Shown here: piece by piece, positions 1 to 64,000 of the stretch
Position numbering within the stretch: position 1 is the first letter of the stretch
Layout of the letters: each line of letters opens with the position of its first letter
From: Thioploca sp.
GTDB lineage: Bacteria; Pseudomonadota; Gammaproteobacteria; Beggiatoales; Beggiatoaceae
Length of the DNA: 64,000 bases
Direction of reading: 5' to 3'
Assembly (NCBI GenBank): GCA_012032555.1
Contig: JAAUSR010000010.1
Span: forward strand, 1 to 64,000
Notes under the pieces: model-generated
The model's input: only the letters and a program-made list of their open reading frames with translations
Database searches by the model: none
Told to the model about the DNA's origin: nothing
Made by a program: the position numbers and the translations under genes

Positions 1-506
1 TATAGGTTATTGAGACTCCATATTAACACTGCACACAAAACACCCCTCAGAGTCCTGATGATTTAACCGTTTATAGGTTATTGAGACATTTATGATTTTT
101 CGCCAAGGAGAAACGCAAGCGGTCCTGATGATTTAACCGTTTATAGGTTATTGAGACTTGAACCGAAATTGTTAGATTGATTTTGTAAAGTGTCCTGATG
201 ATTTAACCGTTTATAGGTTATTGAGACCAAAAGCAGAGCATGATTTGACCTCAACGGTCTGTCCTGATGATTTAACCGTTTATAGGTTATTGAGACCAAC
301 ATTTAGATCCTTCGTAAGCCAGTGGCTTACAGTCCTGATGATTTAACCGTTTATAGGTTATTGAGACCCAAATCCGTCGAGCCAACGCCCGACGAAACGG
401 TACTGATGATTTAACCGTTTATAGGTTATTGAGACTATGCATACATTAAACCAAAGAAAATATTCATAATGTCCTGATGATTTAACCGTTTATAGGTTAT
501 TGAGAC
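1..506 (+). CRISPR. Trailing end of a CRISPR array (36-bp repeat)
   Basis: Seven full 36-bp repeats start at 52, 122, 192, 261, 332, 400 and 471, preceded by the last 16 bases of another at 1-16, so the array continues to the left. Repeats begin GTCCTGATGATT and end GGTTATTGAGAC. Spacers are 32-35 bp and all different. Only the repeat at 400 differs in its body (GTACTG instead of GTCCTG), close to the right end, as expected for the old leader-distal end. The 3' end ATTGAGAC resembles the ATTGAAAC crRNA handle of many type I and III systems, which also suggests plus-strand transcription from a leader outside the window. No cas gene is visible here, so the subtype is not determined. Confidence 0.98.
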
Positions 507-533
507 ATTGGAACCTTTGTCACATGTCACCGA

Positions 534-564
534 AGCCAGGTAGGGTGGGCAATGCCCACCCTAC
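534..564. repeat. Dispersed palindrome, GGTAGGGTGGGCA family
   Basis: Perfect inverted repeat with arms TAGGGTGGGCA and TGCCCACCCTA around two bases, preceded by GCCAGG. A near-identical copy lies at 790-819. Related half or spaced copies are at 5607-5640, 5946-5983, 6050-6075, 6262-6292 and 7342-7366. Similar palindromes are widespread in cyanobacterial and Beggiatoa genomes. Function unknown; it could be a REP-like or transposase-mobilised hairpin. Confidence 0.85.
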
Positions 565-682
565 AATTGATGTTTTTCTCTCGTTCCCTCACACTGGCGT
601 GGGAATGCCTACGGGATCTTCCGGGATCTTCACAGAAAGCGGCTTAACTCTAGTATAATAACGTTCCCACGCTCCCGCATTA

Positions 683-790
683 CTGCCATTAAGTTAAGCA
701 ATTTTTCTGATAACAAGTGGTTGCAACCCCTTGTTGCTCAAGTACAATTTCTTTTCAACTTGGCTTAACCGAGTCTTAACTTAATGGCAG
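683..790. mobile_element. MITE-like element, copy 1 (108 bp)
   Basis: The segment is bounded by a perfect 16-bp terminal inverted repeat: CTGCCATTAAGTTAAG on the left and its complement on the right. It has no coding capacity. A second copy with the same ends, nearly the same length and a shared interior (GGTTGCAACCC, then a TACAATTT stretch) lies at 8269-8377. Two copies with conserved TIRs and no ORF fit a non-autonomous transposable element. No clear target-site duplication was seen. The right end abuts a TAGGGTGGGCA palindrome. Confidence 0.75.
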
Positions 791-819
791 CCAGGTAGGG
801 TGGGCATTGCCCACCCTAC
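790..819. repeat. Dispersed palindrome, GGTAGGGTGGGCA family
   Basis: Second copy of the 30-bp palindrome seen at 534-564, with the same GCCAGG lead-in and a single base change at the centre. It directly touches the right inverted repeat of the MITE-like element, so the MITE is bracketed by two copies of this palindrome. Confidence 0.85.
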
Positions 820-1077
820 TACTGACTGACCTTTGACTTATTTCGCTTGAATGGGCTTTAATTTTAATTCAAGGCAAGTTACTAACTAAAGTACTTGTGC
901 AAGAGGTTAAAGGTGACCTTCAGTAAAAGCGCATATGGGGAAACTCCGCCTATCTAATTGAATACAACCCAGCTAATACCGTTCACGATGGATAGGAACA
1001 GCGTTTCCCATTCCAGAAGAGTTAGACTCCCTACTAAGGGGATCAAAATACCAGGAGATTTGTCAAGAATTTTTCTA

Positions 1078-1566
1078 TTAAAAAGCTCGACACGCTGGAG
1101 ACAAATAAGATTCTGGAACAGTCGTTTTGTTATTGCCTACCGCACTCATACCGTCAACCGGTTGGCTGTAACCACATAACCATGAAATAGGACTCGTGAT
1201 GGGATTAGCTGTGACGATAGCCGGGCGCAATGTTAGAATCTTATCGGCAACATAAGCATTTATGCGATGACCTAAGGTGATATGAATCGCGCCATTTTGT
1301 ACTTCTACTCGCTTGACAAAGTTACCAATTAAATGTTCTGGTTTGGGAACAGCCGCTATTTGGTTATTAGTAGGAAATTGGTTTTTGGTTACATAATATT
1401 CGGTGATAGACTTTTTCACACCTTCGGTTAAATTCATCGCTTCGGTAATTTGGGCCCGAATAATGTAATCTTGATAGGTAGGGATTGCTATACTGGCTAA
1501 GATACCAATAATCGCAATAACAATCATGAGTTCTATTAGCGTAAAGCCGTGAGTTAAGTGATACAT
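1078..1566 (-). CDS. Type IV major-pilin-like prepilin
   Basis: 162 residues. The N-terminus has a short leader ending in G7, then [20 protein letters not shown], the classical prepilin peptidase site (G-1, F+1, E+5) and hydrophobic assembly helix. The C-terminal half holds a spaced cysteine pair (near WLCGY and PACRAF) as in the D-region disulfide loop of pilins. It would be processed by PilD and assembled into a pilus or pseudopilus. AGAGGT lies 4 bases before the ATG. It is the last gene of a minus-strand operon of tandem pilins (1078-4008). Which filament it builds (type IVa pilus or related) cannot be decided here, because no PilB or PilD is in the window. Confidence 0.9.
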
Positions 1567-1567
1567 A

Positions 1568-2059
1568 TTACCTCTGATGACGTGGAGAATCTAAACAAAT
1601 TGTTGGTAAGTAAGATTTATCAAGAGTTGTTTTATTTTCTCCGATGGCGAACATATTTGCCAGTACCGGTTGGTAACCGCATACCCAAACCAACGCATTG
1701 GTTGGTGGATAAACTGCTGCAATTGTTGGACGAAAGGTCACTCTCCCCCCTTCGATACTTTCATCAAAGGTTAGATGAATCGCACCATTTTCTATTTCGA
1801 TGCGGTTCACATATTTTCCCCGTAGTTTTTCGGGATTAGGTAATCCAGCCGCACGATTATTGAGAGGAAATTTGCCGCGGTAAGAATAATAGTCAGCAAC
1901 AGCCATTTCTATGCTACTAACTAATACCAATCCTTCTGCAACTTTGGAAGCTTTAATATAATTTTGATAAGCTGGAATAGCAACCGCTGCCAATATGCCA
2001 ATGATGGATATGACCAACATAAGTTCTATCAAGGTGAAACCATAATGGAATTGACGCAT
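1568..2059 (-). CDS. Type IV pilin-like prepilin
   Basis: 163 residues, with leader MRQFHYG followed by [20 protein letters not shown], so a full class III signal and transmembrane helix. It resembles its neighbours at 1078 and 2069 along its whole length, including a GKFPLNN block, an [12 protein letters not shown] strand and a C-terminal CGY...C disulfide pair. The three genes therefore look like tandem duplicates that have diverged. One base separates its stop from the start of the next pilin gene, implying a single transcript. Its role as major or minor pilin is not decided by the sequence. Confidence 0.9.
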
Positions 2060-2068
2060 AAGAGTCTC

Positions 2069-2515
2069 TTAAATGGGTGGGCGGCAGAATTTTGGTAGAT
2101 ACTTAGGAGCAATATTATCACTTTGGCAAGACCAACTGACATGGGTTGGGTAGTCTGTCATGACTTCCGGTTGAATAACTAAAGTTTTTCCTACACAATC
2201 AGCGTTACAGTTATTACCTAGCGCGATATGAATGGTACCATTGATAATTTCAATTTTGGCGACGTAGTTACCTTGTAAAAATCGCGGTTCCGGTAACCCA
2301 GCCGCTTTGTTGTTGATTGGGAACTTGCCTCGATAAGCATAGTAATCAAGCATAGCTTTTTTAACGTTGATGCTTAATAACATAGCCTCAGAAGAGATCG
2401 ACGCTTTGAGTAGATAATCTTGGTAGGCTGGTATCGCAACACTCGCTAGTATTCCTATAATAGATATTACAACCGTCAATTCTATCAAGGTAAATCCGGA
2501 TTTAATTTTATCCAT
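2069..2515 (-). CDS. Type IV pilin-like prepilin
   Basis: I chose the ATG at 2515 (protein begins MDKIKSG then FTLIEL). The longer reading from a TTG at 2530 would overlap the end of the PilC-like gene and give an unusual leader. From 2515 the leader is a normal 7 residues, and a GAG lies upstream. The hydrophobic helix [21 protein letters not shown] is intact. Unlike its neighbours it has an extra pair of cysteines (GNNCNADCVG) before the usual CQS...C pair, which may form a second disulfide. It lies 12 bases after pilC. Confidence 0.88.
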   Translation of the reverse strand: MDKIKSGFTLIELTVVISIIGILASVAIPAYQDYLLKASISSEAMLLSINVKKAMLDYYAYRGKFPINNKAAGLPEPRFLQGNYVAKIEIINGTIHIALGNNCNADCVGKTLVIQPEVMTDYPTHVSWSCQSDNIAPKYLPKFCRPPI

Positions 2516-2526
2516 CGATGAGCATC

Positions 2527-3576
2527 TCAAATGACTGATCCCATACTAAAAATAGGCAGGTATAAGGCAATCACTACACTTCCTATTATAGTAGCCAGTA
2601 TAATAATGTTGAATACATTTAATACCCGAATAGTTGGCTCTATCATTTTAAGTGTTTGTTTGGTGTAAATTTCTGCTAATTTAATAAATAACTTATCTAA
2701 TTGATTAGTCTTGATACCTACTCTGGTGACTTGGATGACTTTCTTAGGAAAAATGGGATGTTTTCCCAGCGCATCAGTTAATGGGGTACCGGCAATTATC
2801 TGTTGGCTAATTTGTGTCAGAGCAGCAGCATAAATTGAATTGTCAACTGCTTGTACGCTGGCTGAAATAACTTTATCTAGAGGCATCTTGGCAGACAACA
2901 TGAATGCACAAGCACGTAAAAAGCGGATGATCGCTATAGTACGATGTAACTTTCCCAGCAAAGGCAGGTGTAATTGAACCCAGGCAATCAATCGGGATTT
3001 TCTTTTATTTGCTATCCAAATATAAATTCTTATTCCCACCAGGATAATTACTACTGATAACCAGTTAGCAACAGCCCAATCAGATAGGTCAATAAAAAAT
3101 GTCGTTAGTATCGGTAGCTCACCACCAAAACTCTTAAACATATCCGCAAATACCGGGATAACGTATACAAGCATAATGATGGCTAACAGTAAAGTGATAA
3201 AAAGCACCGTAGCGGGATAAATTAGGAGTCGTTTTAATTCTCCGGTTAAATTGAAAACACTAATAGATTCTCTATATTCAACCATATTATTTAATACCGC
3301 AAGTTGTCTGTCTTGTTGTTCACCTTGTTGTAGTGCCGCTACTAAAAAAGGCTCAATATATTGAGGATACTTCGCTAAACTTTCTGCTAAAGTTTGTCCT
3401 TGGTGTAAATCAGTTTGGATAGTGGCGATTAATCTTTGCAGGTCACGCTTTTCTTGTCCTTCTTGAATCACTTGCAAAGCTTCATGAGATGAAATACCAC
3501 TTTCCTGTAATAACGCCAGTTGGCTTAATAAATCAGTTATATCAGTTGCTATAATCCTGTTTTTATTAAAAAACAC
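2527..3576 (-). CDS. PilC/GspF-family inner-membrane platform protein
   Basis: 349 residues with the two-lobed T2SS-F architecture. A cytoplasmic helical domain (LLSQLALLQESGISSHEAL to about residue 125) is followed by two membrane helices (about 130-180). A second cytoplasmic domain follows (FLRACAFMLSAKMPLDKVI to about residue 310), and a final membrane helix near the C-terminus. This protein is the membrane anchor that couples the assembly ATPase to pilin insertion. It is shorter than typical PilC (about 400 residues), mainly at the N-terminus. Start is GTG with GGGAGAG upstream. It sits inside a cluster of pilin genes but has no pilB ATPase beside it, so the motor must be encoded elsewhere. 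Confidence 0.88.
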   Translation of the reverse strand: MFFNKNRIIATDITDLLSQLALLQESGISSHEALQVIQEGQEKRDLQRLIATIQTDLHQGQTLAESLAKYPQYIEPFLVAALQQGEQQDRQLAVLNNMVEYRESISVFNLTGELKRLLIYPATVLFITLLLAIIMLVYVIPVFADMFKSFGGELPILTTFFIDLSDWAVANWLSVVIILVGIRIYIWIANKRKSRLIAWVQLHLPLLGKLHRTIAIIRFLRACAFMLSAKMPLDKVISASVQAVDNSIYAAALTQISQQIIAGTPLTDALGKHPIFPKKVIQVTRVGIKTNQLDKLFIKLAEIYTKQTLKMIEPTIRVLNVFNIIILATIIGSVVIALYLPIFSMGSVI

Positions 3577-3591
3577 TCTTACTCTCCCAAA

Positions 3592-4008
3592 TTAGCGACA
3601 GGTAGAAGGTAAATAATATTGAGGTATGTTGGTTTTATTTTCTCCCAATACGACATAAGGTGCTGGTGGTTGTTCATAACCACATACCCAAATGATTATC
3701 TTATTGGGTTCATTTGCCAGTAACACGGGACGAAGTGTTACTGACAAATTGCGTATTTTTGCAGTGAAAGCGGCTTGTTCGAGGGTGATACTTTCTACAT
3801 ACGTTCCGCTTGTGACTTCATCACCGAGTTCTTCAATTGTTGTTGGCAATTGACCATAGTGGGAATAGTACAGAACACTTTTCGTTTTAAGACCTCCTCC
3901 TAACGCCATGACTTCTGAAATTTTTGCTTTTTCAAGGTAATCCGAATAGAACGAGCTTGCAGATATCATCAACACCATGATAATGACAATACTCGCTATG
4001 GTGGACAC
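3592..4008 (-). pseudogene. Pilin-like gene without a prepilin cleavage motif
   Basis: 138 codons from a GTG. The body matches the other pilins of the operon (SDYLEKAKISEVM, YYSHYGQLP, a CGY...C pair and GENKTNIPQYYLPSTC), and the start of a hydrophobic helix is present. However, the G-FTLIE cleavage region is absent: in-frame codons upstream read IWALSTSYVSTIAS after a TAA, with no G-1/F+1/E+5. It is most likely a 5'-damaged pilin gene; a pilin exported by another route is less likely. It is the first gene of the operon, 15 bases before the PilC-like gene. Confidence 0.7.
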
Positions 4009-4020
4009 GTAACTGGTGCT

Positions 4021-4649
4021 AAGTGCCCATATTTAAATTTTTGCCGGTGCGCAGTTCAAAAAATGTTTTATACTGAAAACGTCGGAAAACTTGTTAGCAT
4101 CTAATATTTTCAAGGACTTACGCAGATGTGCCCCAACGAAAAATCAATAGCTTACAGAGTTTTCCGCGTTTTCAGTTTTATGGTGGTGGATTTTAAAAAT
4201 GGTAATTCTAACTCCCAACTAATTTTTACACACAACAATGAAGGGAGATTCTTAATATAGCGGAGAATGGCTCGTAAGCAACAACCGCTGGGAACAGAAA
4301 TCTTGTACGGTTGCTGTTGGTGATAAAGTCTTTCATAATAAAAAATATTATTGCTTATGTCATAACAACCGGGGGATGCAACCCTTGGGATAGCCGGCGT
4401 TGAGTTTGGCTATTTGGTGATTTATAGAGCATCGTAAGCCGTAGGGACAGTTTGATTCTTGGGAATTTGAATTTCGTAAGTCCAATGTAATGAAGCCATA
4501 ATCGGATCCGGTGTAGTGTAAGACCTAAATATTCCATAATGGTAATGCCTTCAAATGATGCGCTTCGTTCCTCAGCACCTCCTACCATTAGCACATCCTC
4601 TGCGGGATACGGGAATCTTGCCAAAGTCCACATAACCTCGTTTTAGTCA
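4021..4649. other. Intergenic region upstream of the pilin operon
   Basis: No gene supported. It should hold the minus-strand pilin promoter, but I cannot point to a convincing sigma-54 or sigma-70 site. Bases 4538-4607 contain a dispersed repeat with core GATGCGCTTCGTTCCTCAG; a second copy is at about 6136-6210. The 92-codon minus frame at 4355-4633 runs through this repeat and is not credible. Confidence 0.6.
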
Positions 4650-4808
4650 TCATGGCTTGTGTATCAGGGCAATTTGTTCAATCAGCCATGGTGCTAAACG
4701 TCGCTTATCCTCATGATTAAGTTGGTTAATTAGGAAGATACCTTTTTGATAACTCCTCGTGTTATTCTCATGTTGCGGTATTGATAAAATCAAGATAACA
4801 AAGCTGGG
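4650..4808 (-). pseudogene. Possible C-terminal gene fragment, unidentified
   Basis: A minus-strand frame without a start codon reads through about 50 codons to a TGA at 4650. It contains QLNHEDKRRLAPWLIEQIAL, which looks like real protein with good residue balance. It begins next to a dispersed hairpin (GGGTTGAGGAACGAAACCC at 4806-4824), so it may be the tail of a gene truncated by repeat insertion. I do not recognise the family. Low confidence. Confidence 0.25.
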
Positions 4809-4919
4809 TTGAGGAACGAAACCCAGCCTACATGCTGCGGTGGCTCTATCCGATATTAGAGTCTTGACTAGACACTAGGTTACGCTCGCTGCATCAAAAA
4901 AAGGGAATTTATTAAACCG

Positions 4920-5315
4920 CTATGGATGCTTTACCAGTAGAGATAAATGTTGTTCTACCACGTCGAAATCTCGGTCTGCGTGTAATAATTCATGTTGATT
5001 TTCTATACAAAATGTTGCTATTATTAAGTCAATCGTTTTGCGTACAGTTACACCGTTGGCGCGTAAATAACGATAATTCTGGGCGGCTTTTAAGGCAAGT
5101 ACCTGCCCCGTTAGGTTTTGACAGGGGAAACTTAAGAGTAGTTGACGTGCATTCATAAAATCGGATTCTAACCGAAATCCTTGTAGCACTTCACATAATA
5201 TCAAGTCCCCTAGCAAAATTTCCTGACGATCAACTTCATCGCGCAAATAGAGTGTTTGCCGTGTGGATTGGCCATTGAAAAAATCAATCCAAACTGAACT
5301 GTCTACTAACAACAT
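4920..5315 (-). CDS. vapC: VapC-type PIN-domain toxin
   Basis: 131 residues. PIN ribonuclease fold: it starts MLLVDSSVWIDFF (first catalytic Asp at residue 5), has an acidic residue in LILCEVLQG, then TIDLIIATFC (third acidic position) and HADRDFD (fourth). VapC proteins cleave tRNA or rRNA and are held inactive by the adjacent antitoxin. The start overlaps the end of the antitoxin frame by 10 bases, typical of translationally coupled vapBC. All catalytic acids are in place, so the toxin looks functional. It is the first of three toxin-antitoxin pairs within 3.3 kb, all on the minus strand. Confidence 0.9.
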   Translation of the reverse strand: MLLVDSSVWIDFFNGQSTRQTLYLRDEVDRQEILLGDLILCEVLQGFRLESDFMNARQLLLSFPCQNLTGQVLALKAAQNYRYLRANGVTVRKTIDLIIATFCIENQHELLHADRDFDVVEQHLSLLVKHP

Positions 5316-5506
5316 TGATCATTCCGCATCTTCTCCAAATCTCCTTCCCAACGATACTGACCAAAGGCTTTGGCGAGCGGATCGGATTTTTTTCGAGTAA
5401 TTAATTCACACAATGCTATTTCTATAATATCTTGTAGATTATCTAAACCAGTTAATTTAGCAGCTTGTTGAATAAGTTGATCGTCTAAGGTAACCTGAGT
5501 GTGCAT
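5306..5506 (-). CDS. vapB: VapB-type antitoxin
   Basis: About 66 residues from the ATG at 5506. A GGAA lies six bases before it, whereas the ATG four codons upstream (5518) has no ribosome site. The N-terminal part (HTQVTLDDQLIQQAAKLTG) is a ribbon-helix-helix-like DNA-binding region of the VapB/DUF2191 kind. The C-terminal tail (AFGQYRWEGDLEKMRND) is the toxin-neutralising segment. It probably autorepresses the operon, but no operator could be identified. Its stop overlaps the vapC start. Confidence 0.85.
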   Translation of the reverse strand: MHTQVTLDDQLIQQAAKLTGLDNLQDIIEIALCELITRKKSDPLAKAFGQYRWEGDLEKMRNDQCC

Positions 5507-5726
5507 AGTGATTTCCATCGTAATGAACTAATCTAAGTCTAGAGCAAACTAAAATCCTCTGCAACGCTTTATCATTTTCCTCGCTACCTTCTCCAACACC
5601 AGTCAAGTAGGGTGGGCAACGTTTCGCTTTTGCCCACCATTTTTCTACTTGTTGATGGAATGGTGAGCAAAGTGCCGTGTTAGTTCCGTGTCCTCATTCC
5701 GTTCAACGGACGGCATTTCGCCCAGC

Positions 5727-5879
5727 CTACGTGCTAACACCGTTTCCTTCGTTATTTGGATCTTCCCAGCGGCGACCCGGTTTCTTTTTATTAGGTTGTC
5801 CACCTCCCCATTCCAATGGGATTTGAGAGGGGCATGAATGACCATTGATGATATCGTCAATTTCATTTTCAGTAATCAT
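5727..5879 (-). CDS. Possible small protein, 50 residues
   Basis: An ATG at 5879 opens a 50-codon frame: MITENEIDDIINGHS, then a Gly/Lys/Arg-rich middle (LEWGGGQPNKKKPGRRW) and a hydrophilic end. Composition is protein-like (acidic start, basic centre), and the overlapping 73-codon frame is built from repeat sequence. No good ribosome-binding site is visible and the family is unknown. It could equally be a fragment stranded between repeats. Confidence 0.3.
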   Translation of the reverse strand: MITENEIDDIINGHSCPSQIPLEWGGGQPNKKKPGRRWEDPNNEGNGVST

Positions 5880-6308
5880 GTTAAGCCAATATCTGCTAAC
5901 CTTTCTGTGCTTTACTTAGCTTGGCTATTTCATCAATAGCCCAAGCCGGGTAGGGTGTAAAAGCAAAGCGTTGCCCACCCTTTCCCCGCATCGCGCCCCA
6001 TTGGTGGGCAAAATGCTGTGTAAGTTTCATACCCCTATTAAACCTCTTGGACGGCATTTCGCCCACCCTACTTGGCTTACCTCCTTTGTTAATGGTTCTA
6101 GTCATAGGATGTGCTGAGCTGGCGAAGCGCATCATTAATGGTGATGCCATCAGATGATGCGCTTCGTTCCTCAGAGCATCCTACAGTTAGAGCTAGCGCA
6201 TCCTACGCGGGCTTAGGGATTTATTTAGGTTTTGCGATGCTTCGTTATCTTACCATAGTGGGCAAAAAGACGTTTGCCCACCCTACCTAGCTAGATAACC
6301 GTAATTGA
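5880..6308. repeat. Intergenic cluster of dispersed repeats
   Basis: Contains several pieces of the GTGGGCA/TGCCCACC palindrome family (5946-5983, 6000-6075, 6262-6292). It also holds a copy of the GATGCGCTTCGTTCCTCAG repeat (about 6136-6210). The open frame on the minus strand here is made of these repeats and is not a gene. The segment separates two toxin-antitoxin pairs. Confidence 0.7.
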
Positions 6309-6785
6309 TCATTTGCCAACCGCTTTCAAAACTTTTCGGATAAATGATTCGCTCAAGTAGATATCAGATGTTGCCAATATGTCCAAAAACGGCTTTAGTT
6401 GCGCAATCAATCCCCGTCTTTTGGCCAGCAGCAACACCCCCACGCTGCCTATGACTTCTAAGCCGTTCAAATAGGCTACTTTTCTGGCACGGGCATCGTC
6501 AACCAACAGCAAATCAGCGGATAATGCCAAGTACAACGCCATTGCTTCCAGTTCACCGCGTCCCAGACCTTCTGGTTTGACGATGGGATAGTCCGACACA
6601 GAAACCGCTTGCACCCGCTGGTGTAGCCATGCACGTAAAGTATCGGCTTCCGGCTTGCCGGGAACGCAGACTTCCGCGAATACGGCTTCTGGTACCCTGA
6701 CCTCACCGAACAGTTGCTCTGGCAGGTGCAAACATTGACATACTACCAGAGCAACTAGGGCAGAACTGTCGGCAATGACCATCAT
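6309..6785 (-). CDS. DUF3368-family PIN-like toxin
   Basis: 158 residues. PIN-like fold with MVIADSSALVALV at the N-terminus (catalytic Asp), VPEAVFAEVCVPG, a central GRGELEAMALYLAL with the conserved Glu, and LLLVDDARAR with the paired Asp. DUF3368 proteins are the toxin-like partners of UPF0175 proteins, and that partner lies directly upstream, overlapping by 4 bases (6782-6785). Base composition is noticeably more GC-rich than flanking genes, suggesting transfer. All acidic positions are present. Role as an RNase toxin is inferred from the family. Confidence 0.85.
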   Translation of the reverse strand: MMVIADSSALVALVVCQCLHLPEQLFGEVRVPEAVFAEVCVPGKPEADTLRAWLHQRVQAVSVSDYPIVKPEGLGRGELEAMALYLALSADLLLVDDARARKVAYLNGLEVIGSVGVLLLAKRRGLIAQLKPFLDILATSDIYLSESFIRKVLKAVGK

Positions 6786-7051
6786 GCCGGATGTCGCCGT
6801 TCGAAGCGCAGCAAATCCGCTTCAATCTCGTCCACGTCAATATTGATGACCGGAATTTGGTGTTTTCTACAGGCGGCAAAAAAAGTATAAATGTCCACGT
6901 CAGCAAATTCACAAGCTGCACCACGGGACAATTGGCCAGACTGAAACAGCAGTAGGGCGCTGTAAAGCTTCAACTGCCGCGCTAGCGCGTTTTTGTCCGG
7001 TGGTAGCGGCAGACAGTGATCGGGAATATCAAGAGTGAGTTGCATGGTCAA
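6782..7051 (-). CDS. UPF0175-family antitoxin
   Basis: 89 residues. The LKLYSALLLFQSGQLSRGAA block is a helix-turn-helix, followed by the conserved tail HQIPVINIDVDEIEADL, which defines UPF0175. Family members pair with DUF3368 PIN toxins, as here. AGGAAAA lies upstream of the ATG. It is the first gene of a two-gene operon on the minus strand and is likely to autoregulate. Confidence 0.85.
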   Translation of the reverse strand: MTMQLTLDIPDHCLPLPPDKNALARQLKLYSALLLFQSGQLSRGAACEFADVDIYTFFAACRKHQIPVINIDVDEIEADLLRFERRHPA

Positions 7052-7736
7052 ATTTTCCTTAATTGAGATACGTCTTGTCAGCAGTACCGGGTTTGCACCG
7101 CAGGGTTTTAAATTTTCTCCGGTGATAAGGTCCGCTTCCAGATTGTTACCTCATCAAGTTGACCATTGAGGTCATCTTTAATTATCCCAGATATCTACTC
7201 CTATACCGACCGGAGTAGAAGCATTAGTTCGTTACTAAGCTCTGCTTGGTAGTCTCTGGTAGTGAAGCTCGGCTTCGCGTGTGGTCCCGCTTCGCCAAGC
7301 CGAGCTTGGCAAGCCGGCATTACCAAGTTCTACTTGGTAACGAGCAAAAGACGTTTGCCCACCCTACCTAGCTACCTAGCTGGTTGAAACATTTTCACCC
7401 CATCAAACCTTTGGGACGAGGTTACAAACCCCGTCCCGCGTGAGTGCAAAAAAAACACGTCACCTACCCTACGCAAACTTAAGCGATTCTTGAGAAATTC
7501 AAGTGGTATTTTGAATTAGGCATTCAATCAACCAGCATAAAGTTTTTTCAAAAGAAACGGTTGTTGATGAGATGCTATTTGACTATGAATTTTTAATCAT
7601 GGAGAAATATCATGAGATTTATTATTATGTTAAATGTGATACTAGCTCGCGTAGGTTGGAGTGAGCTTGCGAACTCCAACATTTACTGTCCTATTAATAT
7701 GTTGTTGGACTTCCTTCGTCAGTCAACCTACGTGGG
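7052..7736. other. Intergenic region with mixed repeats
   Basis: No gene supported. Bases 7215-7350 are dense in short inverted repeats (AAGCTCGGCTT, CCAAGCCGAGCTTGG, CCAAGTTCTACTTGG). Bases 7342-7366 carry a GTTTGCCCACCCTAC half-palindrome followed by CTAGCTAC tandem units. Bases 7405-7440 carry a GGGACGAGGTTACAAACCCCGTCCC hairpin related to 11390-11415. Bases 7647-7735 hold a GTAGGTTGG...CCAACCTACG dispersed palindrome, which explains the spurious plus frame at 7612-7818. Confidence 0.7.
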
Positions 7737-7967
7737 CTACTCACTAAAACACTCATCTCTTGAAATATTAGCTGGTTGCAACAGTCTCCGTAATAAACCG
7801 GCACCTATATCACCTTGAGGCGGGTTTGGAATAATCAACGTGAGATCACCTCGTCGCATATAGGGGTGACGACCACCGACATAAGGCCCATCAAAGCCAA
7901 GCTCTCGTAAACGTTGGACCAATTTTAACCAAGAAACCGGTGTTAATCTAGGAAGGTTGCACCTCAT
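7737..7967 (-). CDS. hicA: HicA-type mRNA interferase toxin
   Basis: 76 residues with the dsRBD-like HicA fold. LVQRLRELGFDGPYVGGRHPYMRRG carries the catalytic His-20-like residue in the GGRHPYM motif. It is followed by LTLIIPNPPQGDIGAGLLRRLL, the typical second half. HicA cleaves mRNA independent of codon position. The gene overlaps the end of the HicB-like partner by 20 bases, an order (antitoxin first) seen in many hicBA loci. All key residues are intact. Confidence 0.9.
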   Translation of the reverse strand: MRCNLPRLTPVSWLKLVQRLRELGFDGPYVGGRHPYMRRGDLTLIIPNPPQGDIGAGLLRRLLQPANISRDECFSE

Positions 7968-8208
7968 AAGGGCTGTTCAAATGGTTAAGGTCAATGTCAG
8001 CCAGGAGAGGAACGGATAAATTCAGTCTCAAGCGTAAAGCAATCCAATCCCCTAGGGTTTCGCGTAGGGAACGACGACACTCTTCTAAAGTCATAGAACC
8101 AGCCCATACGCCTTGAAAGCCGGGAATCTGCCCAAAATAGGTACCTTCCTCTTCAAGGATCTCATAAACGGCTTGTTCCATAGCGGCGTCAATATAATTG
8201 GCTAACAT
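7948..8208 (-). CDS. hicB: HicB-like antitoxin
   Basis: About 86 residues. I chose the ATG at 8208 because GGGAGA sits 5-10 bases upstream; the ATG at 8226 has no such site. The HicB-type partial RNase H fold is recognisable: EEEGTYFGQIPGFQGVWAGSMTLEECRRSLRETLGDWIALRL. The C-terminus lacks an obvious DNA-binding helix. It neutralises the adjacent HicA. The gene lies just right of repeats and 60 bases from the second MITE-like element. Confidence 0.85.
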   Translation of the reverse strand: MLANYIDAAMEQAVYEILEEEGTYFGQIPGFQGVWAGSMTLEECRRSLRETLGDWIALRLRLNLSVPLLADIDLNHLNSPYEVQPS

Positions 8209-8268
8209 CAGTGTTCTCCCAATCAATAATATATTTGAAGTATAACACGGAGTGCCCGCGTAGATTCA

Positions 8269-8377
8269 CTGCCATTAAGTTAAGCAATTCTCTTAGCAAG
8301 AAGGGGTTGCAACCCTTTGTTACTCAATTACAATTTATTTATTACCTAGGTCAATTAAGCCATTAACTTAATGGCAG
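8269..8377. mobile_element. MITE-like element, copy 2 (109 bp)
   Basis: Begins CTGCCATTAAGTTAAG and ends TTAACTTAATGGCAG, matching the ends of the element at 683-790. The interior is also similar (GGGGTTGCAACCC, TACAATTTATTT). Here the flanks add TCA on the left and TGA on the right, extending the inverted repeat. It has no ORF. It sits between hicBA and the stub of a nucleotide cyclase gene and may have helped truncate that gene. Confidence 0.75.
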
Positions 8378-8403
8378 TGAAGCGAAGCTTGGTAACGAGA
8401 TAA

Positions 8404-8538
8404 CATGGTATCGCCGCCGAAGCGGTTTATAACGCTTTGCCGAACCACTATATATTCACTAAACGCGGCACCATTTCAGTCAAGGGGAAAGGTCAAATGA
8501 CGACTTATTTTTTGACCGGTAAGCAGAGAACTAATTAA
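8404..8538 (+). pseudogene. C-terminal stub of an adenylate/guanylate cyclase
   Basis: A plus-strand frame with no start reads 44 codons to a TAA. It contains YIFTKRGTISVKGKGQMTTY then FLTGK, the unmistakable end of a class III cyclase domain (RG...VKGKG.M.TYFL). An in-frame TAA at 8401 and the MITE end at 8377 lie immediately upstream, so everything before the last 44 codons is missing. It is not a piece of the cyclase at 21461-23704, whose end differs. Clear relic. Confidence 0.85.
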
Positions 8539-8596
8539 TACCTTGGTTTGCTGAAAAGTAAAAGGGGACCAATCAATCAGTTTGAGGTAACATACG

Positions 8597-10897
8597 ATGA
8601 CTAACACTTTATCAGAACACTCGTCAACCAGTACCAAGTTACACTTAGCCATTAAAGGAATGAGTTGTGCTTCCTGCGTTAACGCGGTTGAACAAGCCTT
8701 AACCCAAACCCCTGGCGTATTCACCGCGCAGGTCAATTTTGCTTCTTCAGAAGCTGAAGTAGTGTATCAACCCCAATTAGTCGACTTGGCTCGCCTACAA
8801 CAGGCGATACGGGATCGTGGTTACGATGCCGAGGAAATGGCTCTTTCCAGCTCTGGTATGGAACAAATCGACCATCAAGAACAGGAACAGCAACAAGCTT
8901 ATCGCCTTTTGCTACATAAATTCTGGTTCGCTGCCGCTATTTCAGTTATTGTCATGCTATTCAGCTATCCTCACCTACTGCCCTTCTTAAACGATTGGAT
9001 GCCACCGGGTAGTGTTAAACAACGTATCGTTTGGGGGATACTTGGCTTATTAACATTGCCGGTGATGATCTGGGCAGGTTCGCAATTTTATACGGGTGCC
9101 TGGTCCGCATTAAAACATCGTTCTGCTAATATGCATACCTTAATTGCAGTAGGTATCACAGCGGCTTATTTATATTCTGCCACCGCCGTGTTATTTCCAT
9201 ACTGGTTTCCAGAACAAGCCTTGGCAAAAGTGTTTTGGGAGGTGGTTACTTTTGTGGTAGCTATGGTGGTACTTGGTATGGCTTTAGAAGTTAAAGCTAG
9301 AGGTAAAACCTCAGCAGCTATTAAAAAACTGATTGGTTTACAAGCCAAAACCGCTCGGGTAATCCGTGATAATCAAGAACAGGACGTACCGGTAGCCGAA
9401 GTTCGAGTTGGTGATGTAGTACTGGTCCGTCCGGGTGAAAAAATTCCAGTCGATGGTGTCATTGTGACTGGAGAAAGTCATGTCGATGAATCAATGCTCA
9501 CCGGTGAATCGATGCCAGTTCCAAAACGAGCTGGTGATAAAGTAATCGGAGCAACTCTAAACGCAACCGGCAGTTTTCAATTTCGTGCCACCAAAGTAGG
9601 TGCAGACACCGCCCTATCTCATATTATTCGCATGGTACAAACTGCGCAAAGTTCTAAACCACCGATTCAACGCTTGGTAGACAAAGTTGCCAGCTATTTT
9701 GTACCAACCGTTATCATATTAGCCATGCTGGCATTTATCGTTTGGTATCTCGTTGGACCGGAACCACGAATTGTTTATGCCACCATTGTCTTCGTAACTA
9801 CACTCATTATTGCCTGTCCTTGTGCACTCGGCTTAGCAACGCCAACTTCCCTGACGGTGGGGATTGGTAAGGCGGCTGAACACGGCATTCTCATTCGTAA
9901 TGGTAACGCTTTACAAATAACGAAACAAATTAACACCATTATTTTAGATAAAACCGGTACCATTACTGCAGGTAAGCCGGCTGTCACTGACATCATCGCC
10001 GCACCTGATTATGACGAATCAACCGTACTTCGATTAGCAGCTAGCCTAGAACGACATTCTGAACATCCGTTGGGAACAGCCATTGTCACCGCAGCCCAAC
10101 AGCGGCAATTGTCATTGATCGATGCCAATCACTTTCAAGCCATTCCCGGTCAGGGTGTTCAAGGTCAAGTGGAAACCAATCAGATCTTACTCGGTCATAG
10201 CGGCTTTATGTTACAACAAGGCATTGAGGTAAATGAATTGGCTCAACTAGAAATACAGCTAGCTCAAGCCGGTAAAACGCCAATCTATGTGGTAAGCAAT
10301 GGTAAGATAGCCGGGATTATAGCGGTAGCTGATCCCATTAAATCCGATTCCAAATTGGCTATTGCGGCTCTGCAACGCATGGGATTGGAAGTGATTATGC
10401 TCACTGGTGATAAACAACTGACTGCTAAGGCGATTGCCAAACAAGTGGGGGTAAATGAGGTATTGGCAGAAATCTTACCTCAAGATAAAGCGCATGAAGT
10501 ACAAAAACGACAACAAGCCGGCAAAATAGTAGCGATGGTGGGTGATGGAATTAATGATGCACCGGCATTAGCTCAAGCAGATGTAGGAATGGCTATTGGT
10601 ACCGGAACCGATATAGCTATTGAAACCAGTGATATTACCCTTATCAAAGGTAATCTCACCGGGGTAGCGACTGCTATAGCGATTAGCCGTGCCACTTTAC
10701 GTAATGTCAAACAAAATCTCTTGGGTGCCTTTATCTATAATAGCCTGGGAATTCCAATTGCAATGGGGGTTTTATATCCCTTAGTTGGTATTTTACTTTC
10801 TCCACTGATTGCTGCTGTAGCAATGGCTTTTAGCTCGGTCACGGTGGTTACTAATGCCAATCGATTACGTTACTTTCAGCCGTCACTAAAAAGTTAA
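8597..10897 (+). CDS. copA: Copper-exporting P1B-type ATPase
   Basis: 766 residues. N-terminal heavy-metal domain with GMSCASC (Cys24, Cys27), then membrane helices. The metal-binding CPC of helix 6 is at 407-409 and the phosphorylation site DKTGT at Asp451. The nucleotide-binding HP (SEHPLGTAI) and [10 protein letters not shown] at about 649 follow. The CPC motif and a single HMA domain indicate Cu(I) export from the cytoplasm. GAGG lies 9 bases before the ATG. No CueR-type dyad was found upstream, so copper control is unproven. The upstream 60 bases follow a cyclase relic, so the promoter must be short. No copper chaperone gene is adjacent. Confidence 0.96.
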
Positions 10898-11128
10898 CAA
10901 ACTCTCATAATTAAGTTCCCTCATTTAGACTTACAAAAGTTTGGACCATCTGGTTTGGTTTGTTGCTAGAGTGAGTGTAATCCCGTCTTACCAAAGCCGA
11001 GCAAAACCAATTGATATTTAACTTGAGTTCGATATAAAACTAAAGACAAGTAGTTATATCTTCTGAACAATAGTGAATAATAGGGTTTGCTAAATTTCAT
11101 TAAGCCACCTATTTTCAGGAGAGATCTG
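10898..11128. other. Intergenic region after copA
   Basis: AT-rich, with no gene and no strong terminator hairpin seen. The minus-strand frame at 10966-11229 is antisense to the transposase relic that follows and is not credible. Confidence 0.5.
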
Positions 11129-11329
11129 GTGAATGTAAATGTAACAGAGAGATATGGTGATGTCGATGATTTCTGTCGAATTGTTCTGCCCGCTTGGCAA
11201 AGTTCCTTGCTGCCGGAAAAGCAAACCAAACGCTAACGCACCCTGAGGAGGTCACCGGCTGAGGTGATGACGTTATCCTATTGCACAAAGGAATTGGCGA
11301 ATTCCATAAAGAGTCTTATAATTCAGTAA
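11129..11329 (+). pseudogene. IS982-like transposase relic (N-terminal part)
   Basis: From a GTG with AGGAGAG upstream the frame reads VNVNVTERYGDVDDFCRIVL, PAWQSSLLPEKQTKR, then a TAA, then RTLRRSPAEVMTLSY. The D-DFC...P-W...LL...R-R-...S--E-MTL pattern is the N-terminus of one branch of IS982-family transposases. The catalytic core is missing and one internal stop is present. Downstream, GGCGAATTCC (11296) and GGAATTCGCC (11350) form an inverted pair that could be part of an element end. Family assignment is by recognition. Confidence 0.6.
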
Positions 11330-11470
11330 GCTAAAAACCAATTCTCAAGGAATTCGCCATGCCAAGTACCATAAAGAAATACCTGGCGGGACGTGGTTTA
11401 TAACCCCGTCCTGAACGTTTTTTTGCTGGATGATCGTTTGTTCAAATCATTATTATTGCCTGAGTGACTA

Positions 11471-12210
11471 ATGGATTTCTCTAACCTAGATTTACTCAAA
11501 CAACAACTGGATCAATATCGACCGTTACCAGAAGCAGTGATTCGCAATCTACGTGACGACCTCGTGCTCCGTTGGACCTACCATTCCAATGCTATCGAGG
11601 GTAACACTTTGACTTTGAAAGAAACCAAAGTGGCATTAGAAGGTATTACGGTAGGTGGCAAAACCTTAAGGGAACATCTTGAAGTCATCAATCACCGTGA
11701 TGCTATCTGCTTCGTTGAAGCACTGGTATCAAAACCAGAGATACTTTCCCAATGGCAAATTAAAAGTATTCACCAATTAATACTAAAAAATATTGATGAT
11801 AACAATGCCGGGCGATATCGCACGGTTAATGTTACCATTGCGGGTGCTCAACACGTACCCCCAGATTTTATCCAACTTCCTCAACAGATGGCAATTTTAT
11901 TCACGAATATCAAGTTCAAGCTTCAACACGTCATCCCGTGGAACGAGCCGCTCGATTGCATTGTGATTTAGTAAAGATTCATCCCTTTATCGATGGCAAC
12001 GGACGCACGGCACGGTTGTTAATGAATTTAGAATTAATGAAATCAGGATTCCCAGCCGCTATTTTGCCGATCGAACGCCGACTGGTTTATTATGAAACTC
12101 TAGATAAGGCTCATACTGAAGGAGATTATATTCCCTTTTTTGCTCTCGTCTCTGAAATTGTGGCGCTCAGTTTTAAACCTTACTGGCATGCCTTGGGAAT
12201 CAAGTCATGA
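11471..12210 (+). pseudogene. Fic-domain AMPylator, split by one frameshift
   Basis: Two overlapping frames make one Fic protein. The first (11471 to about 11905) has YHSNAIEGNTLTL, the (S/T)xxxE(G/N) inhibitory helix of class II Fic proteins, and AGRYRTVNVTIAG. The second (about 11908-12210) has EYQVQASTRHPVERAARL, then the catalytic HPFIDGNGRTAR loop, with His and all phosphate-binding residues intact. Continuity needs one extra base near 11903-11908 (TTCAC-GAATAT). Fic enzymes usually transfer AMP to target proteins. Whether the gene is truly dead or the base was lost in sequencing cannot be told here. Confidence 0.88.
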
Positions 12211-12310
12211 AAAAAATTTCCCTATTTTGGGTTGAGCAAAAATATCTGATCCAGTTTGCGTATCATTCCTCGTTATCCATCGAATCAAGCGTCGTTTGGA
12301 GTCACCAGCT

Positions 12311-12330
12311 AAGCCCGCGTAGGTTGGGCT
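12311..12330. repeat. Left half of a dispersed hairpin (5' exon of the intron)
   Basis: CGCGTAGGTTGGGCT is the left arm of the GTTGGG...CCCAAC hairpin family seen at 4806-4824 and 7647-7735. Its right arm, GAGGCACGAAACCCAACA, resumes at 14620, after the group II intron. Confidence 0.75.
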
Positions 12331-12911
12331 GTGCGCCACGATAGGTAATTGATAATCTGGTGAAATTCCAGCTAGGTACTTGGCACAATTATAGTGAATC
12401 CTAGTCCCTAATGTCCAGACCTTACACGTTCCTAGACGAATGTAAGTGTATAGCGGACTGACTTAGACGGAAGCTGAGATAAGGAGACTCTGTTACAAAT
12501 CAGCATACCGTAGGGAAAATACTTAGAAATGATGAACGCAAGTGAACCTGTGGCTGAAGCCTCAAAACCTACACAGAGTCAAAGATGATAATAAACGTTT
12601 CTGTCCCAAAACGTGAAACCAAGTAAATCATCTGGGGTACAGCAGGCATCTAAAACTAAGGTAAAAAGTATCAATTAGTGAATCGTGGGACTGGGTAACG
12701 AGTGGTTACAAGGAAAGTAACAATATAGGAAATTAAGCCGTTATCCCGCAGAGGCGTAATAGTACCGATAGGAATCAAAGCCTTATCAATCGCAGATAGA
12801 AACGGATTGATTACGAAAGTAAGCGGGAAGTACGCTAGGGTGTTCCGATTAATCATGAGGTATTGGACGGTAAATTTATTGTAAGTTTTATAATGCCAGT
12901 CAAGCACTGAG

Positions 12912-14443
12912 ATGAAATTTACAAGTCAACTGTTAAGAAAAGCAGAAAGACACGTATATCGTTTGCAAAGAAGTGGTTATGAGGCATTAAGGAAAGGTAA
13001 TTTAAGAAAGTGGAATAAGATACAAAAACTGTTACTTAGAAGCTATTATGCTAGGGTTCTAGCCCGGTATAAAGTGACTAAGGTAAATCAAGGAAGGAAA
13101 ACAAAAGGCATTGATGGGAAAAGGATTAATCCAAAGTCAACTAGACAAATGAGATTAAACCTTAGAAAGATAAAGAAAATCGTAACAGGAAAGGAAAAAT
13201 GGGTTCATCTACCTATCAAACGAGTAGAAATTCCAAAACCGGACGGGAAAAAAAGACCGTTAGGTATCCCGACACAATTTGATAGAGTTATGCAAGCAAT
13301 GGTAAACAATATCTTATTTGTGGTACAGGAATTTCAGATTGCGAACAACGGAATAAAATCTTTTGGATTCAGAAAAGGTTTTAAAACGGCAGATGCAATA
13401 GTAACTTTAAAAACATACGTTTGGAAAGGTAAAAATGCTAGAGTAATAGAAGCGGACATTGAACAATGTTTCGATAAGATTAATCATGCCAAAATTCTTG
13501 AAATACTAAAAAATTACAACTGTATAGAAAGAATTACGGAAAGGGTTAAGGGTGTTTAAAAGCACAAATCTTATACGGGGGTGTATTGACAGACTCGACA
13601 GAAGGAACGTCGCAAGGTGGTATTTTAAGCCCCACGATAGCTAATATCGTTTTAAGAGAAACCTTGGATAAAAAATTTGAGGTAGGTCTTAGGAAAATAA
13701 AAGCTAAAAGAGGATGCCGACTAATAACATAGGCTGATGATTTGATTATCATGCAACAAGGAATAGGCAAACCAGAAAATCTACCAAAAATCCTAGAAAT
13801 GACCAGTAATATGATTAAAGACATTGGTTTAAATCTAAAAACTGAAAAGACTAGGATTAGAGAAGATGATACACCCTTTGAATTCTTAGGCTATGAGATA
13901 CAAAGGGGTAAAGGGATAAGACTAAATCCCAAAATAATCAAACGAGCAAGGCAAAAATGCCAAAAGAGCATAAGCTATGGTAGAAGGCAAAACCGGGTTT
14001 TGAAAGAAATAAACCCAATCCTAAGAGGTGTATACAATTACGCGGGTTATTTTAGCAATGGAAAAATGTGGAATCAATTAGGAAAAATGAGATTTAAGAT
14101 AGCCAAAAGATTCCATAAGGTGTGTAAAGAATACGGTGAAAACAAGATAGTTAGCTACAAGGAGGTAAATAAAACAGTTAACTACATACCACCACAAGAA
14201 CCCACAATATGGCAAAATCCGCAATACTGGAATGCTAGAAATCTAAAAGGACTTAAACCAAGAAAGAAGCTCCTTTGGAAAAGGCAAAAAGGTATTTGTG
14301 AACCTTGTAGAAGTAGATTCGGTTATGATTCATCAATGCTACAAATACACCACCTAAAAGAAAAGTCTAAAGGTGGCAGAGACAAAAACAGTAATGTTGT
14401 TTTAATCCATAAAGAGTGCCATGAGACACTCCACAATCTTTAA
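12912..14443 (+). pseudogene. ltrA: Group II intron reverse transcriptase/maturase with HNH domain, broken
   Basis: The N-terminal frame (12912-13559) contains RT motifs KPDGKKRPLGIPTQFDRVMQ and EADIEQCFDKINH. After a frameshift at about 13550-13556 the next frame has GTSQGGILSP and then the active-site box, where the codon before ADD is TAG (13730-13732): the YADD tyrosine has become an amber stop. The rest (13742-14443) holds the thumb/maturase region. It ends with an HNH nuclease (CEPCRSRFG, HHLKEKSKGG, HKECH) of the kind that cuts the second DNA strand in retrohoming. Reconstructed length is about 510 residues. Two lesions make it a true pseudogene. Confidence 0.92.
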
Positions 14444-14536
14444 AGGAGGTACCTCATGAATGGAAAAATGAAACCTCTTAAATTACCTGAACTCAATGAG
14501 TCATTGGGTCAAGGAGCCTAGACAAAACACTGTGAA

Positions 14537-14569
14537 AGCCGTGTGAAGCGAAAGTTTCCCGCACGGTTT
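14537..14569 (+). ncRNA. Group II intron domain V
   Basis: Hairpin AGCCGTG/GCACGGTTT with the internal TGAAGCGAAAG loop, the catalytic core element of group II introns. It sits about 95 bases after the maturase stop. Domain VI follows with its 3' side ending at 14619. Confidence 0.85.
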
Positions 14570-14619
14570 GGGGTGGGGGGTGCGTGAAATCATTAGAGGA
14601 AGCGTATCTCTATCACCAT

Positions 14620-14694
14620 GAGGCACGAAACCCAACATTCATGGGTCAATGATGTTCCCAAATGTTGGGCTTCCTTACGTCAGCCCAACCTACG
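14620..14694. repeat. Right half of a dispersed hairpin (3' exon) plus tandem arms
   Basis: Begins GAGGCACGAAACCCAACA, the partner arm of 12311-12330. It continues with CCCAAATGTTGGGCTTCC and two copies of CGTCAGCCCAACCTAC to about 14708. It ends inside the truncated kinase frame described next, so the repeat cluster probably cut that gene. Confidence 0.75.
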
Positions 14695-14850
14695 TCAGCC
14701 CAACCTACCGGCTTCAGGGGTGGGATAATCCGATTTTAGAAGCTTAAGAATAACCGGTGCATTATCAGTTTGACGGTGGGCGCGGTAGACGGTGGTATGG
14801 GTGCCGATGTAAAGCGGTTCTATTAATTGGTAGTGAGAAAGTGTGAGCAA
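14695..14850 (-). pseudogene. N-terminal stub of a serine/threonine kinase
   Basis: A TTG start at 14850 with GAGGAGGG five bases upstream opens a frame reading LLTLSHYQLIEPLYIGTHTT, then VYRAHRQTDNAPVILKLLK and SDYPTPE. This is the start of the kinase domain of the very large kinase/ATPase/histidine-kinase proteins common in cyanobacteria and Beggiatoa (glycine loop, then the VILK lysine). After 47 codons the frame runs into a GTAGGTTGGGCTGACG repeat and stops at a TGA. The native gene would exceed 1500 codons, so this is a 5' remnant. Confidence 0.8.
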
Positions 14851-15066
14851 ATTATCCCTCCTCATTTATTGTTTCCGCGTTAAGAAATAATTTTAGTTAT
14901 TTTACTCATTTTATTTTACAAATAAAATAGGATTGCTAAATGTTAAAATAACCGCCATCTCGCTACCGACTAAGCGATAATCAAATAGTTAATCAACCTA
15001 AAAAAACTAATCGTAACGCCATAAGATGCTCTGATATAAATAACTACCTAATTTGCGGAAATGAGG

Positions 15067-15444
15067 CTAACTTTCAGAACGTTGTCGAATGTATTCCTTA
15101 ACCTTCTGGATAACAAAATGACTAATTTGCGGATTGATTTGTTTACTGGATTTCACAAATTTAGGCATCACTTCCTCATAAGAAAAAGTGCCATCTTTGA
15201 CAAAGACCGGCGTCATGTTTTTATGGGGGGAAGCTTCACCATCATCAATTCGGTGATGCCCAAATCCACGTTGACAATCCCAAGAAATAACACGTTCTTT
15301 TCCTAACCGATCATAACAGAGTTGAAAACTCGTTAGTTGGCCATTTTCATTTTCCCAGGTGAATAAATCAAAATAATCATCTTGGAACCAGCGTTTTTTA
15401 GTATGGATTTCTTTCTCTTGGTTTAAATACAACTCTGTTAACAT
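15067..15444 (-). CDS. Conserved hypothetical protein, 125 residues
   Basis: Soluble, charged protein with no signal peptide or membrane segment. It contains WENENGQLTSFQLCYDRLGK and SWDCQRGFGHHRIDDGE, with a HH-x-I-DDGE stretch that could bind metal, and ends in a basic helix. I do not recognise a functional family. It is convergent with nothing and lies 55 bases downstream of panC on the same strand, so co-transcription is possible. Codon use matches its neighbours, so it is probably a real gene. Confidence 0.7.
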   Translation of the reverse strand: MLTELYLNQEKEIHTKKRWFQDDYFDLFTWENENGQLTSFQLCYDRLGKERVISWDCQRGFGHHRIDDGEASPHKNMTPVFVKDGTFSYEEVMPKFVKSSKQINPQISHFVIQKVKEYIRQRSES

Positions 15445-15498
15445 ATTGTGACCGTTAAATCAGTTTACATTTGACATTCATTATTATAGTTTTTTTAT

Positions 15499-16350
15499 TT
15501 ATAAGTCACAAAAAATATTATCAATTAAACGGGCTGGACCGAGCCAAGCGGCTGCTAAAATAATTAACTTTTTATCTTGGGGGGTTGGTATAGTTAGATC
15601 GTGACGACATCGAACACTAACATAGTCTGGATTAAAACCCAGTTGCTTAAGACTTTCAATAGCTTCACTTTCTAGTCTAGTGAATTCTCGCTGACTAGCC
15701 GCTATTTTTGTTTTCATCTCGTTAAGAATTTGAAATAAATAAGGCGCCACAACACGTTGTGCCGGATTCAAATAATGATTACGGGAACTCATCGCTAAAC
15801 CATCTGGTTCGCGCACTATTGGAACACCGATAATCTGAATCGGTATAAACAAATCGGCTGCCATGCGTTTAATGATTAATAATTGTTGATAATCTTTTTC
15901 ACCAAATAATGCTTTATCTGGTTGAATCAAATTAAACAAGATATTAACTACGGTAGCGACTCCCTTGAAAAAAACTGGGCGCGAAGCACCACAGAGTATT
16001 TCACTGAGCTTGGGAACCTGAATACTCGTAGTAGATTCCATTCCACTGGGATAAATAGTCGTAACCATCGGATTAAATAATAAATGAACACCCAGTTGCG
16101 CTAATTTTTCACTATCTTCAGCTAAAGTTCGAGGATAGGTTTGGTAATCTTCAGTTGCGCCAAATTGTAAAGGATTAACGAAAATACTAACGACAACTCG
16201 ATCAGCAATGGCCAAGGCCTGTTGCACTAAAGTGAAATGCCCATCATGGAGATTTCCCATGGTAGGAACCAAAGCAATACATTGTTTATTATTACGCCAT
16301 TCATTGATTTGTGTACGTAATTCGGTAATTGGAGTCACTATTTTCATCAT
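15499..16350 (-). CDS. panC: Pantothenate synthetase
   Basis: 283 residues, the usual length. It joins pantoate and beta-alanine with ATP to make pantothenate (vitamin B5, for coenzyme A), in the cytoplasm. Visible motifs: VPTMGNLHDGHFTLVQQA (HIGH-type ATP site), SIFVNPLQFG, LFGEKDYQQL, and MSSRNHYL (the KMSKS-equivalent). All active-site blocks are intact. The start chosen is the first of two ATGs (MMK). panB and panD, often adjacent, are not in the window. Confidence 0.96.
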   Translation of the reverse strand: MMKIVTPITELRTQINEWRNNKQCIALVPTMGNLHDGHFTLVQQALAIADRVVVSIFVNPLQFGATEDYQTYPRTLAEDSEKLAQLGVHLLFNPMVTTIYPSGMESTTSIQVPKLSEILCGASRPVFFKGVATVVNILFNLIQPDKALFGEKDYQQLLIIKRMAADLFIPIQIIGVPIVREPDGLAMSSRNHYLNPAQRVVAPYLFQILNEMKTKIAASQREFTRLESEAIESLKQLGFNPDYVSVRCRHDLTIPTPQDKKLIILAAAWLGPARLIDNIFCDL

Positions 16351-16711
16351 AGGGTTAGCGTTTCTCAGTCAATCACTCTATTGTCAAGCTCAGCAGTGTT
16401 GCGGTATTTAGATAAATTGATATCATTTTGCCACGATACTATTTCATTATAAAGCGTTATTTATTAGGAATGTCAATGGTATAATTTAGTTAGCCAGTCC
16501 TTCTTTCTTCCTCTAACCCTTTCGCCAAGCATAGAAAGCCGTAATCTTCAGGTGTTGCGGTAAACGATCGCAGTTATACTAAAGGCTTTTCGTGAAAATC
16601 AACCGTTTGCCAACTCACCCGGTATGCATATAATCTCACGTTGTTAATTCTTGATATTTAGAAATAATTCGCTTGATAATTTTGAAATTGGTAATTTATG
16701 CAACTACGGTG
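16351..16711. other. Intergenic region between panC and the dehydrogenase
   Basis: AT-rich, no gene seen. It must contain the panC promoter on the minus strand. I see no riboswitch-like or terminator structure I can defend. Confidence 0.5.
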
Positions 16712-17692
16712 CTATCGCTGCATGAAATTGTCTGAACCACCAGTTAATAATACCTTAAAAACCCCAGCTTGGTTGGCGCGTTCAAAAGCACGTAATCCTT
16801 CCTGAAGAGAAAAATAGCCGTCAATCAGCGGCATTGGCGTAATGAGTTGTTTTTCTAATAATCGTAATGCTGAGACCAATGGACCACATCGTGAACCCAC
16901 TAACTGAATTTCATCCACTACTAATGAGGAAAAGTTAATGGCCATATCACCATGATAGGTGCTTTTTAAGACAATAGTTCCACCTGGGCGAATAGCTTGA
17001 CGTGCTAAGCTAAAACCACTGGCTGAACCAGTTGCTTCAATCACGATATCAAAAGTTTGTTGAGGAATAGTGAGTTCGTTTAACCAATTGATTTGTTGGT
17101 GGCTCAACAATTGTTGTTGCTGTTCATGGCGAGCCACTACCCAAAGATAGCACCCGGTTAATCTTAAAGTTTGAGCAATGAGTTGTCCTAAGCGCCCAGC
17201 ACCAATGATTAGCACTTGGTGGGAAGGACTAATATGAATCTGTTCTTGAATGGCTAAGGCAGCGGCTAAAGGTTCTGTGAAAACGGCAGCCTCATCCGGT
17301 AGTGAAATAGGTACTGGTAAAAGGTTTTTTAAAGGCAAACAAAGATATTCAGCAAATGCCCCGGCTTGATTACGAATACCTAAAACTCGTCGCTGTTGGC
17401 AATGTTTAGCATAACCGCTTAGACACCAATCACATTGACCACAAGCCACATTAATTTCCCCGACGACTCGCTGACCAATTCGTGTTGGTGCTGTCGGTGC
17501 TTGCACAATTTCACCCACAAATTCATGTCCTAAGATGCCAGTATAAGGATAATAGCCTTTAACTAATTCTAAATCGGTAGCACAAATACCAGCCAACCGA
17601 ACTTTTATGAGTGCTTCTTCTACTGCTGGAGTTGGCCGAGGAAGGTCATCGCGATAACTTAACTGATTATTTTCCAACCATAATGCTTGCAT
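16712..17692 (-). CDS. Zinc-dependent MDR-family alcohol dehydrogenase
   Basis: 326 residues. The GroES-like domain binds catalytic zinc through Cys37, His56 and Glu57 (GHEF) and structural zinc through Cys84, Cys87, Cys90 and Cys98. A Rossmann domain follows (IIGAGRLGQLIAQTLRL). It is closest in feel to threonine/sorbitol dehydrogenase-type enzymes with NAD(P). The substrate cannot be named. Its start lies 5 bases after a small membrane-protein frame on the same strand, so the two may share a transcript. Confidence 0.88.
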   Translation of the reverse strand: MQALWLENNQLSYRDDLPRPTPAVEEALIKVRLAGICATDLELVKGYYPYTGILGHEFVGEIVQAPTAPTRIGQRVVGEINVACGQCDWCLSGYAKHCQQRRVLGIRNQAGAFAEYLCLPLKNLLPVPISLPDEAAVFTEPLAAALAIQEQIHISPSHQVLIIGAGRLGQLIAQTLRLTGCYLWVVARHEQQQQLLSHQQINWLNELTIPQQTFDIVIEATGSASGFSLARQAIRPGGTIVLKSTYHGDMAINFSSLVVDEIQLVGSRCGPLVSALRLLEKQLITPMPLIDGYFSLQEGLRAFERANQAGVFKVLLTGGSDNFMQR

Positions 17693-17697
17693 TGGTT

Positions 17698-17886
17698 TTA
17701 TTGCATGAGATGCGCAAAGATATAAAAGAAAAATAAAGGCACGATAGAGCCAAGCATAATCACTTTAAACAACGAAGAAGAAAGTTCTGATATTAATTCT
17801 TCTTGTCTAAAAATAGATTCTGATGCTTTAATATAAGTAGTTCCATTAATAACAATAGTATTTCTGGTTGTTTTAGGGGTTAACAT
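17698..17886 (-). CDS. Small tail-anchored membrane protein, 62 residues
   Basis: A hydrophilic N-terminal half (TTRNTIVINGTTYIKASES) is followed by one C-terminal membrane helix (VIMLGSIVPLFFFYIFAHLM). GGAG lies 11 bases upstream of the ATG. The frame ends 5 bases before the dehydrogenase start. No family recognised. The segregation of charge and a clean terminal helix make it likely to be real. Confidence 0.5.
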   Translation of the reverse strand: MLTPKTTRNTIVINGTTYIKASESIFRQEELISELSSSLFKVIMLGSIVPLFFFYIFAHLMQ

Positions 17887-18360
17887 CTGGTTAGCTTCTC
17901 CACTATTGGCGATATTTGTTGGTCGATAACCAGTCTTATATCAAAAAAAATGCCTATTTGAACAAGATTAAAGGGATTAAAAGATTGCCAGAATTTACTC
18001 GAGCAAGCTTAGCTAACTTGGTTTTCTCAAAATTGACACCAACCGCTGCTAAAATTGAATTTATCTGATCCATACTAATAATTAGGTTAATCTTGTTCAA
18101 AATTCTATGCGAAAAGTGAATTATTAATTATTATAGCGATTTATACTCAGTTAGTAGCGAGAATATAGTTTTTAACTGATATAACAAATAATTAGGTTAG
18201 AAAAGTTGCTGTATTATGGAGGGAGTATGATTATTTATTGATAACTGACAACCGGTGTAATTCTTGCCTAGATTGCTCATAGAGGTGATGATTTTATGTC
18301 AGTTCAGTGACGAAAATACTTCATAATAACTATTTTTACTTACCCAGGGGGAAAGCATTT
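17887..18360. other. Intergenic region with an inverted-repeat segment
   Basis: GAACAAGATTAA (17960-17971) and its exact complement TTAATCTTGTTC (18087-18098) bracket 115 bases. A 39-codon minus frame (17954-18073) begins MDQINSILAAVGVNFEKTK and overlaps this segment. It may be a small peptide or a degenerate mobile piece. TGATAACTGAC at about 18238 is a single unit of the heptamer family found at 27021. The rest is the leader of the chemoreceptor gene. Confidence 0.5.
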
Positions 18361-21446
<3,086 letters not shown>

Positions 21447-21460
21447 AATTAAAGGTGCTG

Positions 21461-23704
21461 TTATTTGGTGGTAAAAGTATAGACACCATCCCAATTTTCT
21501 GCTGGTGGATTTTCCATAAAATATTCTACCCGTTCGGCATAGAGTTGGTATAACACCTGATCGGGAGATTGTTGATATAATTCGGCAAATTGGGTTTTAG
21601 CCTCAGCCCATTTTTGTTGTCGGTAATTAGCTAAGGCTTGTTCATAACAACCAATTTCCACTACGGTTTGGACATCCACTTTGTTACGTAAGCCAATGGG
21701 TTCAAAAATAGCCACCGGCTGATCTTTCCCTTTGACTCTAACACGGTCCAGTTCACGGTAAAGGTATTCCGGCACAGTTGCTTGAGTTGCTTCACTCACG
21801 ATAATTTGTACTCCATATTGTTTAGTTAATCCTTCTAAGCGTGAGCCGAGATTCACGGCATCACCCAAGACGGTATAAGCTATCCGAAATTGTGAACCCA
21901 TATTGCCAACGCTCATAACACCCGTATTTAAGCCAATGCCAATTTGGATCTGGGGCCAACCTTTGAGCTTGAATATCGGTTGCATTTCATTGAGATGTTG
22001 AATCATTTCCATAGCAGCATCTAAGGCATGACGCGCATGTTGGGTATCGTGTAGGGGTGCGCCCCAAAACGCCATAATCGCATCACCCATATATTTATCG
22101 ATGGTACCCCGATGTTCATGAATAATTCGTGTCATGGGTGTTAAGTATTCATTCATTAATTCCGACAATTCCTTCGGATCCAAACCTTCTGAAATCGTCG
22201 TAAACCCCCTGACATCAGAAAATAAGACAGTCATTTTGCGACTCTCACCTTCCATCGAGAAAGTATTACCCAGATTTTTACTCATCTCATCAACTAACTC
22301 TGGTGGTATGTATTGTCCAAATAAATTGGTTAAATGACGCTTATTACTGGATTCAACAAAATAACCATAAGACATATTAAAAATAAATAAGGATAAGATT
22401 AGTAACAATGTCATAGCTAATGGTAAAACGAGATGATGATCAGCCCAAATCAGTAAGTTTATCCAAATTAATAGACTTGATAATCCTAATGCACCCAGAG
22501 TAGCCATGAGTGGACTAAACAGCGGGAGTAAGGTAATCATGACTAAGCCAATCAAAAGAAATAGCCAAAATTCGAGGATATTCTGGTGAAGTAAAGTAGA
22601 CATAATACTGTTGTCTAATATTCCCGCAATAAGATTGGCATGAATTTCTACCCCAGGATAAATATTTTCCATTGGGGTGGCGCGGAGATCAAGTAGACCC
22701 TGCGCAGTTGTTCCCAATAACACAATCTTGTTTTGGAGCAATGCTGGATTGTTAATTTGTCCCTTTAAGACATTAACAGCAGAGATATAAGGAAACCGAG
22801 GCCATGTACCACGATACGGTACCAAACTTTGCAAGTAATCATCCACTGGAATTTTACGATTACCGATAATTAAATTTTTTAAGTAACGTTGTTTACCTTC
22901 TATGCTGAAATCCAGTTCGATATGGGGTACTCCTAATGCAATTCGAGTAACGGCTAATGAAAGTGATTCATAGAGTTGTCCTTTGTAACCGTACAACATT
23001 GGGACTCGCCGAACAATGCCATCTGAATCGGGTTCCATATTAAAATGCCCAGCGGTTAAAGCACTCGTTTGGAACTCCGGTAAATTAGCGGCAAAACCAC
23101 GACCTTCGATATACTTTAACCCATGGGTTTGAACTTCTTGACGTGTAAAAGCCGGTAGGGGCAATTGTCCGGTTTCAATACTCGCCATGGCTTCTTGAGC
23201 GGTAGTAAAGGCATAACCTAATACAATCCGTCGGTTTTGTAAGCTCTTAGAAAAAACTTGGTCATAATCAAGAGTATTGCGCAAACCAGTTAAGATATCT
23301 AAAAATGCAGTGGCTTCGCTTAAGGGACCTTGCGCTAATTCTTCTAATTTTTTTAATCCCGAACTGTCATCCGGCTCAACGAACATCGCATCCATACCCA
23401 GAACATCAATTTGATAAGTATTAAATAGTTGATCAATTAATTTAGCCATTACCGCCCGATTCCATGGCCAACGACCAATTTCACTTAAGCTATGTTCATC
23501 AATATCCACAATAACAATACGTGGATCGGTGGTATTAGGTAAGGTTAATTCTAATCGCGCGTCATAGAGTTTATGTTCTAGAGCATAAATGAAATCCCAT
23601 TCAATGACTTTAAGGGCATGTAACACAAAAAATAAAAGAATAGCTAAGCTTAGCACGGTTCGTAACGCATGGCGTTTAATGACAACAATAACAGGTTGTG
23701 ACAT
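21461..23704 (-). CDS. CHASE2-domain adenylate cyclase
   Basis: 747 residues. An N-terminal membrane helix is followed by a large periplasmic CHASE2 sensor (DPRIVIVDIDEHSLSEIGRW, GMDAMFVEPD, PGVEIHANLIAG), three more membrane helices (about 375-445) and a class III cyclase domain. Metal-binding Asps are in TVLFSDVRGFT and in DKYMGDAIMAFWG. The Lys in DKYMGD and Thr in AYTVLGDAVN are the adenine-selecting residues, so cAMP rather than cGMP is predicted. A TPR-like tail follows. It is convergent with the chemoreceptor gene (14-base gap). A cyclic-nucleotide-binding antiporter lies 6 kb away. Confidence 0.92.
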   Translation of the reverse strand: MSQPVIVVIKRHALRTVLSLAILLFFVLHALKVIEWDFIYALEHKLYDARLELTLPNTTDPRIVIVDIDEHSLSEIGRWPWNRAVMAKLIDQLFNTYQIDVLGMDAMFVEPDDSSGLKKLEELAQGPLSEATAFLDILTGLRNTLDYDQVFSKSLQNRRIVLGYAFTTAQEAMASIETGQLPLPAFTRQEVQTHGLKYIEGRGFAANLPEFQTSALTAGHFNMEPDSDGIVRRVPMLYGYKGQLYESLSLAVTRIALGVPHIELDFSIEGKQRYLKNLIIGNRKIPVDDYLQSLVPYRGTWPRFPYISAVNVLKGQINNPALLQNKIVLLGTTAQGLLDLRATPMENIYPGVEIHANLIAGILDNSIMSTLLHQNILEFWLFLLIGLVMITLLPLFSPLMATLGALGLSSLLIWINLLIWADHHLVLPLAMTLLLILSLFIFNMSYGYFVESSNKRHLTNLFGQYIPPELVDEMSKNLGNTFSMEGESRKMTVLFSDVRGFTTISEGLDPKELSELMNEYLTPMTRIIHEHRGTIDKYMGDAIMAFWGAPLHDTQHARHALDAAMEMIQHLNEMQPIFKLKGWPQIQIGIGLNTGVMSVGNMGSQFRIAYTVLGDAVNLGSRLEGLTKQYGVQIIVSEATQATVPEYLYRELDRVRVKGKDQPVAIFEPIGLRNKVDVQTVVEIGCYEQALANYRQQKWAEAKTQFAELYQQSPDQVLYQLYAERVEYFMENPPAENWDGVYTFTTK

Positions 23705-23767
23705 GATAAGTGACCTTTTCTAGACAATCCTTTGGTGGAATAGTCAAATGAAGAAATATTAGCTCAC

Positions 23768-24565
23768 TCAGCCGAATAAATTGGCCAACGCTACGCCTGG
23801 ATCTGCTGATTTCATCAGCGCTTCACCAATTAAAAAGGTGTGAACCCCAGCCTGACGCAACCGATTGACATCTTCAGCAGTATGAATACCACTTTCACTA
23901 ACTACAATATGCTTTTTAGGAATTTGTTTTAACAAATCTAAAGTAGTTTGTAAGTTAGTATTGAAAGTATGTAAATCACGATTGTTTATCCCAATTAAGC
24001 GCAAATTAAGTGCTAATGCTCTTTCTAACTCTTCTTCATTATGGACTTCAATTAAGACTTCCATACCGAGATGAAGAGATAATCCAGTTAAATCTTGTAA
24101 TTGAGCATCACCTAATGCAGCAACAATCAATAAAATGCAATCGGCTCCTAAGGCACGTGCTTCATAAACCTGATAAGCGTCTATAATAAAATCTTTACGT
24201 AAAATAGGTAGTAAACACGCTTCATGAACTTGTTGCAAATACTCATTAGCACCTTGGAAAAAATCTTGGTCAGTTAATACCGATAAACAAGCAGCACCAT
24301 GTTCTTCATAACTTTTAGCGATAGTAACCGGATCAAAATTTGCCCGCAATACGCCTTTACTAGGAGAGGCTTTTTTAATTTCTGCAATGATAGCTGATTG
24401 TTGTAATTGTAATCTAGCATTAATCGCTTCGATAAAGCTTCGAGGTGGTGGACGATTAGCGACGAGATGATTAAGATGACGAAGTGAAATTTGGCGCGCA
24501 TTAGCTTCGATTTCTTCTGCCTTACGTTGGAGAATTTGTTTTAAAATATCGGGTGTTTTATTCAT
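23768..24565 (-). CDS. trpC: Indole-3-glycerol phosphate synthase
   Basis: About 265 residues from the ATG at 24565, the normal length. An ATG at 24616 would add 17 basic residues and has no better ribosome site. This TIM-barrel enzyme closes the pyrrole ring in tryptophan synthesis. Motifs: IIAEIKKASPSKGVLR (catalytic Lys), LSVLTDQDFFQG, LPILRKDFIID, IGINNRDLHTF, VSESGI and FLIGEALM (phosphate binding). trpD and trpF are not adjacent in the window. Confidence 0.95.
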   Translation of the reverse strand: MNKTPDILKQILQRKAEEIEANARQISLRHLNHLVANRPPPRSFIEAINARLQLQQSAIIAEIKKASPSKGVLRANFDPVTIAKSYEEHGAACLSVLTDQDFFQGANEYLQQVHEACLLPILRKDFIIDAYQVYEARALGADCILLIVAALGDAQLQDLTGLSLHLGMEVLIEVHNEEELERALALNLRLIGINNRDLHTFNTNLQTTLDLLKQIPKKHIVVSESGIHTAEDVNRLRQAGVHTFLIGEALMKSADPGVALANLFG

Positions 24566-24616
24566 AGCTGGTTTACGTTTGAAAAGATTTTTAAATAGAG
24601 GGAGTGTGCCGCTCAT

Positions 24617-24963
24617 TGCTTCTAGCTTTCGTTGGGGAACGAAGAGTGAATAGTCAACACAATTTAATTAATAAACACGCCCAACTGGCTTATCAATAAT
24701 TTATTTATAATCATAACTTAAAAACCATAATTCCTTTAAATTAAAAAGTCATTTTTATATTTTAGAAATAAGCTTAACTCATAAATTAATTGAAATATTT
24801 TCTATTGGGGTATACGCAAGGTCTATTTTTATAGCCGGTAACATGAGAAGTGTGTGCAAGTAATCAAACAACAATCCATGCCAAACTGAGTCAATCGTTA
24901 TGCCTATTTTGAGAATTAACCGTTTCAATCAACTCTAAACCTGATATACCACCCCCATACCAG
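24617..24963. other. Intergenic AT-rich region
   Basis: No gene, repeat or terminator that I can support. It includes the leader of trpC on the minus strand and no recognisable trp attenuator. Confidence 0.5.
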
Positions 24964-25491
24964 TTATACACCGTTGGTACTGAACCCGTGTTGAGTTTTA
25001 AGCCATCTCATAGCTATATGAAAGGAGATCAACTGATAAGGAATGAGCCTAACTGAGCTACTTTGAACGTGATTCAGTTTAGTTTTGCCATCGCCAGCGG
25101 AATCTAAAATGCGATAATCAATAATCCAGAAAGGCCTAGTCTGAGAATAATTGGCATAGATGCAGGTTATTTTCCCTATACCGTTGATGATTCCATATAC
25201 ATTATTACTGTATTGGCGGTACACCAGTTCGATTGGGAAAGAATGTTGTTTATTCAGCACTATCTCATCGAACACAATCTATCCCTTTGAGGATAAAGCC
25301 AGATAATAGCGAACCCTATCTTTCATCATACGAGATGGTATCTGCTGGCTTTCCCCATTGCTGTGGATTACATTATGACTGAATGGAGGAGCCAAGTGGG
25401 CAGCAAAATGAGTCCAGGTATAATAAACTTGGCTCCACAACCGATATTGGCAATAGTTCAATTGCGTAACCGGTTTAGTTCGTTTTATCAT
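24964..25491 (-). pseudogene. IS701-like DDE transposase relic
   Basis: One minus-strand frame interrupted by a TAG at 25279-25281. Before the stop: LNYCQYRLWSQVYYTWTHFA. After it: IVFDEIVLNKQHSFPIELV, YRQYSNNVYGIINGIG and WIIDYRILDSAGDGKTKLNH. FDETVL (catalytic Asp), IELVRRQYSG and DYRIYDPDGDGKSKLDHV are signatures of IS701-type transposases common in cyanobacteria. The C-terminal third with the remaining DDE residues is gone. Family name is by recognition. Confidence 0.75.
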
Positions 25492-25912
25492 AGCTTAAAG
25501 TATACTCCATTAAGCAGATCTTGATAGTCTGTTTGCGTAAATCTTAAAATGCTCAAATCAGTGACTTTTGGAAAGAAATAAACAGCTAAACCTTGCAAGA
25601 ATGAATCCACTCAACGGTAACAAAACAAGCGAGTATCCGAGACCAATCTTTCAATGGAATACTGGAGTTAATAACTGTAATAAATTGATTTTAAATTTAA
25701 AATCATTACGAGCCCACATAATTGACATAAAACCAATATAAGAACGGGTGGTATTAAATCGGTAGTGATATAAACGGGGGCAATCTTTAAAACCAGTCAG
25801 CTTTTTTGGAGAAATCATTACTTGTTTAACACAACTTAAAAACTATCTAAACCATTGTTTAGATAATTTAGTTTGATTAAGCTAGAAATCATTGGTTAGT
25901 TTAAAAATAACT
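25492..25912. other. Intergenic region beside the transposase relic
   Basis: No coding signal seen. Short palindromic runs (TAAATTTAAAATC, CTAAACCATTGTTTAG) are present, but no defensible IS end. Confidence 0.45.
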
Positions 25913-27019
25913 TTAACTGGGCAAAGTAAAATAAAAGAGACAACCTTGGCCTTCACTACTTTCTAGCCCAACTTGCCCGCCTAGTTTTTCGATGACTTGT
26001 CGGACAATAGATAATCCTAAACCATGTCCTTCTGTACTCCCGGTATGTACCCGTGTAAAAGGTGTAAATAATTTAGCTTGTGCTTCTGAAGTTAATCCTG
26101 GCCCATTGTCTCGTACCCAAAAACAGATCAAGCCTGGATCGATCTCATGGGTACCTAATTCTAACTGCGGTGGTTTACCACCATATTTCATCCCATTACT
26201 AATATAATTAGTCCACACTTCTTCGATCCAAGGTGCATAACCTTGAACAATCGGCCAAGAATCAGGTAAAATAATATTGGTTTGATATTGTTTGATCATA
26301 TAAGATAAGCGTTGTAAAACTTGTTGGATAATGAGGTTCATATCAATCGGTTGAGTTTCTACATCCCCTTGCTTAGCAACACCAGCGAGTAACAGTAATG
26401 AATCAATAATTCCCACCATTTTATGACTAGCTTGCTCAACTAGACTTAAAATTTCTATCATCTCTTCATCCGGAAGCGTGTTGGTTGAACATTCACTCAC
26501 TAACATTTCAGTATAGCCAATAATCGCATTCAACGGGTTTTTTAGATCATGAGCCACAGTGCGAGCAAAAGCATCCAATTCCATATTACGCTTTTCTAAT
26601 TCTAAGGTGCGTGATTCTAATTGTTTCTTTAAATTAAAAAAATTTAACTGGGTAGTAATTCGAGCTAAAACTTCTTCATGCTGAATCGGTTTGGTAATAT
26701 AATCAGCGGCTCCGAGTTGGAAACCTTTGACTTTATTAACCGTATCGGTTAGTGCAGTCATGAAAATAATCGGAATATCTCGGGTTTCGGCATCCGCTTT
26801 AAGAATCTCACAGGTTTCAAACCCATCTATTCCAGGCATCATAATATCTAATAGAATTAACGCCGGTTTAGCATATTTCGCTTTTTGAATGGCTCGATTA
26901 CCTTCTTGAGCAACTAATACTTTAAAGCCTTTTTCACTTAAGAAGTTGAACAATATACTTATATTAGCCGGTGTATCATCTACAATGAGTAAGGTACCCT
27001 TATCTTTTTCAACAGTCAT
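25913..27019 (-). CDS. Response regulator-histidine kinase hybrid
   Basis: 368 residues. The N-terminal receiver has acidic pair Asp14-Asp15, phosphorylation site Asp58 in LLDIMMPGIDG, and conserved Lys110 in ADYITKP. A coiled coil (about 128-150) is followed by HisKA with the phospho-acceptor His157 (VAHDLKNPLNAIIGY) and a HATPase with DNGPGL and GHGLGLSIV. It has no membrane segment, so it is a cytoplasmic relay that takes phosphate or signals from another kinase. Its ATG (27017-27019) directly follows a run of TAACTGA heptamers, so repeat number could affect its expression. Confidence 0.92.
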   Translation of the reverse strand: MTVEKDKGTLLIVDDTPANISILFNFLSEKGFKVLVAQEGNRAIQKAKYAKPALILLDIMMPGIDGFETCEILKADAETRDIPIIFMTALTDTVNKVKGFQLGAADYITKPIQHEEVLARITTQLNFFNLKKQLESRTLELEKRNMELDAFARTVAHDLKNPLNAIIGYTEMLVSECSTNTLPDEEMIEILSLVEQASHKMVGIIDSLLLLAGVAKQGDVETQPIDMNLIIQQVLQRLSYMIKQYQTNIILPDSWPIVQGYAPWIEEVWTNYISNGMKYGGKPPQLELGTHEIDPGLICFWVRDNGPGLTSEAQAKLFTPFTRVHTGSTEGHGLGLSIVRQVIEKLGGQVGLESSEGQGCLFYFTLPS

Positions 27020-27020
27020 T

Positions 27021-27076
27021 TATCAGTTATCAGTTATCAGTTATCAGTTATCAGTTATCAGTTATCAGTTATCAAT
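27021..27076 (-). repeat. Tandem heptanucleotide repeat (TAACTGA family)
   Basis: Seven perfect 7-bp units (TATCAGT on the plus strand, TAACTGA on the minus strand) and an eighth with one change. They begin one base upstream of the kinase ATG at 27019 and therefore include its ribosome-binding region. TAACTGA direct repeats are, from memory, a described hallmark of marine Beggiatoaceae intergenic regions. Role here is not known. Confidence 0.95.
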
Positions 27077-27170
27077 AGAATCATGATAACTGACAACCGA
27101 TAATTGATCATAGGAAAAAGGTCTATTCCACTGTATTACGCTCACCTTTCGTTAGCGTGAAGCGACCAGA

Positions 27171-27515
27171 TTAGTAACCGCCTTTACGTTTACTTTCCGG
27201 TAACCCAGCGACTTTACTACCCTGTTTATCGGGATTGCCGGGAAACAATTCGTAAAGAGATTTAGCTTCCAACTTTTTATCATTCCACTTGGTTTGCATT
27301 GCTTTGACAATATTGCGCATGTTGGGCTGATTACCTGCATTGTTAAGATATTCATCCCGGAGGTAGTTAATCAGATCCCAATGGGGTTGCGTCAATTCTT
27401 CAATACCTTCTTGCTTAGCAATGGCTTTGGCCACTTCGTCATCCCAATCATCAACATTAATTAAATAGCCATTCGCATTACTTTCAATTGTCTTACCATT
27501 GACTTCGTAGGACAT
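27171..27515 (-). CDS. DsrC/TusE-family protein lacking all cysteines
   Basis: 114 residues, the full DsrC fold: YEVNGKTIESNANGYLINVD, DWDDEVAKAIAKQEGIEEL, HWDLINYLRDEYL and SLYELFPGNPDKQGSKVAGLP. True DsrC carries sulfur on two cysteines, one in KQACKIAGLP and one next to last. Here the first is Ser (KQGSKVAG) and the C-terminus is SKRKGGY with no Cys anywhere. It thus cannot be a persulfide carrier; a regulatory role, as proposed for Cys-less DsrC paralogs, is the best guess. AAGGAG is well placed before the ATG. It stands alone, not in a dsr operon. Confidence 0.9.
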   Translation of the reverse strand: MSYEVNGKTIESNANGYLINVDDWDDEVAKAIAKQEGIEELTQPHWDLINYLRDEYLNNAGNQPNMRNIVKAMQTKWNDKKLEAKSLYELFPGNPDKQGSKVAGLPESKRKGGY

Positions 27516-28228
27516 TATTTTCTCCTTGTAAAATGTTTTAAGAAAGACACCATGAAGAAATTTTTGTTAGTTATTCGTTATTAATAACAATCATCTTCTC
27601 AGTTGAAATACACCACTCTATAACTTGATTTTAATGCTAATTAAGATCTCGTATATCTAACTGATTGAAAAATAGGCTAGTTTGGTTTAACTTCGATCGA
27701 GCCAACCAATAAATGTGATTTGAGCTTCTTCATTCGCATTTTAGTCATACTTCATTCTACCAGCTCTTTTTTAAGGTAAATACTATCGATAGTAAATATT
27801 AAAAAATATATCAACTGCGCTCTTGATTCAAGTCTAAACAACAGTCATGATTGTTATACTGAGTTATTGAAGATGAAAAGAATTATTGATAAGTTATATA
27901 CTTATCTTGAACTAATCAAAAAGTAATTCGATCGACTTAAAGATTAAAATTAAAATAGTTAAAAATAATGATAACCTAGATTAATTTTCTGCTTTGAGGT
28001 ACCTTACCTTATTCTCAATAATTAACTGGGTTCAATAATCATAGCGAATAGCAAGAACATTAGATAGTGCTAGAAGTAGTGTGATGGTATTCTAACTCGA
28101 AGTTGTAACCCCGGTAGCTACATAGCTTATCTCACTACCCGTTATACACAACTACATTTTAGTTTCACTGAAATGCTATTCAAACAAGTTATGTTTAGCC
28201 CATTCGTTTCCAAAATAGGCACTGGTTA
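27516..28228. other. Long intergenic region between two signalling loci
   Basis: About 700 bases, AT-rich, with no frame or RNA gene I can support. It is divergent (a minus-strand gene on the left, a plus-strand gene on the right), so it should contain both promoters. Confidence 0.5.
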
Positions 28229-29698
28229 ATGATGCATAATACAAGTCGTTTATTGATTATTAATAATGATAAGCAAGAGTGTCAGATCTTAGAAAATTTA
28301 CTCTTACCCCATCACTATGAACTTATTTTTGCGACTGATGGTGAAGTATTAAAACGAGCTACTGAATTAATGCCTGACTTAATTTTGTTAGATGTTATGA
28401 GTTCAACTCAGGATGGATTCAAAATTTGTCAACAACTCCGCTCAGACACTCAATTAGCAGAAATACCTATTCTGATGCTAAGCTCTTTAGAAGATGAACA
28501 AACCCGTTTACAAGGGTTAGAAGCCGGTGCGGATGATTTTATCAATAAACCGATTAATAAACTGGAGCTACTTACCCGGGTTCGCACTATTACTCGCCTG
28601 AAACATTATCGTCATTTAGTGGTAGAACGTTCTCGCTTTGAGTGGGCAGTTGAACAATCTAATGACGGTTATTTATTGCTTAATAAGGGTAATGTCATCC
28701 AGTATGCTAATTCTTGTGCCCGTTTTTATTTAGGTCTATTAAAAGAAAGTGCTTTAAAAGAAGGTTTTTTACAACATATAGATAAACAACATTATCGCCG
28801 TGAACCAGAAGCTGCTTGGGAAAATTGGCCTAATTCTAATGTTGGATTACTGCCACGCTATTTAGTCCGTTCTGAAACTAATCAAATGCCTTTGCTCTGG
28901 TTACAGGTAGAATTATTAGAATCTTCCACTGACAGTTCGGGTTCTCAAGTAGTGCGTCTCCGTGATGTTAGTGAGCAAATGAATTTGCAACAACAAATGT
29001 GGACTTTTCAAACCCTGGTTTCCCATAAATTACGAGCACCACTTAATGGCTTAGTCGGATTACAATTTTTAGATGATCGGAATATGGATCTGGGGAGCAA
29101 ACGAGCCTTATCTTTGCTTAAAATTGCTCGAGAAAGTGCTAAACGGCTACAAGTTCAAATTCTTGATATTTTACGCTATGTGGATTCTTCACAATTGCTG
29201 CAATTGAACAGTACTTTTAAGCTAGCCAAATTGGGTCACCTATTGGATAATATCAAGGGGGATTTAGAAATCGATACCGGCACACCTTACATTGAGGAAG
29301 TGCTAAAAGAAACTTGGTTAGCTTTTTCGAGTCAAGCGCTAGAATTGGTACTTCGTGAATTACTGACTAATGCAAAAAAGTTCCATCCACAACAAAGCCC
29401 CAAAATAGAAATTAGCATAACACCCGCACCCGATCCACAGTCTATTTTGCTTTGTGTTAGTGATAATGGTCAACATTTACCAAGCCAAGAGCTAACTAAA
29501 GTTTGGACACCCTATTATCAAAGTGAAAAATATTTCACCGGCGAAGTAAAAGGGATGGGATTAGGATTAGCAATGATTGCACGGTTAGTCTGGAGTAGTT
29601 GTGGTAGTTGCCGCCTATATAATCGTGAGGATCAACTCGGTATTACCGTAGAATTGACCTTGCCTCTAGTTTCAACCTCAGAATCAAAAAATTGTTAA
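28229..29698 (+). CDS. Response regulator-sensor histidine kinase hybrid
   Basis: 489 residues. The receiver domain has Asp55 in LILLDVMSST, but the usual acidic pair is NND (residues 12-14), so metal binding may be weakened. A PAS-like segment follows (about 130-240: FEWAVEQSNDGYLLLNKGNV). HisKA with His266 (VSHKLRAPLNGLVG) and a HATPase with NAKKFHP, VSDNGQHLP and GMGLGLAMIARL complete it. There is no transmembrane helix. Its end overlaps the upstream edge of the antiporter gene, which suggests a two-gene operon and control of, or by, ion transport. Confidence 0.88.
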   Translation: MMHNTSRLLIINNDKQECQILENLLLPHHYELIFATDGEVLKRATELMPDLILLDVMSSTQDGFKICQQLRSDTQLAEIPILMLSSLEDEQTRLQGLEAGADDFINKPINKLELLTRVRTITRLKHYRHLVVERSRFEWAVEQSNDGYLLLNKGNVIQYANSCARFYLGLLKESALKEGFLQHIDKQHYRREPEAAWENWPNSNVGLLPRYLVRSETNQMPLLWLQVELLESSTDSSGSQVVRLRDVSEQMNLQQQMWTFQTLVSHKLRAPLNGLVGLQFLDDRNMDLGSKRALSLLKIARESAKRLQVQILDILRYVDSSQLLQLNSTFKLAKLGHLLDNIKGDLEIDTGTPYIEEVLKETWLAFSSQALELVLRELLTNAKKFHPQQSPKIEISITPAPDPQSILLCVSDNGQHLPSQELTKVWTPYYQSEKYFTGEVKGMGLGLAMIARLVWSSCGSCRLYNREDQLGITVELTLPLVSTSESKNC

Positions 29699-29700
29699 TA

Positions 29701-32160
29701 ATGCTATATCCACCCAGTTCTTTTGTCGAATTTGTTATTCTCATTTTATTATTGCTATTGACCGCAACCCTGAGCCTAGCAGTAAGTAACCGTATTTATT
29801 TACCATTTCCAGTTGTTCTCGTCTTAGTAGGAATACTACTTGCCCAATTTGAAATGGTATCACAACCATTACAAGAATTATTTTTGCATGATTGGTTTCC
29901 GCCGATTTTATTATTAATATTGTTACCAACCCTGATCTTTGCAACGGCTTTTAAATTAGATGCTCGGCCATTATGGTATACCTTATTACCTATATTGATT
30001 TTAGCAATTCTCGGTTTATTGCTGTCGATTACTTTGATGGGAATAGCGATTTGGTATTTTACCGCGATCAATTTACCGAATGCTTTATTACTCGGTACGA
30101 TTTTAAGCGCCACGGACCCGGTAGCGATCATCGCCTTATTTAAACGACTCAATGTTCCTAAACGGTTAATTATTTTAATTGAAGGCGAGAGCTTATTTAA
30201 TAATGTCGCTGCCATCATTGCAACAGCTATTATTCTTCCCATGGTGAGTGTTGGGCATTTTCCCAGTGATACACTTTGGCAAGGAGTAGAAACCTTTGCT
30301 TGGAAATTTAGCGGTGGTATTGCAGTCGGTTGGGTTGTAGCACTTCTCGTCGGCTGGTTATTGCAGCAGTTAGAAAAGAATGCCTTTGTAGAAATCTCTT
30401 TAACTATTTTATTAGTTTATGGCACTTTTTTGTTAGCTGAAGAAGGGCTAGAGGTCAGTGGTATCATGGCGGTAGCGGTAATCGGAATTACGCTGCGTAG
30501 TTGGGAACAAAGTAAAATCTCACCGATTACTCATCAATATCTGCGGCAATTTTGGAAATACTTAGCCCAAGTGGCTTATGCGATGATTTTTTTACTGACT
30601 GGGCTAAGTCTCCATCTCACTATCTGGGAAAATATAGGTTTAGTCGCTATCGTCATTGCAGCGATGTTGCTGTCACGCGCTATTGTCGTTTATGGATTAA
30701 CTACCATCATGGGTTGGTTACCTTACCAGCGACCCATTCACTGGCGTTATAGTGCGATCATGTATTGGGGTTCGTTACGCGGTGCGATTGCTCTCGCTAT
30801 GGTATTAACTTTAGATGAATTTGCCCTGGCTGATACCTTTTTAGATGTCGTGATAAGTGCGGTATTGTTTACCTTATTGATACAAGGCTTAACATTAGAT
30901 AAGCTCGTTCACGGGTTAAAATTAGATACACCTTCACTCGTTGATAAATTATCACGTATTGAAGGTAAACTGAAAGCACAACAACGGGCATTTAGTCGTA
31001 TTCCGGAATTTCAACAAGGTGGCTTATTTTCAGCACGGATTGCCGAACGCCAGTGTCGACGTTGTGAAGAAAATATTCGGGATACTCGTAACCAATTTAT
31101 TCATTTACAAAAAATAGCTGGATCCGCTGAAGAAGAACAATATTTATTATTTCTACGAATTTTTGCCCAAGAGAAAACACTTTACGATGAAATGTTTGCC
31201 AAAGGACATTTATCGGAACGTGCTTACCGCAAATTGATTTATTCTTTGGAATTACAAACTGAAGCGATCCGACATGAAGGTCAATTACCTCGGTTTACCT
31301 TACATTTTCACTGGCTAGAGCGCTTGCAAAGAACTTTGCTAAAATTTCTGGAAAATTTACCGATAACCAGACGCTGGGCAAGATATTGGAACGCTCTCCA
31401 AACCGCAAAAGATTATGAGGAAGCCTGGGGACGACACCAAGGTAACATTCATATTTTAGCCTATTTAGATGAACTTGGCCAAACTGATTCGATTCGCCCA
31501 CAGGTCATAGAAAAAATTCGCTCCCATTATCGTCGATGGCACGATTCCGCTAGAGCACGGATTGATAATACCACTGAACAATTTGCGGAATTTGTGGCCA
31601 CCATGCAAGAACAACTCGCCGAACGTTTAATTTTACATGCTGAACGCGAAGCCATCACTGAACAAGCTCAAGCGGGGTTCCTCGCTACCGGGGTTGCTCA
31701 AATTATGCTGAAAAACCTTGATACCCAAATCTATGAGCAAAGTGGAGTCAAATTGGCTGTGGCTCACTTACATCTGGATCCACTGCAGCTATTATCTAAA
31801 GTGCCAGTATTCAGAAATATTTCGCTAGAAGAGGGTAAACTGATTATGAGTTATCTCAAGACTCGGATGTTTCCCGCACGAGAAATTATCCTCAAGCCAG
31901 GCGATTCAAATGATTCTCTTTACCTCATTGTCCATGGTGTCATTAGAGTTTCGCGTTTAGAACAAGGATACGATAAAGATGTGGCAACCTTAATGGCTGG
32001 AGATTTCTTTGGTGAAGAAGCACTTTGGCAACCGATATTGCCAACAACCACTTACCGTACGGTAACACCTTGCTCTGTTTATGAACTTTGCCGTGAAGAT
32101 TTTGAAAAAGTGCAAATTCTACGTCACCCTCAAGCGGAATCTTTAAAATGTCTCCGCTGA
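29701..32160 (+). CDS. CPA1-type Na+/H+ antiporter with cyclic-nucleotide-binding domain
   Basis: About 819 residues from the ATG at 29701 (a TTG three codons earlier overlaps the kinase stop). Residues 1-410 form about 12 membrane helices with ILSATDPVAIIALF, the ion-site ND-equivalent of NhaP/NHE proteins, and GESLFNN. A long cytoplasmic helical region (about 420-690) is followed by a CAP-like cNMP domain (LSKVPVFRNISLEEGK, LKPGDSNDSLYLIVHGV, MAGDFFGEEALW, with the ribose/phosphate-binding GE-A core). The layout matches SOS1-like antiporters. It exchanges H+ for Na+ and probably responds to cAMP. Confidence 0.9.
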   Translation: MLYPPSSFVEFVILILLLLLTATLSLAVSNRIYLPFPVVLVLVGILLAQFEMVSQPLQELFLHDWFPPILLLILLPTLIFATAFKLDARPLWYTLLPILILAILGLLLSITLMGIAIWYFTAINLPNALLLGTILSATDPVAIIALFKRLNVPKRLIILIEGESLFNNVAAIIATAIILPMVSVGHFPSDTLWQGVETFAWKFSGGIAVGWVVALLVGWLLQQLEKNAFVEISLTILLVYGTFLLAEEGLEVSGIMAVAVIGITLRSWEQSKISPITHQYLRQFWKYLAQVAYAMIFLLTGLSLHLTIWENIGLVAIVIAAMLLSRAIVVYGLTTIMGWLPYQRPIHWRYSAIMYWGSLRGAIALAMVLTLDEFALADTFLDVVISAVLFTLLIQGLTLDKLVHGLKLDTPSLVDKLSRIEGKLKAQQRAFSRIPEFQQGGLFSARIAERQCRRCEENIRDTRNQFIHLQKIAGSAEEEQYLLFLRIFAQEKTLYDEMFAKGHLSERAYRKLIYSLELQTEAIRHEGQLPRFTLHFHWLERLQRTLLKFLENLPITRRWARYWNALQTAKDYEEAWGRHQGNIHILAYLDELGQTDSIRPQVIEKIRSHYRRWHDSARARIDNTTEQFAEFVATMQEQLAERLILHAEREAITEQAQAGFLATGVAQIMLKNLDTQIYEQSGVKLAVAHLHLDPLQLLSKVPVFRNISLEEGKLIMSYLKTRMFPAREIILKPGDSNDSLYLIVHGVIRVSRLEQGYDKDVATLMAGDFFGEEALWQPILPTTTYRTVTPCSVYELCREDFEKVQILRHPQAESLKCLR

Positions 32161-32360
32161 TAAACTTAAACAGCAGCTTAGAGTGAAATTTGTTATTAAC
32201 GCTCCATTAACTATCGATGATAGACCGGTTGCGCAATATCACTTTATTGAAGCTATCCCTTAGGAACACTACCAGTACTTGAATAAAATTGTCTGGTTTT
32301 GGTATACGAGAAGAAACGAATGAATTTGTTCGTTATTAAGCGGTGCTAATCGAACAATTC

Positions 32361-32958
32361 TCAGTAGAGGTGGCTCATTTTATCTTTAGAAGTATCATCA
32401 AGAATATTAAAATACCGGCGTAACTCATCGCGGTCTGTGTTACCTTGCCATTCACCGACTCGGCAGCTTATAACTACTTTACTACGACGTAATGTAGGTA
32501 AATTAATCCCTTGGATAAAATTCGCTAGCTAATACATCACGAAACGCATTGAATTTTATAAGTTTAGCTTCATCTACTGCACCAAGAAAAAAAGAGGCTT
32601 CATCTTGCGTTTTTTGCCAACGACGGTATTGTTCTCCTTCTTCCAAAGAAAGCACATTATCAATAGTTCTATTGACAAGTATTTCAATCGGAATAAAAAA
32701 GGCATATTGACCCTATTGACGAAGCGACTCAACTTGTGCTTCCATTTCCAAAGTTTTAACACTACTACTTGGTTCACCCAACAACACCACATAATGGCCT
32801 TGTAGCAACTTAGCCCAATTAAGTGGGCCATCTCCATAACGTTCAGCAATATAACTCTGTAGAGCACTTTCCTCTCGTTCTTGATTTTCTTGGAAATCAA
32901 TAAAAGTACGATCAAGTTCGATTACCCTTGATACATTGAATTTCTCGATATAATTTTG
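32361..32958 (-). pseudogene. NACHT-type NTPase relic
   Basis: Minus-strand frames, joined across a TAG and a frameshift, read VIELDRTFIDFQENQEREES, LLQGHYVVLLGEPSSSVKTL, YAFFIPIEILV, ASFFLGAVDEAKL, then in another frame LRRSKVVISCRVGEWQGN. This matches the order strand 1/Walker A (GEPGSGKT, here degraded to GEPSSSVKT), Walker B (FFLDSVDEA) and sensor (VVISCRVSDW) of a bacterial NACHT-like NTPase, a class often found in defence genes. No start, a stop after the first third, and no C-terminus: a relic. Confidence 0.72.
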
Positions 32959-33184
32959 TTATTCACCACACTAAAAAATTAGCTTACCCCGCTTGGTCAG
33001 ATAACTAAACATCTCTTAACAAATCTCTAAATCTATTTCGCATTTCTTATTTCATTCAAGCGCTTTTGAGTTATGGTTGCTAATAACCGATTCCTTTAGG
33101 TACAACAGGATTATGGCGGCTGACGTTACACTTATCTGCCCTACACTGGCTAAATAACTTAGTAATTTATGCTATATTAACTTC

Positions 33185-34252
33185 ATGCACGAACACGATC
33201 ACAGCTACAAATTGCTTTTTTCCCATGCCGCCATGGTGGAAGATTTGCTCCGTGGCTTTATACCCGAAGTGTGGGTCAAGGAACTGGATTTTACTACGTT
33301 GGAAAAAGTCAACAGCAGCTTTGTTAGCGATGATTTACGGGAACGCGAAGACGATCTGATTTGGCGGGTCCGTTGGCGCCACGAGGAGTGGTTGTATGTT
33401 TATATTCTCTTAGAGTTTCAATCGACCGTCGACTCGTTTATGGCCGTGCGAATTATGACTTACTTAGGATTGTTATACCAAGATTTAATTAAATATCAAC
33501 AATTAACCGCACGAGATTCCCTACCACCGGTTTTGCCATTAGTTCTATACAATGGTCAACCACGCTGGCATGCGGCTAAAAATATTCGAGACTTAATTCC
33601 AGTCATGCCACCGGGTTTAGAAAAATATTGCCCGCAATTGGAATATTTAGTCTTAGATGAAGGTGCTTTTAGTGATCGCGAGTTAGCACCGTTACGCAAT
33701 TTGGTAGCGGCACTGTTTCGTTTAGAACAAAGTCGGACAGTTACTGATATTCAACGAGTTTTAATCCATTTAATCGAGTGGTTACAAACACCTGAACAAG
33801 CTGGCTTACGTCGAGATTTCACGGTGTGGTTGCGACGAGTCATCTTACCAAAACGGTGGCCACAAGTGATATTCCCAGAAATTCAGGAATTACAGGAGAT
33901 GCACACAATGTTAGCTGAAACGGTACAACAATGGTATGCCGAAGCCGAAGAACAAGGAATGCAACATGGATTTCAACGGGGCATTCAACAAGGTCTTCAA
34001 CAAGGCATTCAACAAGGTCTTCAACAAGGCATTCAACAAGGCATTCAACAAGGCATTCAACAAGGTAAACAAGCCGGTCAGTTAGAAGGAGAACGGCTGT
34101 TGTTTAAGTTTCAATTACAGGCTAAATTTGGGCTACTTTCACTGCAAATCGAAAAACAACTTGATGCACTTGATGCAGAAATGCTATTCCATTGCGCCAA
34201 ACGGTTGTTGACCGCCACGACTATCGAGGAAGTTTTTACCGATTCGCCTTAA
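33185..34252 (+). CDS. Rpn/YhgA-family recombination-promoting nuclease
   Basis: 355 residues. The N-terminal DUF4351/Rpn nuclease domain has HDHSYKLLFSH at the start. The PD-(D/E)xK-type core follows: EDDLIWRVRW (metal Asp) and YVYILLEFQSTVD (Glu-x-Gln). PLVLYNG and the helical half come next. From about residue 265 a low-complexity (GIQQ/GLQQ) coil of 4-residue units is encoded by seven 12-bp DNA repeats. Rpn proteins are Mg-dependent DNases thought to promote RecA-independent recombination, often with variable C-terminal repeats. The gene lies between a NACHT relic and a TIR relic. Confidence 0.9.
   Translation: MHEHDHSYKLLFSHAAMVEDLLRGFIPEVWVKELDFTTLEKVNSSFVSDDLREREDDLIWRVRWRHEEWLYVYILLEFQSTVDSFMAVRIMTYLGLLYQDLIKYQQLTARDSLPPVLPLVLYNGQPRWHAAKNIRDLIPVMPPGLEKYCPQLEYLVLDEGAFSDRELAPLRNLVAALFRLEQSRTVTDIQRVLIHLIEWLQTPEQAGLRRDFTVWLRRVILPKRWPQVIFPEIQELQEMHTMLAETVQQWYAEAEEQGMQHGFQRGIQQGLQQGIQQGLQQGIQQGIQQGIQQGKQAGQLEGERLLFKFQLQAKFGLLSLQIEKQLDALDAEMLFHCAKRLLTATTIEEVFTDSP
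33980..34063 (+). repeat. In-frame 12-bp tandem repeats in the Rpn gene
   Basis: Seven units of GGCATTCAACAA or GGTCTTCAACAA, encoding GIQQ or GLQQ. Units are nearly identical in DNA, so copy number can change by slippage without breaking the frame. Confidence 0.95.
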
Positions 34253-34474
34253 ATTGAAGGGGTAGCCTTTTCAAATCCCCTGGCGAAATACAGGAAAAAC
34301 CAGTATAACTAGAATGGAAATTATTTTCCATTTCCGCTTTCTCGTTACAACGAGAAGTTTGGGAATGCTCGCCGGTTGGTTTGGTTATACTACAAAATAG
34401 TCAACGGAATTTCTAAGCCAGCCGAGTTTCTAGCTGGCGTTTGGTAATCAAAAGAAGTTGCACATTGAGTTAAA

Positions 34475-35659
34475 TTACTGAACTTTTTTCCACAATTGAA
34501 TTAGCTGTTGAAGTACTTCAGCTTTAGGGCGTTTGATAGTAGCAACATCTATTTTCACGACATCCTTTAATTTACTGAAAGCGCTGTCATTATCTAAAAT
34601 AGGTACTTCTAAACTTGCTGGACGAAAGAGGTATTTATCACGCGCTTCTTTTTGTGCTCTGGCACTGAGTAAAAATTTTTGAAATAGCTTCGCCGCGTTT
34701 TGTTTTTCTTCATTACTCCAAGGTGTATCTAAAATATAGTAAGGATTATCATTCCATACACTACGGGTAGGATAAACGATTTGTAGTTTACCCCAACGTC
34801 CTTCAGCAATATTGAGATTAGATAAGGCTAAGTTCTCATATGTTACTATGCCACTAAATTCAGAAGGACCACGTTGTAGCATTGTCTTTATCAAATTATT
34901 AGTACTCTCTTCTTCCGTAGACATAGCACCTTCGGTTTCTTTCAGCCAAGTAATAAATCCTTCGTTCATCACTTGTTTCACACTTAAATCTCTAAATACA
35001 TCTGCATAATCATAAGCCATTAATACTAAAGTGAGTAAGCCACTATTAGAAAGAGTAGGATTAGTATGTCCGAAATTAAAGACACCCCATTCTGGCTGGT
35101 TAGCAATCGCTGTCCAACCGGTGATTTCTGCTAATGCGGAGGCAATATTTTTGAAATTAACCTCAGTATATTTAGTAATAAAGGCACCATAACGATCTTG
35201 CCACATGACCATAACTAAAGGAGTCAGTGCCAACGGTGCATCAGAAATAATGGGATTTTTCTTATACTCCTTTTCCCAGGGTTCAACTAATAACTCTTCT
35301 ACTACACTACTTGCTGGCGACCATACCTGAATACGCTCGTCTTTTTGTAAAATTTGCTCTGCTCCTTCAATAGAGCCAATTGGAATGAGGGTAATCTTAA
35401 TTTTTTTGCCTTCTTCAGTTTTAGCAAATTCAGCTATTGCCCATTCGAACCACGGCTTTTTTTCAGTACCATAAGCGATACCAATTTCAACTGGTTTAGA
35501 AGGATTAAATACACCTGATAGATTAGCTGTTTTGGCTTTGGTTTGATCCCATAAATCACCTAAAGTACTTGTCCAATCGGCTTGCGCAATTGTAACCATG
35601 GTAAGCATACTGGTGGTTAATAACGTCACTAAGAAATTTTTTATCAAATTCAACATATT
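34475..35659 (-). CDS. Extracellular solute-binding protein (SBP type)
   Basis: About 394 residues from the ATG at 35659, preceded by AGAAGAAG; the ATG at 35695 would put charged residues before the signal. A signal peptide (LIKNFLVTLLTTSMLTMVTIAQA|D) directs it to the periplasm. The mature part has PVEIGIAYGTEKKPWFEWAI, EFAKTEEGKKIKI, GSIEGAEQIL, WSPASSVVEELL and YPTRSVWNDNPYYIL. These resemble the bacterial solute-binding type 11 fold found in ABC importers and in VWA-linked proteins. No permease or ATPase gene is adjacent, so the ligand is unknown. Confidence 0.75.
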   Translation of the reverse strand, partial: NMLNLIKNFLVTLLTTSMLTMVTIAQADWTSTLGDLWDQTKAKTANLSGVFNPSKPVEIGIAYGTEKKPWFEWAIAEFAKTEEGKKIKITLIPIGSIEGAEQILQKDERIQVWSPASSVVEELLVEPWEKEYKKNPIISDAPLALTPLVMVMWQDRYGAFITKYTEVNFKNIASALAEITGWTAIANQPEWGVFNFGHTNPTLSNSGLLTLVLMAYDYADVFRDLSVKQVMNEGFITWLKETEGAMSTEEESTNNLIKTMLQRGPSEFSGIVTYENLALSNLNIAEGRWGKLQIVYPTRSVWNDNPYYILDTPWSNEEKQNAAKLFQKFLLSARAQKEARDKYLFRPASLEVPILDNDSAFSKLKDVVKIDVATIKRPKAEVLQQLIQLWKKVQ

Positions 35660-35881
35660 ATCTTCTTCTATTAAAATTAAGAAATAAAATCCCAAAGAAT
35701 ATTAGCTCTTATTTATTACAAAATGATGACAATTAGAAATTGATCTCGCATAGTATGACATAATAGCAAAGTAGAATCCTACCAGGGAGGTTAGACGCAA
35801 CAATTCTCAATTTAAGACGATGCTATCATAATGGTTTCTACAACCGATTGAAAGCAAAGTCTGGCCATACCATTTTCTCCC

Positions 35882-37050
35882 TCAAGCCAGCCCGCTCCCT
35901 TCACCGCTGCCAGCCTCATCAACCAGCAGGGTCTTTGAAAGCCTGCCCGACAGTCGCAAGAAGGCGACCACATGAATCCCTTGAGTAAAATCGAGGTATT
36001 GTAACGTCCACAGGGCTTCAGGAAGCGCCTCGCCTGCCAGCGAAATCAATAAGGGAATAATGCGTTTGTGATACTGTAAGGCGTGCCGAAGTTCGGTTTG
36101 GCAATAGTGAGATTGCAGTGCTGCGGGTGACAGGAAATATAAAAAATTATCCGCCGTTTCAATCCCCTCTTCAATGGCCCGGGTAAAATCCGAACCTTCT
36201 TGAATATCACGGTCATGTCGCCAGGTGGTAATCGCATAACGGGCCAATAAGCGTACTACTTGAGCGCGAATGGGTTGGTCGGCGGCGTCATAACAAACAC
36301 CTGTGTCATCATATTGGAACTATTTTTCCGCGACTCACAGATAAATTTACCCTACAAATTGGTGGGTAAGCACGGCGGTTGTTCTCCGTCGAAAAACTCG
36401 GTTAACAACCAATCTTCGGCTTGTAAACGTTCTTTGCCGACTAATAAATAACGAATCAAGTATTGGTGACGTTGCCAATGCCGGGCGGCTAATAAAATTT
36501 CGGTGTGTTGGTGGACGTAAGCAGTATGACGTTCCAAGACCAGTTGCAGCCGTTCGACGATGCTAGCCAGTGAATCGATACTTTCACCACAAATTGGCAG
36601 TTCCAAAGTTGCTAAGTAATCCTGGTCTTCATGTTTATGCCAGTGGTTTTCGTAACTTTGTGCCCAAGCGGCTAATTGCTCACAATCGGCGGTTGATAAC
36701 GATTCTTTTGCATCGAGCCAATCGGTTCGACCAATTAAAGCTAAGGAGCGATTTAAAACGTCTTGAGTGGTTTGGAGATTTGGATCCGGGAGATGATGAT
36801 CGGCGTAAAAGTGTTGTAAATCGGCTTGATCGCTAGCGGATAAGGTTTGGGAAACGGTTTGGAAGATTACCATTTGATTTAAGGGAATGACCCGTTTGCC
36901 TAAAAAACGAGCATATTCCAATTCCATCAAGCAATAAGGTGAGGTTAAACAGCGTGGTGCCATAACATAGACAAAGTTATGGGCAGTTTCGATGCCATGA
37001 TTGATGCGCTTAGCATAGTCGTCGCCATCGGGAAGGTTGAGTTTATCAAA
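35882..37050 (-). pseudogene. TIR-TIR domain protein, decayed
   Basis: Frames read as one protein. First TIR, N-terminus missing (FDKLNLPDGDDYAKRINHGI, ETAHNFVYVMAPRCLTSPYC), then a helical linker (RHWQRHQYLIRYLLVGKERL), ending at an in-frame TAG (36352-36354). Read-through GKFICESRKNSSNMMTQVFV leads, after one lost base near 36302, into a second TIR (YDAADQPIRAQVVRLLARYA, TTWRHDRDIQEGSDF, SPAALQSHYCQTELRHALQY). The C-terminus stops early. TIR domains of this type are NADases used in immune effectors or conflict proteins with NTPase/WD40 tails. Several lesions make it dead. Confidence 0.85.
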
Positions 37051-37084
37051 TCAAAACTCGTAGCAAAATATTAATTTTATTTAA

Positions 37085-37321
37085 GTTTATCAAGATTTAG
37101 CGCATTTGATGCAACCCGTTAATGAGGATCATGAACTGATTAAAGTTGAGCATCCTGAGCAAAATGCTGTAGTTATAATATCTGAACATGATTATCAAGG
37201 TTTGATGGAAACGCTATATTTATTGAGTCATCCAGTCAATGCCGAAAAGTTATTACATGCCGTTGCTTAACCACCTGAAGAAGCAGTGGAATGGTCACAG
37301 CTGAAAAACCAGTTGGAATAG
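37085..37321 (+). pseudogene. YefM/Phd-type antitoxin relic
   Basis: A frame without a start reads LAHLMQPVNEDHELIKVEH, AVVIISEHDYQGLMETLYLL, SHPVNAEKLLHAVA. It then meets a TAA (37268-37270) where Gln is expected, before PPEEAVEWSQLKNQLE. NAVVI-S--DY--L-ETLYLL-SP-NA--LL is the YefM antitoxin pattern. It is 5'-truncated and carries an internal stop. Confidence 0.75.
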
Positions 37322-37329
37322 TGACGGAG

Positions 37330-37374
37330 GAGTACGTGCGTATCGTGACTTGTCGTTATCATTATCGCTGTTAA
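37330..37374 (+). pseudogene. YoeB-type toxin relic (C-terminus only)
   Basis: Directly after the antitoxin relic, a frame reads EYVRIVTCRYHYRC then TAA. The ending I-CRYHY is diagnostic of YoeB/Txe RelE-family mRNA interferases, in which the final Tyr-rich segment contributes catalysis. All earlier codons are deleted. With the antitoxin relic it marks a dead yefM-yoeB module. Confidence 0.72.
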
Positions 37375-37441
37375 GACCACGTTTTAGCTTTACTAAAGTT
37401 ACCCAACCATCACCAAGATACTTTCGAGCATCAGCCATGCG

Positions 37442-37463
37442 GGTCGGCAACAATTTGCCGACC
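37442..37463 (-). terminator. Hairpin downstream of the adhesin gene
   Basis: GGTCGGCAA and its complement around three bases form a strong stem-loop 60 bases beyond the stop of the minus-strand adhesin gene. It lacks a clear U-tract, so termination is possible but not certain. It may also be a dispersed repeat. Confidence 0.4.
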
Positions 37464-37522
37464 TACATTTATTCTGAGATAACCAATTATTTTAATATTA
37501 TGGTTTTTCCGAAGATAAGCAC

Positions 37523-40500
37523 TTATGGGATTGAAATATCAAATGTTTTTGGAGAATAAATAACTTGACCGGTCTTTAAGCGGTAGCCCCCAAAAATACG
37601 AAATTGTCCTAATGAGAAGTTAGGTAATTTGGCTTGCCAAAGTTTTAATTCATGCTGATCTTGAAGAGTAAGGGTTTGAACACTTGCCAAAGTAGCCAAA
37701 TCACCATCCCATTCTACCCAAGTATTTCCGTTGAGCATATATGTGATCGTTTGACCCGTATCAGCCACCCAAAGCGCTACACTGAATAAGTCAGCTAATT
37801 GCCCTCGGTGGGTTTGATCCGGTATGATTTGCAATCTGACGGTGATTTCGTCAGCAGAACGAAGATTTGAAGAATCAATTGGTTGATGAGTCACATCAAA
37901 TAACTCACCTCGAACAGTTACATCAACTACGTTTAATATATCGATAGTAAACGTTTTTTCTAATACTTGCTGAGTATCGGCTTGTGTACCTCGTACCACG
38001 AGGGAATAAGCAACTTGGTTCTCAAAATCCAATTCATCAGTTTTGGCAATCACAATTAAATCATTCATCAGGGTAAAACGACCCTGGGCATCTTCGATTA
38101 ATTCGTATTGGTAATGTGTTTGTTCATTACCTTTATTCCAAAGTCGACCAACAATAAAACCGTTGGGACTGTTTTCAAACACAGCGGTTTTAGTCAATTG
38201 AATGTCTTGTAATTGGCTCTGAATATCAGTAACCTCAATCGTAAAACTTTTGTCTACATAGGCACCGGTCATATCAACACTTCTTACTTGAATAGGGTAA
38301 GTTACACCATTGGCATAATTAAAATGAAAATGGTTAACTCGCAATTCGTTACCCACTATGGTGAAGTAGTTGCCAGGATTGTCTACTAATCCATAAGTAA
38401 ATTGATCTTGTTGATCGAAATCGGTAGTTGCTAACCAACCAATGATGGTATTAGGTGGACTATCTTCCATAACTGTATGATTAGATAAATAAATATCTGT
38501 GGGGGGACGATTGGAACGAATATCGAGCGTAATCACTTGACCGGCAATATTTTCACCCTGGTTAAGTTGATAGCTCAGCGTAATCTTAAGCAAGCCGGCT
38601 AAACCAATTAAGCGACCCTCATATAAATTGAATTGCATATCAGCTTGTAAAGGAATCTGGTGTGCAATCGTCACCGGAACATGCAATGCTGGTTGATCGG
38701 CTTGGATGGGTATCCAATTATAGTTTGCTATAATATCAGCAATTTGCCCAATGTGTGTCATTTGTGGTTTGAGATAGACAATGAATTTAACTCCTTCCGG
38801 CGCATCTATCGTCACATCTTTACCTACCTGCCAATCAGCGGTAATAACTTTTCCTAAAAAGGGGGATTCGTCTATATCATTAATATCAATAGTAAAAGTC
38901 TTATCAATGAAAGCACCTTGGCTATTGGTACTGCGTACCAGAATGGTATAACTGGGTGTGGTTTCAAAATCCAATTGAGCGTATTCAGCTAAATGTAATT
39001 CATCACTTCGGAGGATAAAGATGTGGCTCGCATCATCCAATAAAGTGTACTGATACGTTTCGTTTATATCCGAATCTAGAGTGGTCAATCTGCCAATAAA
39101 AGTACCACCTAAGCTGTTTTCGTCAAGGCGTTGATTGGATAAAGTTATATCCGTTGGCGGATGATTAATCGTGGGGGAGTGGTTACAATCCAGAGGATTA
39201 TCTACTAAACATGGCTCTTGATCCTTTGAGTCCGAAGTATTGTTGTCTTTAGGCACATCAGCTACTTTTTTAAAATGCGCTATACAATACCAATTCGTAT
39301 TAAGTATGAATTCAAGAGAATCATGGGTACTTTGACAATCACCTTCCCAAGCAAGAAATTGCGAACCTTGAGCAGCTGTAGCAACTAAAACCACTGAGGT
39401 TGGTTCCTTAAAGTCATGTGTACAAATCGCTTTACGGCTATCACATGCCATCTCTATCGCATCTGTGTTAAGTTGAACTTGACCCTCGCCGACAAATGAT
39501 ATTTCTAAATTGATTGGCGCTGATGAATCAGTTGATGTACAAGGTAAAGTCGTTATCGTTCGGGTAAGTACCTCTGAATCACTAGTCGCATTGGTTGCTA
39601 TTACTTGGTAATGATAATGGGTACCACAAGTTAAATCTTTATCTTGATAATGGGTGACATTAGCTAAAGTAATATAGATTACTGTCCCATCACGTTTAAT
39701 CTTAAATCCCGTTTCATTGTCACTATTGTCTACCCAACTGAGATTAACTGCGGTTGGTGAAGTCGCAATGAGCTTTAAATCACTTGGAACGAGTGGTGTC
39801 GTTGGTGTCGTGGCGCAACTTGGTGTAGTGACACTCGCGGTGAGAGCGGCTGAATCACCTGAAGCATTGGTAGCTTTAATAGTATAGTTATAAGTAGTAT
39901 TACAAGTTAATTCAGTGTCTTTATAGGTTGTTATATTAGCGGCGGTGATATGGATCAAAATACCATTGCGTTCAATTTTAAACCCGGTTTCACTATGACT
40001 CGTATCATGCCAATTAAGGATAACTTCAGTTATTGAATCAGCAACGATATTTAATTCATTTGGAGTCAGCGGTGGTTGAAGAATGGGTGGCTGAGTTGTG
40101 GTGTCATCAATAACGGGTATTTGTGGATCAGGATCAACTACAATTGGTGGAGAAGTTGGACAATCCCAAGTACTAACCATGATAGTTGCCGCTGATGATT
40201 CCCCGACGGTATTAATTGCTGTAACTGAATAAGTATAGTTGGTACCACAACTTAAATTACTGTCTTGATAAGTAATAGTATCAGCGGCTGTCGTTAACAG
40301 TAGTTCACCATCACGCGCAATTTTAAATCCCGTTTCATTGTCACTATTATCGTCCCAAGATAATTCCATAGTTTGTGTTGTTGCAATCGGTACCGCTTTT
40401 AAATTGGTTGGTGGTAAAGGTATCGTTGGGGTGACCGGTTGATTAACTGTTTGAAAACTGAACTTATAATCTCCAGATAAGTTATTCGGTGGATCAATAT

Positions 40501-43500
40501 TATCCACATCACTGATTTGATTAGCTATTATTGTTACCTGACACGAAGTATCAAAAGGTAGATTGCTAGTCGGTGTGAGCGTAAATATCGTTGCCGGAGA
40601 ATCAGACAAGTTAAAAGGAACGACAGTACCGACAGGACATTCAAGCGAGAAAGAACTAACCGTAGCATTAACACTTTCACTCAAGTTAATCGTTACCACC
40701 GCCATTGGATCAATTCCGGTGGTACTACTGGTCGGATCAGTGCTAACCACCGCCGGAGCAATATCCGGCTGCGGAACTACACCGGGATCTTTTTCAACAG
40801 CACCGATATCACAAATAACAGAGCCATCATTATTACCATCAATTGGTCGAGGTTTGCCTTGTTGATCGGTTGCCAAACAAGTTGAATTGTCACCGGCGTC
40901 AATAGCGGGTGAGCCATCTAATAAAGCAAAAGTACCATTAGGTTGTAAACCAATCAGTTGAGGATCACCGGTTTTCAAATTGGTGGCATTAATAGTGTTA
41001 CAAGTACCATCTTCGATTAGATTATTAAGATTGGGATTAATGGTACCAGTATTAGTGCAATCGCCTCCATTCTGACCACTATTAGCAAGTATAGTATTAG
41101 TGAGTTCTAATGTTCCGGCATTACGAATATTACTACCTTGAGTTTGCTGCGCAGTGGAATTAGCTGAGAAAGTGCTGTTATTAATTTTGGCACTCGTTTC
41201 ATTATAAAGACCACCACCGCCCCGGTTAGCTTTATTATTCGCAACGGTGCTGTTAGTTAGTGTTAATTGACCGCTATTGAAAATCCCACCGCCATAATCA
41301 TTTCCATTTGAAGTATTACTATCAATTAAACACCGATTAATTTTAACTACCGCACCGGTATCAATAAACAGACCCCCGCCTCGATGAGAATTGCCGGTCG
41401 TTTGGTTGTTATAAATCGTACAATCATTAAAAAATAAGGTGGCGCCACTATTGACATGAACAGCACCACCATCCGTTGATTTGCCATCGCTGAGCGTGAG
41501 GTGATTTATAGTGACATTGCCGCTGTCAATTTGGAAAAGCTGATTATTATTCCCGCCACTGAGAGTTATATTTTGTCCGGCACCATCAATAATTAGATCT
41601 TTATTAATAACTAAGGGGCCATTTTTTTTATCAATAGTAATCGTTTGACTGGCAAGAGAATTTGCGAAAGTAATCATATCTCCTGATAGTGCATGGGTAA
41701 TGGCTTCACGTAAGGTATTCTGACCGGCGCTTACATTTCCATCATCTTTATCACCAGCATTATCTACTACGATGTTGTTAACAATTTTGATCGTCACCGT
41801 TGCTGTTGTTGACTCCTTAGAATCAAATAAAGCGTTATCCTTGACTTTATAAGTGAACGTAGCTGTTCCGGTTTGATTTGCCGGTGGCGTGTAAGTAAAA
41901 GCACCGGTAGTTGGATCGGTTAAAGTCACCATACCTAGGCTACTATTGTTGACAATGCTATAAGTTAGACTATCACCATCCGAATCGGTTGCGGATAAAG
42001 TATTGCTGAGATTACTATTAATAATCGTTATAAAGCTCGCATCGTTGGCAACCGGAGCATGATTGAATTCAAAGGCGCCAATATCACATAAGGTACCACG
42101 AGTTTGACCGCGCTGATCCGTGCCTAAGCAGGTATCGCCGGCATCAATTGCTGGTGAACCCGCTAATAAAGCGTAGGTTTCGGTAACACCACCATTATTT
42201 TGTAAGGGCCCAAGTTGGGGATCACCAGAAAATGCCGGTGTACAAGTATCATCTTCAATTAAATTATTAGTATTAGTCGTTATTGAGCCAACAGCATTTT
42301 CGCAATCTCCACCACCACCCATGCTATTAGCAATGATAGTGTTACTCAATTGCAAAATACCCTCATTGTAGAGACCACCACCTTGTGGAGCAGAGTTACC
42401 AACAAAGGTACTATTTTTAATAGTTAAAGTTTGGCCAGAATTATTAAATAAACCACCACCATGTCCAGTCGATTCATTATTGGAAAAGGTACTATTATTA
42501 ACTTCTAATATTCCGGAAAAATTACGAATCGCTCCCCCATCACCACCATTAGCTTTATTTTGAGAGAAAGTACTATTGTTAATAACCACTAAATTGCCAC
42601 CTTGGTTATAGATACCACCACCGGTGAGGGTAGCAACATTTTTAGAAAAAGTACTCTCATTAATTTCTACGTTTCCTAATTCAATATAGATACCGCCTCC
42701 CAGATTACCCGTATTTTCAGAAAGAGTACTGTTATTAATAGTGGCTTTACCCTTGTTATAAAGACCGCCTCCTCCTAAGGAACCGGTATCAACATTAAGA
42801 GAAAGATTACTATTGTTAATATACAAAACACCCTCATTATAGAGACCACCACCTTGTGGAGCAGAGTTACCCTTCAAGATACTATTATTAATAGTGAAAA
42901 TTTGGCCAGGATTATTAAATAGACCACCGCCATGTCCAGTCGATTCATTATTAACAAAGTTGCTATTATTAACTTCTAATGTTCCGGCAAAATTACGAAT
43001 CGCCCCCCCATCACCATTAGTCAGTGCCTTATTTTGAGAGAAAGTACTATTGTTAACGACCACTAAGTTGCCACTTCGGTTATAAATAGCACCACCAGTG
43101 AAAGTAGCAACATTATTGGAAAAAGTACTATTATTAATTTCGACACTTCCTGATTCAACATGGATACCACCGCCATGACCACCCGTATTCCCAGAAAAAG
43201 TGCTATTGTTAACTGTTGCTTTACCTTTGTTATAAAGACCTCCTCCTCCCCAAGGACCGGTATCAGCATTAAGAGAAAAAGTAATATTGTTTAATACTAA
43301 TATGCCATTATTTTGAATACCACCCCCATACGATCCACTACCTTGAGTAATAGTTACATCATTTATGGTGACATTAAAATTATTCATAATCAAGAAGATA
43401 CGGGAATTATCTTGTCCGCTAATAATAATAGTATGTCCAGAACCATCAATAGTAATATTTTGACTGATAGTTAATTCACTACTTAGATTGATAGTGTAAT

Positions 43501-43660
43501 TATTATCAAACTGAATAATATCGCCATCACTAGCATTAGTAATGGCATTACGTAAAGAATCTGGTCCACTATCAGCATTGTTTTTCACGACAGCGGCAAA
43601 GGCAATTTGATTAGTCAGCTCAATGATGAAAATCAGAAGTGATAATATGATTTTATTCAT
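37523..43660 (-). CDS. Giant secreted adhesin-like protein, 2045 residues
   Basis: Signal peptide at 1-22 (ending IAFAA). Residues 25-500 are a right-handed beta-helix of about 20-residue repeats (NNSTFSGN, GGGLYN), closed by a choice-of-anchor Q motif (GSPAIDAGDTC...CDIGAFEF, about 500-530). An Ig/cadherin-like tandem-95-type domain is at about 534-625. A second beta-helix (631-900) ends with another GSPAIDAGD motif. A Big_5-type domain is at about 975-1075, followed by three fibronectin III domains (1085-1375). An InlB-like repeat (WEGDC) is at about 1390-1463. Three cadherin-like repeats (ENSLGG, DSPPNT, ENSPNG) are between 1507 and 1917. No barrel, LPxTG or type IX anchor is visible, so export route and anchoring are unknown. 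Its role is probably attachment or sheath. Confidence 0.88.
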   Translation of the reverse strand: MNKIILSLLIFIIELTNQIAFAAVVKNNADSGPDSLRNAITNASDGDIIQFDNNYTINLSSELTISQNITIDGSGHTIIISGQDNSRIFLIMNNFNVTINDVTITQGSGSYGGGIQNNGILVLNNITFSLNADTGPWGGGGLYNKGKATVNNSTFSGNTGGHGGGIHVESGSVEINNSTFSNNVATFTGGAIYNRSGNLVVVNNSTFSQNKALTNGDGGAIRNFAGTLEVNNSNFVNNESTGHGGGLFNNPGQIFTINNSILKGNSAPQGGGLYNEGVLYINNSNLSLNVDTGSLGGGGLYNKGKATINNSTLSENTGNLGGGIYIELGNVEINESTFSKNVATLTGGGIYNQGGNLVVINNSTFSQNKANGGDGGAIRNFSGILEVNNSTFSNNESTGHGGGLFNNSGQTLTIKNSTFVGNSAPQGGGLYNEGILQLSNTIIANSMGGGGDCENAVGSITTNTNNLIEDDTCTPAFSGDPQLGPLQNNGGVTETYALLAGSPAIDAGDTCLGTDQRGQTRGTLCDIGAFEFNHAPVANDASFITIINSNLSNTLSATDSDGDSLTYSIVNNSSLGMVTLTDPTTGAFTYTPPANQTGTATFTYKVKDNALFDSKESTTATVTIKIVNNIVVDNAGDKDDGNVSAGQNTLREAITHALSGDMITFANSLASQTITIDKKNGPLVINKDLIIDGAGQNITLSGGNNNQLFQIDSGNVTINHLTLSDGKSTDGGAVHVNSGATLFFNDCTIYNNQTTGNSHRGGGLFIDTGAVVKINRCLIDSNTSNGNDYGGGIFNSGQLTLTNSTVANNKANRGGGGLYNETSAKINNSTFSANSTAQQTQGSNIRNAGTLELTNTILANSGQNGGDCTNTGTINPNLNNLIEDGTCNTINATNLKTGDPQLIGLQPNGTFALLDGSPAIDAGDNSTCLATDQQGKPRPIDGNNDGSVICDIGAVEKDPGVVPQPDIAPAVVSTDPTSSTTGIDPMAVVTINLSESVNATVSSFSLECPVGTVVPFNLSDSPATIFTLTPTSNLPFDTSCQVTIIANQISDVDNIDPPNNLSGDYKFSFQTVNQPVTPTIPLPPTNLKAVPIATTQTMELSWDDNSDNETGFKIARDGELLLTTAADTITYQDSNLSCGTNYTYSVTAINTVGESSAATIMVSTWDCPTSPPIVVDPDPQIPVIDDTTTQPPILQPPLTPNELNIVADSITEVILNWHDTSHSETGFKIERNGILIHITAANITTYKDTELTCNTTYNYTIKATNASGDSAALTASVTTPSCATTPTTPLVPSDLKLIATSPTAVNLSWVDNSDNETGFKIKRDGTVIYITLANVTHYQDKDLTCGTHYHYQVIATNATSDSEVLTRTITTLPCTSTDSSAPINLEISFVGEGQVQLNTDAIEMACDSRKAICTHDFKEPTSVVLVATAAQGSQFLAWEGDCQSTHDSLEFILNTNWYCIAHFKKVADVPKDNNTSDSKDQEPCLVDNPLDCNHSPTINHPPTDITLSNQRLDENSLGGTFIGRLTTLDSDINETYQYTLLDDASHIFILRSDELHLAEYAQLDFETTPSYTILVRSTNSQGAFIDKTFTIDINDIDESPFLGKVITADWQVGKDVTIDAPEGVKFIVYLKPQMTHIGQIADIIANYNWIPIQADQPALHVPVTIAHQIPLQADMQFNLYEGRLIGLAGLLKITLSYQLNQGENIAGQVITLDIRSNRPPTDIYLSNHTVMEDSPPNTIIGWLATTDFDQQDQFTYGLVDNPGNYFTIVGNELRVNHFHFNYANGVTYPIQVRSVDMTGAYVDKSFTIEVTDIQSQLQDIQLTKTAVFENSPNGFIVGRLWNKGNEQTHYQYELIEDAQGRFTLMNDLIVIAKTDELDFENQVAYSLVVRGTQADTQQVLEKTFTIDILNVVDVTVRGELFDVTHQPIDSSNLRSADEITVRLQIIPDQTHRGQLADLFSVALWVADTGQTITYMLNGNTWVEWDGDLATLASVQTLTLQDQHELKLWQAKLPNFSLGQFRIFGGYRLKTGQVIYSPKTFDISIP

Positions 43661-43978
43661 CTTTAAACACCTGCTATTTATTAAAGGGTGTATTTAAAAA
43701 GGGTATGTTCACCAATATTTATTGATATTATAAATTTTAGATAATGAAAAATTTTCTACTTAATGCTTTTCTCACCAAAAAAGAACTTATCTTAGTCTGG
43801 CTTCATTAAGATGACCAAAATCGGTTTTTTTGCATTTTAATTTGAATTAACTTAAACAAAGCTATAAAAAAATATAACTAATATATTATAATTATAGTAT
43901 AAAACTTAAACTAAGAGCAGCAATTTTTTTACCAAGTGATCATTTTCAAAATTGTCATTTACTAATAATTTGCCTAAC

Positions 43979-44440
43979 ATGCCAACTCAATCTAATAATA
44001 AAATACTTTTTCTTTGTACTGGTAATTACTATCGTAGCCGATTTGCTCAACATTTATTCAATGCTTTAGCCAATAACAAAGGCTTAAATTGGCAAGCCGA
44101 GTCACGTGGTCTAGCGATAGAACGAGGATTTAATAATATTGGTGCCATTTCTCCTCATGCTATCAAAGGGTTGAAAGAACGTGGACTTAGCGTACCGGCA
44201 GATGAACGGCTGCCATTGCAAGCGACTGATACCGATTTTGCTATCGCCAATAAAGTGATTGTTTTAGATAAAGAAGAACATCACCCAATTATGTTGGAAC
44301 GATTTCCTCAATGGATAGAAAAAGTTGAGTATTGGATGGTTCACGATTTGGATAAAATTGCACCGGCAGTGGCACTACGACAAATTGAATACCAACTGCT
44401 TAAATTAATTAATTCACTGAAAAATCAGACTATCAGTTAA
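43979..44440 (+). CDS. Low-molecular-weight protein-tyrosine-phosphatase-like protein
   Basis: About 153 residues from the ATG at 43979; a TTG at 43952 gives a longer reading without a ribosome site. The P-loop LFLCTGNYYRSRFAQ is the C(x)5R(S/T) active site (Cys-Thr-Gly-Asn-Tyr-Tyr-Arg). The Asp of the general-acid loop is probably in VHDLDKIAP. It could dephosphorylate tyrosine or act as an arsenate reductase; no ars genes are adjacent. It ends overlapping the tail of rsmD by 4 bases, convergently. Confidence 0.82.
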   Translation: MPTQSNNKILFLCTGNYYRSRFAQHLFNALANNKGLNWQAESRGLAIERGFNNIGAISPHAIKGLKERGLSVPADERLPLQATDTDFAIANKVIVLDKEEHHPIMLERFPQWIEKVEYWMVHDLDKIAPAVALRQIEYQLLKLINSLKNQTIS

Positions 44441-44994
44441 TTTTTTCGTTTTATTAATAAGCTAATAACTTGCCCAGCCATTTGTTGGCGAATGATTTGC
44501 CAGCTAGCTGGTAAAGGGAGGGTAGCGAGGTGTTGTTCCGCTTCTAAATAGATAAAAGCGGTTGGTTGCAGCCAACCAAGTTGTTCTAGTAAATGGCAAC
44601 TTGGCGCCAGTAAGTGATGGCCAAAAGGTGGATCTAAAAAAAGAATATTAAAAGCGGAAGGAGGGGGTTGCCTTAGAAATCTTAACGCATCAGTACAAAT
44701 AACCTTAACCTGGTTAGCGGCTAAAGTAACGAGTTGTTGTTGTAAGTTTTGGGCGATGTCACGATCTTTTTCCACTAGTAACACCGATTGAGCACCGCGA
44801 GAAGCCGCTTCTAAACCTAATGCCCCAGAACCAGCAAATAAATCGAGACAATAACTCCCTGGTAAATAGTCAGCTAACCAATTAAATAAGGTTTCCCGTA
44901 CTCGATCGGGCGTGGGACGCAAACCCGGTTTAGGAAGTACAATTAATTTTCTGCCGCGCCATTGTCCAGCAATAATACGTATTTTTCCCTTCAT
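44437..44994 (-). CDS. rsmD: 16S rRNA (guanine-966 N2)-methyltransferase
   Basis: 185 residues, standard length. IRIIAGQWRGRKL at the start, RPTPDRVRETLFNWL, the SAM loop LDLFAGSGALGLEAASRG, and the catalytic DPPF (FLDPPFGHH). Methylates G966 of 16S rRNA in assembled 30S subunits. ftsY or coaD, common neighbours, are not present. Monocistronic or paired with nothing visible. Confidence 0.95.
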   Translation of the reverse strand: MKGKIRIIAGQWRGRKLIVLPKPGLRPTPDRVRETLFNWLADYLPGSYCLDLFAGSGALGLEAASRGAQSVLLVEKDRDIAQNLQQQLVTLAANQVKVICTDALRFLRQPPPSAFNILFLDPPFGHHLLAPSCHLLEQLGWLQPTAFIYLEAEQHLATLPLPASWQIIRQQMAGQVISLLIKRKN

Positions 44995-45126
44995 TAATCA
45001 ATAGTTAAACAAAATATTTCCAGTTGGATAGCGTTTGTTGTTGCGGTTATCATCGGTTAAAAACAAATCTTGCTGAGAAAATAAAGGTTAAATTTACTTA
45101 GCAAGATATTGTTTATTAATATATTT

Positions 45127-46710
45127 TTAATTTTCGCGTGTGGCGAAAAATTGAATTTCTGGCCAACGTTCTTGCGTTAATGATAAATTAATTTTAGTGG
45201 GAGCAATATAAGTTAGATTCTCTGCACCATCTAAAGCTAGGTTATTAAAAGCTTTACGTTTAAATTCTTCTAATTTTTTCTCATTATTACAGCTTATCCA
45301 CCGTGCTGTGGCGACTTGCACCGCTTCAAAATGACACTCCACACTATATTCATTTTGTAACCGCCAACTGACAACATCAAATTGTAATGTGCCAACAGCA
45401 CCTAAGATTAAGTCATTATTACTTAAGGGGCGAAATAATTGCGTTGCACCTTCCTCGCTCAGTTGAATTAATCCTTTTAATAACGCTTTCATTCGTAATG
45501 GTTCCCGTAATCGAGCACGGCGGAAGATCTCTGGCGCAAAATGGGGAATACCCGTGAATTTTAAGTCTTCACCTTGAGTAAAAGTATCACCGATTTGAAT
45601 CGTCCCATGATTATGTAATCCAATAATATCGCCAGGCCAAGCTTCCTCCGTGTGTTCACGTTCGCCAGCCATAAAAGTCAGCGCATTAGCTATTTGCACA
45701 TCCCGATTTAAGCGGACATGACGTATTTTCATGCCTTTTTGATATTGCCCAGAACAAACCCGTAAAAAAGCGATTCGATCTCGATGCGCCGGATCCATAT
45801 TCGCTTGAATTTTGAAAACAAACCCAGAAAATTTATCTTCATTCGGTGCAACCATTCGGGTGGTAGTTGACCGTGGTTGCGGTGGTGGTGCATAACTAAC
45901 AAAATCATCCAATAGTGCTTTAACACCAAAATTATTTAAAGCTGAGCCAAAGAAAACTGGCGTTAATTCACCGCTTAGAAATTTTTCCATCTGAAAAGAA
46001 TTACTCGCACCCCATACTAATTCGAGTTCAGTTTTAAGTTGATTAATTTGAGCTGATCCGAGTTGATTAAGTAATTGCGGGTCATCCAATTGAGTATAAT
46101 GTTGTCCTTCAGCGGCGATATGATTTTTACTCGGTTCAAATAAAGTAACACTCTGATCTAAAAGATGATAAATGCCTTTAAAAAATTTACCCATCCCAAT
46201 GGGCCAAGTAATCGGTGCACAATGAATTTGGAGAATTCTTTCAATTTCATCTATTAAATCAATTGGTTCTCTGCCTTCGCGATCTAATTTATTAATAAAA
46301 GTTAAAATCGGTGTATGACGTAGGCGACATACTTCTAGTAATTTAATCGTTTGTTCTTCAACCCCCTTAGCAGAATCAATGACCATTAAAGCGCAATCAA
46401 CTGCGGTTAGGGTACGGTAAGTATCTTCGGAAAAATCTTCATGACCCGGTGTATCGAGTAAATTGATGATAACGTTTTGATAGGTGAATTGCATGACCGA
46501 TGAAGTGACCGAAATACCCCGTTGTTTTTCGAGTTCCATCCAATCGGAAGTCGCATGACGTGCCGCTTTGCGTCCTTTAACGGTACCCGCTAATTGGATA
46601 GCGCCACCAAAAAGTAAAAGTTTTTCAGTTAGCGTCGTTTTACCCGCATCCGGGTGAGAGATGATAGCAAAAGTACGACGTTGAGCAATTTCTTCAACCA
46701 ATTTAGGCAT
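45127..46710 (-). CDS. prfC: Peptide chain release factor 3
   Basis: 527 residues, full length. GTPase motifs: G1 [10 protein letters not shown]3 DTPGHEDF, G4 NKLD, with the RF3-type switch region and [20 protein letters not shown] (RF3 signature). Domains II and III follow through the C-terminus. It recycles RF1/RF2 from the ribosome after peptide release. The gene is followed at its 3' side by about 130 bases before rsmD. Confidence 0.97.
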
Positions 46711-47141
46711 ACCTTAGATTTAATGAGCTAATTAAACAGTTAAAAAATACTTTAAATTAAAAGTATATCAAATTGTTCAGCGCAGTTGGACTGAATAAAG
46801 TTATTGACCTAGGGCAATCGCACTATCTTACAGAGACTGCCAGCTTTAGGAGTCTTTCCAGATAGCGGTTATCTCCTCTGACGTACTGGAATACTGGGTT
46901 CGTACTACTCCAAAATTTTTGAATAGGCTTAAATATCAGTGCATTACAAAATAGAGGTAACATACATAACTAATTGATATTTAAATAATTATGATTTTTT
47001 TAGAATAGTACGAACCCGGTACCTATAAATTAGAATGACTATAATTGTACTGGGTAAAATCAAACCCTTATAATACTTTCGTTAGATTGAGTTTAAAAAC
47101 TGTCTAAATCATTGTATTGTTCACCGGTAAAAATATCATCA
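46711..47141. other. Divergent intergenic region with an inverted repeat
   Basis: Holds the promoters of prfC (minus) and msbA (plus). GGGTTCGTACTA (46896-46907) and its exact complement TAGTACGAACCC (47006-47017) enclose about 100 non-coding AT-rich bases, a MITE-like arrangement of which I see only one copy in the window. Confidence 0.5.
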
Positions 47142-48932
47142 ATGCAAAGTCAAACACTTTATCTCCGCTTACTGAGTTACGTCGTTCCTTATTGGTCTAA
47201 ATTTGCCTGGGTTATTTTAGCAATTATCATTATGGCTATTACAGACCCGGTTTTAGCTGCATTGATTCAACCTTTGCTTGATGGTGGGTTTGTGAACAAA
47301 GATCCAGCGACTATTCAAGCCATGCCTTTTTTATTAATGTTATTAGTTTTAATCAAAGGTTTAGCTATGTTAGCTAGTCAAGTGGGTATGACTTGGGTAG
47401 CATCACGCTTAGTGATGGATTTGCGGACTGATTTATTTCGTAAAATTCTAACCTTACCGGCAACGGCTTTCGATAATTATTCTGCTGGGGTATTGTTGTC
47501 AAAAGTAACTTATGATGTCAGTCGAGTAATGGCAGCTGCTACAGATACCTTGGTGATTTTAGTTCGAGATAGTTTAACCGTAATTGGGTTATTAGGGTGG
47601 ATGTTTTATCTCAACTGGCAACTTTCTTTAATTGTTTTCGCTGTAGTCCCTTTTATTATCGGTATCGTTCGGTTCATTAGCAAACAATTACGCGGAATAA
47701 ATCTTTCTATACAAGAAGCAATGGGTGAAATGACTCGTATTTTAGAAGAAGCGATCAGCGGACATAAATTAGTTAAAATATTTGGTGGACAGTATTACGA
47801 ACAAACTCGGTTTCAAGTGGCGAGTAATCAAGTGCGTCACCTAGAAGTCAAAACCCAAATGACCTCGGGGTTGAGCGTATTTATTGTGCAAATGTTAACC
47901 GCTTCAGCATTGGGTATCATCGTTTATATTGCGACTTACCAATCAGCAACAGATAACATTACGGTAGGTGGTTTTGTGTCCTTATTTACGGCGATGGGGA
48001 TGTTATTTGCGCCGGTCAAACGATTAACTAAAGTTAACGATCAATTACAACAGGGACTTGCTGCTGCACACAGTGTTTTTGCCTTGCTTGATCAAATCTC
48101 TGAAACCAACGATTTATGCCAACACCATTATTTAGAAGCAAAACCAGTGCGTTTATCAGGGAAGTTAAGTTTTCAGCAGCTTTATTTTACTTATGATCTC
48201 TCTCATCGTCTGATACTCCAAGCGATTTCGCTAACCATTATGCCTGGTGAAACCATTGCGTTAGTGGGTACTTCTGGTAGCGGTAAAACGACTTTAGCTC
48301 ATTTAATTCCACGTTTTTATCCGGTTTCAACGGGGCAATTGTTGGTTGATGATATCGATATTAATGAATTACCTTTAGACGTATTGCGAGCAAATATTGC
48401 CTTAGTTAGTCAAGAAGTCGTGTTATTTAATGATAGCGTTGCTGCTAATATTGCTTATGGAGAAATGGCAGCCGCACCACGTGAGCAAATTATTGCCGCA
48501 GCTAACTCAGCCTATGCAATGGAATTTATTGAACAAATGCCTAATCATTTCGAAACGATTATTGGTGAAAGAGGAGTAAAATTATCGGGTGGACAGCGGC
48601 AGCGATTGGCTATTGCGCGCGCCCTGTTAAAGAATGCACCGATTTTGATTTTAGATGAAGCGACTTCTGCATTAGATAGTCAATCAGAACTTCAAGTCCA
48701 AGAATCTCTAGAGAAATACAAACGAGGATGTACCACTATTATCATTGCTCACCGGCTATCAACGATTGCGACCGCTGATCGAATTGTGGTAATGGAAAAG
48801 GGTAAAATTGTTGAAATGGGAACTCATGCAGAATTATTAACAATAAACGGGGTTTACGCGAAATTATATCAAGGACAAGTAGTACAAAATAAAGGAGGAG
48901 ATGAGATAAATATGGGCAAACAAAATTGCTGA
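47142..48932 (+). CDS. msbA: Lipid A export ABC transporter (MsbA type)
   Basis: About 596 residues from the ATG at 47142; a TTG at 47112 would add ten residues with no benefit. The N-terminal half has six membrane helices. The nucleotide-binding half has Walker A GTSGSGKTT, the signature LSGGQRQRLA, Walker B ILILDEATSALD and the H-loop IIAHRLSTI. MsbA homodimers flip lipid A-core across the inner membrane. The length and half-transporter layout fit. lpxK, the usual partner downstream, is missing; a secreted protein of unknown role follows on the other strand. Confidence 0.92.
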   Translation: MQSQTLYLRLLSYVVPYWSKFAWVILAIIIMAITDPVLAALIQPLLDGGFVNKDPATIQAMPFLLMLLVLIKGLAMLASQVGMTWVASRLVMDLRTDLFRKILTLPATAFDNYSAGVLLSKVTYDVSRVMAAATDTLVILVRDSLTVIGLLGWMFYLNWQLSLIVFAVVPFIIGIVRFISKQLRGINLSIQEAMGEMTRILEEAISGHKLVKIFGGQYYEQTRFQVASNQVRHLEVKTQMTSGLSVFIVQMLTASALGIIVYIATYQSATDNITVGGFVSLFTAMGMLFAPVKRLTKVNDQLQQGLAAAHSVFALLDQISETNDLCQHHYLEAKPVRLSGKLSFQQLYFTYDLSHRLILQAISLTIMPGETIALVGTSGSGKTTLAHLIPRFYPVSTGQLLVDDIDINELPLDVLRANIALVSQEVVLFNDSVAANIAYGEMAAAPREQIIAAANSAYAMEFIEQMPNHFETIIGERGVKLSGGQRQRLAIARALLKNAPILILDEATSALDSQSELQVQESLEKYKRGCTTIIIAHRLSTIATADRIVVMEKGKIVEMGTHAELLTINGVYAKLYQGQVVQNKGGDEINMGKQNC

Positions 48933-49016
48933 CCATAATGTCATTAAATAACAGACTATCATGGTCAGAAATGATCTATTTCTTCAACTTATTATTAGAT
49001 TTTATTAGTAACTACT

Positions 49017-49496
49017 TTATTGTGATAAAACACAATCGTAATGAATAAGACTAAAAATTTCTGGTCTTAAAACCGATTGTTGTAAAGTAGCACTACATTC
49101 AACGATAGGTCCAGAAATGGGGTTACCATGCAAATATGGAATAATAGTGGGTACAAGAATTTTGGGAATTTCTAATAAACCCGTTGAGGGGGTAAATTTA
49201 GCATAACAAGGGTTAGATTCAGTAATTTCTCCTATTAAGGTATAACTTTCGATTCTAATATCTGCAAAGCCAAAAGGTAAACTTAATACCATAGCAGAAT
49301 ATAGCCCCATGGTTTGATTCTGGGGAGGAATGGGATTCCCGTTTATATCGGTAAATATGGGCATTTCTACAAAGTCTAATTCAACTTGCCGAGTGTCATT
49401 AGAATATATACCGACTTCAGGACACAAATCAGCTATAGCTAATGAGGGGATAAACCAAGCTAGCCATAGTAATGGTCTTACTGAGACTTTTTTCAT
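49017..49496 (-). CDS. Secreted hypothetical protein, 159 residues
   Basis: Signal peptide MKKVSVRPLLWLAWFIPSLA then IA|D; the mature part is 137 residues with four cysteines (near DLCPEV, NPCYAKF, VECSAT and DCVLSQ), which suggests periplasmic disulfides. AGGAG lies upstream of the ATG. No family recognised. It is single, with clear intergenic space on both sides. Confidence 0.7.
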   Translation of the reverse strand: MKKVSVRPLLWLAWFIPSLAIADLCPEVGIYSNDTRQVELDFVEMPIFTDINGNPIPPQNQTMGLYSAMVLSLPFGFADIRIESYTLIGEITESNPCYAKFTPSTGLLEIPKILVPTIIPYLHGNPISGPIVECSATLQQSVLRPEIFSLIHYDCVLSQ

Positions 49497-49799
49497 TGTA
49501 GTTTCTCCTACTTATATAAAGTCAAATTAATAAGAAAATAACTCCGGTTGTTAAAGCTTATTGCCTTATCTTTTTAGATAACTCTATTCATTAACCCACT
49601 TTTATATTAGCAGTTTTTTTCGAAAAAACTTAATTTGCTATCAATATTTTAAATATAGGTTGGACATTGCTCCGTGTGTCCAACTTTAGGTTTCTATGTG
49701 GGTTCAACTTCAAATTACGGTTGGATACGCTAACGCTTGATCCGACCTAAGTAAAATTTTGAATTAGTTATAGTTTAATTCATTTTTAGATTAGTGTGA
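49497..49799. repeat. Intergenic region with GTTGGA...TCCAAC repeats
   Basis: Around 49666-49750 lie TAGGTTGGACATTG, TGTCCAACTTTAGG and GGTTGGATACGCTAACGC then TTGATCCGACC. These are pieces of the same dispersed hairpin family as at 7647 and 12311. No gene. Confidence 0.55.
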
Positions 49800-50504
49800 T
49801 TAGGATAAATATCGAGTCGGATCAGTTATTCCCAAAACCCGAAATCCTTCAGCACGTAACCGACACGCGTCACAAACCCCACAAGCATAACCGGCAGAGT
49901 TAGCTTGATAACAAGAAATGGTCAGACTGTAATCGATTCCTAAACGTAATCCTGCTTGAATAATCTGAGTTTTTTTTAAATAAATTAGGGGAGTATGTAT
50001 TTTAAAATGGTGACCTTCTACACCGGCTTTAGTCGCTAAATTAGCCATTTTTTCAAAAGCCATTATAAATTCAGGTCGGCAATCCGGATAACCAGAATAA
50101 TCTACTGCATTTACACCAATAAAAATATCATAAGCAGATAATACTTCTGCCCAACCTAAAGCAAATGCCAGAAATATTGTATTACGAGCGGGTACATAAG
50201 TAACGGGAATTTGGTGAGTAATACCGGTTGTTGGTACTTCAATCTGCCTATCGGTTAGGGCTGAGCCACCAATACTGTCTAAATTTAATTGAATGAATTT
50301 GTGTTCAATAACACCTAATTGGCTAGTTATTTGACGAGCAGCTTGCAATTCCACCCGGTGGCGTTGACCGTAATCAAAACTTAAAGCATAACAAGCATAA
50401 CCCTGTGATTTTGCAATAGCCAGTGTAGTAGCAGAATCTAATCCCCCTGAAACGAGAATAATAGCCTTATTGAGATTTACCGGTGCGATCATCACGCTAC
50501 TCAA
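49800..50504 (-). CDS. queC: 7-cyano-7-deazaguanine synthase
   Basis: 234 residues. ATP-pyrophosphatase loop [38 protein letters not shown] and the four-Cys zinc site C(...)CGVCDAC near the C-terminus. Converts 7-carboxy-7-deazaguanine to preQ0 in queuosine synthesis. It lies 67 bases downstream of pal on the same strand, the familiar tol-pal/que arrangement, with ybgF and queE absent between them. Zinc cysteines are all present. Confidence 0.96.
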
Positions 50505-50571
50505 TAATTAAAAGAGACCAAGTACGTGTTATTTATTAGAAAACAACACGTACTCAATTTATTTAATACCT

Positions 50572-51108
50572 TTATGGATAAATTATTTCAACCCGACGAT
50601 TAAGTTGCCAATCATGTTCATTATGACCTAATGCCACGGGTTGCTCTTCACCATAGCTTAAAGTGGTCATTTGATTTCCAGATACACCCAATGACATCAG
50701 GGCACCTTTAGCCGATTCAGCACGTCGCTCCCCTAAGGCTAAATTATATTCGCGTGAACCACGTTCATCAGCATGTCCTTCTAGACGGACTTGCATACTT
50801 GGATTGTTACTGAGATAAGCAGCATGCTGCTCAAGTATAACACGTGCTTCGGGTCTAATATCACTCATATCATAATCAAAGTGAATGACTCGTTCACTCG
50901 GAATACTACCGACACCCATCGTATCAGATAGTCCACCTCCAGTTGTTTCCGAGCCGGCGCCTCCAGAACTATCCAAATTTGTTTGACCATCTCCTAACAC
51001 GCCAGTTGACGTTCCGGGAGATGCAGTTGGTTTTTTAGGTTTGCTACTACAACCGCTAAATGCAATTACCGTTACTAATATAAATACTAAGTAACTCAAT
51101 TTATTCAT
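50572..51108 (-). CDS. pal: Peptidoglycan-associated lipoprotein
   Basis: 178 residues. Lipoprotein signal with lipobox around Cys20 (AFSGC). A flexible Gly/Ser-rich linker leads to an OmpA-like domain with IHFDYDMSDIRPEA, LEGHADERGSREYNLALGERR and NRRVEI (peptidoglycan-binding Asp/Arg). Anchors the outer membrane to the wall and works with Tol. TGGAG precedes the start. tolB is not in the window on its upstream side, where a divergent membrane gene starts 293 bases away. Confidence 0.95.
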   Translation of the reverse strand: MNKLSYLVFILVTVIAFSGCSSKPKKPTASPGTSTGVLGDGQTNLDSSGGAGSETTGGGLSDTMGVGSIPSERVIHFDYDMSDIRPEARVILEQHAAYLSNNPSMQVRLEGHADERGSREYNLALGERRAESAKGALMSLGVSGNQMTTLSYGEEQPVALGHNEHDWQLNRRVEIIYP

Positions 51109-51400
51109 AGAATTAACTCCATTAAATCCCTATTTTCAAATGAACGAATACAATCAATATAACTGGTTTGTTTTTTTTCCGTTTCTATTAAGTAAAAGAA
51201 TTAAATATTATAGATATTTTTTTTGGTGATGACGAATTATTTTTTTGTTAGATTAACTTATTTTTAACTAGCTTAATTCAAGATATAATCTGTTGTTTTA
51301 TAATAATTTTATTATAGGAACGGGTATTGACGTTCACATTTGACTTTGATATTGTGCAATTCTGATCTTAATAATAATTATTAAATAACCTAAATCACTT

Positions 51401-52003
51401 ATGAGCAATTTTCGCATTTTCTTTTTTATAGCGCTTACTTTTTATAGTATTACGCTTCTCTATATCGAAAAACATACTTCTCAAGATTTCGTTAGGAATT
51501 TTTTTACCGACATTCAAGGTCCAGTTTTCTTTTATGCTATTAATACGAGTTTAAGTGTATTTCTATTATGGTCAACAGCATTAGTATTTGCTATTTGTTT
51601 ATTATGTATTGATTCACTGAAAGCACAATCAGAAAAATTATTTTATTTTTCTCAAATAGGTCTTTTTGTATGGTTAGGTTTTGATGATCGATTCTTAATA
51701 CATGAACATTTATCACATTGGGTGGGTGAAACCTATATTATACTGAGTTTAAGTTTATTAGAGATATATTTTCTGATAACGTTAGGTCAACTCCATAAAC
51801 AACCGCAATCAGCACTTTTTTATCTCTGCATGGGCGCAATTTTTACAGGAATAATGATAGTAATCGACACTTTTATGCCTTCTCATCTCATGCTGCGATT
51901 ATCCGCTGAAGATTTATCTAAATTGTGGGGAACTTTTTTTCTATTCTTATTCGCCTGGGAAATACTGAAATATAAAATTCAACAACTGAAAAACCAAAAT
52001 TAG
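51401..52003 (+). CDS. Six-helix membrane protein with a DDxFLxHE motif
   Basis: 200 residues, six predicted membrane helices. The second part of helix three ends in WLGFDDRFLIHEHLSHWVGE, which carries DD-R-F-L-I-H-E, a metal-site-like cluster. No family recognised; similar DDxFxxHE stretches occur in uncharacterised cyanobacterial proteins. It stands where lptF is often found, 198 bases before lptG, but is not related to LptF. Confidence 0.65.
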   Translation: MSNFRIFFFIALTFYSITLLYIEKHTSQDFVRNFFTDIQGPVFFYAINTSLSVFLLWSTALVFAICLLCIDSLKAQSEKLFYFSQIGLFVWLGFDDRFLIHEHLSHWVGETYIILSLSLLEIYFLITLGQLHKQPQSALFYLCMGAIFTGIMIVIDTFMPSHLMLRLSAEDLSKLWGTFFLFLFAWEILKYKIQQLKNQN

Positions 52004-52201
52004 TGACATAGTATTTTACTAGTTAGAGTGAATGTAATTCACACTCACATAACATCAAATGTCACGATAAAATTCAATTTTATTGAAAGCACTCCTATCA
52101 CTAAACAGTTTCTATTTAATTGCTAAAAAGTATTGAGCTTATTTTGGAATAATACGGTCATATTTTGGTTAAATCACCTTTATTATTAATTTGTTTTAAA
52201 A

Positions 52202-53284
52202 ATGAAAATAGTTGATCGATACATTACTCAAACAGTATTGTCAGGAACGTTAATCGTATTATTCATTTTAGTTGGTTTATTTACTTTTTTTTCTTTTATT
52301 GATGAACTTGATGATATCGGTAAACAACGTTATGGTCTGCAACAAGTCATTCAATATATTGCTTTAGAAATTCCTCAACATATTTATGATCTATTTCCAA
52401 GTGCGATTTTGCTTGGTAGTTTATTAGGATTAGGAATATTAGCTAATCATAATGAATTGACCGTGATGCGAGCCGCCGGTTTATCTATCTTACGCATCGT
52501 AATTGCCGTCTTAAAAATAGGATTATTACTCACGTTGTTAGCCATGTTAATTGGTGAAACATTATCACCATTGAGTCAACAATATGCTTATCATAGCCGA
52601 GCGGTTGCGCAATCAGAACATGAAAATCAACAAATTGTTTTTAGTAATCGCTACGGCTTTTGGGCTAGAGATGGTAATGATTTTATTAATATTACTACCA
52701 TTTTCCCTGAAGGTAGTTTTGGTGGTATTGCCCTATATCAGTTTGATGATCAACAAAATTTGCAAATGGTTACTTATGCAAGGATAGCTTATTATCAAAA
52801 TGGTCAATGGTTACTTAAACAAGTGGAGAGAAATCATATCCAGGCTAATCAAATCACACGAGAGTATTTAGAGAGTACGACTTGGAATAATGCAGTATTA
52901 AAGCCCGAGTTAATCAAAATCGTGGTTATTCACCCACATCAATTATCTAGTTTAGGCTTGTATAAATATATTCAATATTTAAAACATAATGAACAACAAA
53001 CCGCTCAATATGAGTTCGCTTTTTGGACACGCTTATCTTATCCTTTAACAGCTGCAACGATGCTAATTTTAGCAATTCCTTTTATTTTCGGTTCATTACG
53101 CAGTGTATCAATAGGACAACGTATTTTGGTTGGTGCATTAATTGGTGTAGGATTTCATATGCTTAATCAAGCTTCTGGTAATATTGGATTAGTTTATGGT
53201 ATTAGCCCAGTTGTAAGTGCCTTGTTTCCTCCATTATTATTTTTAATTGTGGCTTTGTTTTTGATGCAACGCGTAATCTTTTAA
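52202..53284 (+). CDS. lptG: LPS export permease LptG
   Basis: 360 residues. Six membrane helices in two groups flanking a periplasmic beta-jellyroll. MKIVDRYITQTVLSGTLIVL at the start and ELTVMRAAGLSILRI (coupling helix with LptB) are typical of LptG. GLVYGISPVVSALFPP closes the second membrane group. Its partner LptF, usually just upstream, is not in the window. It works with LptB and LptF to extract LPS from the inner membrane. Confidence 0.92.
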   Translation: MKIVDRYITQTVLSGTLIVLFILVGLFTFFSFIDELDDIGKQRYGLQQVIQYIALEIPQHIYDLFPSAILLGSLLGLGILANHNELTVMRAAGLSILRIVIAVLKIGLLLTLLAMLIGETLSPLSQQYAYHSRAVAQSEHENQQIVFSNRYGFWARDGNDFINITTIFPEGSFGGIALYQFDDQQNLQMVTYARIAYYQNGQWLLKQVERNHIQANQITREYLESTTWNNAVLKPELIKIVVIHPHQLSSLGLYKYIQYLKHNEQQTAQYEFAFWTRLSYPLTAATMLILAIPFIFGSLRSVSIGQRILVGALIGVGFHMLNQASGNIGLVYGISPVVSALFPPLLFLIVALFLMQRVIF

Positions 53285-53349
53285 CAGAATTAGAATGATA
53301 ATTAGAAAGTTAATTTTTGATATTTAATTCACCGATCAAGCCATATTTT

Positions 53350-53605
53350 TCGGCTTAGTGCTACTGTCTGTTCTTGGTGTCCGCACGGTGTTGATGGGCA
53401 CAGACAATTGTAGCATCAATCATAATATAAGTGGTCGACGTCCTCTATCCACACGGGAAGAATTCATTTCCCTCTGTTTTTGCTTTGCGATGGATGACTC
53501 GATAATCTCCAAACTGTTCCGGCTAGTCTCCCCCAGGAATTTTGGCTCGATAGCGATACAGTAACGCTTCGACGAACAGACGGTTATCTTTAGCACTAGC
53601 ATTAA
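53350..53605 (-). pseudogene. IS5-family transposase relic
   Basis: A continuous minus-strand frame with in-frame stops reads NRLFVEALLYRYRAKIPGGD, stop, PEQFGDYRVIHRKAKTEGNE, stop, then MIDATIVCAHQHRADTKNRQ and stop. WR-LPE-FG-W--VH-R and MIDST-VRAHQHAAGAK are hallmarks of the IS5/IS427 transposase N-terminal half. The catalytic C-terminal half is gone. Clear relic between lptG and a cold-shock-domain gene. Confidence 0.75.
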
Positions 53606-53909
53606 CAGTGTCTTCGCGGTCTAGTAACCAATCTGTAATCTATCCCCCTTGATTGTTCCACAAAGCATAACGCCTTGTCATAGATTGTCAGTACCCTAAA
53701 TTTCAAATGAATAGTATAGAGGTGCTATGAATACAATGGGCAAAAAGTCAAGTAGTTTAATTGATGACACCCCCTAGATTTGATATGAGATAACCATAAT
53801 TGTTTTGATTTTCCTTATTTGAATTATTGGCACTTTTTATGCTAAAAAAATACTGTGACAATAATAAAAATTATTATAAACAATAACATACTACTACACT
53901 AGGGAAAAA

Positions 53910-54191
53910 ATGAGAACTTTTATCTATTTAGGTCTCTTATCAGCATTCTGGTACTTTACTTTACCAAGCAATATCATGGCAGGTGAAGGTTGGCAAGATG
54001 GTGTTGTTAAATGGTTTAATGCCAAAGCCGGTTATGGTCAAATTATTTCTCCAAGAGAAGAAGACATATTTGTACACCATAGTGTTATTGAAGGTTCACA
54101 GAAAAAATTAATGACAAATCAGCGAGTACAATATCAAGCCATTAAAGAACAGGGAAGATGGAAAGCTATTAAAGTTAAAATAATAAACTAA
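53910..54191 (+). CDS. Cold-shock-domain protein with an export signal
   Basis: 93 residues. An N-terminal hydrophobic stretch MRTFIYLGLLSAFWYFTLPS with a plausible signal-peptidase site after NIMA is followed by a nearly complete cold-shock domain (DGVVKWFNAKAGYGQIIS, DIFVHHSVI, VQYQAIKEQGRWKAIKVK). RNP1, normally K-GFGFI, is KAGYGQI, so one aromatic is lost; RNP2 (DIFVHHS) is conserved. AGGGAAA lies before the ATG. Cytoplasmic CspA proteins have no such signal, so this protein may be periplasmic or anchored. Its function is unknown. Confidence 0.78.
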   Translation: MRTFIYLGLLSAFWYFTLPSNIMAGEGWQDGVVKWFNAKAGYGQIISPREEDIFVHHSVIEGSQKKLMTNQRVQYQAIKEQGRWKAIKVKIIN

Positions 54192-54535
54192 CCTTATCAT
54201 ATGTCATATAAATGACACAGTGACTAATTTCGGTCAGTCATAACTACACTACATTTCAAGTTTTCACTAAAATCCGGTAGGAATATCGTTTAAGAGAGGC
54301 TTTTTGTTTATTCTTTTAAGACCCAATGAAAGAAAAAATAAAAAGTCATTTTCTACCTTAATTTAGTATTCTTAATTAAAATAAGTAATGTCCCCGTCTA
54401 CTTAATCAACTATACTAAAACACTTATTTAAGCTTATTTAAGTTCAAAATAACTTGTTTTAACCTAAATAATAAACTACTTAATAAATCAATCTCTCATC
54501 TTTATTTAACTAACGACTGTTTAACAGTAATCGCT
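54192..54535. other. Intergenic AT-rich region
   Basis: Bases 54192-54535 show no gene, tRNA or strong hairpin. It is the leader of the membrane-anchored hypothetical gene at 54536. Confidence 0.5.
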
Positions 54536-55033
54536 ATGTACTTATTAACACTCTTTCATAGTTTCTTAACAACTTTAAAAGGCTTTACCATTTTACTCAT
54601 TATATTCATAAGCATTGGGATCGGATTTGGAACAACTAGCCTGCAACAATTAAATCAGGGATCACGTCAGTTTGTTGATACTACTATGCTAAGTTTGCTA
54701 ATTCATTGGGATAATCATAAATTTTTTGCTTATACCAGTGATAGATTACAACAACGATTAACTCCGGGACAGCTACAGCAAATGAAATGGGTATTTAACC
54801 AATTAGGTCATTTATTAAATTATCAAGGAGCTATTGGTGGGATATTTCACTCACCAACGACTTGGTGGCAAGTGGGTGCTCGTTATAAAATTCAAGCCAA
54901 TTTTGAAGGAGGAAAGTTTATTGCTCTAATTACTTTAATCAAACAAGATGGTCATTGGGCAATTGCCCAATTTAATTATCGGTGTAATTTTTATCCCATC
55001 GAAAAAAAAGTTGGATCATTAATACTTGTTTAA
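54536..55033 (+). CDS. Membrane-anchored hypothetical protein, 165 residues
   Basis: One N-terminal membrane helix (FTILLIIFISIGIGFG) with an extracytoplasmic domain. The end (FIALITLIKQDGHWAIAQFNY) resembles the strand of DUF3887/DUF4864-like cystatin-fold domains (LLK-DG-W-I--F). No catalytic signature seen. It is convergent with phosphoribulokinase, separated by the palindrome at 55094-55113. Confidence 0.6.
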   Translation: MYLLTLFHSFLTTLKGFTILLIIFISIGIGFGTTSLQQLNQGSRQFVDTTMLSLLIHWDNHKFFAYTSDRLQQRLTPGQLQQMKWVFNQLGHLLNYQGAIGGIFHSPTTWWQVGARYKIQANFEGGKFIALITLIKQDGHWAIAQFNYRCNFYPIEKKVGSLILV

Positions 55034-55093
55034 ATAATGGTAAGGTGTACTTTCAACTTATTACTGTTCTAAAATTGAGTTTAAGTAAAGATA

Positions 55094-55113
55094 AGACCTT
55101 CAATTGAAGGTCT
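55094..55113. terminator. Palindrome between convergent genes
   Basis: Perfect 20-bp palindrome AGACCTTCAATTGAAGGTCT in the gap between a plus gene and the minus-strand phosphoribulokinase. Position suggests a bidirectional terminator, although T-tracts are weak. Confidence 0.45.
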
Positions 55114-55129
55114 CACCTAAATCAAGATA

Positions 55130-56008
55130 TTAAAATTCCATTGATTTACGACGTTTCTCCATCATCTCACTAATGACCGGACGAAAGATAATTTGCATAG
55201 CAAAACCCATTTTACCACCAGGGACCACCAGCGTATTAGGACGTGACATAAATGAATCGTGAATCATGGCTAATAAGTAAGTATAGTCTTGGTCACGATA
55301 CTTATTGAAGCGAATAACGACAAGACTTTCATCCGCAGTTGGAATATTGCGTGCGATAAAAGGATTAGAGGTATCAACCAGCGGGACACGTTGAAAGTTA
55401 ATATGGCTATGGGTAAATTGCGGTGTAATGTACTGTACATAATCAGGCATCCGACGCAGAATAGTATGTGTCACTGCTTCTGCAGAATAGCCACGTTCAG
55501 CCACATCACGGCTAATTTTTTGTATCCACTCCAAATTAACGCTAGGTACAACTCCTATTAATAAGTCAACCCATTGTGCCACATTAACTTCGGACGTCAC
55601 TGCACCACCATGCAAACCTTCATAAAAAAGTAAATCGGTATCAGCAGGCAGATCTTCCCAAGGGGTGAAGGTTCCAGGTGGTTGATTATAGGGTTCAGCT
55701 TCTTCCTCATTATGCAAATAGTAACGTTTTTTTCCAGTACCATCATGTGAATATTGACGAAACAATTCTTCTAATTTATCCAGAAAATTAGCTTCCGGAC
55801 TAAAATGGCTCAGATTTCTACCCTCTTTTTCAGCAGCAATAACCGCTTCTTTCATTTCTTCACGATTGTAACGATGGAAACTATCCCCTTCAATAATAGC
55901 TGCTTTGTATTTACCGCGTCGGAAAATATCTTCAAAAGCTTTTTTAACGGTAGTTGTTCCGGCACCAGATGAACCGGTAATGGAGATTATGGGATGTTTA
56001 ACTGACAT
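55130..56008 (-). CDS. prkB: Phosphoribulokinase (Calvin cycle)
   Basis: 292 residues, class I proteobacterial type. Walker A GSSGAGTTTV, IIEGDSFHRYNREEM (catalytic Asp), HFSPEANFLDKLEELF, FYEGLHGG and GGKMGFAMQIIFRP at the end. Phosphorylates ribulose 5-phosphate to ribulose bisphosphate for RubisCO, so the host fixes CO2. AGGAGGA is well placed upstream of the ATG. No other cbb gene is in the window. cbbP is an equivalent name. Confidence 0.94.
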   Translation of the reverse strand: MSVKHPIISITGSSGAGTTTVKKAFEDIFRRGKYKAAIIEGDSFHRYNREEMKEAVIAAEKEGRNLSHFSPEANFLDKLEELFRQYSHDGTGKKRYYLHNEEEAEPYNQPPGTFTPWEDLPADTDLLFYEGLHGGAVTSEVNVAQWVDLLIGVVPSVNLEWIQKISRDVAERGYSAEAVTHTILRRMPDYVQYITPQFTHSHINFQRVPLVDTSNPFIARNIPTADESLVVIRFNKYRDQDYTYLLAMIHDSFMSRPNTLVVPGGKMGFAMQIIFRPVISEMMEKRRKSMEF

Positions 56009-56423
56009 TTATCCTCCTACATTAAAAAAATTAAGCAAATAAACACCAATAGTAATTAACACGTAATTTGACCGAAACCAGGTTATTACAATACTGTACA
56101 AGCATTACTGTTTTATGCAAGGTATAAATTTTTACTTGATCATAAAGAATTTTGAAAATAGTTGGGTATTTCATTATAAAATAATTAATCTAATCTAAAA
56201 TAACACTCATTGATAGGTTGTCACTAAAAGAACTAGTGATAATACTGGTCATTAATAGTTATCTATTTTTGTAGAAATTAAGAAGTGAACATAGTTTAAT
56301 TGTTAGGACTTAGGTAGTTGAAATAGGTGATTAAATTATTCTAAATTAATGGGCAATCGATTGAATATAAATAATTATTAGTTAAATCAATTAATTGATA
56401 ATTAATCATCGTTAGTCACAAAG
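56009..56423. other. Intergenic AT-rich region
   Basis: Bases 56009-56423: leader of phosphoribulokinase on the minus strand. No frame, repeat or RNA gene recognised. Confidence 0.5.
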
Positions 56424-58397
56424 TTAGAAATTAAATTTTCGCACTGCTAAGCGTAATTGAGCCAGTGTTTGTGATTGACTACGATAACGGGTTTGTAAAT
56501 AAAGTGCAATAATTTGATTAATAGCTTGAGCTAAATCGGGATGCATTGTGCTAACTCGATTGGCAAACGTTAATGGACCTTCACTGGGAAGGCGGTGTAC
56601 CCCTCGGCGAGCTAATTTTCGACAAAAACGCTGATAAATTTGCTGTGCTGGATCATTGACTATCGCTGGTTGACGTAGCAATATCCAAGCAGCAAGACCT
56701 ATCCATAATAGAATCATCGTGAGTGCTAATAAGATAGTTATATGACGCCAATCAAAATCTTCTAATCCTAATTGACCGAGTAGTTGTTGTTGTCGAAATG
56801 AATTATAACTGACTATCCACTGATTCCAAGCATTGTTGATAATATCCCAACGATAGCGTAAATTTTGCAGAACCTGAATAACTATAGAATTATCTGTTAA
56901 GAAACCGCTTAACAAATTTTCCTGATCAGGTAAAGCGATATCAATTCCAGCTTCAATACGCTCAGGTGCAATAGCAGCAGTTGGGTCAACTCGTATCCAA
57001 CCTTGATCAGGTAACCATATTTCGCTCCAGGCATGCGCATCACGTTGGCGAACAATGAGATAGTTGCCTATGGGATTAACAGTACCACCTAAATAACCCG
57101 TAACGATACGTGCTGGAATACCAGCTGCTCGCATTAAAACAGTAAAGGCAGCCGCATAATGTTCACAAAAACCTTGGCGAGTTTCAAATAAAAATTCATC
57201 AATAGGATCGGCTATTAAAAGCGGTGGTGTATAGGTATACACAAAAGATTCTTGATTAAAATATTGTAAAGCACGTTGTATAATAGCTTGTGGTTGTCGA
57301 TATTGTTGCAACCATTGCTGAGCTAGAATTCGAGCACGAGGATGTTTACCTGGGGGTAAAGATAAACCTAAACGGTGCTGTTGATGGGTCAATATATTAG
57401 CACGATAACGAATATAAGAACTTAATGAATAAATTAACCGCTGATGTACCAAGCTATTAGCAAGTACTTGATAATCTATGTTCAAATAACCATCAGGTGG
57501 TGCTTGAGCCGGTAAATCCAAGGCAAATAACCAACGTTGATTATGAGGTTCTAAAGTGACCGTATAATTAACAGGTTCGCTAAGGGGGTGAAAATCGAGG
57601 TTATTCATTTTTTTATAGTATTGAATTCCGCTTTGCCAATCACGTCCATTCGTCCACCATAGGACTGGACCACGCCAATAGAGAGAGCGCAGGGGTGGTA
57701 TTTTGCCGTGAAATTTAACTCGAAAAACCACTTCATGAGAGAGACTGAGTTTACTCACTTGACCTAATGAAATGCTGTCACTTAATCCCGTAATACCACT
57801 ATAAGCATCCTTAGGTAAACTCCACAAGGTTCCAGCTAATCGTGGAAATAAAAGGAATAACACTACCATTAACGGTAAAGCTTGCACAAGTAAAATCGCT
57901 GATAATCGGAGCCGACGAACCGTAGGTAATTTATCGTTATTATCACTTAAGCTAATGAGAGTTGCCGTTATTAACCAAGTAACTACGCCTAGGTATATTA
58001 CCGTAATAATCGCTTGAGAATAGAGAAAATGAGTAATGATAAGAAAGTAACTTAAAAAAACTAGCAAGAAAGCGTCACGGCTATTATTCATTTCTAGCCA
58101 TTTTAGACCACATAATACGACTAAGAAAGCAATACCGGCATCGCGTCCAAACCAAGTACCATAACTTAAAAAAATACCCAGTAACACAAGTAATGCTAAG
58201 CCAAATTGTGAATGAGGGCTAAGAGACGACCAATATTGTTGAAAAATCAGATAACGCCATAACAGCATAATAAAAAAAGAGGGAATAATCCACCAAGCGA
58301 GGTGAAATAGATGTGGTAAGACAACCAGGATTAGGATAACGAGCAACCATTTTAAGGTAGCTAAGCGAGGAAATAAAGCCAAATTAACTGTTTTCAC
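56424..58397 (-). CDS. tgpA: TgpA-type transglutaminase membrane protein
   Basis: About 657 residues from a GTG at 58397; the ATG at 58451 would overlap the DUF58 gene by 37 bases. Six N-terminal membrane helices (DUF3488, about 10-200) are followed by a periplasmic transglutaminase-like domain. Its catalytic Cys is in FLFETRQGFCEHYAAAFTVL, His in QRDAHAWSEIW and Asp in WIRVDPTAAI. A membrane helix (about 545-570) and DUF4129-like tail complete it. TgpA in Pseudomonas is an essential periplasmic protein of unresolved substrate. It follows DUF58, usually preceded by a MoxR ATPase, which is missing here. Confidence 0.88.
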   Translation of the reverse strand: MKTVNLALFPRLATLKWLLVILILVVLPHLFHLAWWIIPSFFIMLLWRYLIFQQYWSSLSPHSQFGLALLVLLGIFLSYGTWFGRDAGIAFLVVLCGLKWLEMNNSRDAFLLVFLSYFLIITHFLYSQAIITVIYLGVVTWLITATLISLSDNNDKLPTVRRLRLSAILLVQALPLMVVLFLLFPRLAGTLWSLPKDAYSGITGLSDSISLGQVSKLSLSHEVVFRVKFHGKIPPLRSLYWRGPVLWWTNGRDWQSGIQYYKKMNNLDFHPLSEPVNYTVTLEPHNQRWLFALDLPAQAPPDGYLNIDYQVLANSLVHQRLIYSLSSYIRYRANILTHQQHRLGLSLPPGKHPRARILAQQWLQQYRQPQAIIQRALQYFNQESFVYTYTPPLLIADPIDEFLFETRQGFCEHYAAAFTVLMRAAGIPARIVTGYLGGTVNPIGNYLIVRQRDAHAWSEIWLPDQGWIRVDPTAAIAPERIEAGIDIALPDQENLLSGFLTDNSIVIQVLQNLRYRWDIINNAWNQWIVSYNSFRQQQLLGQLGLEDFDWRHITILLALTMILLWIGLAAWILLRQPAIVNDPAQQIYQRFCRKLARRGVHRLPSEGPLTFANRVSTMHPDLAQAINQIIALYLQTRYRSQSQTLAQLRLAVRKFNF

Positions 58398-58414
58398 TAT
58401 AACAATGGTTTTAA

Positions 58415-59401
58415 TTAAGGTAAAGTGTATGAAGCTAATGTTTGTAAACAATGCTCACGATGTTGTTGTCCATTATTCGGTTCAATAGTGCAATGGGGCA
58501 TTTTCAAACCATATTGAATCTTTTGACTATCCGCTATTAATACCCATAAGCAGAGTTGTGATAAGCTAGCTTCTACATCATTTAATAGGCTTACTTCATC
58601 CCACTTTAACCATAAGAGTGTTGCATTAATACCACCAAATTGTTTAATGAGCCAATCTTGTCCTCGAGCTACCGCTTTCCAATCAATATGACGGGGAGAA
58701 TCTCCTAACTGATAGTCACGATAGCCAATAAAATCTTCACCGCTACCTTCACAAGAATATTCCCCTTCTCTACTTTGAGGGGTTTTATTTCTCGGTAATT
58801 GTTTTCTTCCAACCGGTTTGGGATAAACTATAGCTGAAATATCTAAATGAATTGGCGCCCACGCATAGAATAATCCAATAGGAAAACAAGAATATACCGT
58901 GATAGTTCCTAAAGATAGTCTCCCCCGCATAGTACTTAAAATAGGTATAACTAAATTGATCTGTTGTTCAGCTGGTATATCTATAGTCAACTCAGGATTT
59001 GTTTGGCAATTCAACCCCATCCGTTGAGAAAAACGTGATTGCCAAATTAAATTATAGCGAGCATCCTGTCCACGGTTATCCAGCCATAATTCAAATTGTG
59101 CTGTTTCCTCAGCAAATACTGGTTTGACTCTTCCCACCGTAACGCGAAGTCCTAAAAGATTTCGCTGGGTATGTAATGTGGATACGATGGCTATACTACT
59201 CAATAAGAAAGTTAGCATATAACCCATATTGTTGTTGTAATTCATGGAACTAACTAACATAACCACTAACATCAAGGCAAACAAAAACCCGACCCGGGTA
59301 GGCAAAATAAAAATTTGATGCCGATTAAGTACAATGGTTTCCGTTGGTGTAACGGAACGACGAGAAATGAAACTTAACCAACGAGTTGCTTGTGTTTTCA
59401 T
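58415..59401 (-). CDS. DUF58-family protein
   Basis: 328 residues. Two N-terminal membrane helices (about 38-80) precede a cytoplasmic region with the DUF58 signature SGEDFIGYRDYQLGDSPRHI, DWKAVARGQDWLIKQF. A partial VWA-like tail follows. DUF58 proteins are linked to MoxR AAA chaperones and TgpA-type transglutaminases in one operon. Its 3' end overlaps the tgpA reading frame if tgpA starts at 58451, otherwise they are 17 bases apart. Confidence 0.9.
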   Translation of the reverse strand: MKTQATRWLSFISRRSVTPTETIVLNRHQIFILPTRVGFLFALMLVVMLVSSMNYNNNMGYMLTFLLSSIAIVSTLHTQRNLLGLRVTVGRVKPVFAEETAQFELWLDNRGQDARYNLIWQSRFSQRMGLNCQTNPELTIDIPAEQQINLVIPILSTMRGRLSLGTITVYSCFPIGLFYAWAPIHLDISAIVYPKPVGRKQLPRNKTPQSREGEYSCEGSGEDFIGYRDYQLGDSPRHIDWKAVARGQDWLIKQFGGINATLLWLKWDEVSLLNDVEASLSQLCLWVLIADSQKIQYGLKMPHCTIEPNNGQQHREHCLQTLASYTLP

Positions 59402-60081
59402 CGGTACTGAATTTAAATTAAATCAACTCATATAGGATCAATTACAAATTATAGTGTATTAGTTGTAAGTAAATGGTAACAAAATTAAGAGTTGATTTTA
59501 AATTTAAGACCATTTTGTCAACCACTAAACCGTAAGTGTCATGTTAACAGTAGGTGTCATGCTATCGTCAGATTACGAATAAAGCAATTATAAGAAATTT
59601 TAGTGAAAACAACGATAAAAATAAATTACCTGTTTACCAGATTTAAAATAATTATCTTAATAAAATAAACTATCTATTAAATATTGGGTTAACTTCTTAA
59701 GCGCGATTTCTTAACTTTAAAAAAGATGATAATAATAGAACAATGGTACAACCCCGAATTCTATTATTTATCCATATATAACACTTAATTATTAATTATG
59801 GTATTATAATTGCATGATTAACTAATAGAGTGAAATATTAACTTTTTTAGTTAAATTTCATTGAGTTAATTTAATACAAATAAATAAGTATTCAATGATA
59901 AATTGTTTTCTTAGGTAAGAAAAGGCGAACTTAACTTTATTTCCGTAGAGTAAGTTTAAGAAGAATACGACTAACTGTATTTAAGTAATGACAACTCAGT
60001 AATTATTTAACTCAATTTGTAACGATCATTTTTGGTAATTAAATGAACCCTTGTGTATCTTAAGCAAGGAGAGGGATCCTG
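59402..60081. other. Long AT-rich intergenic region
   Basis: About 680 bases with very high AT and no coding, tRNA or repeat signal that I can defend. It lies upstream of two divergent genes. Confidence 0.5.
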
Positions 60082-60447
60082 ATGAAAAAAAGCATTTATA
60101 TCCTTTGTGGAATTGTTTTAGTAAGTGGCCATTTAAATGCGCATCCTATGTTTTCAAACACAGTGAGTGACCTTGGATATAATACCAAAACTAGTTCTGT
60201 GTTAAATAGAGAAGGCCATTCAAGATATGATCATTATCTTGCACGTTGTACCAATATCAAATTTCAAAATAAAGATTCTTCATTTGGCAAAACCTACTAT
60301 AATTATGTTGTGAAATGCTCTAATGGTCGTCAAGCTAATATTACCGCTTGGGATGACCGTAAAAAATGGTGTGTAGGCAAATCAACTAAAAAAGAGGATT
60401 GTGCTGACAATCAAATGAAGGCGGCTACTATGGCTTGCAACCGTTAA
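60082..60447 (+). CDS. Secreted hypothetical protein, 121 residues
   Basis: Signal peptide MKKSIYILCGIVLVSGHLNA then H; the mature part has five cysteines (LARCTN, VVKCSNG, KWCVG, EDCAD, MACNR) and ends in a basic segment. AAGGAGAGG is an ideal ribosome site 8 bases before the ATG. A strong hairpin terminator follows. The family is unknown. It is a single secreted protein with disulfides likely. Confidence 0.78.
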   Translation: MKKSIYILCGIVLVSGHLNAHPMFSNTVSDLGYNTKTSSVLNREGHSRYDHYLARCTNIKFQNKDSSFGKTYYNYVVKCSNGRQANITAWDDRKKWCVGKSTKKEDCADNQMKAATMACNR

Positions 60448-60476
60448 AGTAATACTTTACACTCCCACCCCCTTCA

Positions 60477-60516
60477 AAGCATCCTTAGGATTACCTTCAC
60501 AAGGATGCTTTTTTTA
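60477..60516 (+). terminator. Rho-independent terminator
   Basis: AAGCATCCTT and AAGGATGCTT form a 10-bp stem around 14 bases and run into six T. It lies 30 bases after the secreted protein's stop and ends that transcript. Confidence 0.85.
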
Positions 60517-60606
60517 TTTGTTTCTCATCTTATGGTTACTGTTATAAAATAAAACTGTAGCGATTAGATTGGTCTTATCTTTAAATCTATGATTAATAAA
60601 CCAACT

Positions 60607-61985
60607 ATGACCATTTCACCTAAACCTTGGGATGGTCGTTTCACTGAAACGACTCATCATTAGTTGAATCCTTTACCGCATCAGTCAGTTTTGATCAACG
60701 ACTCTATCAATACGATATTATGGGTTCAATAGCACATGCACGGATGTTAGCACAAGTTGGGGTTTTAACTACGGTTGAATGTCAACAAATTATCGATGGG
60801 TTAACCGCAATCCAACAAGAAATTAATCAAGGTAATTTCGATTGGTCAGTGGCTCTCGAGGATGTTCATATGAATATCGAAACCCGACTGACACAAAAAA
60901 TCGGGACTATCGGTAAAAAATTACATACTGGACGTTCTCGAAACGATCAAATTGCAACGGATATACGTTTGTATTTACGGCACGAAATTGATTTAATTAA
61001 CAGCAAGTTAACCCAATTATTAACTCATCTAGTTGCCATTGCTGAACGAGAAGTTGAAACCATTATGCCAGGCTTCACTCACTTACAAAGTGCCCAACCG
61101 ATTACATTTGGACACCATTTACTCGCTTGGTGTGAAATGTTATTACGTGATAAAACCCGTTTACAAGATTGCCGCAAACGCGTCAATAGTTTACCTTTAG
61201 GAGCAGCGGCTTTAGCCGGTACTAGTTATCCAATTGATCGCCATTACACTGCACAATTGTTAGGTTTCGATACTATTGCTGAGAATTCTCTGGACGCCGT
61301 AAGTGATCGAGATTTTGCGATAGAATTTACTGCAGCAGCAGCGATAATCATGATGCACTTATCACGTTTTTCAGAAGAGTTGATACTTTGGTCTTCGATG
61401 CAATTTAATTTTGTTGAATTAAGCGACGCATTTTGCACCGGATCTTCCATTATGCCACAGAAAAAAAATCCGGATGTACCGGAGTTAGTTCGCGGTAAAA
61501 CTGGACGAGTTTATGGTCATCTCATGAGTTTATTAACCCTAATGAAAGGACAACCATTGGCTTACAATAAAGATAATCAAGAAGACAAGGAGCCTTTATT
61601 TGATACAGTCGATACGTTGAAAAATTGTTTACAAATTTATGCAGACATGATTCTATCTTTAAAAGTAAAACCCGAAGCTATGCGTTCTGCAGCCTATCGT
61701 GGCTTTACAACAGCGACAGATTTAGCAGACTATTTAGTTCGTAAAGGAACAACCTTCCGTGATGCCCATCAAATTGTTGGTCAGGTAGTACGGTATAGTA
61801 TCGAAAATAATTGTGAATTAGATAAACTGAGTTTAGAAGTATTACAACGTTTTTCCCCACAGATTGAAACAGATGTATACTCTAGCTTAACTTTAGAAGG
61901 TTCAATTGCTGCCCGCAATCATATCGGAGGAACAGCGCCGGTACAAGTACGTGCCGCTATACAACGGTTACGAACCCGGCTATAA
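60607..61985 (+). pseudogene. argH: Argininosuccinate lyase, one frameshift near the start
   Basis: The frame from ATG 60607 (or 60589) reads [17 protein letters not shown] and hits a TAG. One added base near 60660 (CATCATT-AGTTGAA) continues as [20 protein letters not shown] and then the intact 421-codon frame at 60720-61985. ArgH motifs are all present: [24 protein letters not shown], the catalytic [12 protein letters not shown], and [10 protein letters not shown]. It splits argininosuccinate to arginine and fumarate. A single short indel in a run of T makes a sequencing or assembly error likely; if real, arginine synthesis is lost. Confidence 0.93.
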
Positions 61986-62042
61986 AATTACAAAAATAAC
62001 TAGACAAATCACACTATTTAGGTAAAATATTAACCGGTTAAT

Positions 62043-62118
<76 letters not shown>

Positions 62119-62142
62119 AGCTGACTAATTATTACTTCTATC

Positions 62143-62216
62143 GCCCTGATAGCTCAGTAGGATAGAGCATCCCCCTCCTAAGGGGAAGGTCAGAGGTTCA
62201 ATTCCTCTTCAGGGCA
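62143..62216 (+). tRNA. tRNA-Arg (anticodon CCT)
   Basis: 74 bases with acceptor GCCCTGA/TCAGGGC, D-arm GCTC/GAGC, anticodon stem TCCCC/GGGGA and T-arm AGAGG/CCTCT. The loop CTCCTAA gives CCT, reading AGG. CCA is not encoded, unlike the tRNA 24 bases upstream, so it must be added post-transcriptionally. Confidence 0.92.
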
Positions 62217-62693
62217 TTTCACCCTCTACCCATCATATTTCTTGCTTATAAACCGGTCTCGACTGAAATCCTTACTCTCAATTCATCTTACTTTAGCCAC
62301 GTGCTTTATTTTTCCATTCTTTCAATTCATACTTCTTTCAGTCGGATACGTTAAACAATAGCCGTAACACAATAATTTTAACCGGTTAGGGTGCGTTACA
62401 CTTTCATAATACAAAATCTTTAAAATTGATCAGTTATAAGAACTGTCTGAACTACTATCAATGGAAGTTAGGTTATAAAACATTTATTTTAATCCTAATC
62501 TCAATAATTAACTGTATTTCAGTTTATTGTCTTTAAGGAATAATTTGTGCAGGAATAATCCTAGTTTGTTAAAAAATACAACCGATAGCAACGTAAAAAC
62601 GCTATCATAAAGTTCATTCATTATCTTAAGTAAAAAACAACTCATCTAAGATAGTATTTTGGGCAATATCTACTTAACCATGAGGAATAACCT
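62217..62693. other. Intergenic region after the tRNAs
   Basis: Bases 62217-62693. No gene. At 62340-62400 a TCGGATACGTTAAACAATAG motif resembles the dispersed GTTGGATACG family. It is the leader of the kinase that follows. No integrase or attachment site is seen next to the tRNAs. Confidence 0.5.
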
Positions 62694-64000
62694 ATGAGGT
62701 CAGAAGTGCTTCGTATACTCATAGTTGATGATAATAAAAATAATCTCTTTACCTTACATACACTATTGAACGAACATTTTGAGGCGCAAATTCTAGAAGC
62801 CAATTCTGGGCAAGTCGCCTTGAAAGTCGTTTTAGAACAATCCGTAGATCTGATTATTCTTGATGTGCAAATGCCAGAAATGGATGGTTTTGAAACCGCG
62901 CAATTACTGCGTTCTTGGAAAAAGACCGAACATATTCCTATCGTGTTTTTGACAGCCGCTTTTAAATCAGAAGAATTTAAGCAAAAGGGTTTTGCTGTGG
63001 GAGCAGCCGATTATCTTACCAAGCCTATAGAACCATTACAGTTAATTAGTCGAGTTAAAACCTATTTACGTTTTATTCAACAAGAGCATAAGAATACCGC
63101 TGAATTACGTCTGGCTAACGAACAACTCCAAATTGAAATTAATGAACGCAAACAAGCTCAAGCGGCTTTAGCCCATCTTAGTCGACAAAATCAACTGATT
63201 TTGGATGCCGCTGGTGAAGGTATTTGCGGCCTTGATTTGAAGGGCAATATTTCTTTCATCAATCCAGCCGCCGCTCGGATGTTAAAATGCACTCCAGAAG
63301 AGCTAATTGGTCGTCATCATCATCAAACTATCCACTACGCCTATTCTGATGGTAAGTCCTATCCTTTAGCAGAGTGTCCTATTCTCAATGCTATGGAGAA
63401 AAAAGATTTTAATCACGTAGAGAACGAAGTATTTTGGTGCCGAGATGGTAACCCTTTTCCAGTAGAGTATATTGCTACCCCATTAATTGAAGAAGAGCAA
63501 GTGACCGGAGTAGTCATTACCTTTAGTGATATTACCGTTCGCAAAGCAACCGAAACTGCATTACAAAATGCCAAAGAAGCCGCTGAACAAGCCAATTTAG
63601 CTAAAAGTCAGTTTTTAGCTAACATGAGCCATGAATTACGTACTCCACTCAATGCTATTATTGGTTATAGCGAAATTTTAATTGAAGAGGTGAGAGAAGA
63701 GGCTATTGAAGCTGGTTTATCACCGGATGAAATGAATTCAATTACCGATTTAAACAAAATTCATGATGCCGGTAAACATTTGTTAGGTTTAATTAATGAT
63801 GTGCTCGATATTTCCAAAATCGAAGCGGGCAAGATGGATATTTATAATGAAACTTTCCCGGTTACCGAAATGCTTCATGAAGTACTCAGTACCATACAAC
63901 CACTTATTGCTAAGAAAAATAATACGTTAAATGTAGAAATAGCGGATAATTTGGGCACCTTGTTTACGGATTTAACTAAACTTCGACAAATGCTATTAAA
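62694..64000 (+). CDS. Hybrid sensor histidine kinase, incomplete
   Basis: 435 codons to the window edge. The ATG at 62694 has GAGGAA upstream. N-terminal receiver: VDDNKNN with Asp12-Asp13, Asp57 in LIILDVQMPEMDG and ADYLTKPIEP. A coiled coil leads to PAS (about 160-285; LILDAAGEGICGLDLKGNIS), then HisKA with His313 (NMSHELRTPLNAIIGYSEI). It reaches the HATPase start (KIEAGKMDIYN then LTKLRQMLL), which is cut off by the window. Cytoplasmic, so it relays signals from another component. It is the third REC-kinase hybrid here. Confidence 0.92.
   Translation, partial: MRSEVLRILIVDDNKNNLFTLHTLLNEHFEAQILEANSGQVALKVVLEQSVDLIILDVQMPEMDGFETAQLLRSWKKTEHIPIVFLTAAFKSEEFKQKGFAVGAADYLTKPIEPLQLISRVKTYLRFIQQEHKNTAELRLANEQLQIEINERKQAQAALAHLSRQNQLILDAAGEGICGLDLKGNISFINPAAARMLKCTPEELIGRHHHQTIHYAYSDGKSYPLAECPILNAMEKKDFNHVENEVFWCRDGNPFPVEYIATPLIEEEQVTGVVITFSDITVRKATETALQNAKEAAEQANLAKSQFLANMSHELRTPLNAIIGYSEILIEEVREEAIEAGLSPDEMNSITDLNKIHDAGKHLLGLINDVLDISKIEAGKMDIYNETFPVTEMLHEVLSTIQPLIAKKNNTLNVEIADNLGTLFTDLTKLRQMLL

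Follow-up and report, generated by a model that had tools for sequence, protein, structure and literature searches.

Heptanucleotide tandem repeats of the STRR class in heterocystous cyanobacteria resemble the array described here in repeat length and intergenic position, and are set apart, by their general description, by units that differ from TAACTGA. The closest described system is that of the TAACTGA repeats in leaders of Beggiatoaceae genes. The available text of MacGregor 2015 (PMC4679880) describes these as mostly forward and upstream of the start codon, with the largest single group of arrays stopping 1 nt short of it and most lacking a ribosome-binding site, proposes translational regulation by the repeats, and suggests participation of S1 at such leaders. 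The heptamer is also reported in a Thiomargarita genome paper (PMC4853749). The TAACTGA class and the translation idea were already published in 2015, and no title among the matches listed from later open-access literature suggested a tested function of the repeats. In the hmwA promoters of Haemophilus influenzae, as far as the available text goes (PMC2424069), the number of 7-bp repeats correlates with mRNA level; the likeness lies in tandem heptamers upstream of a gene with number correlated with expression, whereas those repeats sit in a promoter at one gene pair and the present ones occur in many leaders. SD-independent initiation at A-rich upstream sequence in Escherichia coli (PMC7043885, available text) is compatible with the array leaders, sharing starts chosen without mRNA-rRNA pairing, but involves no repeats.

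The array studied here is a member of the published Beggiatoaceae class, sharing with the MacGregor repeats the heptamer, the forward orientation, a pre-start site mostly without a Shine-Dalgarno (SD) motif, and the lineage (PMC4679880, available text). It holds seven units, against two to six in the main genome of that paper and longer arrays in other phyla, and leaders of S1 and L3 carry arrays in both studies. The repeats alone were not predicted to fold there, in the text available, whereas here an upstream inverted arm gives a predicted hairpin. New beyond the 2015 work are the inverted arm, a sister-species comparison and a wider survey of rpsA leaders. The features of the locus lie within the window, the whole 64,000-nucleotide stretch of DNA that was analysed, and are as follows.

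25913-27019, minus strand: kinase gene, 368 aa, with response-regulator receiver, HisKA and HATPase_c domains (domain matches).
27017-27019, minus strand: ATG start codon of the kinase gene, at the same position in the sister species G040 (comparison with G040).
27020-27022, minus strand: TAA, the first bases of an eighth unit, abutting the ATG (sequence reading).
27023-27071, minus strand: seven TAACTGA units, all perfect (sequence reading, Tandem Repeats Finder, shuffles).
27072-27076, minus strand: ATTGA, degenerate end of the preceding unit (sequence reading; Tandem Repeats Finder array).
27084-27107, plus strand: inverted arm, reading TGATAACTGACAACCGATAATTGA on the plus strand, a degenerate heptamer copy (sequence reading, RNA fold).
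27020-27170, minus strand: complete intergenic region of 151 bases separating the kinase gene from the dsrC-like gene (RNA fold).
27171-27515, minus strand: DsrC-like gene (PF04358), upstream and on the same strand as the kinase gene (domain match).

Read along the minus strand, the leader runs ...CTATTGA, (TAACTGA)x7, TAA, then ATGACTGTTGAA..., and Tandem Repeats Finder reports an array at 27016-27074 with period 7, 8.4 copies and 98% match. The double unit gives 6 overlapping matches in the window against 0 expected from 100 shuffles, and the array is the window's sole run of two or more units. The seven-unit run ahead of a hybrid kinase gene, as proposed in the original prediction, was confirmed by sequence reading, Tandem Repeats Finder and shuffles, with one correction: the gap to the start codon, given as one base, is three bases (TAA) that themselves continue the repeat. 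The array is intergenic and forward, stopping a few nt short of the start codon, and the interval to the ATG consists of TAA alone, without an SD 4-mer. The start call looks sound, since the alignments of several kinase homologues begin at their first residues and the G040 protein is 93% identical, with coding identity beginning at the same ATG. The best named relatives are Thiomargarita, Parabeggiatoa and Thiotrichaceae records, placing the gene in a host related to Beggiatoaceae. No terminator or promoter was found inside the leader.

Across the genome of the window (G000), the double unit has 108 overlapping matches and the triple unit 37, grouped into 21 sites, against 2 and 0 for the reversed pattern used as control. 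Regions around 100 of the 108 double-unit matches, together with the triple-unit sites, contain at least 61 arrays; the mapped set comprises 61 merged arrays on 550,783 bases with 403 called genes. These stretches were picked around arrays and are a non-random genome sample, and gene calls come from a simple script based on codon scores, which overlooks small genes. Placement statistics use 57 arrays, the four arrays without a gene ahead being left out. Mapping the runs against start codons, suggested with the original prediction as a check, placed 34/57 arrays in forward orientation at most 50 nt ahead of a start, against a mean of 4.6 and a maximum of 12 in 2000 random intergenic placements; within 20 nt there were 24/57 (null 2.0, maximum 8). 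The excess was weaker for arrays pointing toward a start at any distance (45/57; null 32.5, maximum 46). Among arrays pointing away from a start the nearest lies at 64 nt, and since reverse arrays are open frames, the gene caller may absorb some.

The leaders also differ in composition, with 43% A at positions -30 to -1 against 35% in other genes. SD-like 4-mers precede 6/34 array genes and 124/356 others (Fisher p = 0.055), a trend only. The claim that repeats replace the ribosome-binding site is supported as to position and forward near-start excess, and the SD deficit stays at that trend. In the fold model, start regions are no more open at array genes than elsewhere, the mean unpaired probability being 0.41 for array genes (n = 23) and 0.45 for others (n = 292; p = 0.22). 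Besides the S1 gene (rpsA model match), array genes assigned by Pfam families include those for L3, IF-2, tRNA synthetases of the Tyr/Trp and Met types, DnaG, PurA and SucC. Because arrays precede such genes, those for S1, L3, IF-2, the two tRNA synthetases and DnaG being usually essential, an on/off switch by copy number is unlikely there.

The best explanation combines three parts: an array of the published class, an initiation region without SD pairing, and a unit number that sets kinase translation through the inverted arm. Taken jointly, these have about an even chance of being correct. In the mRNA the array would form an AU-rich translation initiation region independent of SD pairing; the units alone are predicted to be unstructured. 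The array shows no pairing with 16S rRNA that would offer a known docking mode. A 16S rRNA gene was not found in the G000 assembly, and the G040 16S, with an intact CACCTCCTT, was used instead, giving a pairing energy with the array of -12.1 kcal/mol against -12.0 for shuffled heptamers, and -3.4 against -5.6 with the 16S 3' tail. As no pairing exceeds chance despite an intact anti-SD, direct rRNA pairing is unlikely. If translation does start from the arrays, many genes make use of a tandem repeat as a leader element.

A neutral or selfish heptamer, expanded by replication slippage in leaders where harm is least and without any role in expression, is possible but rather unlikely. Its patchy spread fits this reading, with three or more units in 17/42 family genomes, two of which have more than 300 overlapping matches, and in 2/185 sampled genomes of the class, the own genome included. 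So does the absence of a visible functional theme in the near-start set of 34 genes; of the 33 that were scanned, 5 had no family at E 1e-12. Forward units moreover hold stops in all frames and therefore cannot spread inside genes. Against it, random placement does not give 34/57 forward arrays within 50 nt, although reverse arrays are possibly hidden from the gene caller. The near-start bias was not confirmed in the genus of G028, where a called start lies within 60 nt of only 3/18 arrays, with genes called using the codon table of the own genome. In G001, arrays of at least 14 units occur near contig ends (C88, C243), so long arrays may cause breaks in assemblies and be undercounted there.

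The sister species G040 bears on the same question. The search covered 40 of the 61 arrays, those oriented toward a start no more than 150 nt away (40 of 92 candidates scored), and a G040 DNA match, taken as the ortholog, was found for at least 39 of the 40 array genes; 33 of 39 pairs, in which no more than 60 nt separate the array from the start, were kept for the near-start comparison. Within 150 nt, 9 of the 33 G040 leaders hold a run of at least two units, 18 hold one unit and 6 none, so that an exact unit occurs in 27/33, and a unit with at most one mismatch lies within 60 nt in 30/33. As a control, 338 non-array genes of the own genome have between them 11 exact forward units in their upstream 120 nt. 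The mean longest run is 2.7 units in the own genome, which was selected for arrays, against 1.15 in G040. These counts rest on the sequences rather than on alignments, some of which (L140, L142) are misplaced. Unit variants in the sister leaders include TAACGGA, CAACTGA and TCACTGA.

At the kinase gene, the G040 leader reads TAACTGA-TAACGAA-TAA-ATG, one exact unit and one degenerate. Because G040 keeps units at the same ATG, the common ancestor probably had units at the kinase start, their number changing later with the gene intact. Such drift in unit number between sister species is what a neutral heptamer would show, while the retention of units near the same ATG argues against neutrality. 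More broadly, ancestral leaders would have held heptamer units that lengthened or shortened in place. Whole-unit stepping between sister leaders was rejected, as length differences showed no enrichment for multiples of 7, with 5/25 anchored leaders (two of the five being zero) and 2/20 among non-zero differences of up to 60 nt; sister leaders gain and lose other bases too. Further up in the G040 kinase leader (L163), two GC-rich copies of about 24 nt lie among heptamer units, the first being predicted to fold on itself.

The rpsA leaders place the repeats in a phylogenetic frame. A match to rpsA was found in 37/42 family genomes, and 31 leaders were read and six were not; the S1 tree leaves out G000 and G036, which lack a full protein. 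The tree resolves a 12-genome clade with support 100/97, with the own genus as its sister at 98/91. A native rpsA leader element is GGGGTTTGGA, and in outgroup genomes the GGGG element is often seen as TCAGGGGTTTGGA-ATG. GGGG within 25 nt of the rpsA start occurs in 0/12 clade genomes against 12/17 outgroup genomes. Conversely, a unit within one mismatch lies within 60 nt of the start in 12/12 clade genomes against 4/17, and TAACTGAT abuts the rpsA ATG in 5/12 against 0/17. An exact unit is absent in 4/12 clade genomes, and G029 has two units further up with a different element at the ATG. Both genomes of the own genus carry units together with GGGG, the array standing 21-22 nt from the ATG and the native element being retained. 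The available text of MacGregor 2015 (PMC4679880) lists arrays at S1 in three species and for Thioploca ingrica gives two copies located 21 nt upstream; the G040 leader agrees with this, having 2 units at a distance of 21 nt from its start codon.

Most simply, these sequences suggest that heptamer units started out alongside the native element and replaced it later. In part of the family, units would thus have displaced a native G-rich element even ahead of the S1 gene, and a neutral heptamer does not readily account for units accompanying the missing G-rich element in the clade. That an essential protein gene tolerates the swap argues, without amounting to proof, that such leaders can initiate translation. 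The 2015 paper, in its available text, left the replacement of ribosome-binding sites open, and the rpsA comparison sets that question in its phylogenetic context, with one clade lacking the G-rich element ahead of an essential ribosomal protein gene where heptamer units are present.

Initiation at the kinase gene itself would further depend on the inverted arm, which in the leader RNA is complementary to about three to three and a half array units with 3 differences. Folding of 27170-26990 gave z = -4.6, with a predicted arm-array stem of about 20 pairs. The arm is predicted to be able to pair with any three units, so that unit number would shift the position of the hairpin, surplus units acting as decoys. 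The predicted unpaired probability of the start region was 0.41 with 0 units and 0.21, 0.10, 0.12, 0.35, 0.53, 0.71, 0.75 and 0.78 with 1 to 8 units in silico. At two to three units the arm would bury the start codon, and at six or more the start would be mostly free, so that unit number would set kinase translation. In silico deletion of 27075-27110, which holds the arm, raised the values to 0.74, 0.86 and 0.82 at 1, 3 and 7 units. The G040 kinase start, with a different layout, was modelled at 0.69 unpaired. This arm-and-decoy model is the new, testable part, a prediction for an assumed leader extent; if it holds for the kinase, unit number would be a simple, testable control of a sensor. 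That unit number is a heritable dial, slippage between about three and six units flipping the leader from closed to open, is an improbable extension of the fold model.

Of the 61 arrays, 25 have an inverted 9-mer in the 150 nt upstream and 5 a direct copy; among near-start arrays the inverted 9-mer is seen at 12/34. In a like-for-like comparison of leaders with free upstream sequence, inverted 9-mers occur in 5/18 array leaders against 8/185 others. Array leaders also fold better than controls, z falling below -2 in 13/33 against 15/186. The 12 arm-bearing near-start leaders have a mean predicted unpaired probability of 0.28 at 2 units, 0.50 at 12 and 0.34 at their actual numbers. The steep curve of the kinase leader is unusual, the other arm leaders showing weaker or no effect, with L140 the next clearest. 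In the 22/34 near-start leaders without an arm, mean predicted exposure is nearly flat over unit number (0.42-0.49), as a neutral heptamer would have it. Arms occur at 0/18 arrays in G028, 1/3 in G001, 1/1 in G008, 0/1 in G007 and 0/1 in G020, and on these counts and the 12/34 in the own genome the arm was rejected as a general feature. The proposal that copy number alters translation finds partial support at the kinase leader, where unit number is predicted to change start exposure and differs between the sister species; the essential genes, the flat arm-less leaders and the lack of sevens speak against a general switch.

A role at the DNA level, with the array spacing promoter elements or binding a transcription factor as the 7-bp hmwA repeats do, has only a small chance of being right. 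The hmwA correlation with mRNA level is a precedent (PMC2424069, available text), and for 11/45 start-pointing arrays the distance to the start exceeds 60 nt. However, 24/57 arrays stop no more than 20 nt short of the start codon, where promoters seldom lie, and some stand between same-strand neighbours, for example ahead of the L3 gene. Four sigma-70-like matches around the kinase leader are at chance level (2.9 expected), and 0 of the 4 fall inside it.

An all-frame stop insulator is very unlikely. Each unit carries TAA and TGA, two units stop every frame, and terminating ribosomes may restart; TAACTGA is among only 4/60 cyclic letter orders with two stops per unit, and the last stop of the kinase leader (TAA) touches the ATG. 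The sister variants TAACGGA, CAACTGA and TCACTGA nevertheless each lose one stop, and the dsrC-like gene already stops 151 nt before the kinase start, so no further stop is needed there. A mobile-element or excision footprint, in which the arm would be the other half of an inverted repeat, fits the 25/61 inverted against 5/61 direct 9-mers and the GC-rich inserts in the sister kinase leader, but is highly improbable given the lack of an inverted copy at 36/61 arrays and at all 18 in the G028 stretches.

Several further observations were made. On L062, a single frame at 8476-9648 (minus strand) matches a fatty acid desaturase (10-212) followed by an ISL3 transposase (270-386) and has a five-unit TAACTGA leader. 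Before the IF-2 gene on L074, a GTTAACA-series repeat precedes the TAACTGA array, upstream of 12502-12536 (minus strand), and this leader has the strongest fold among 33 (z -11.0). On contig C94 of G000, S1 is matched as two overlapping pieces, 13961-14257 and 14212-15513 (L210, L208), indicating a frameshift or an assembly error. Elsewhere in the window, a perfect 15-bp repeat of 2.2 copies lies at 14676-14708, a 12/24-bp tandem repeat (AACAAGGCATTC) at 33951-34066 within the open reading frame 33185-34252 (plus strand), and a 474-bp tandem duplication with 84% matches at 42353-43296 within a 2045-aa open reading frame at 37523-43660 (minus strand).
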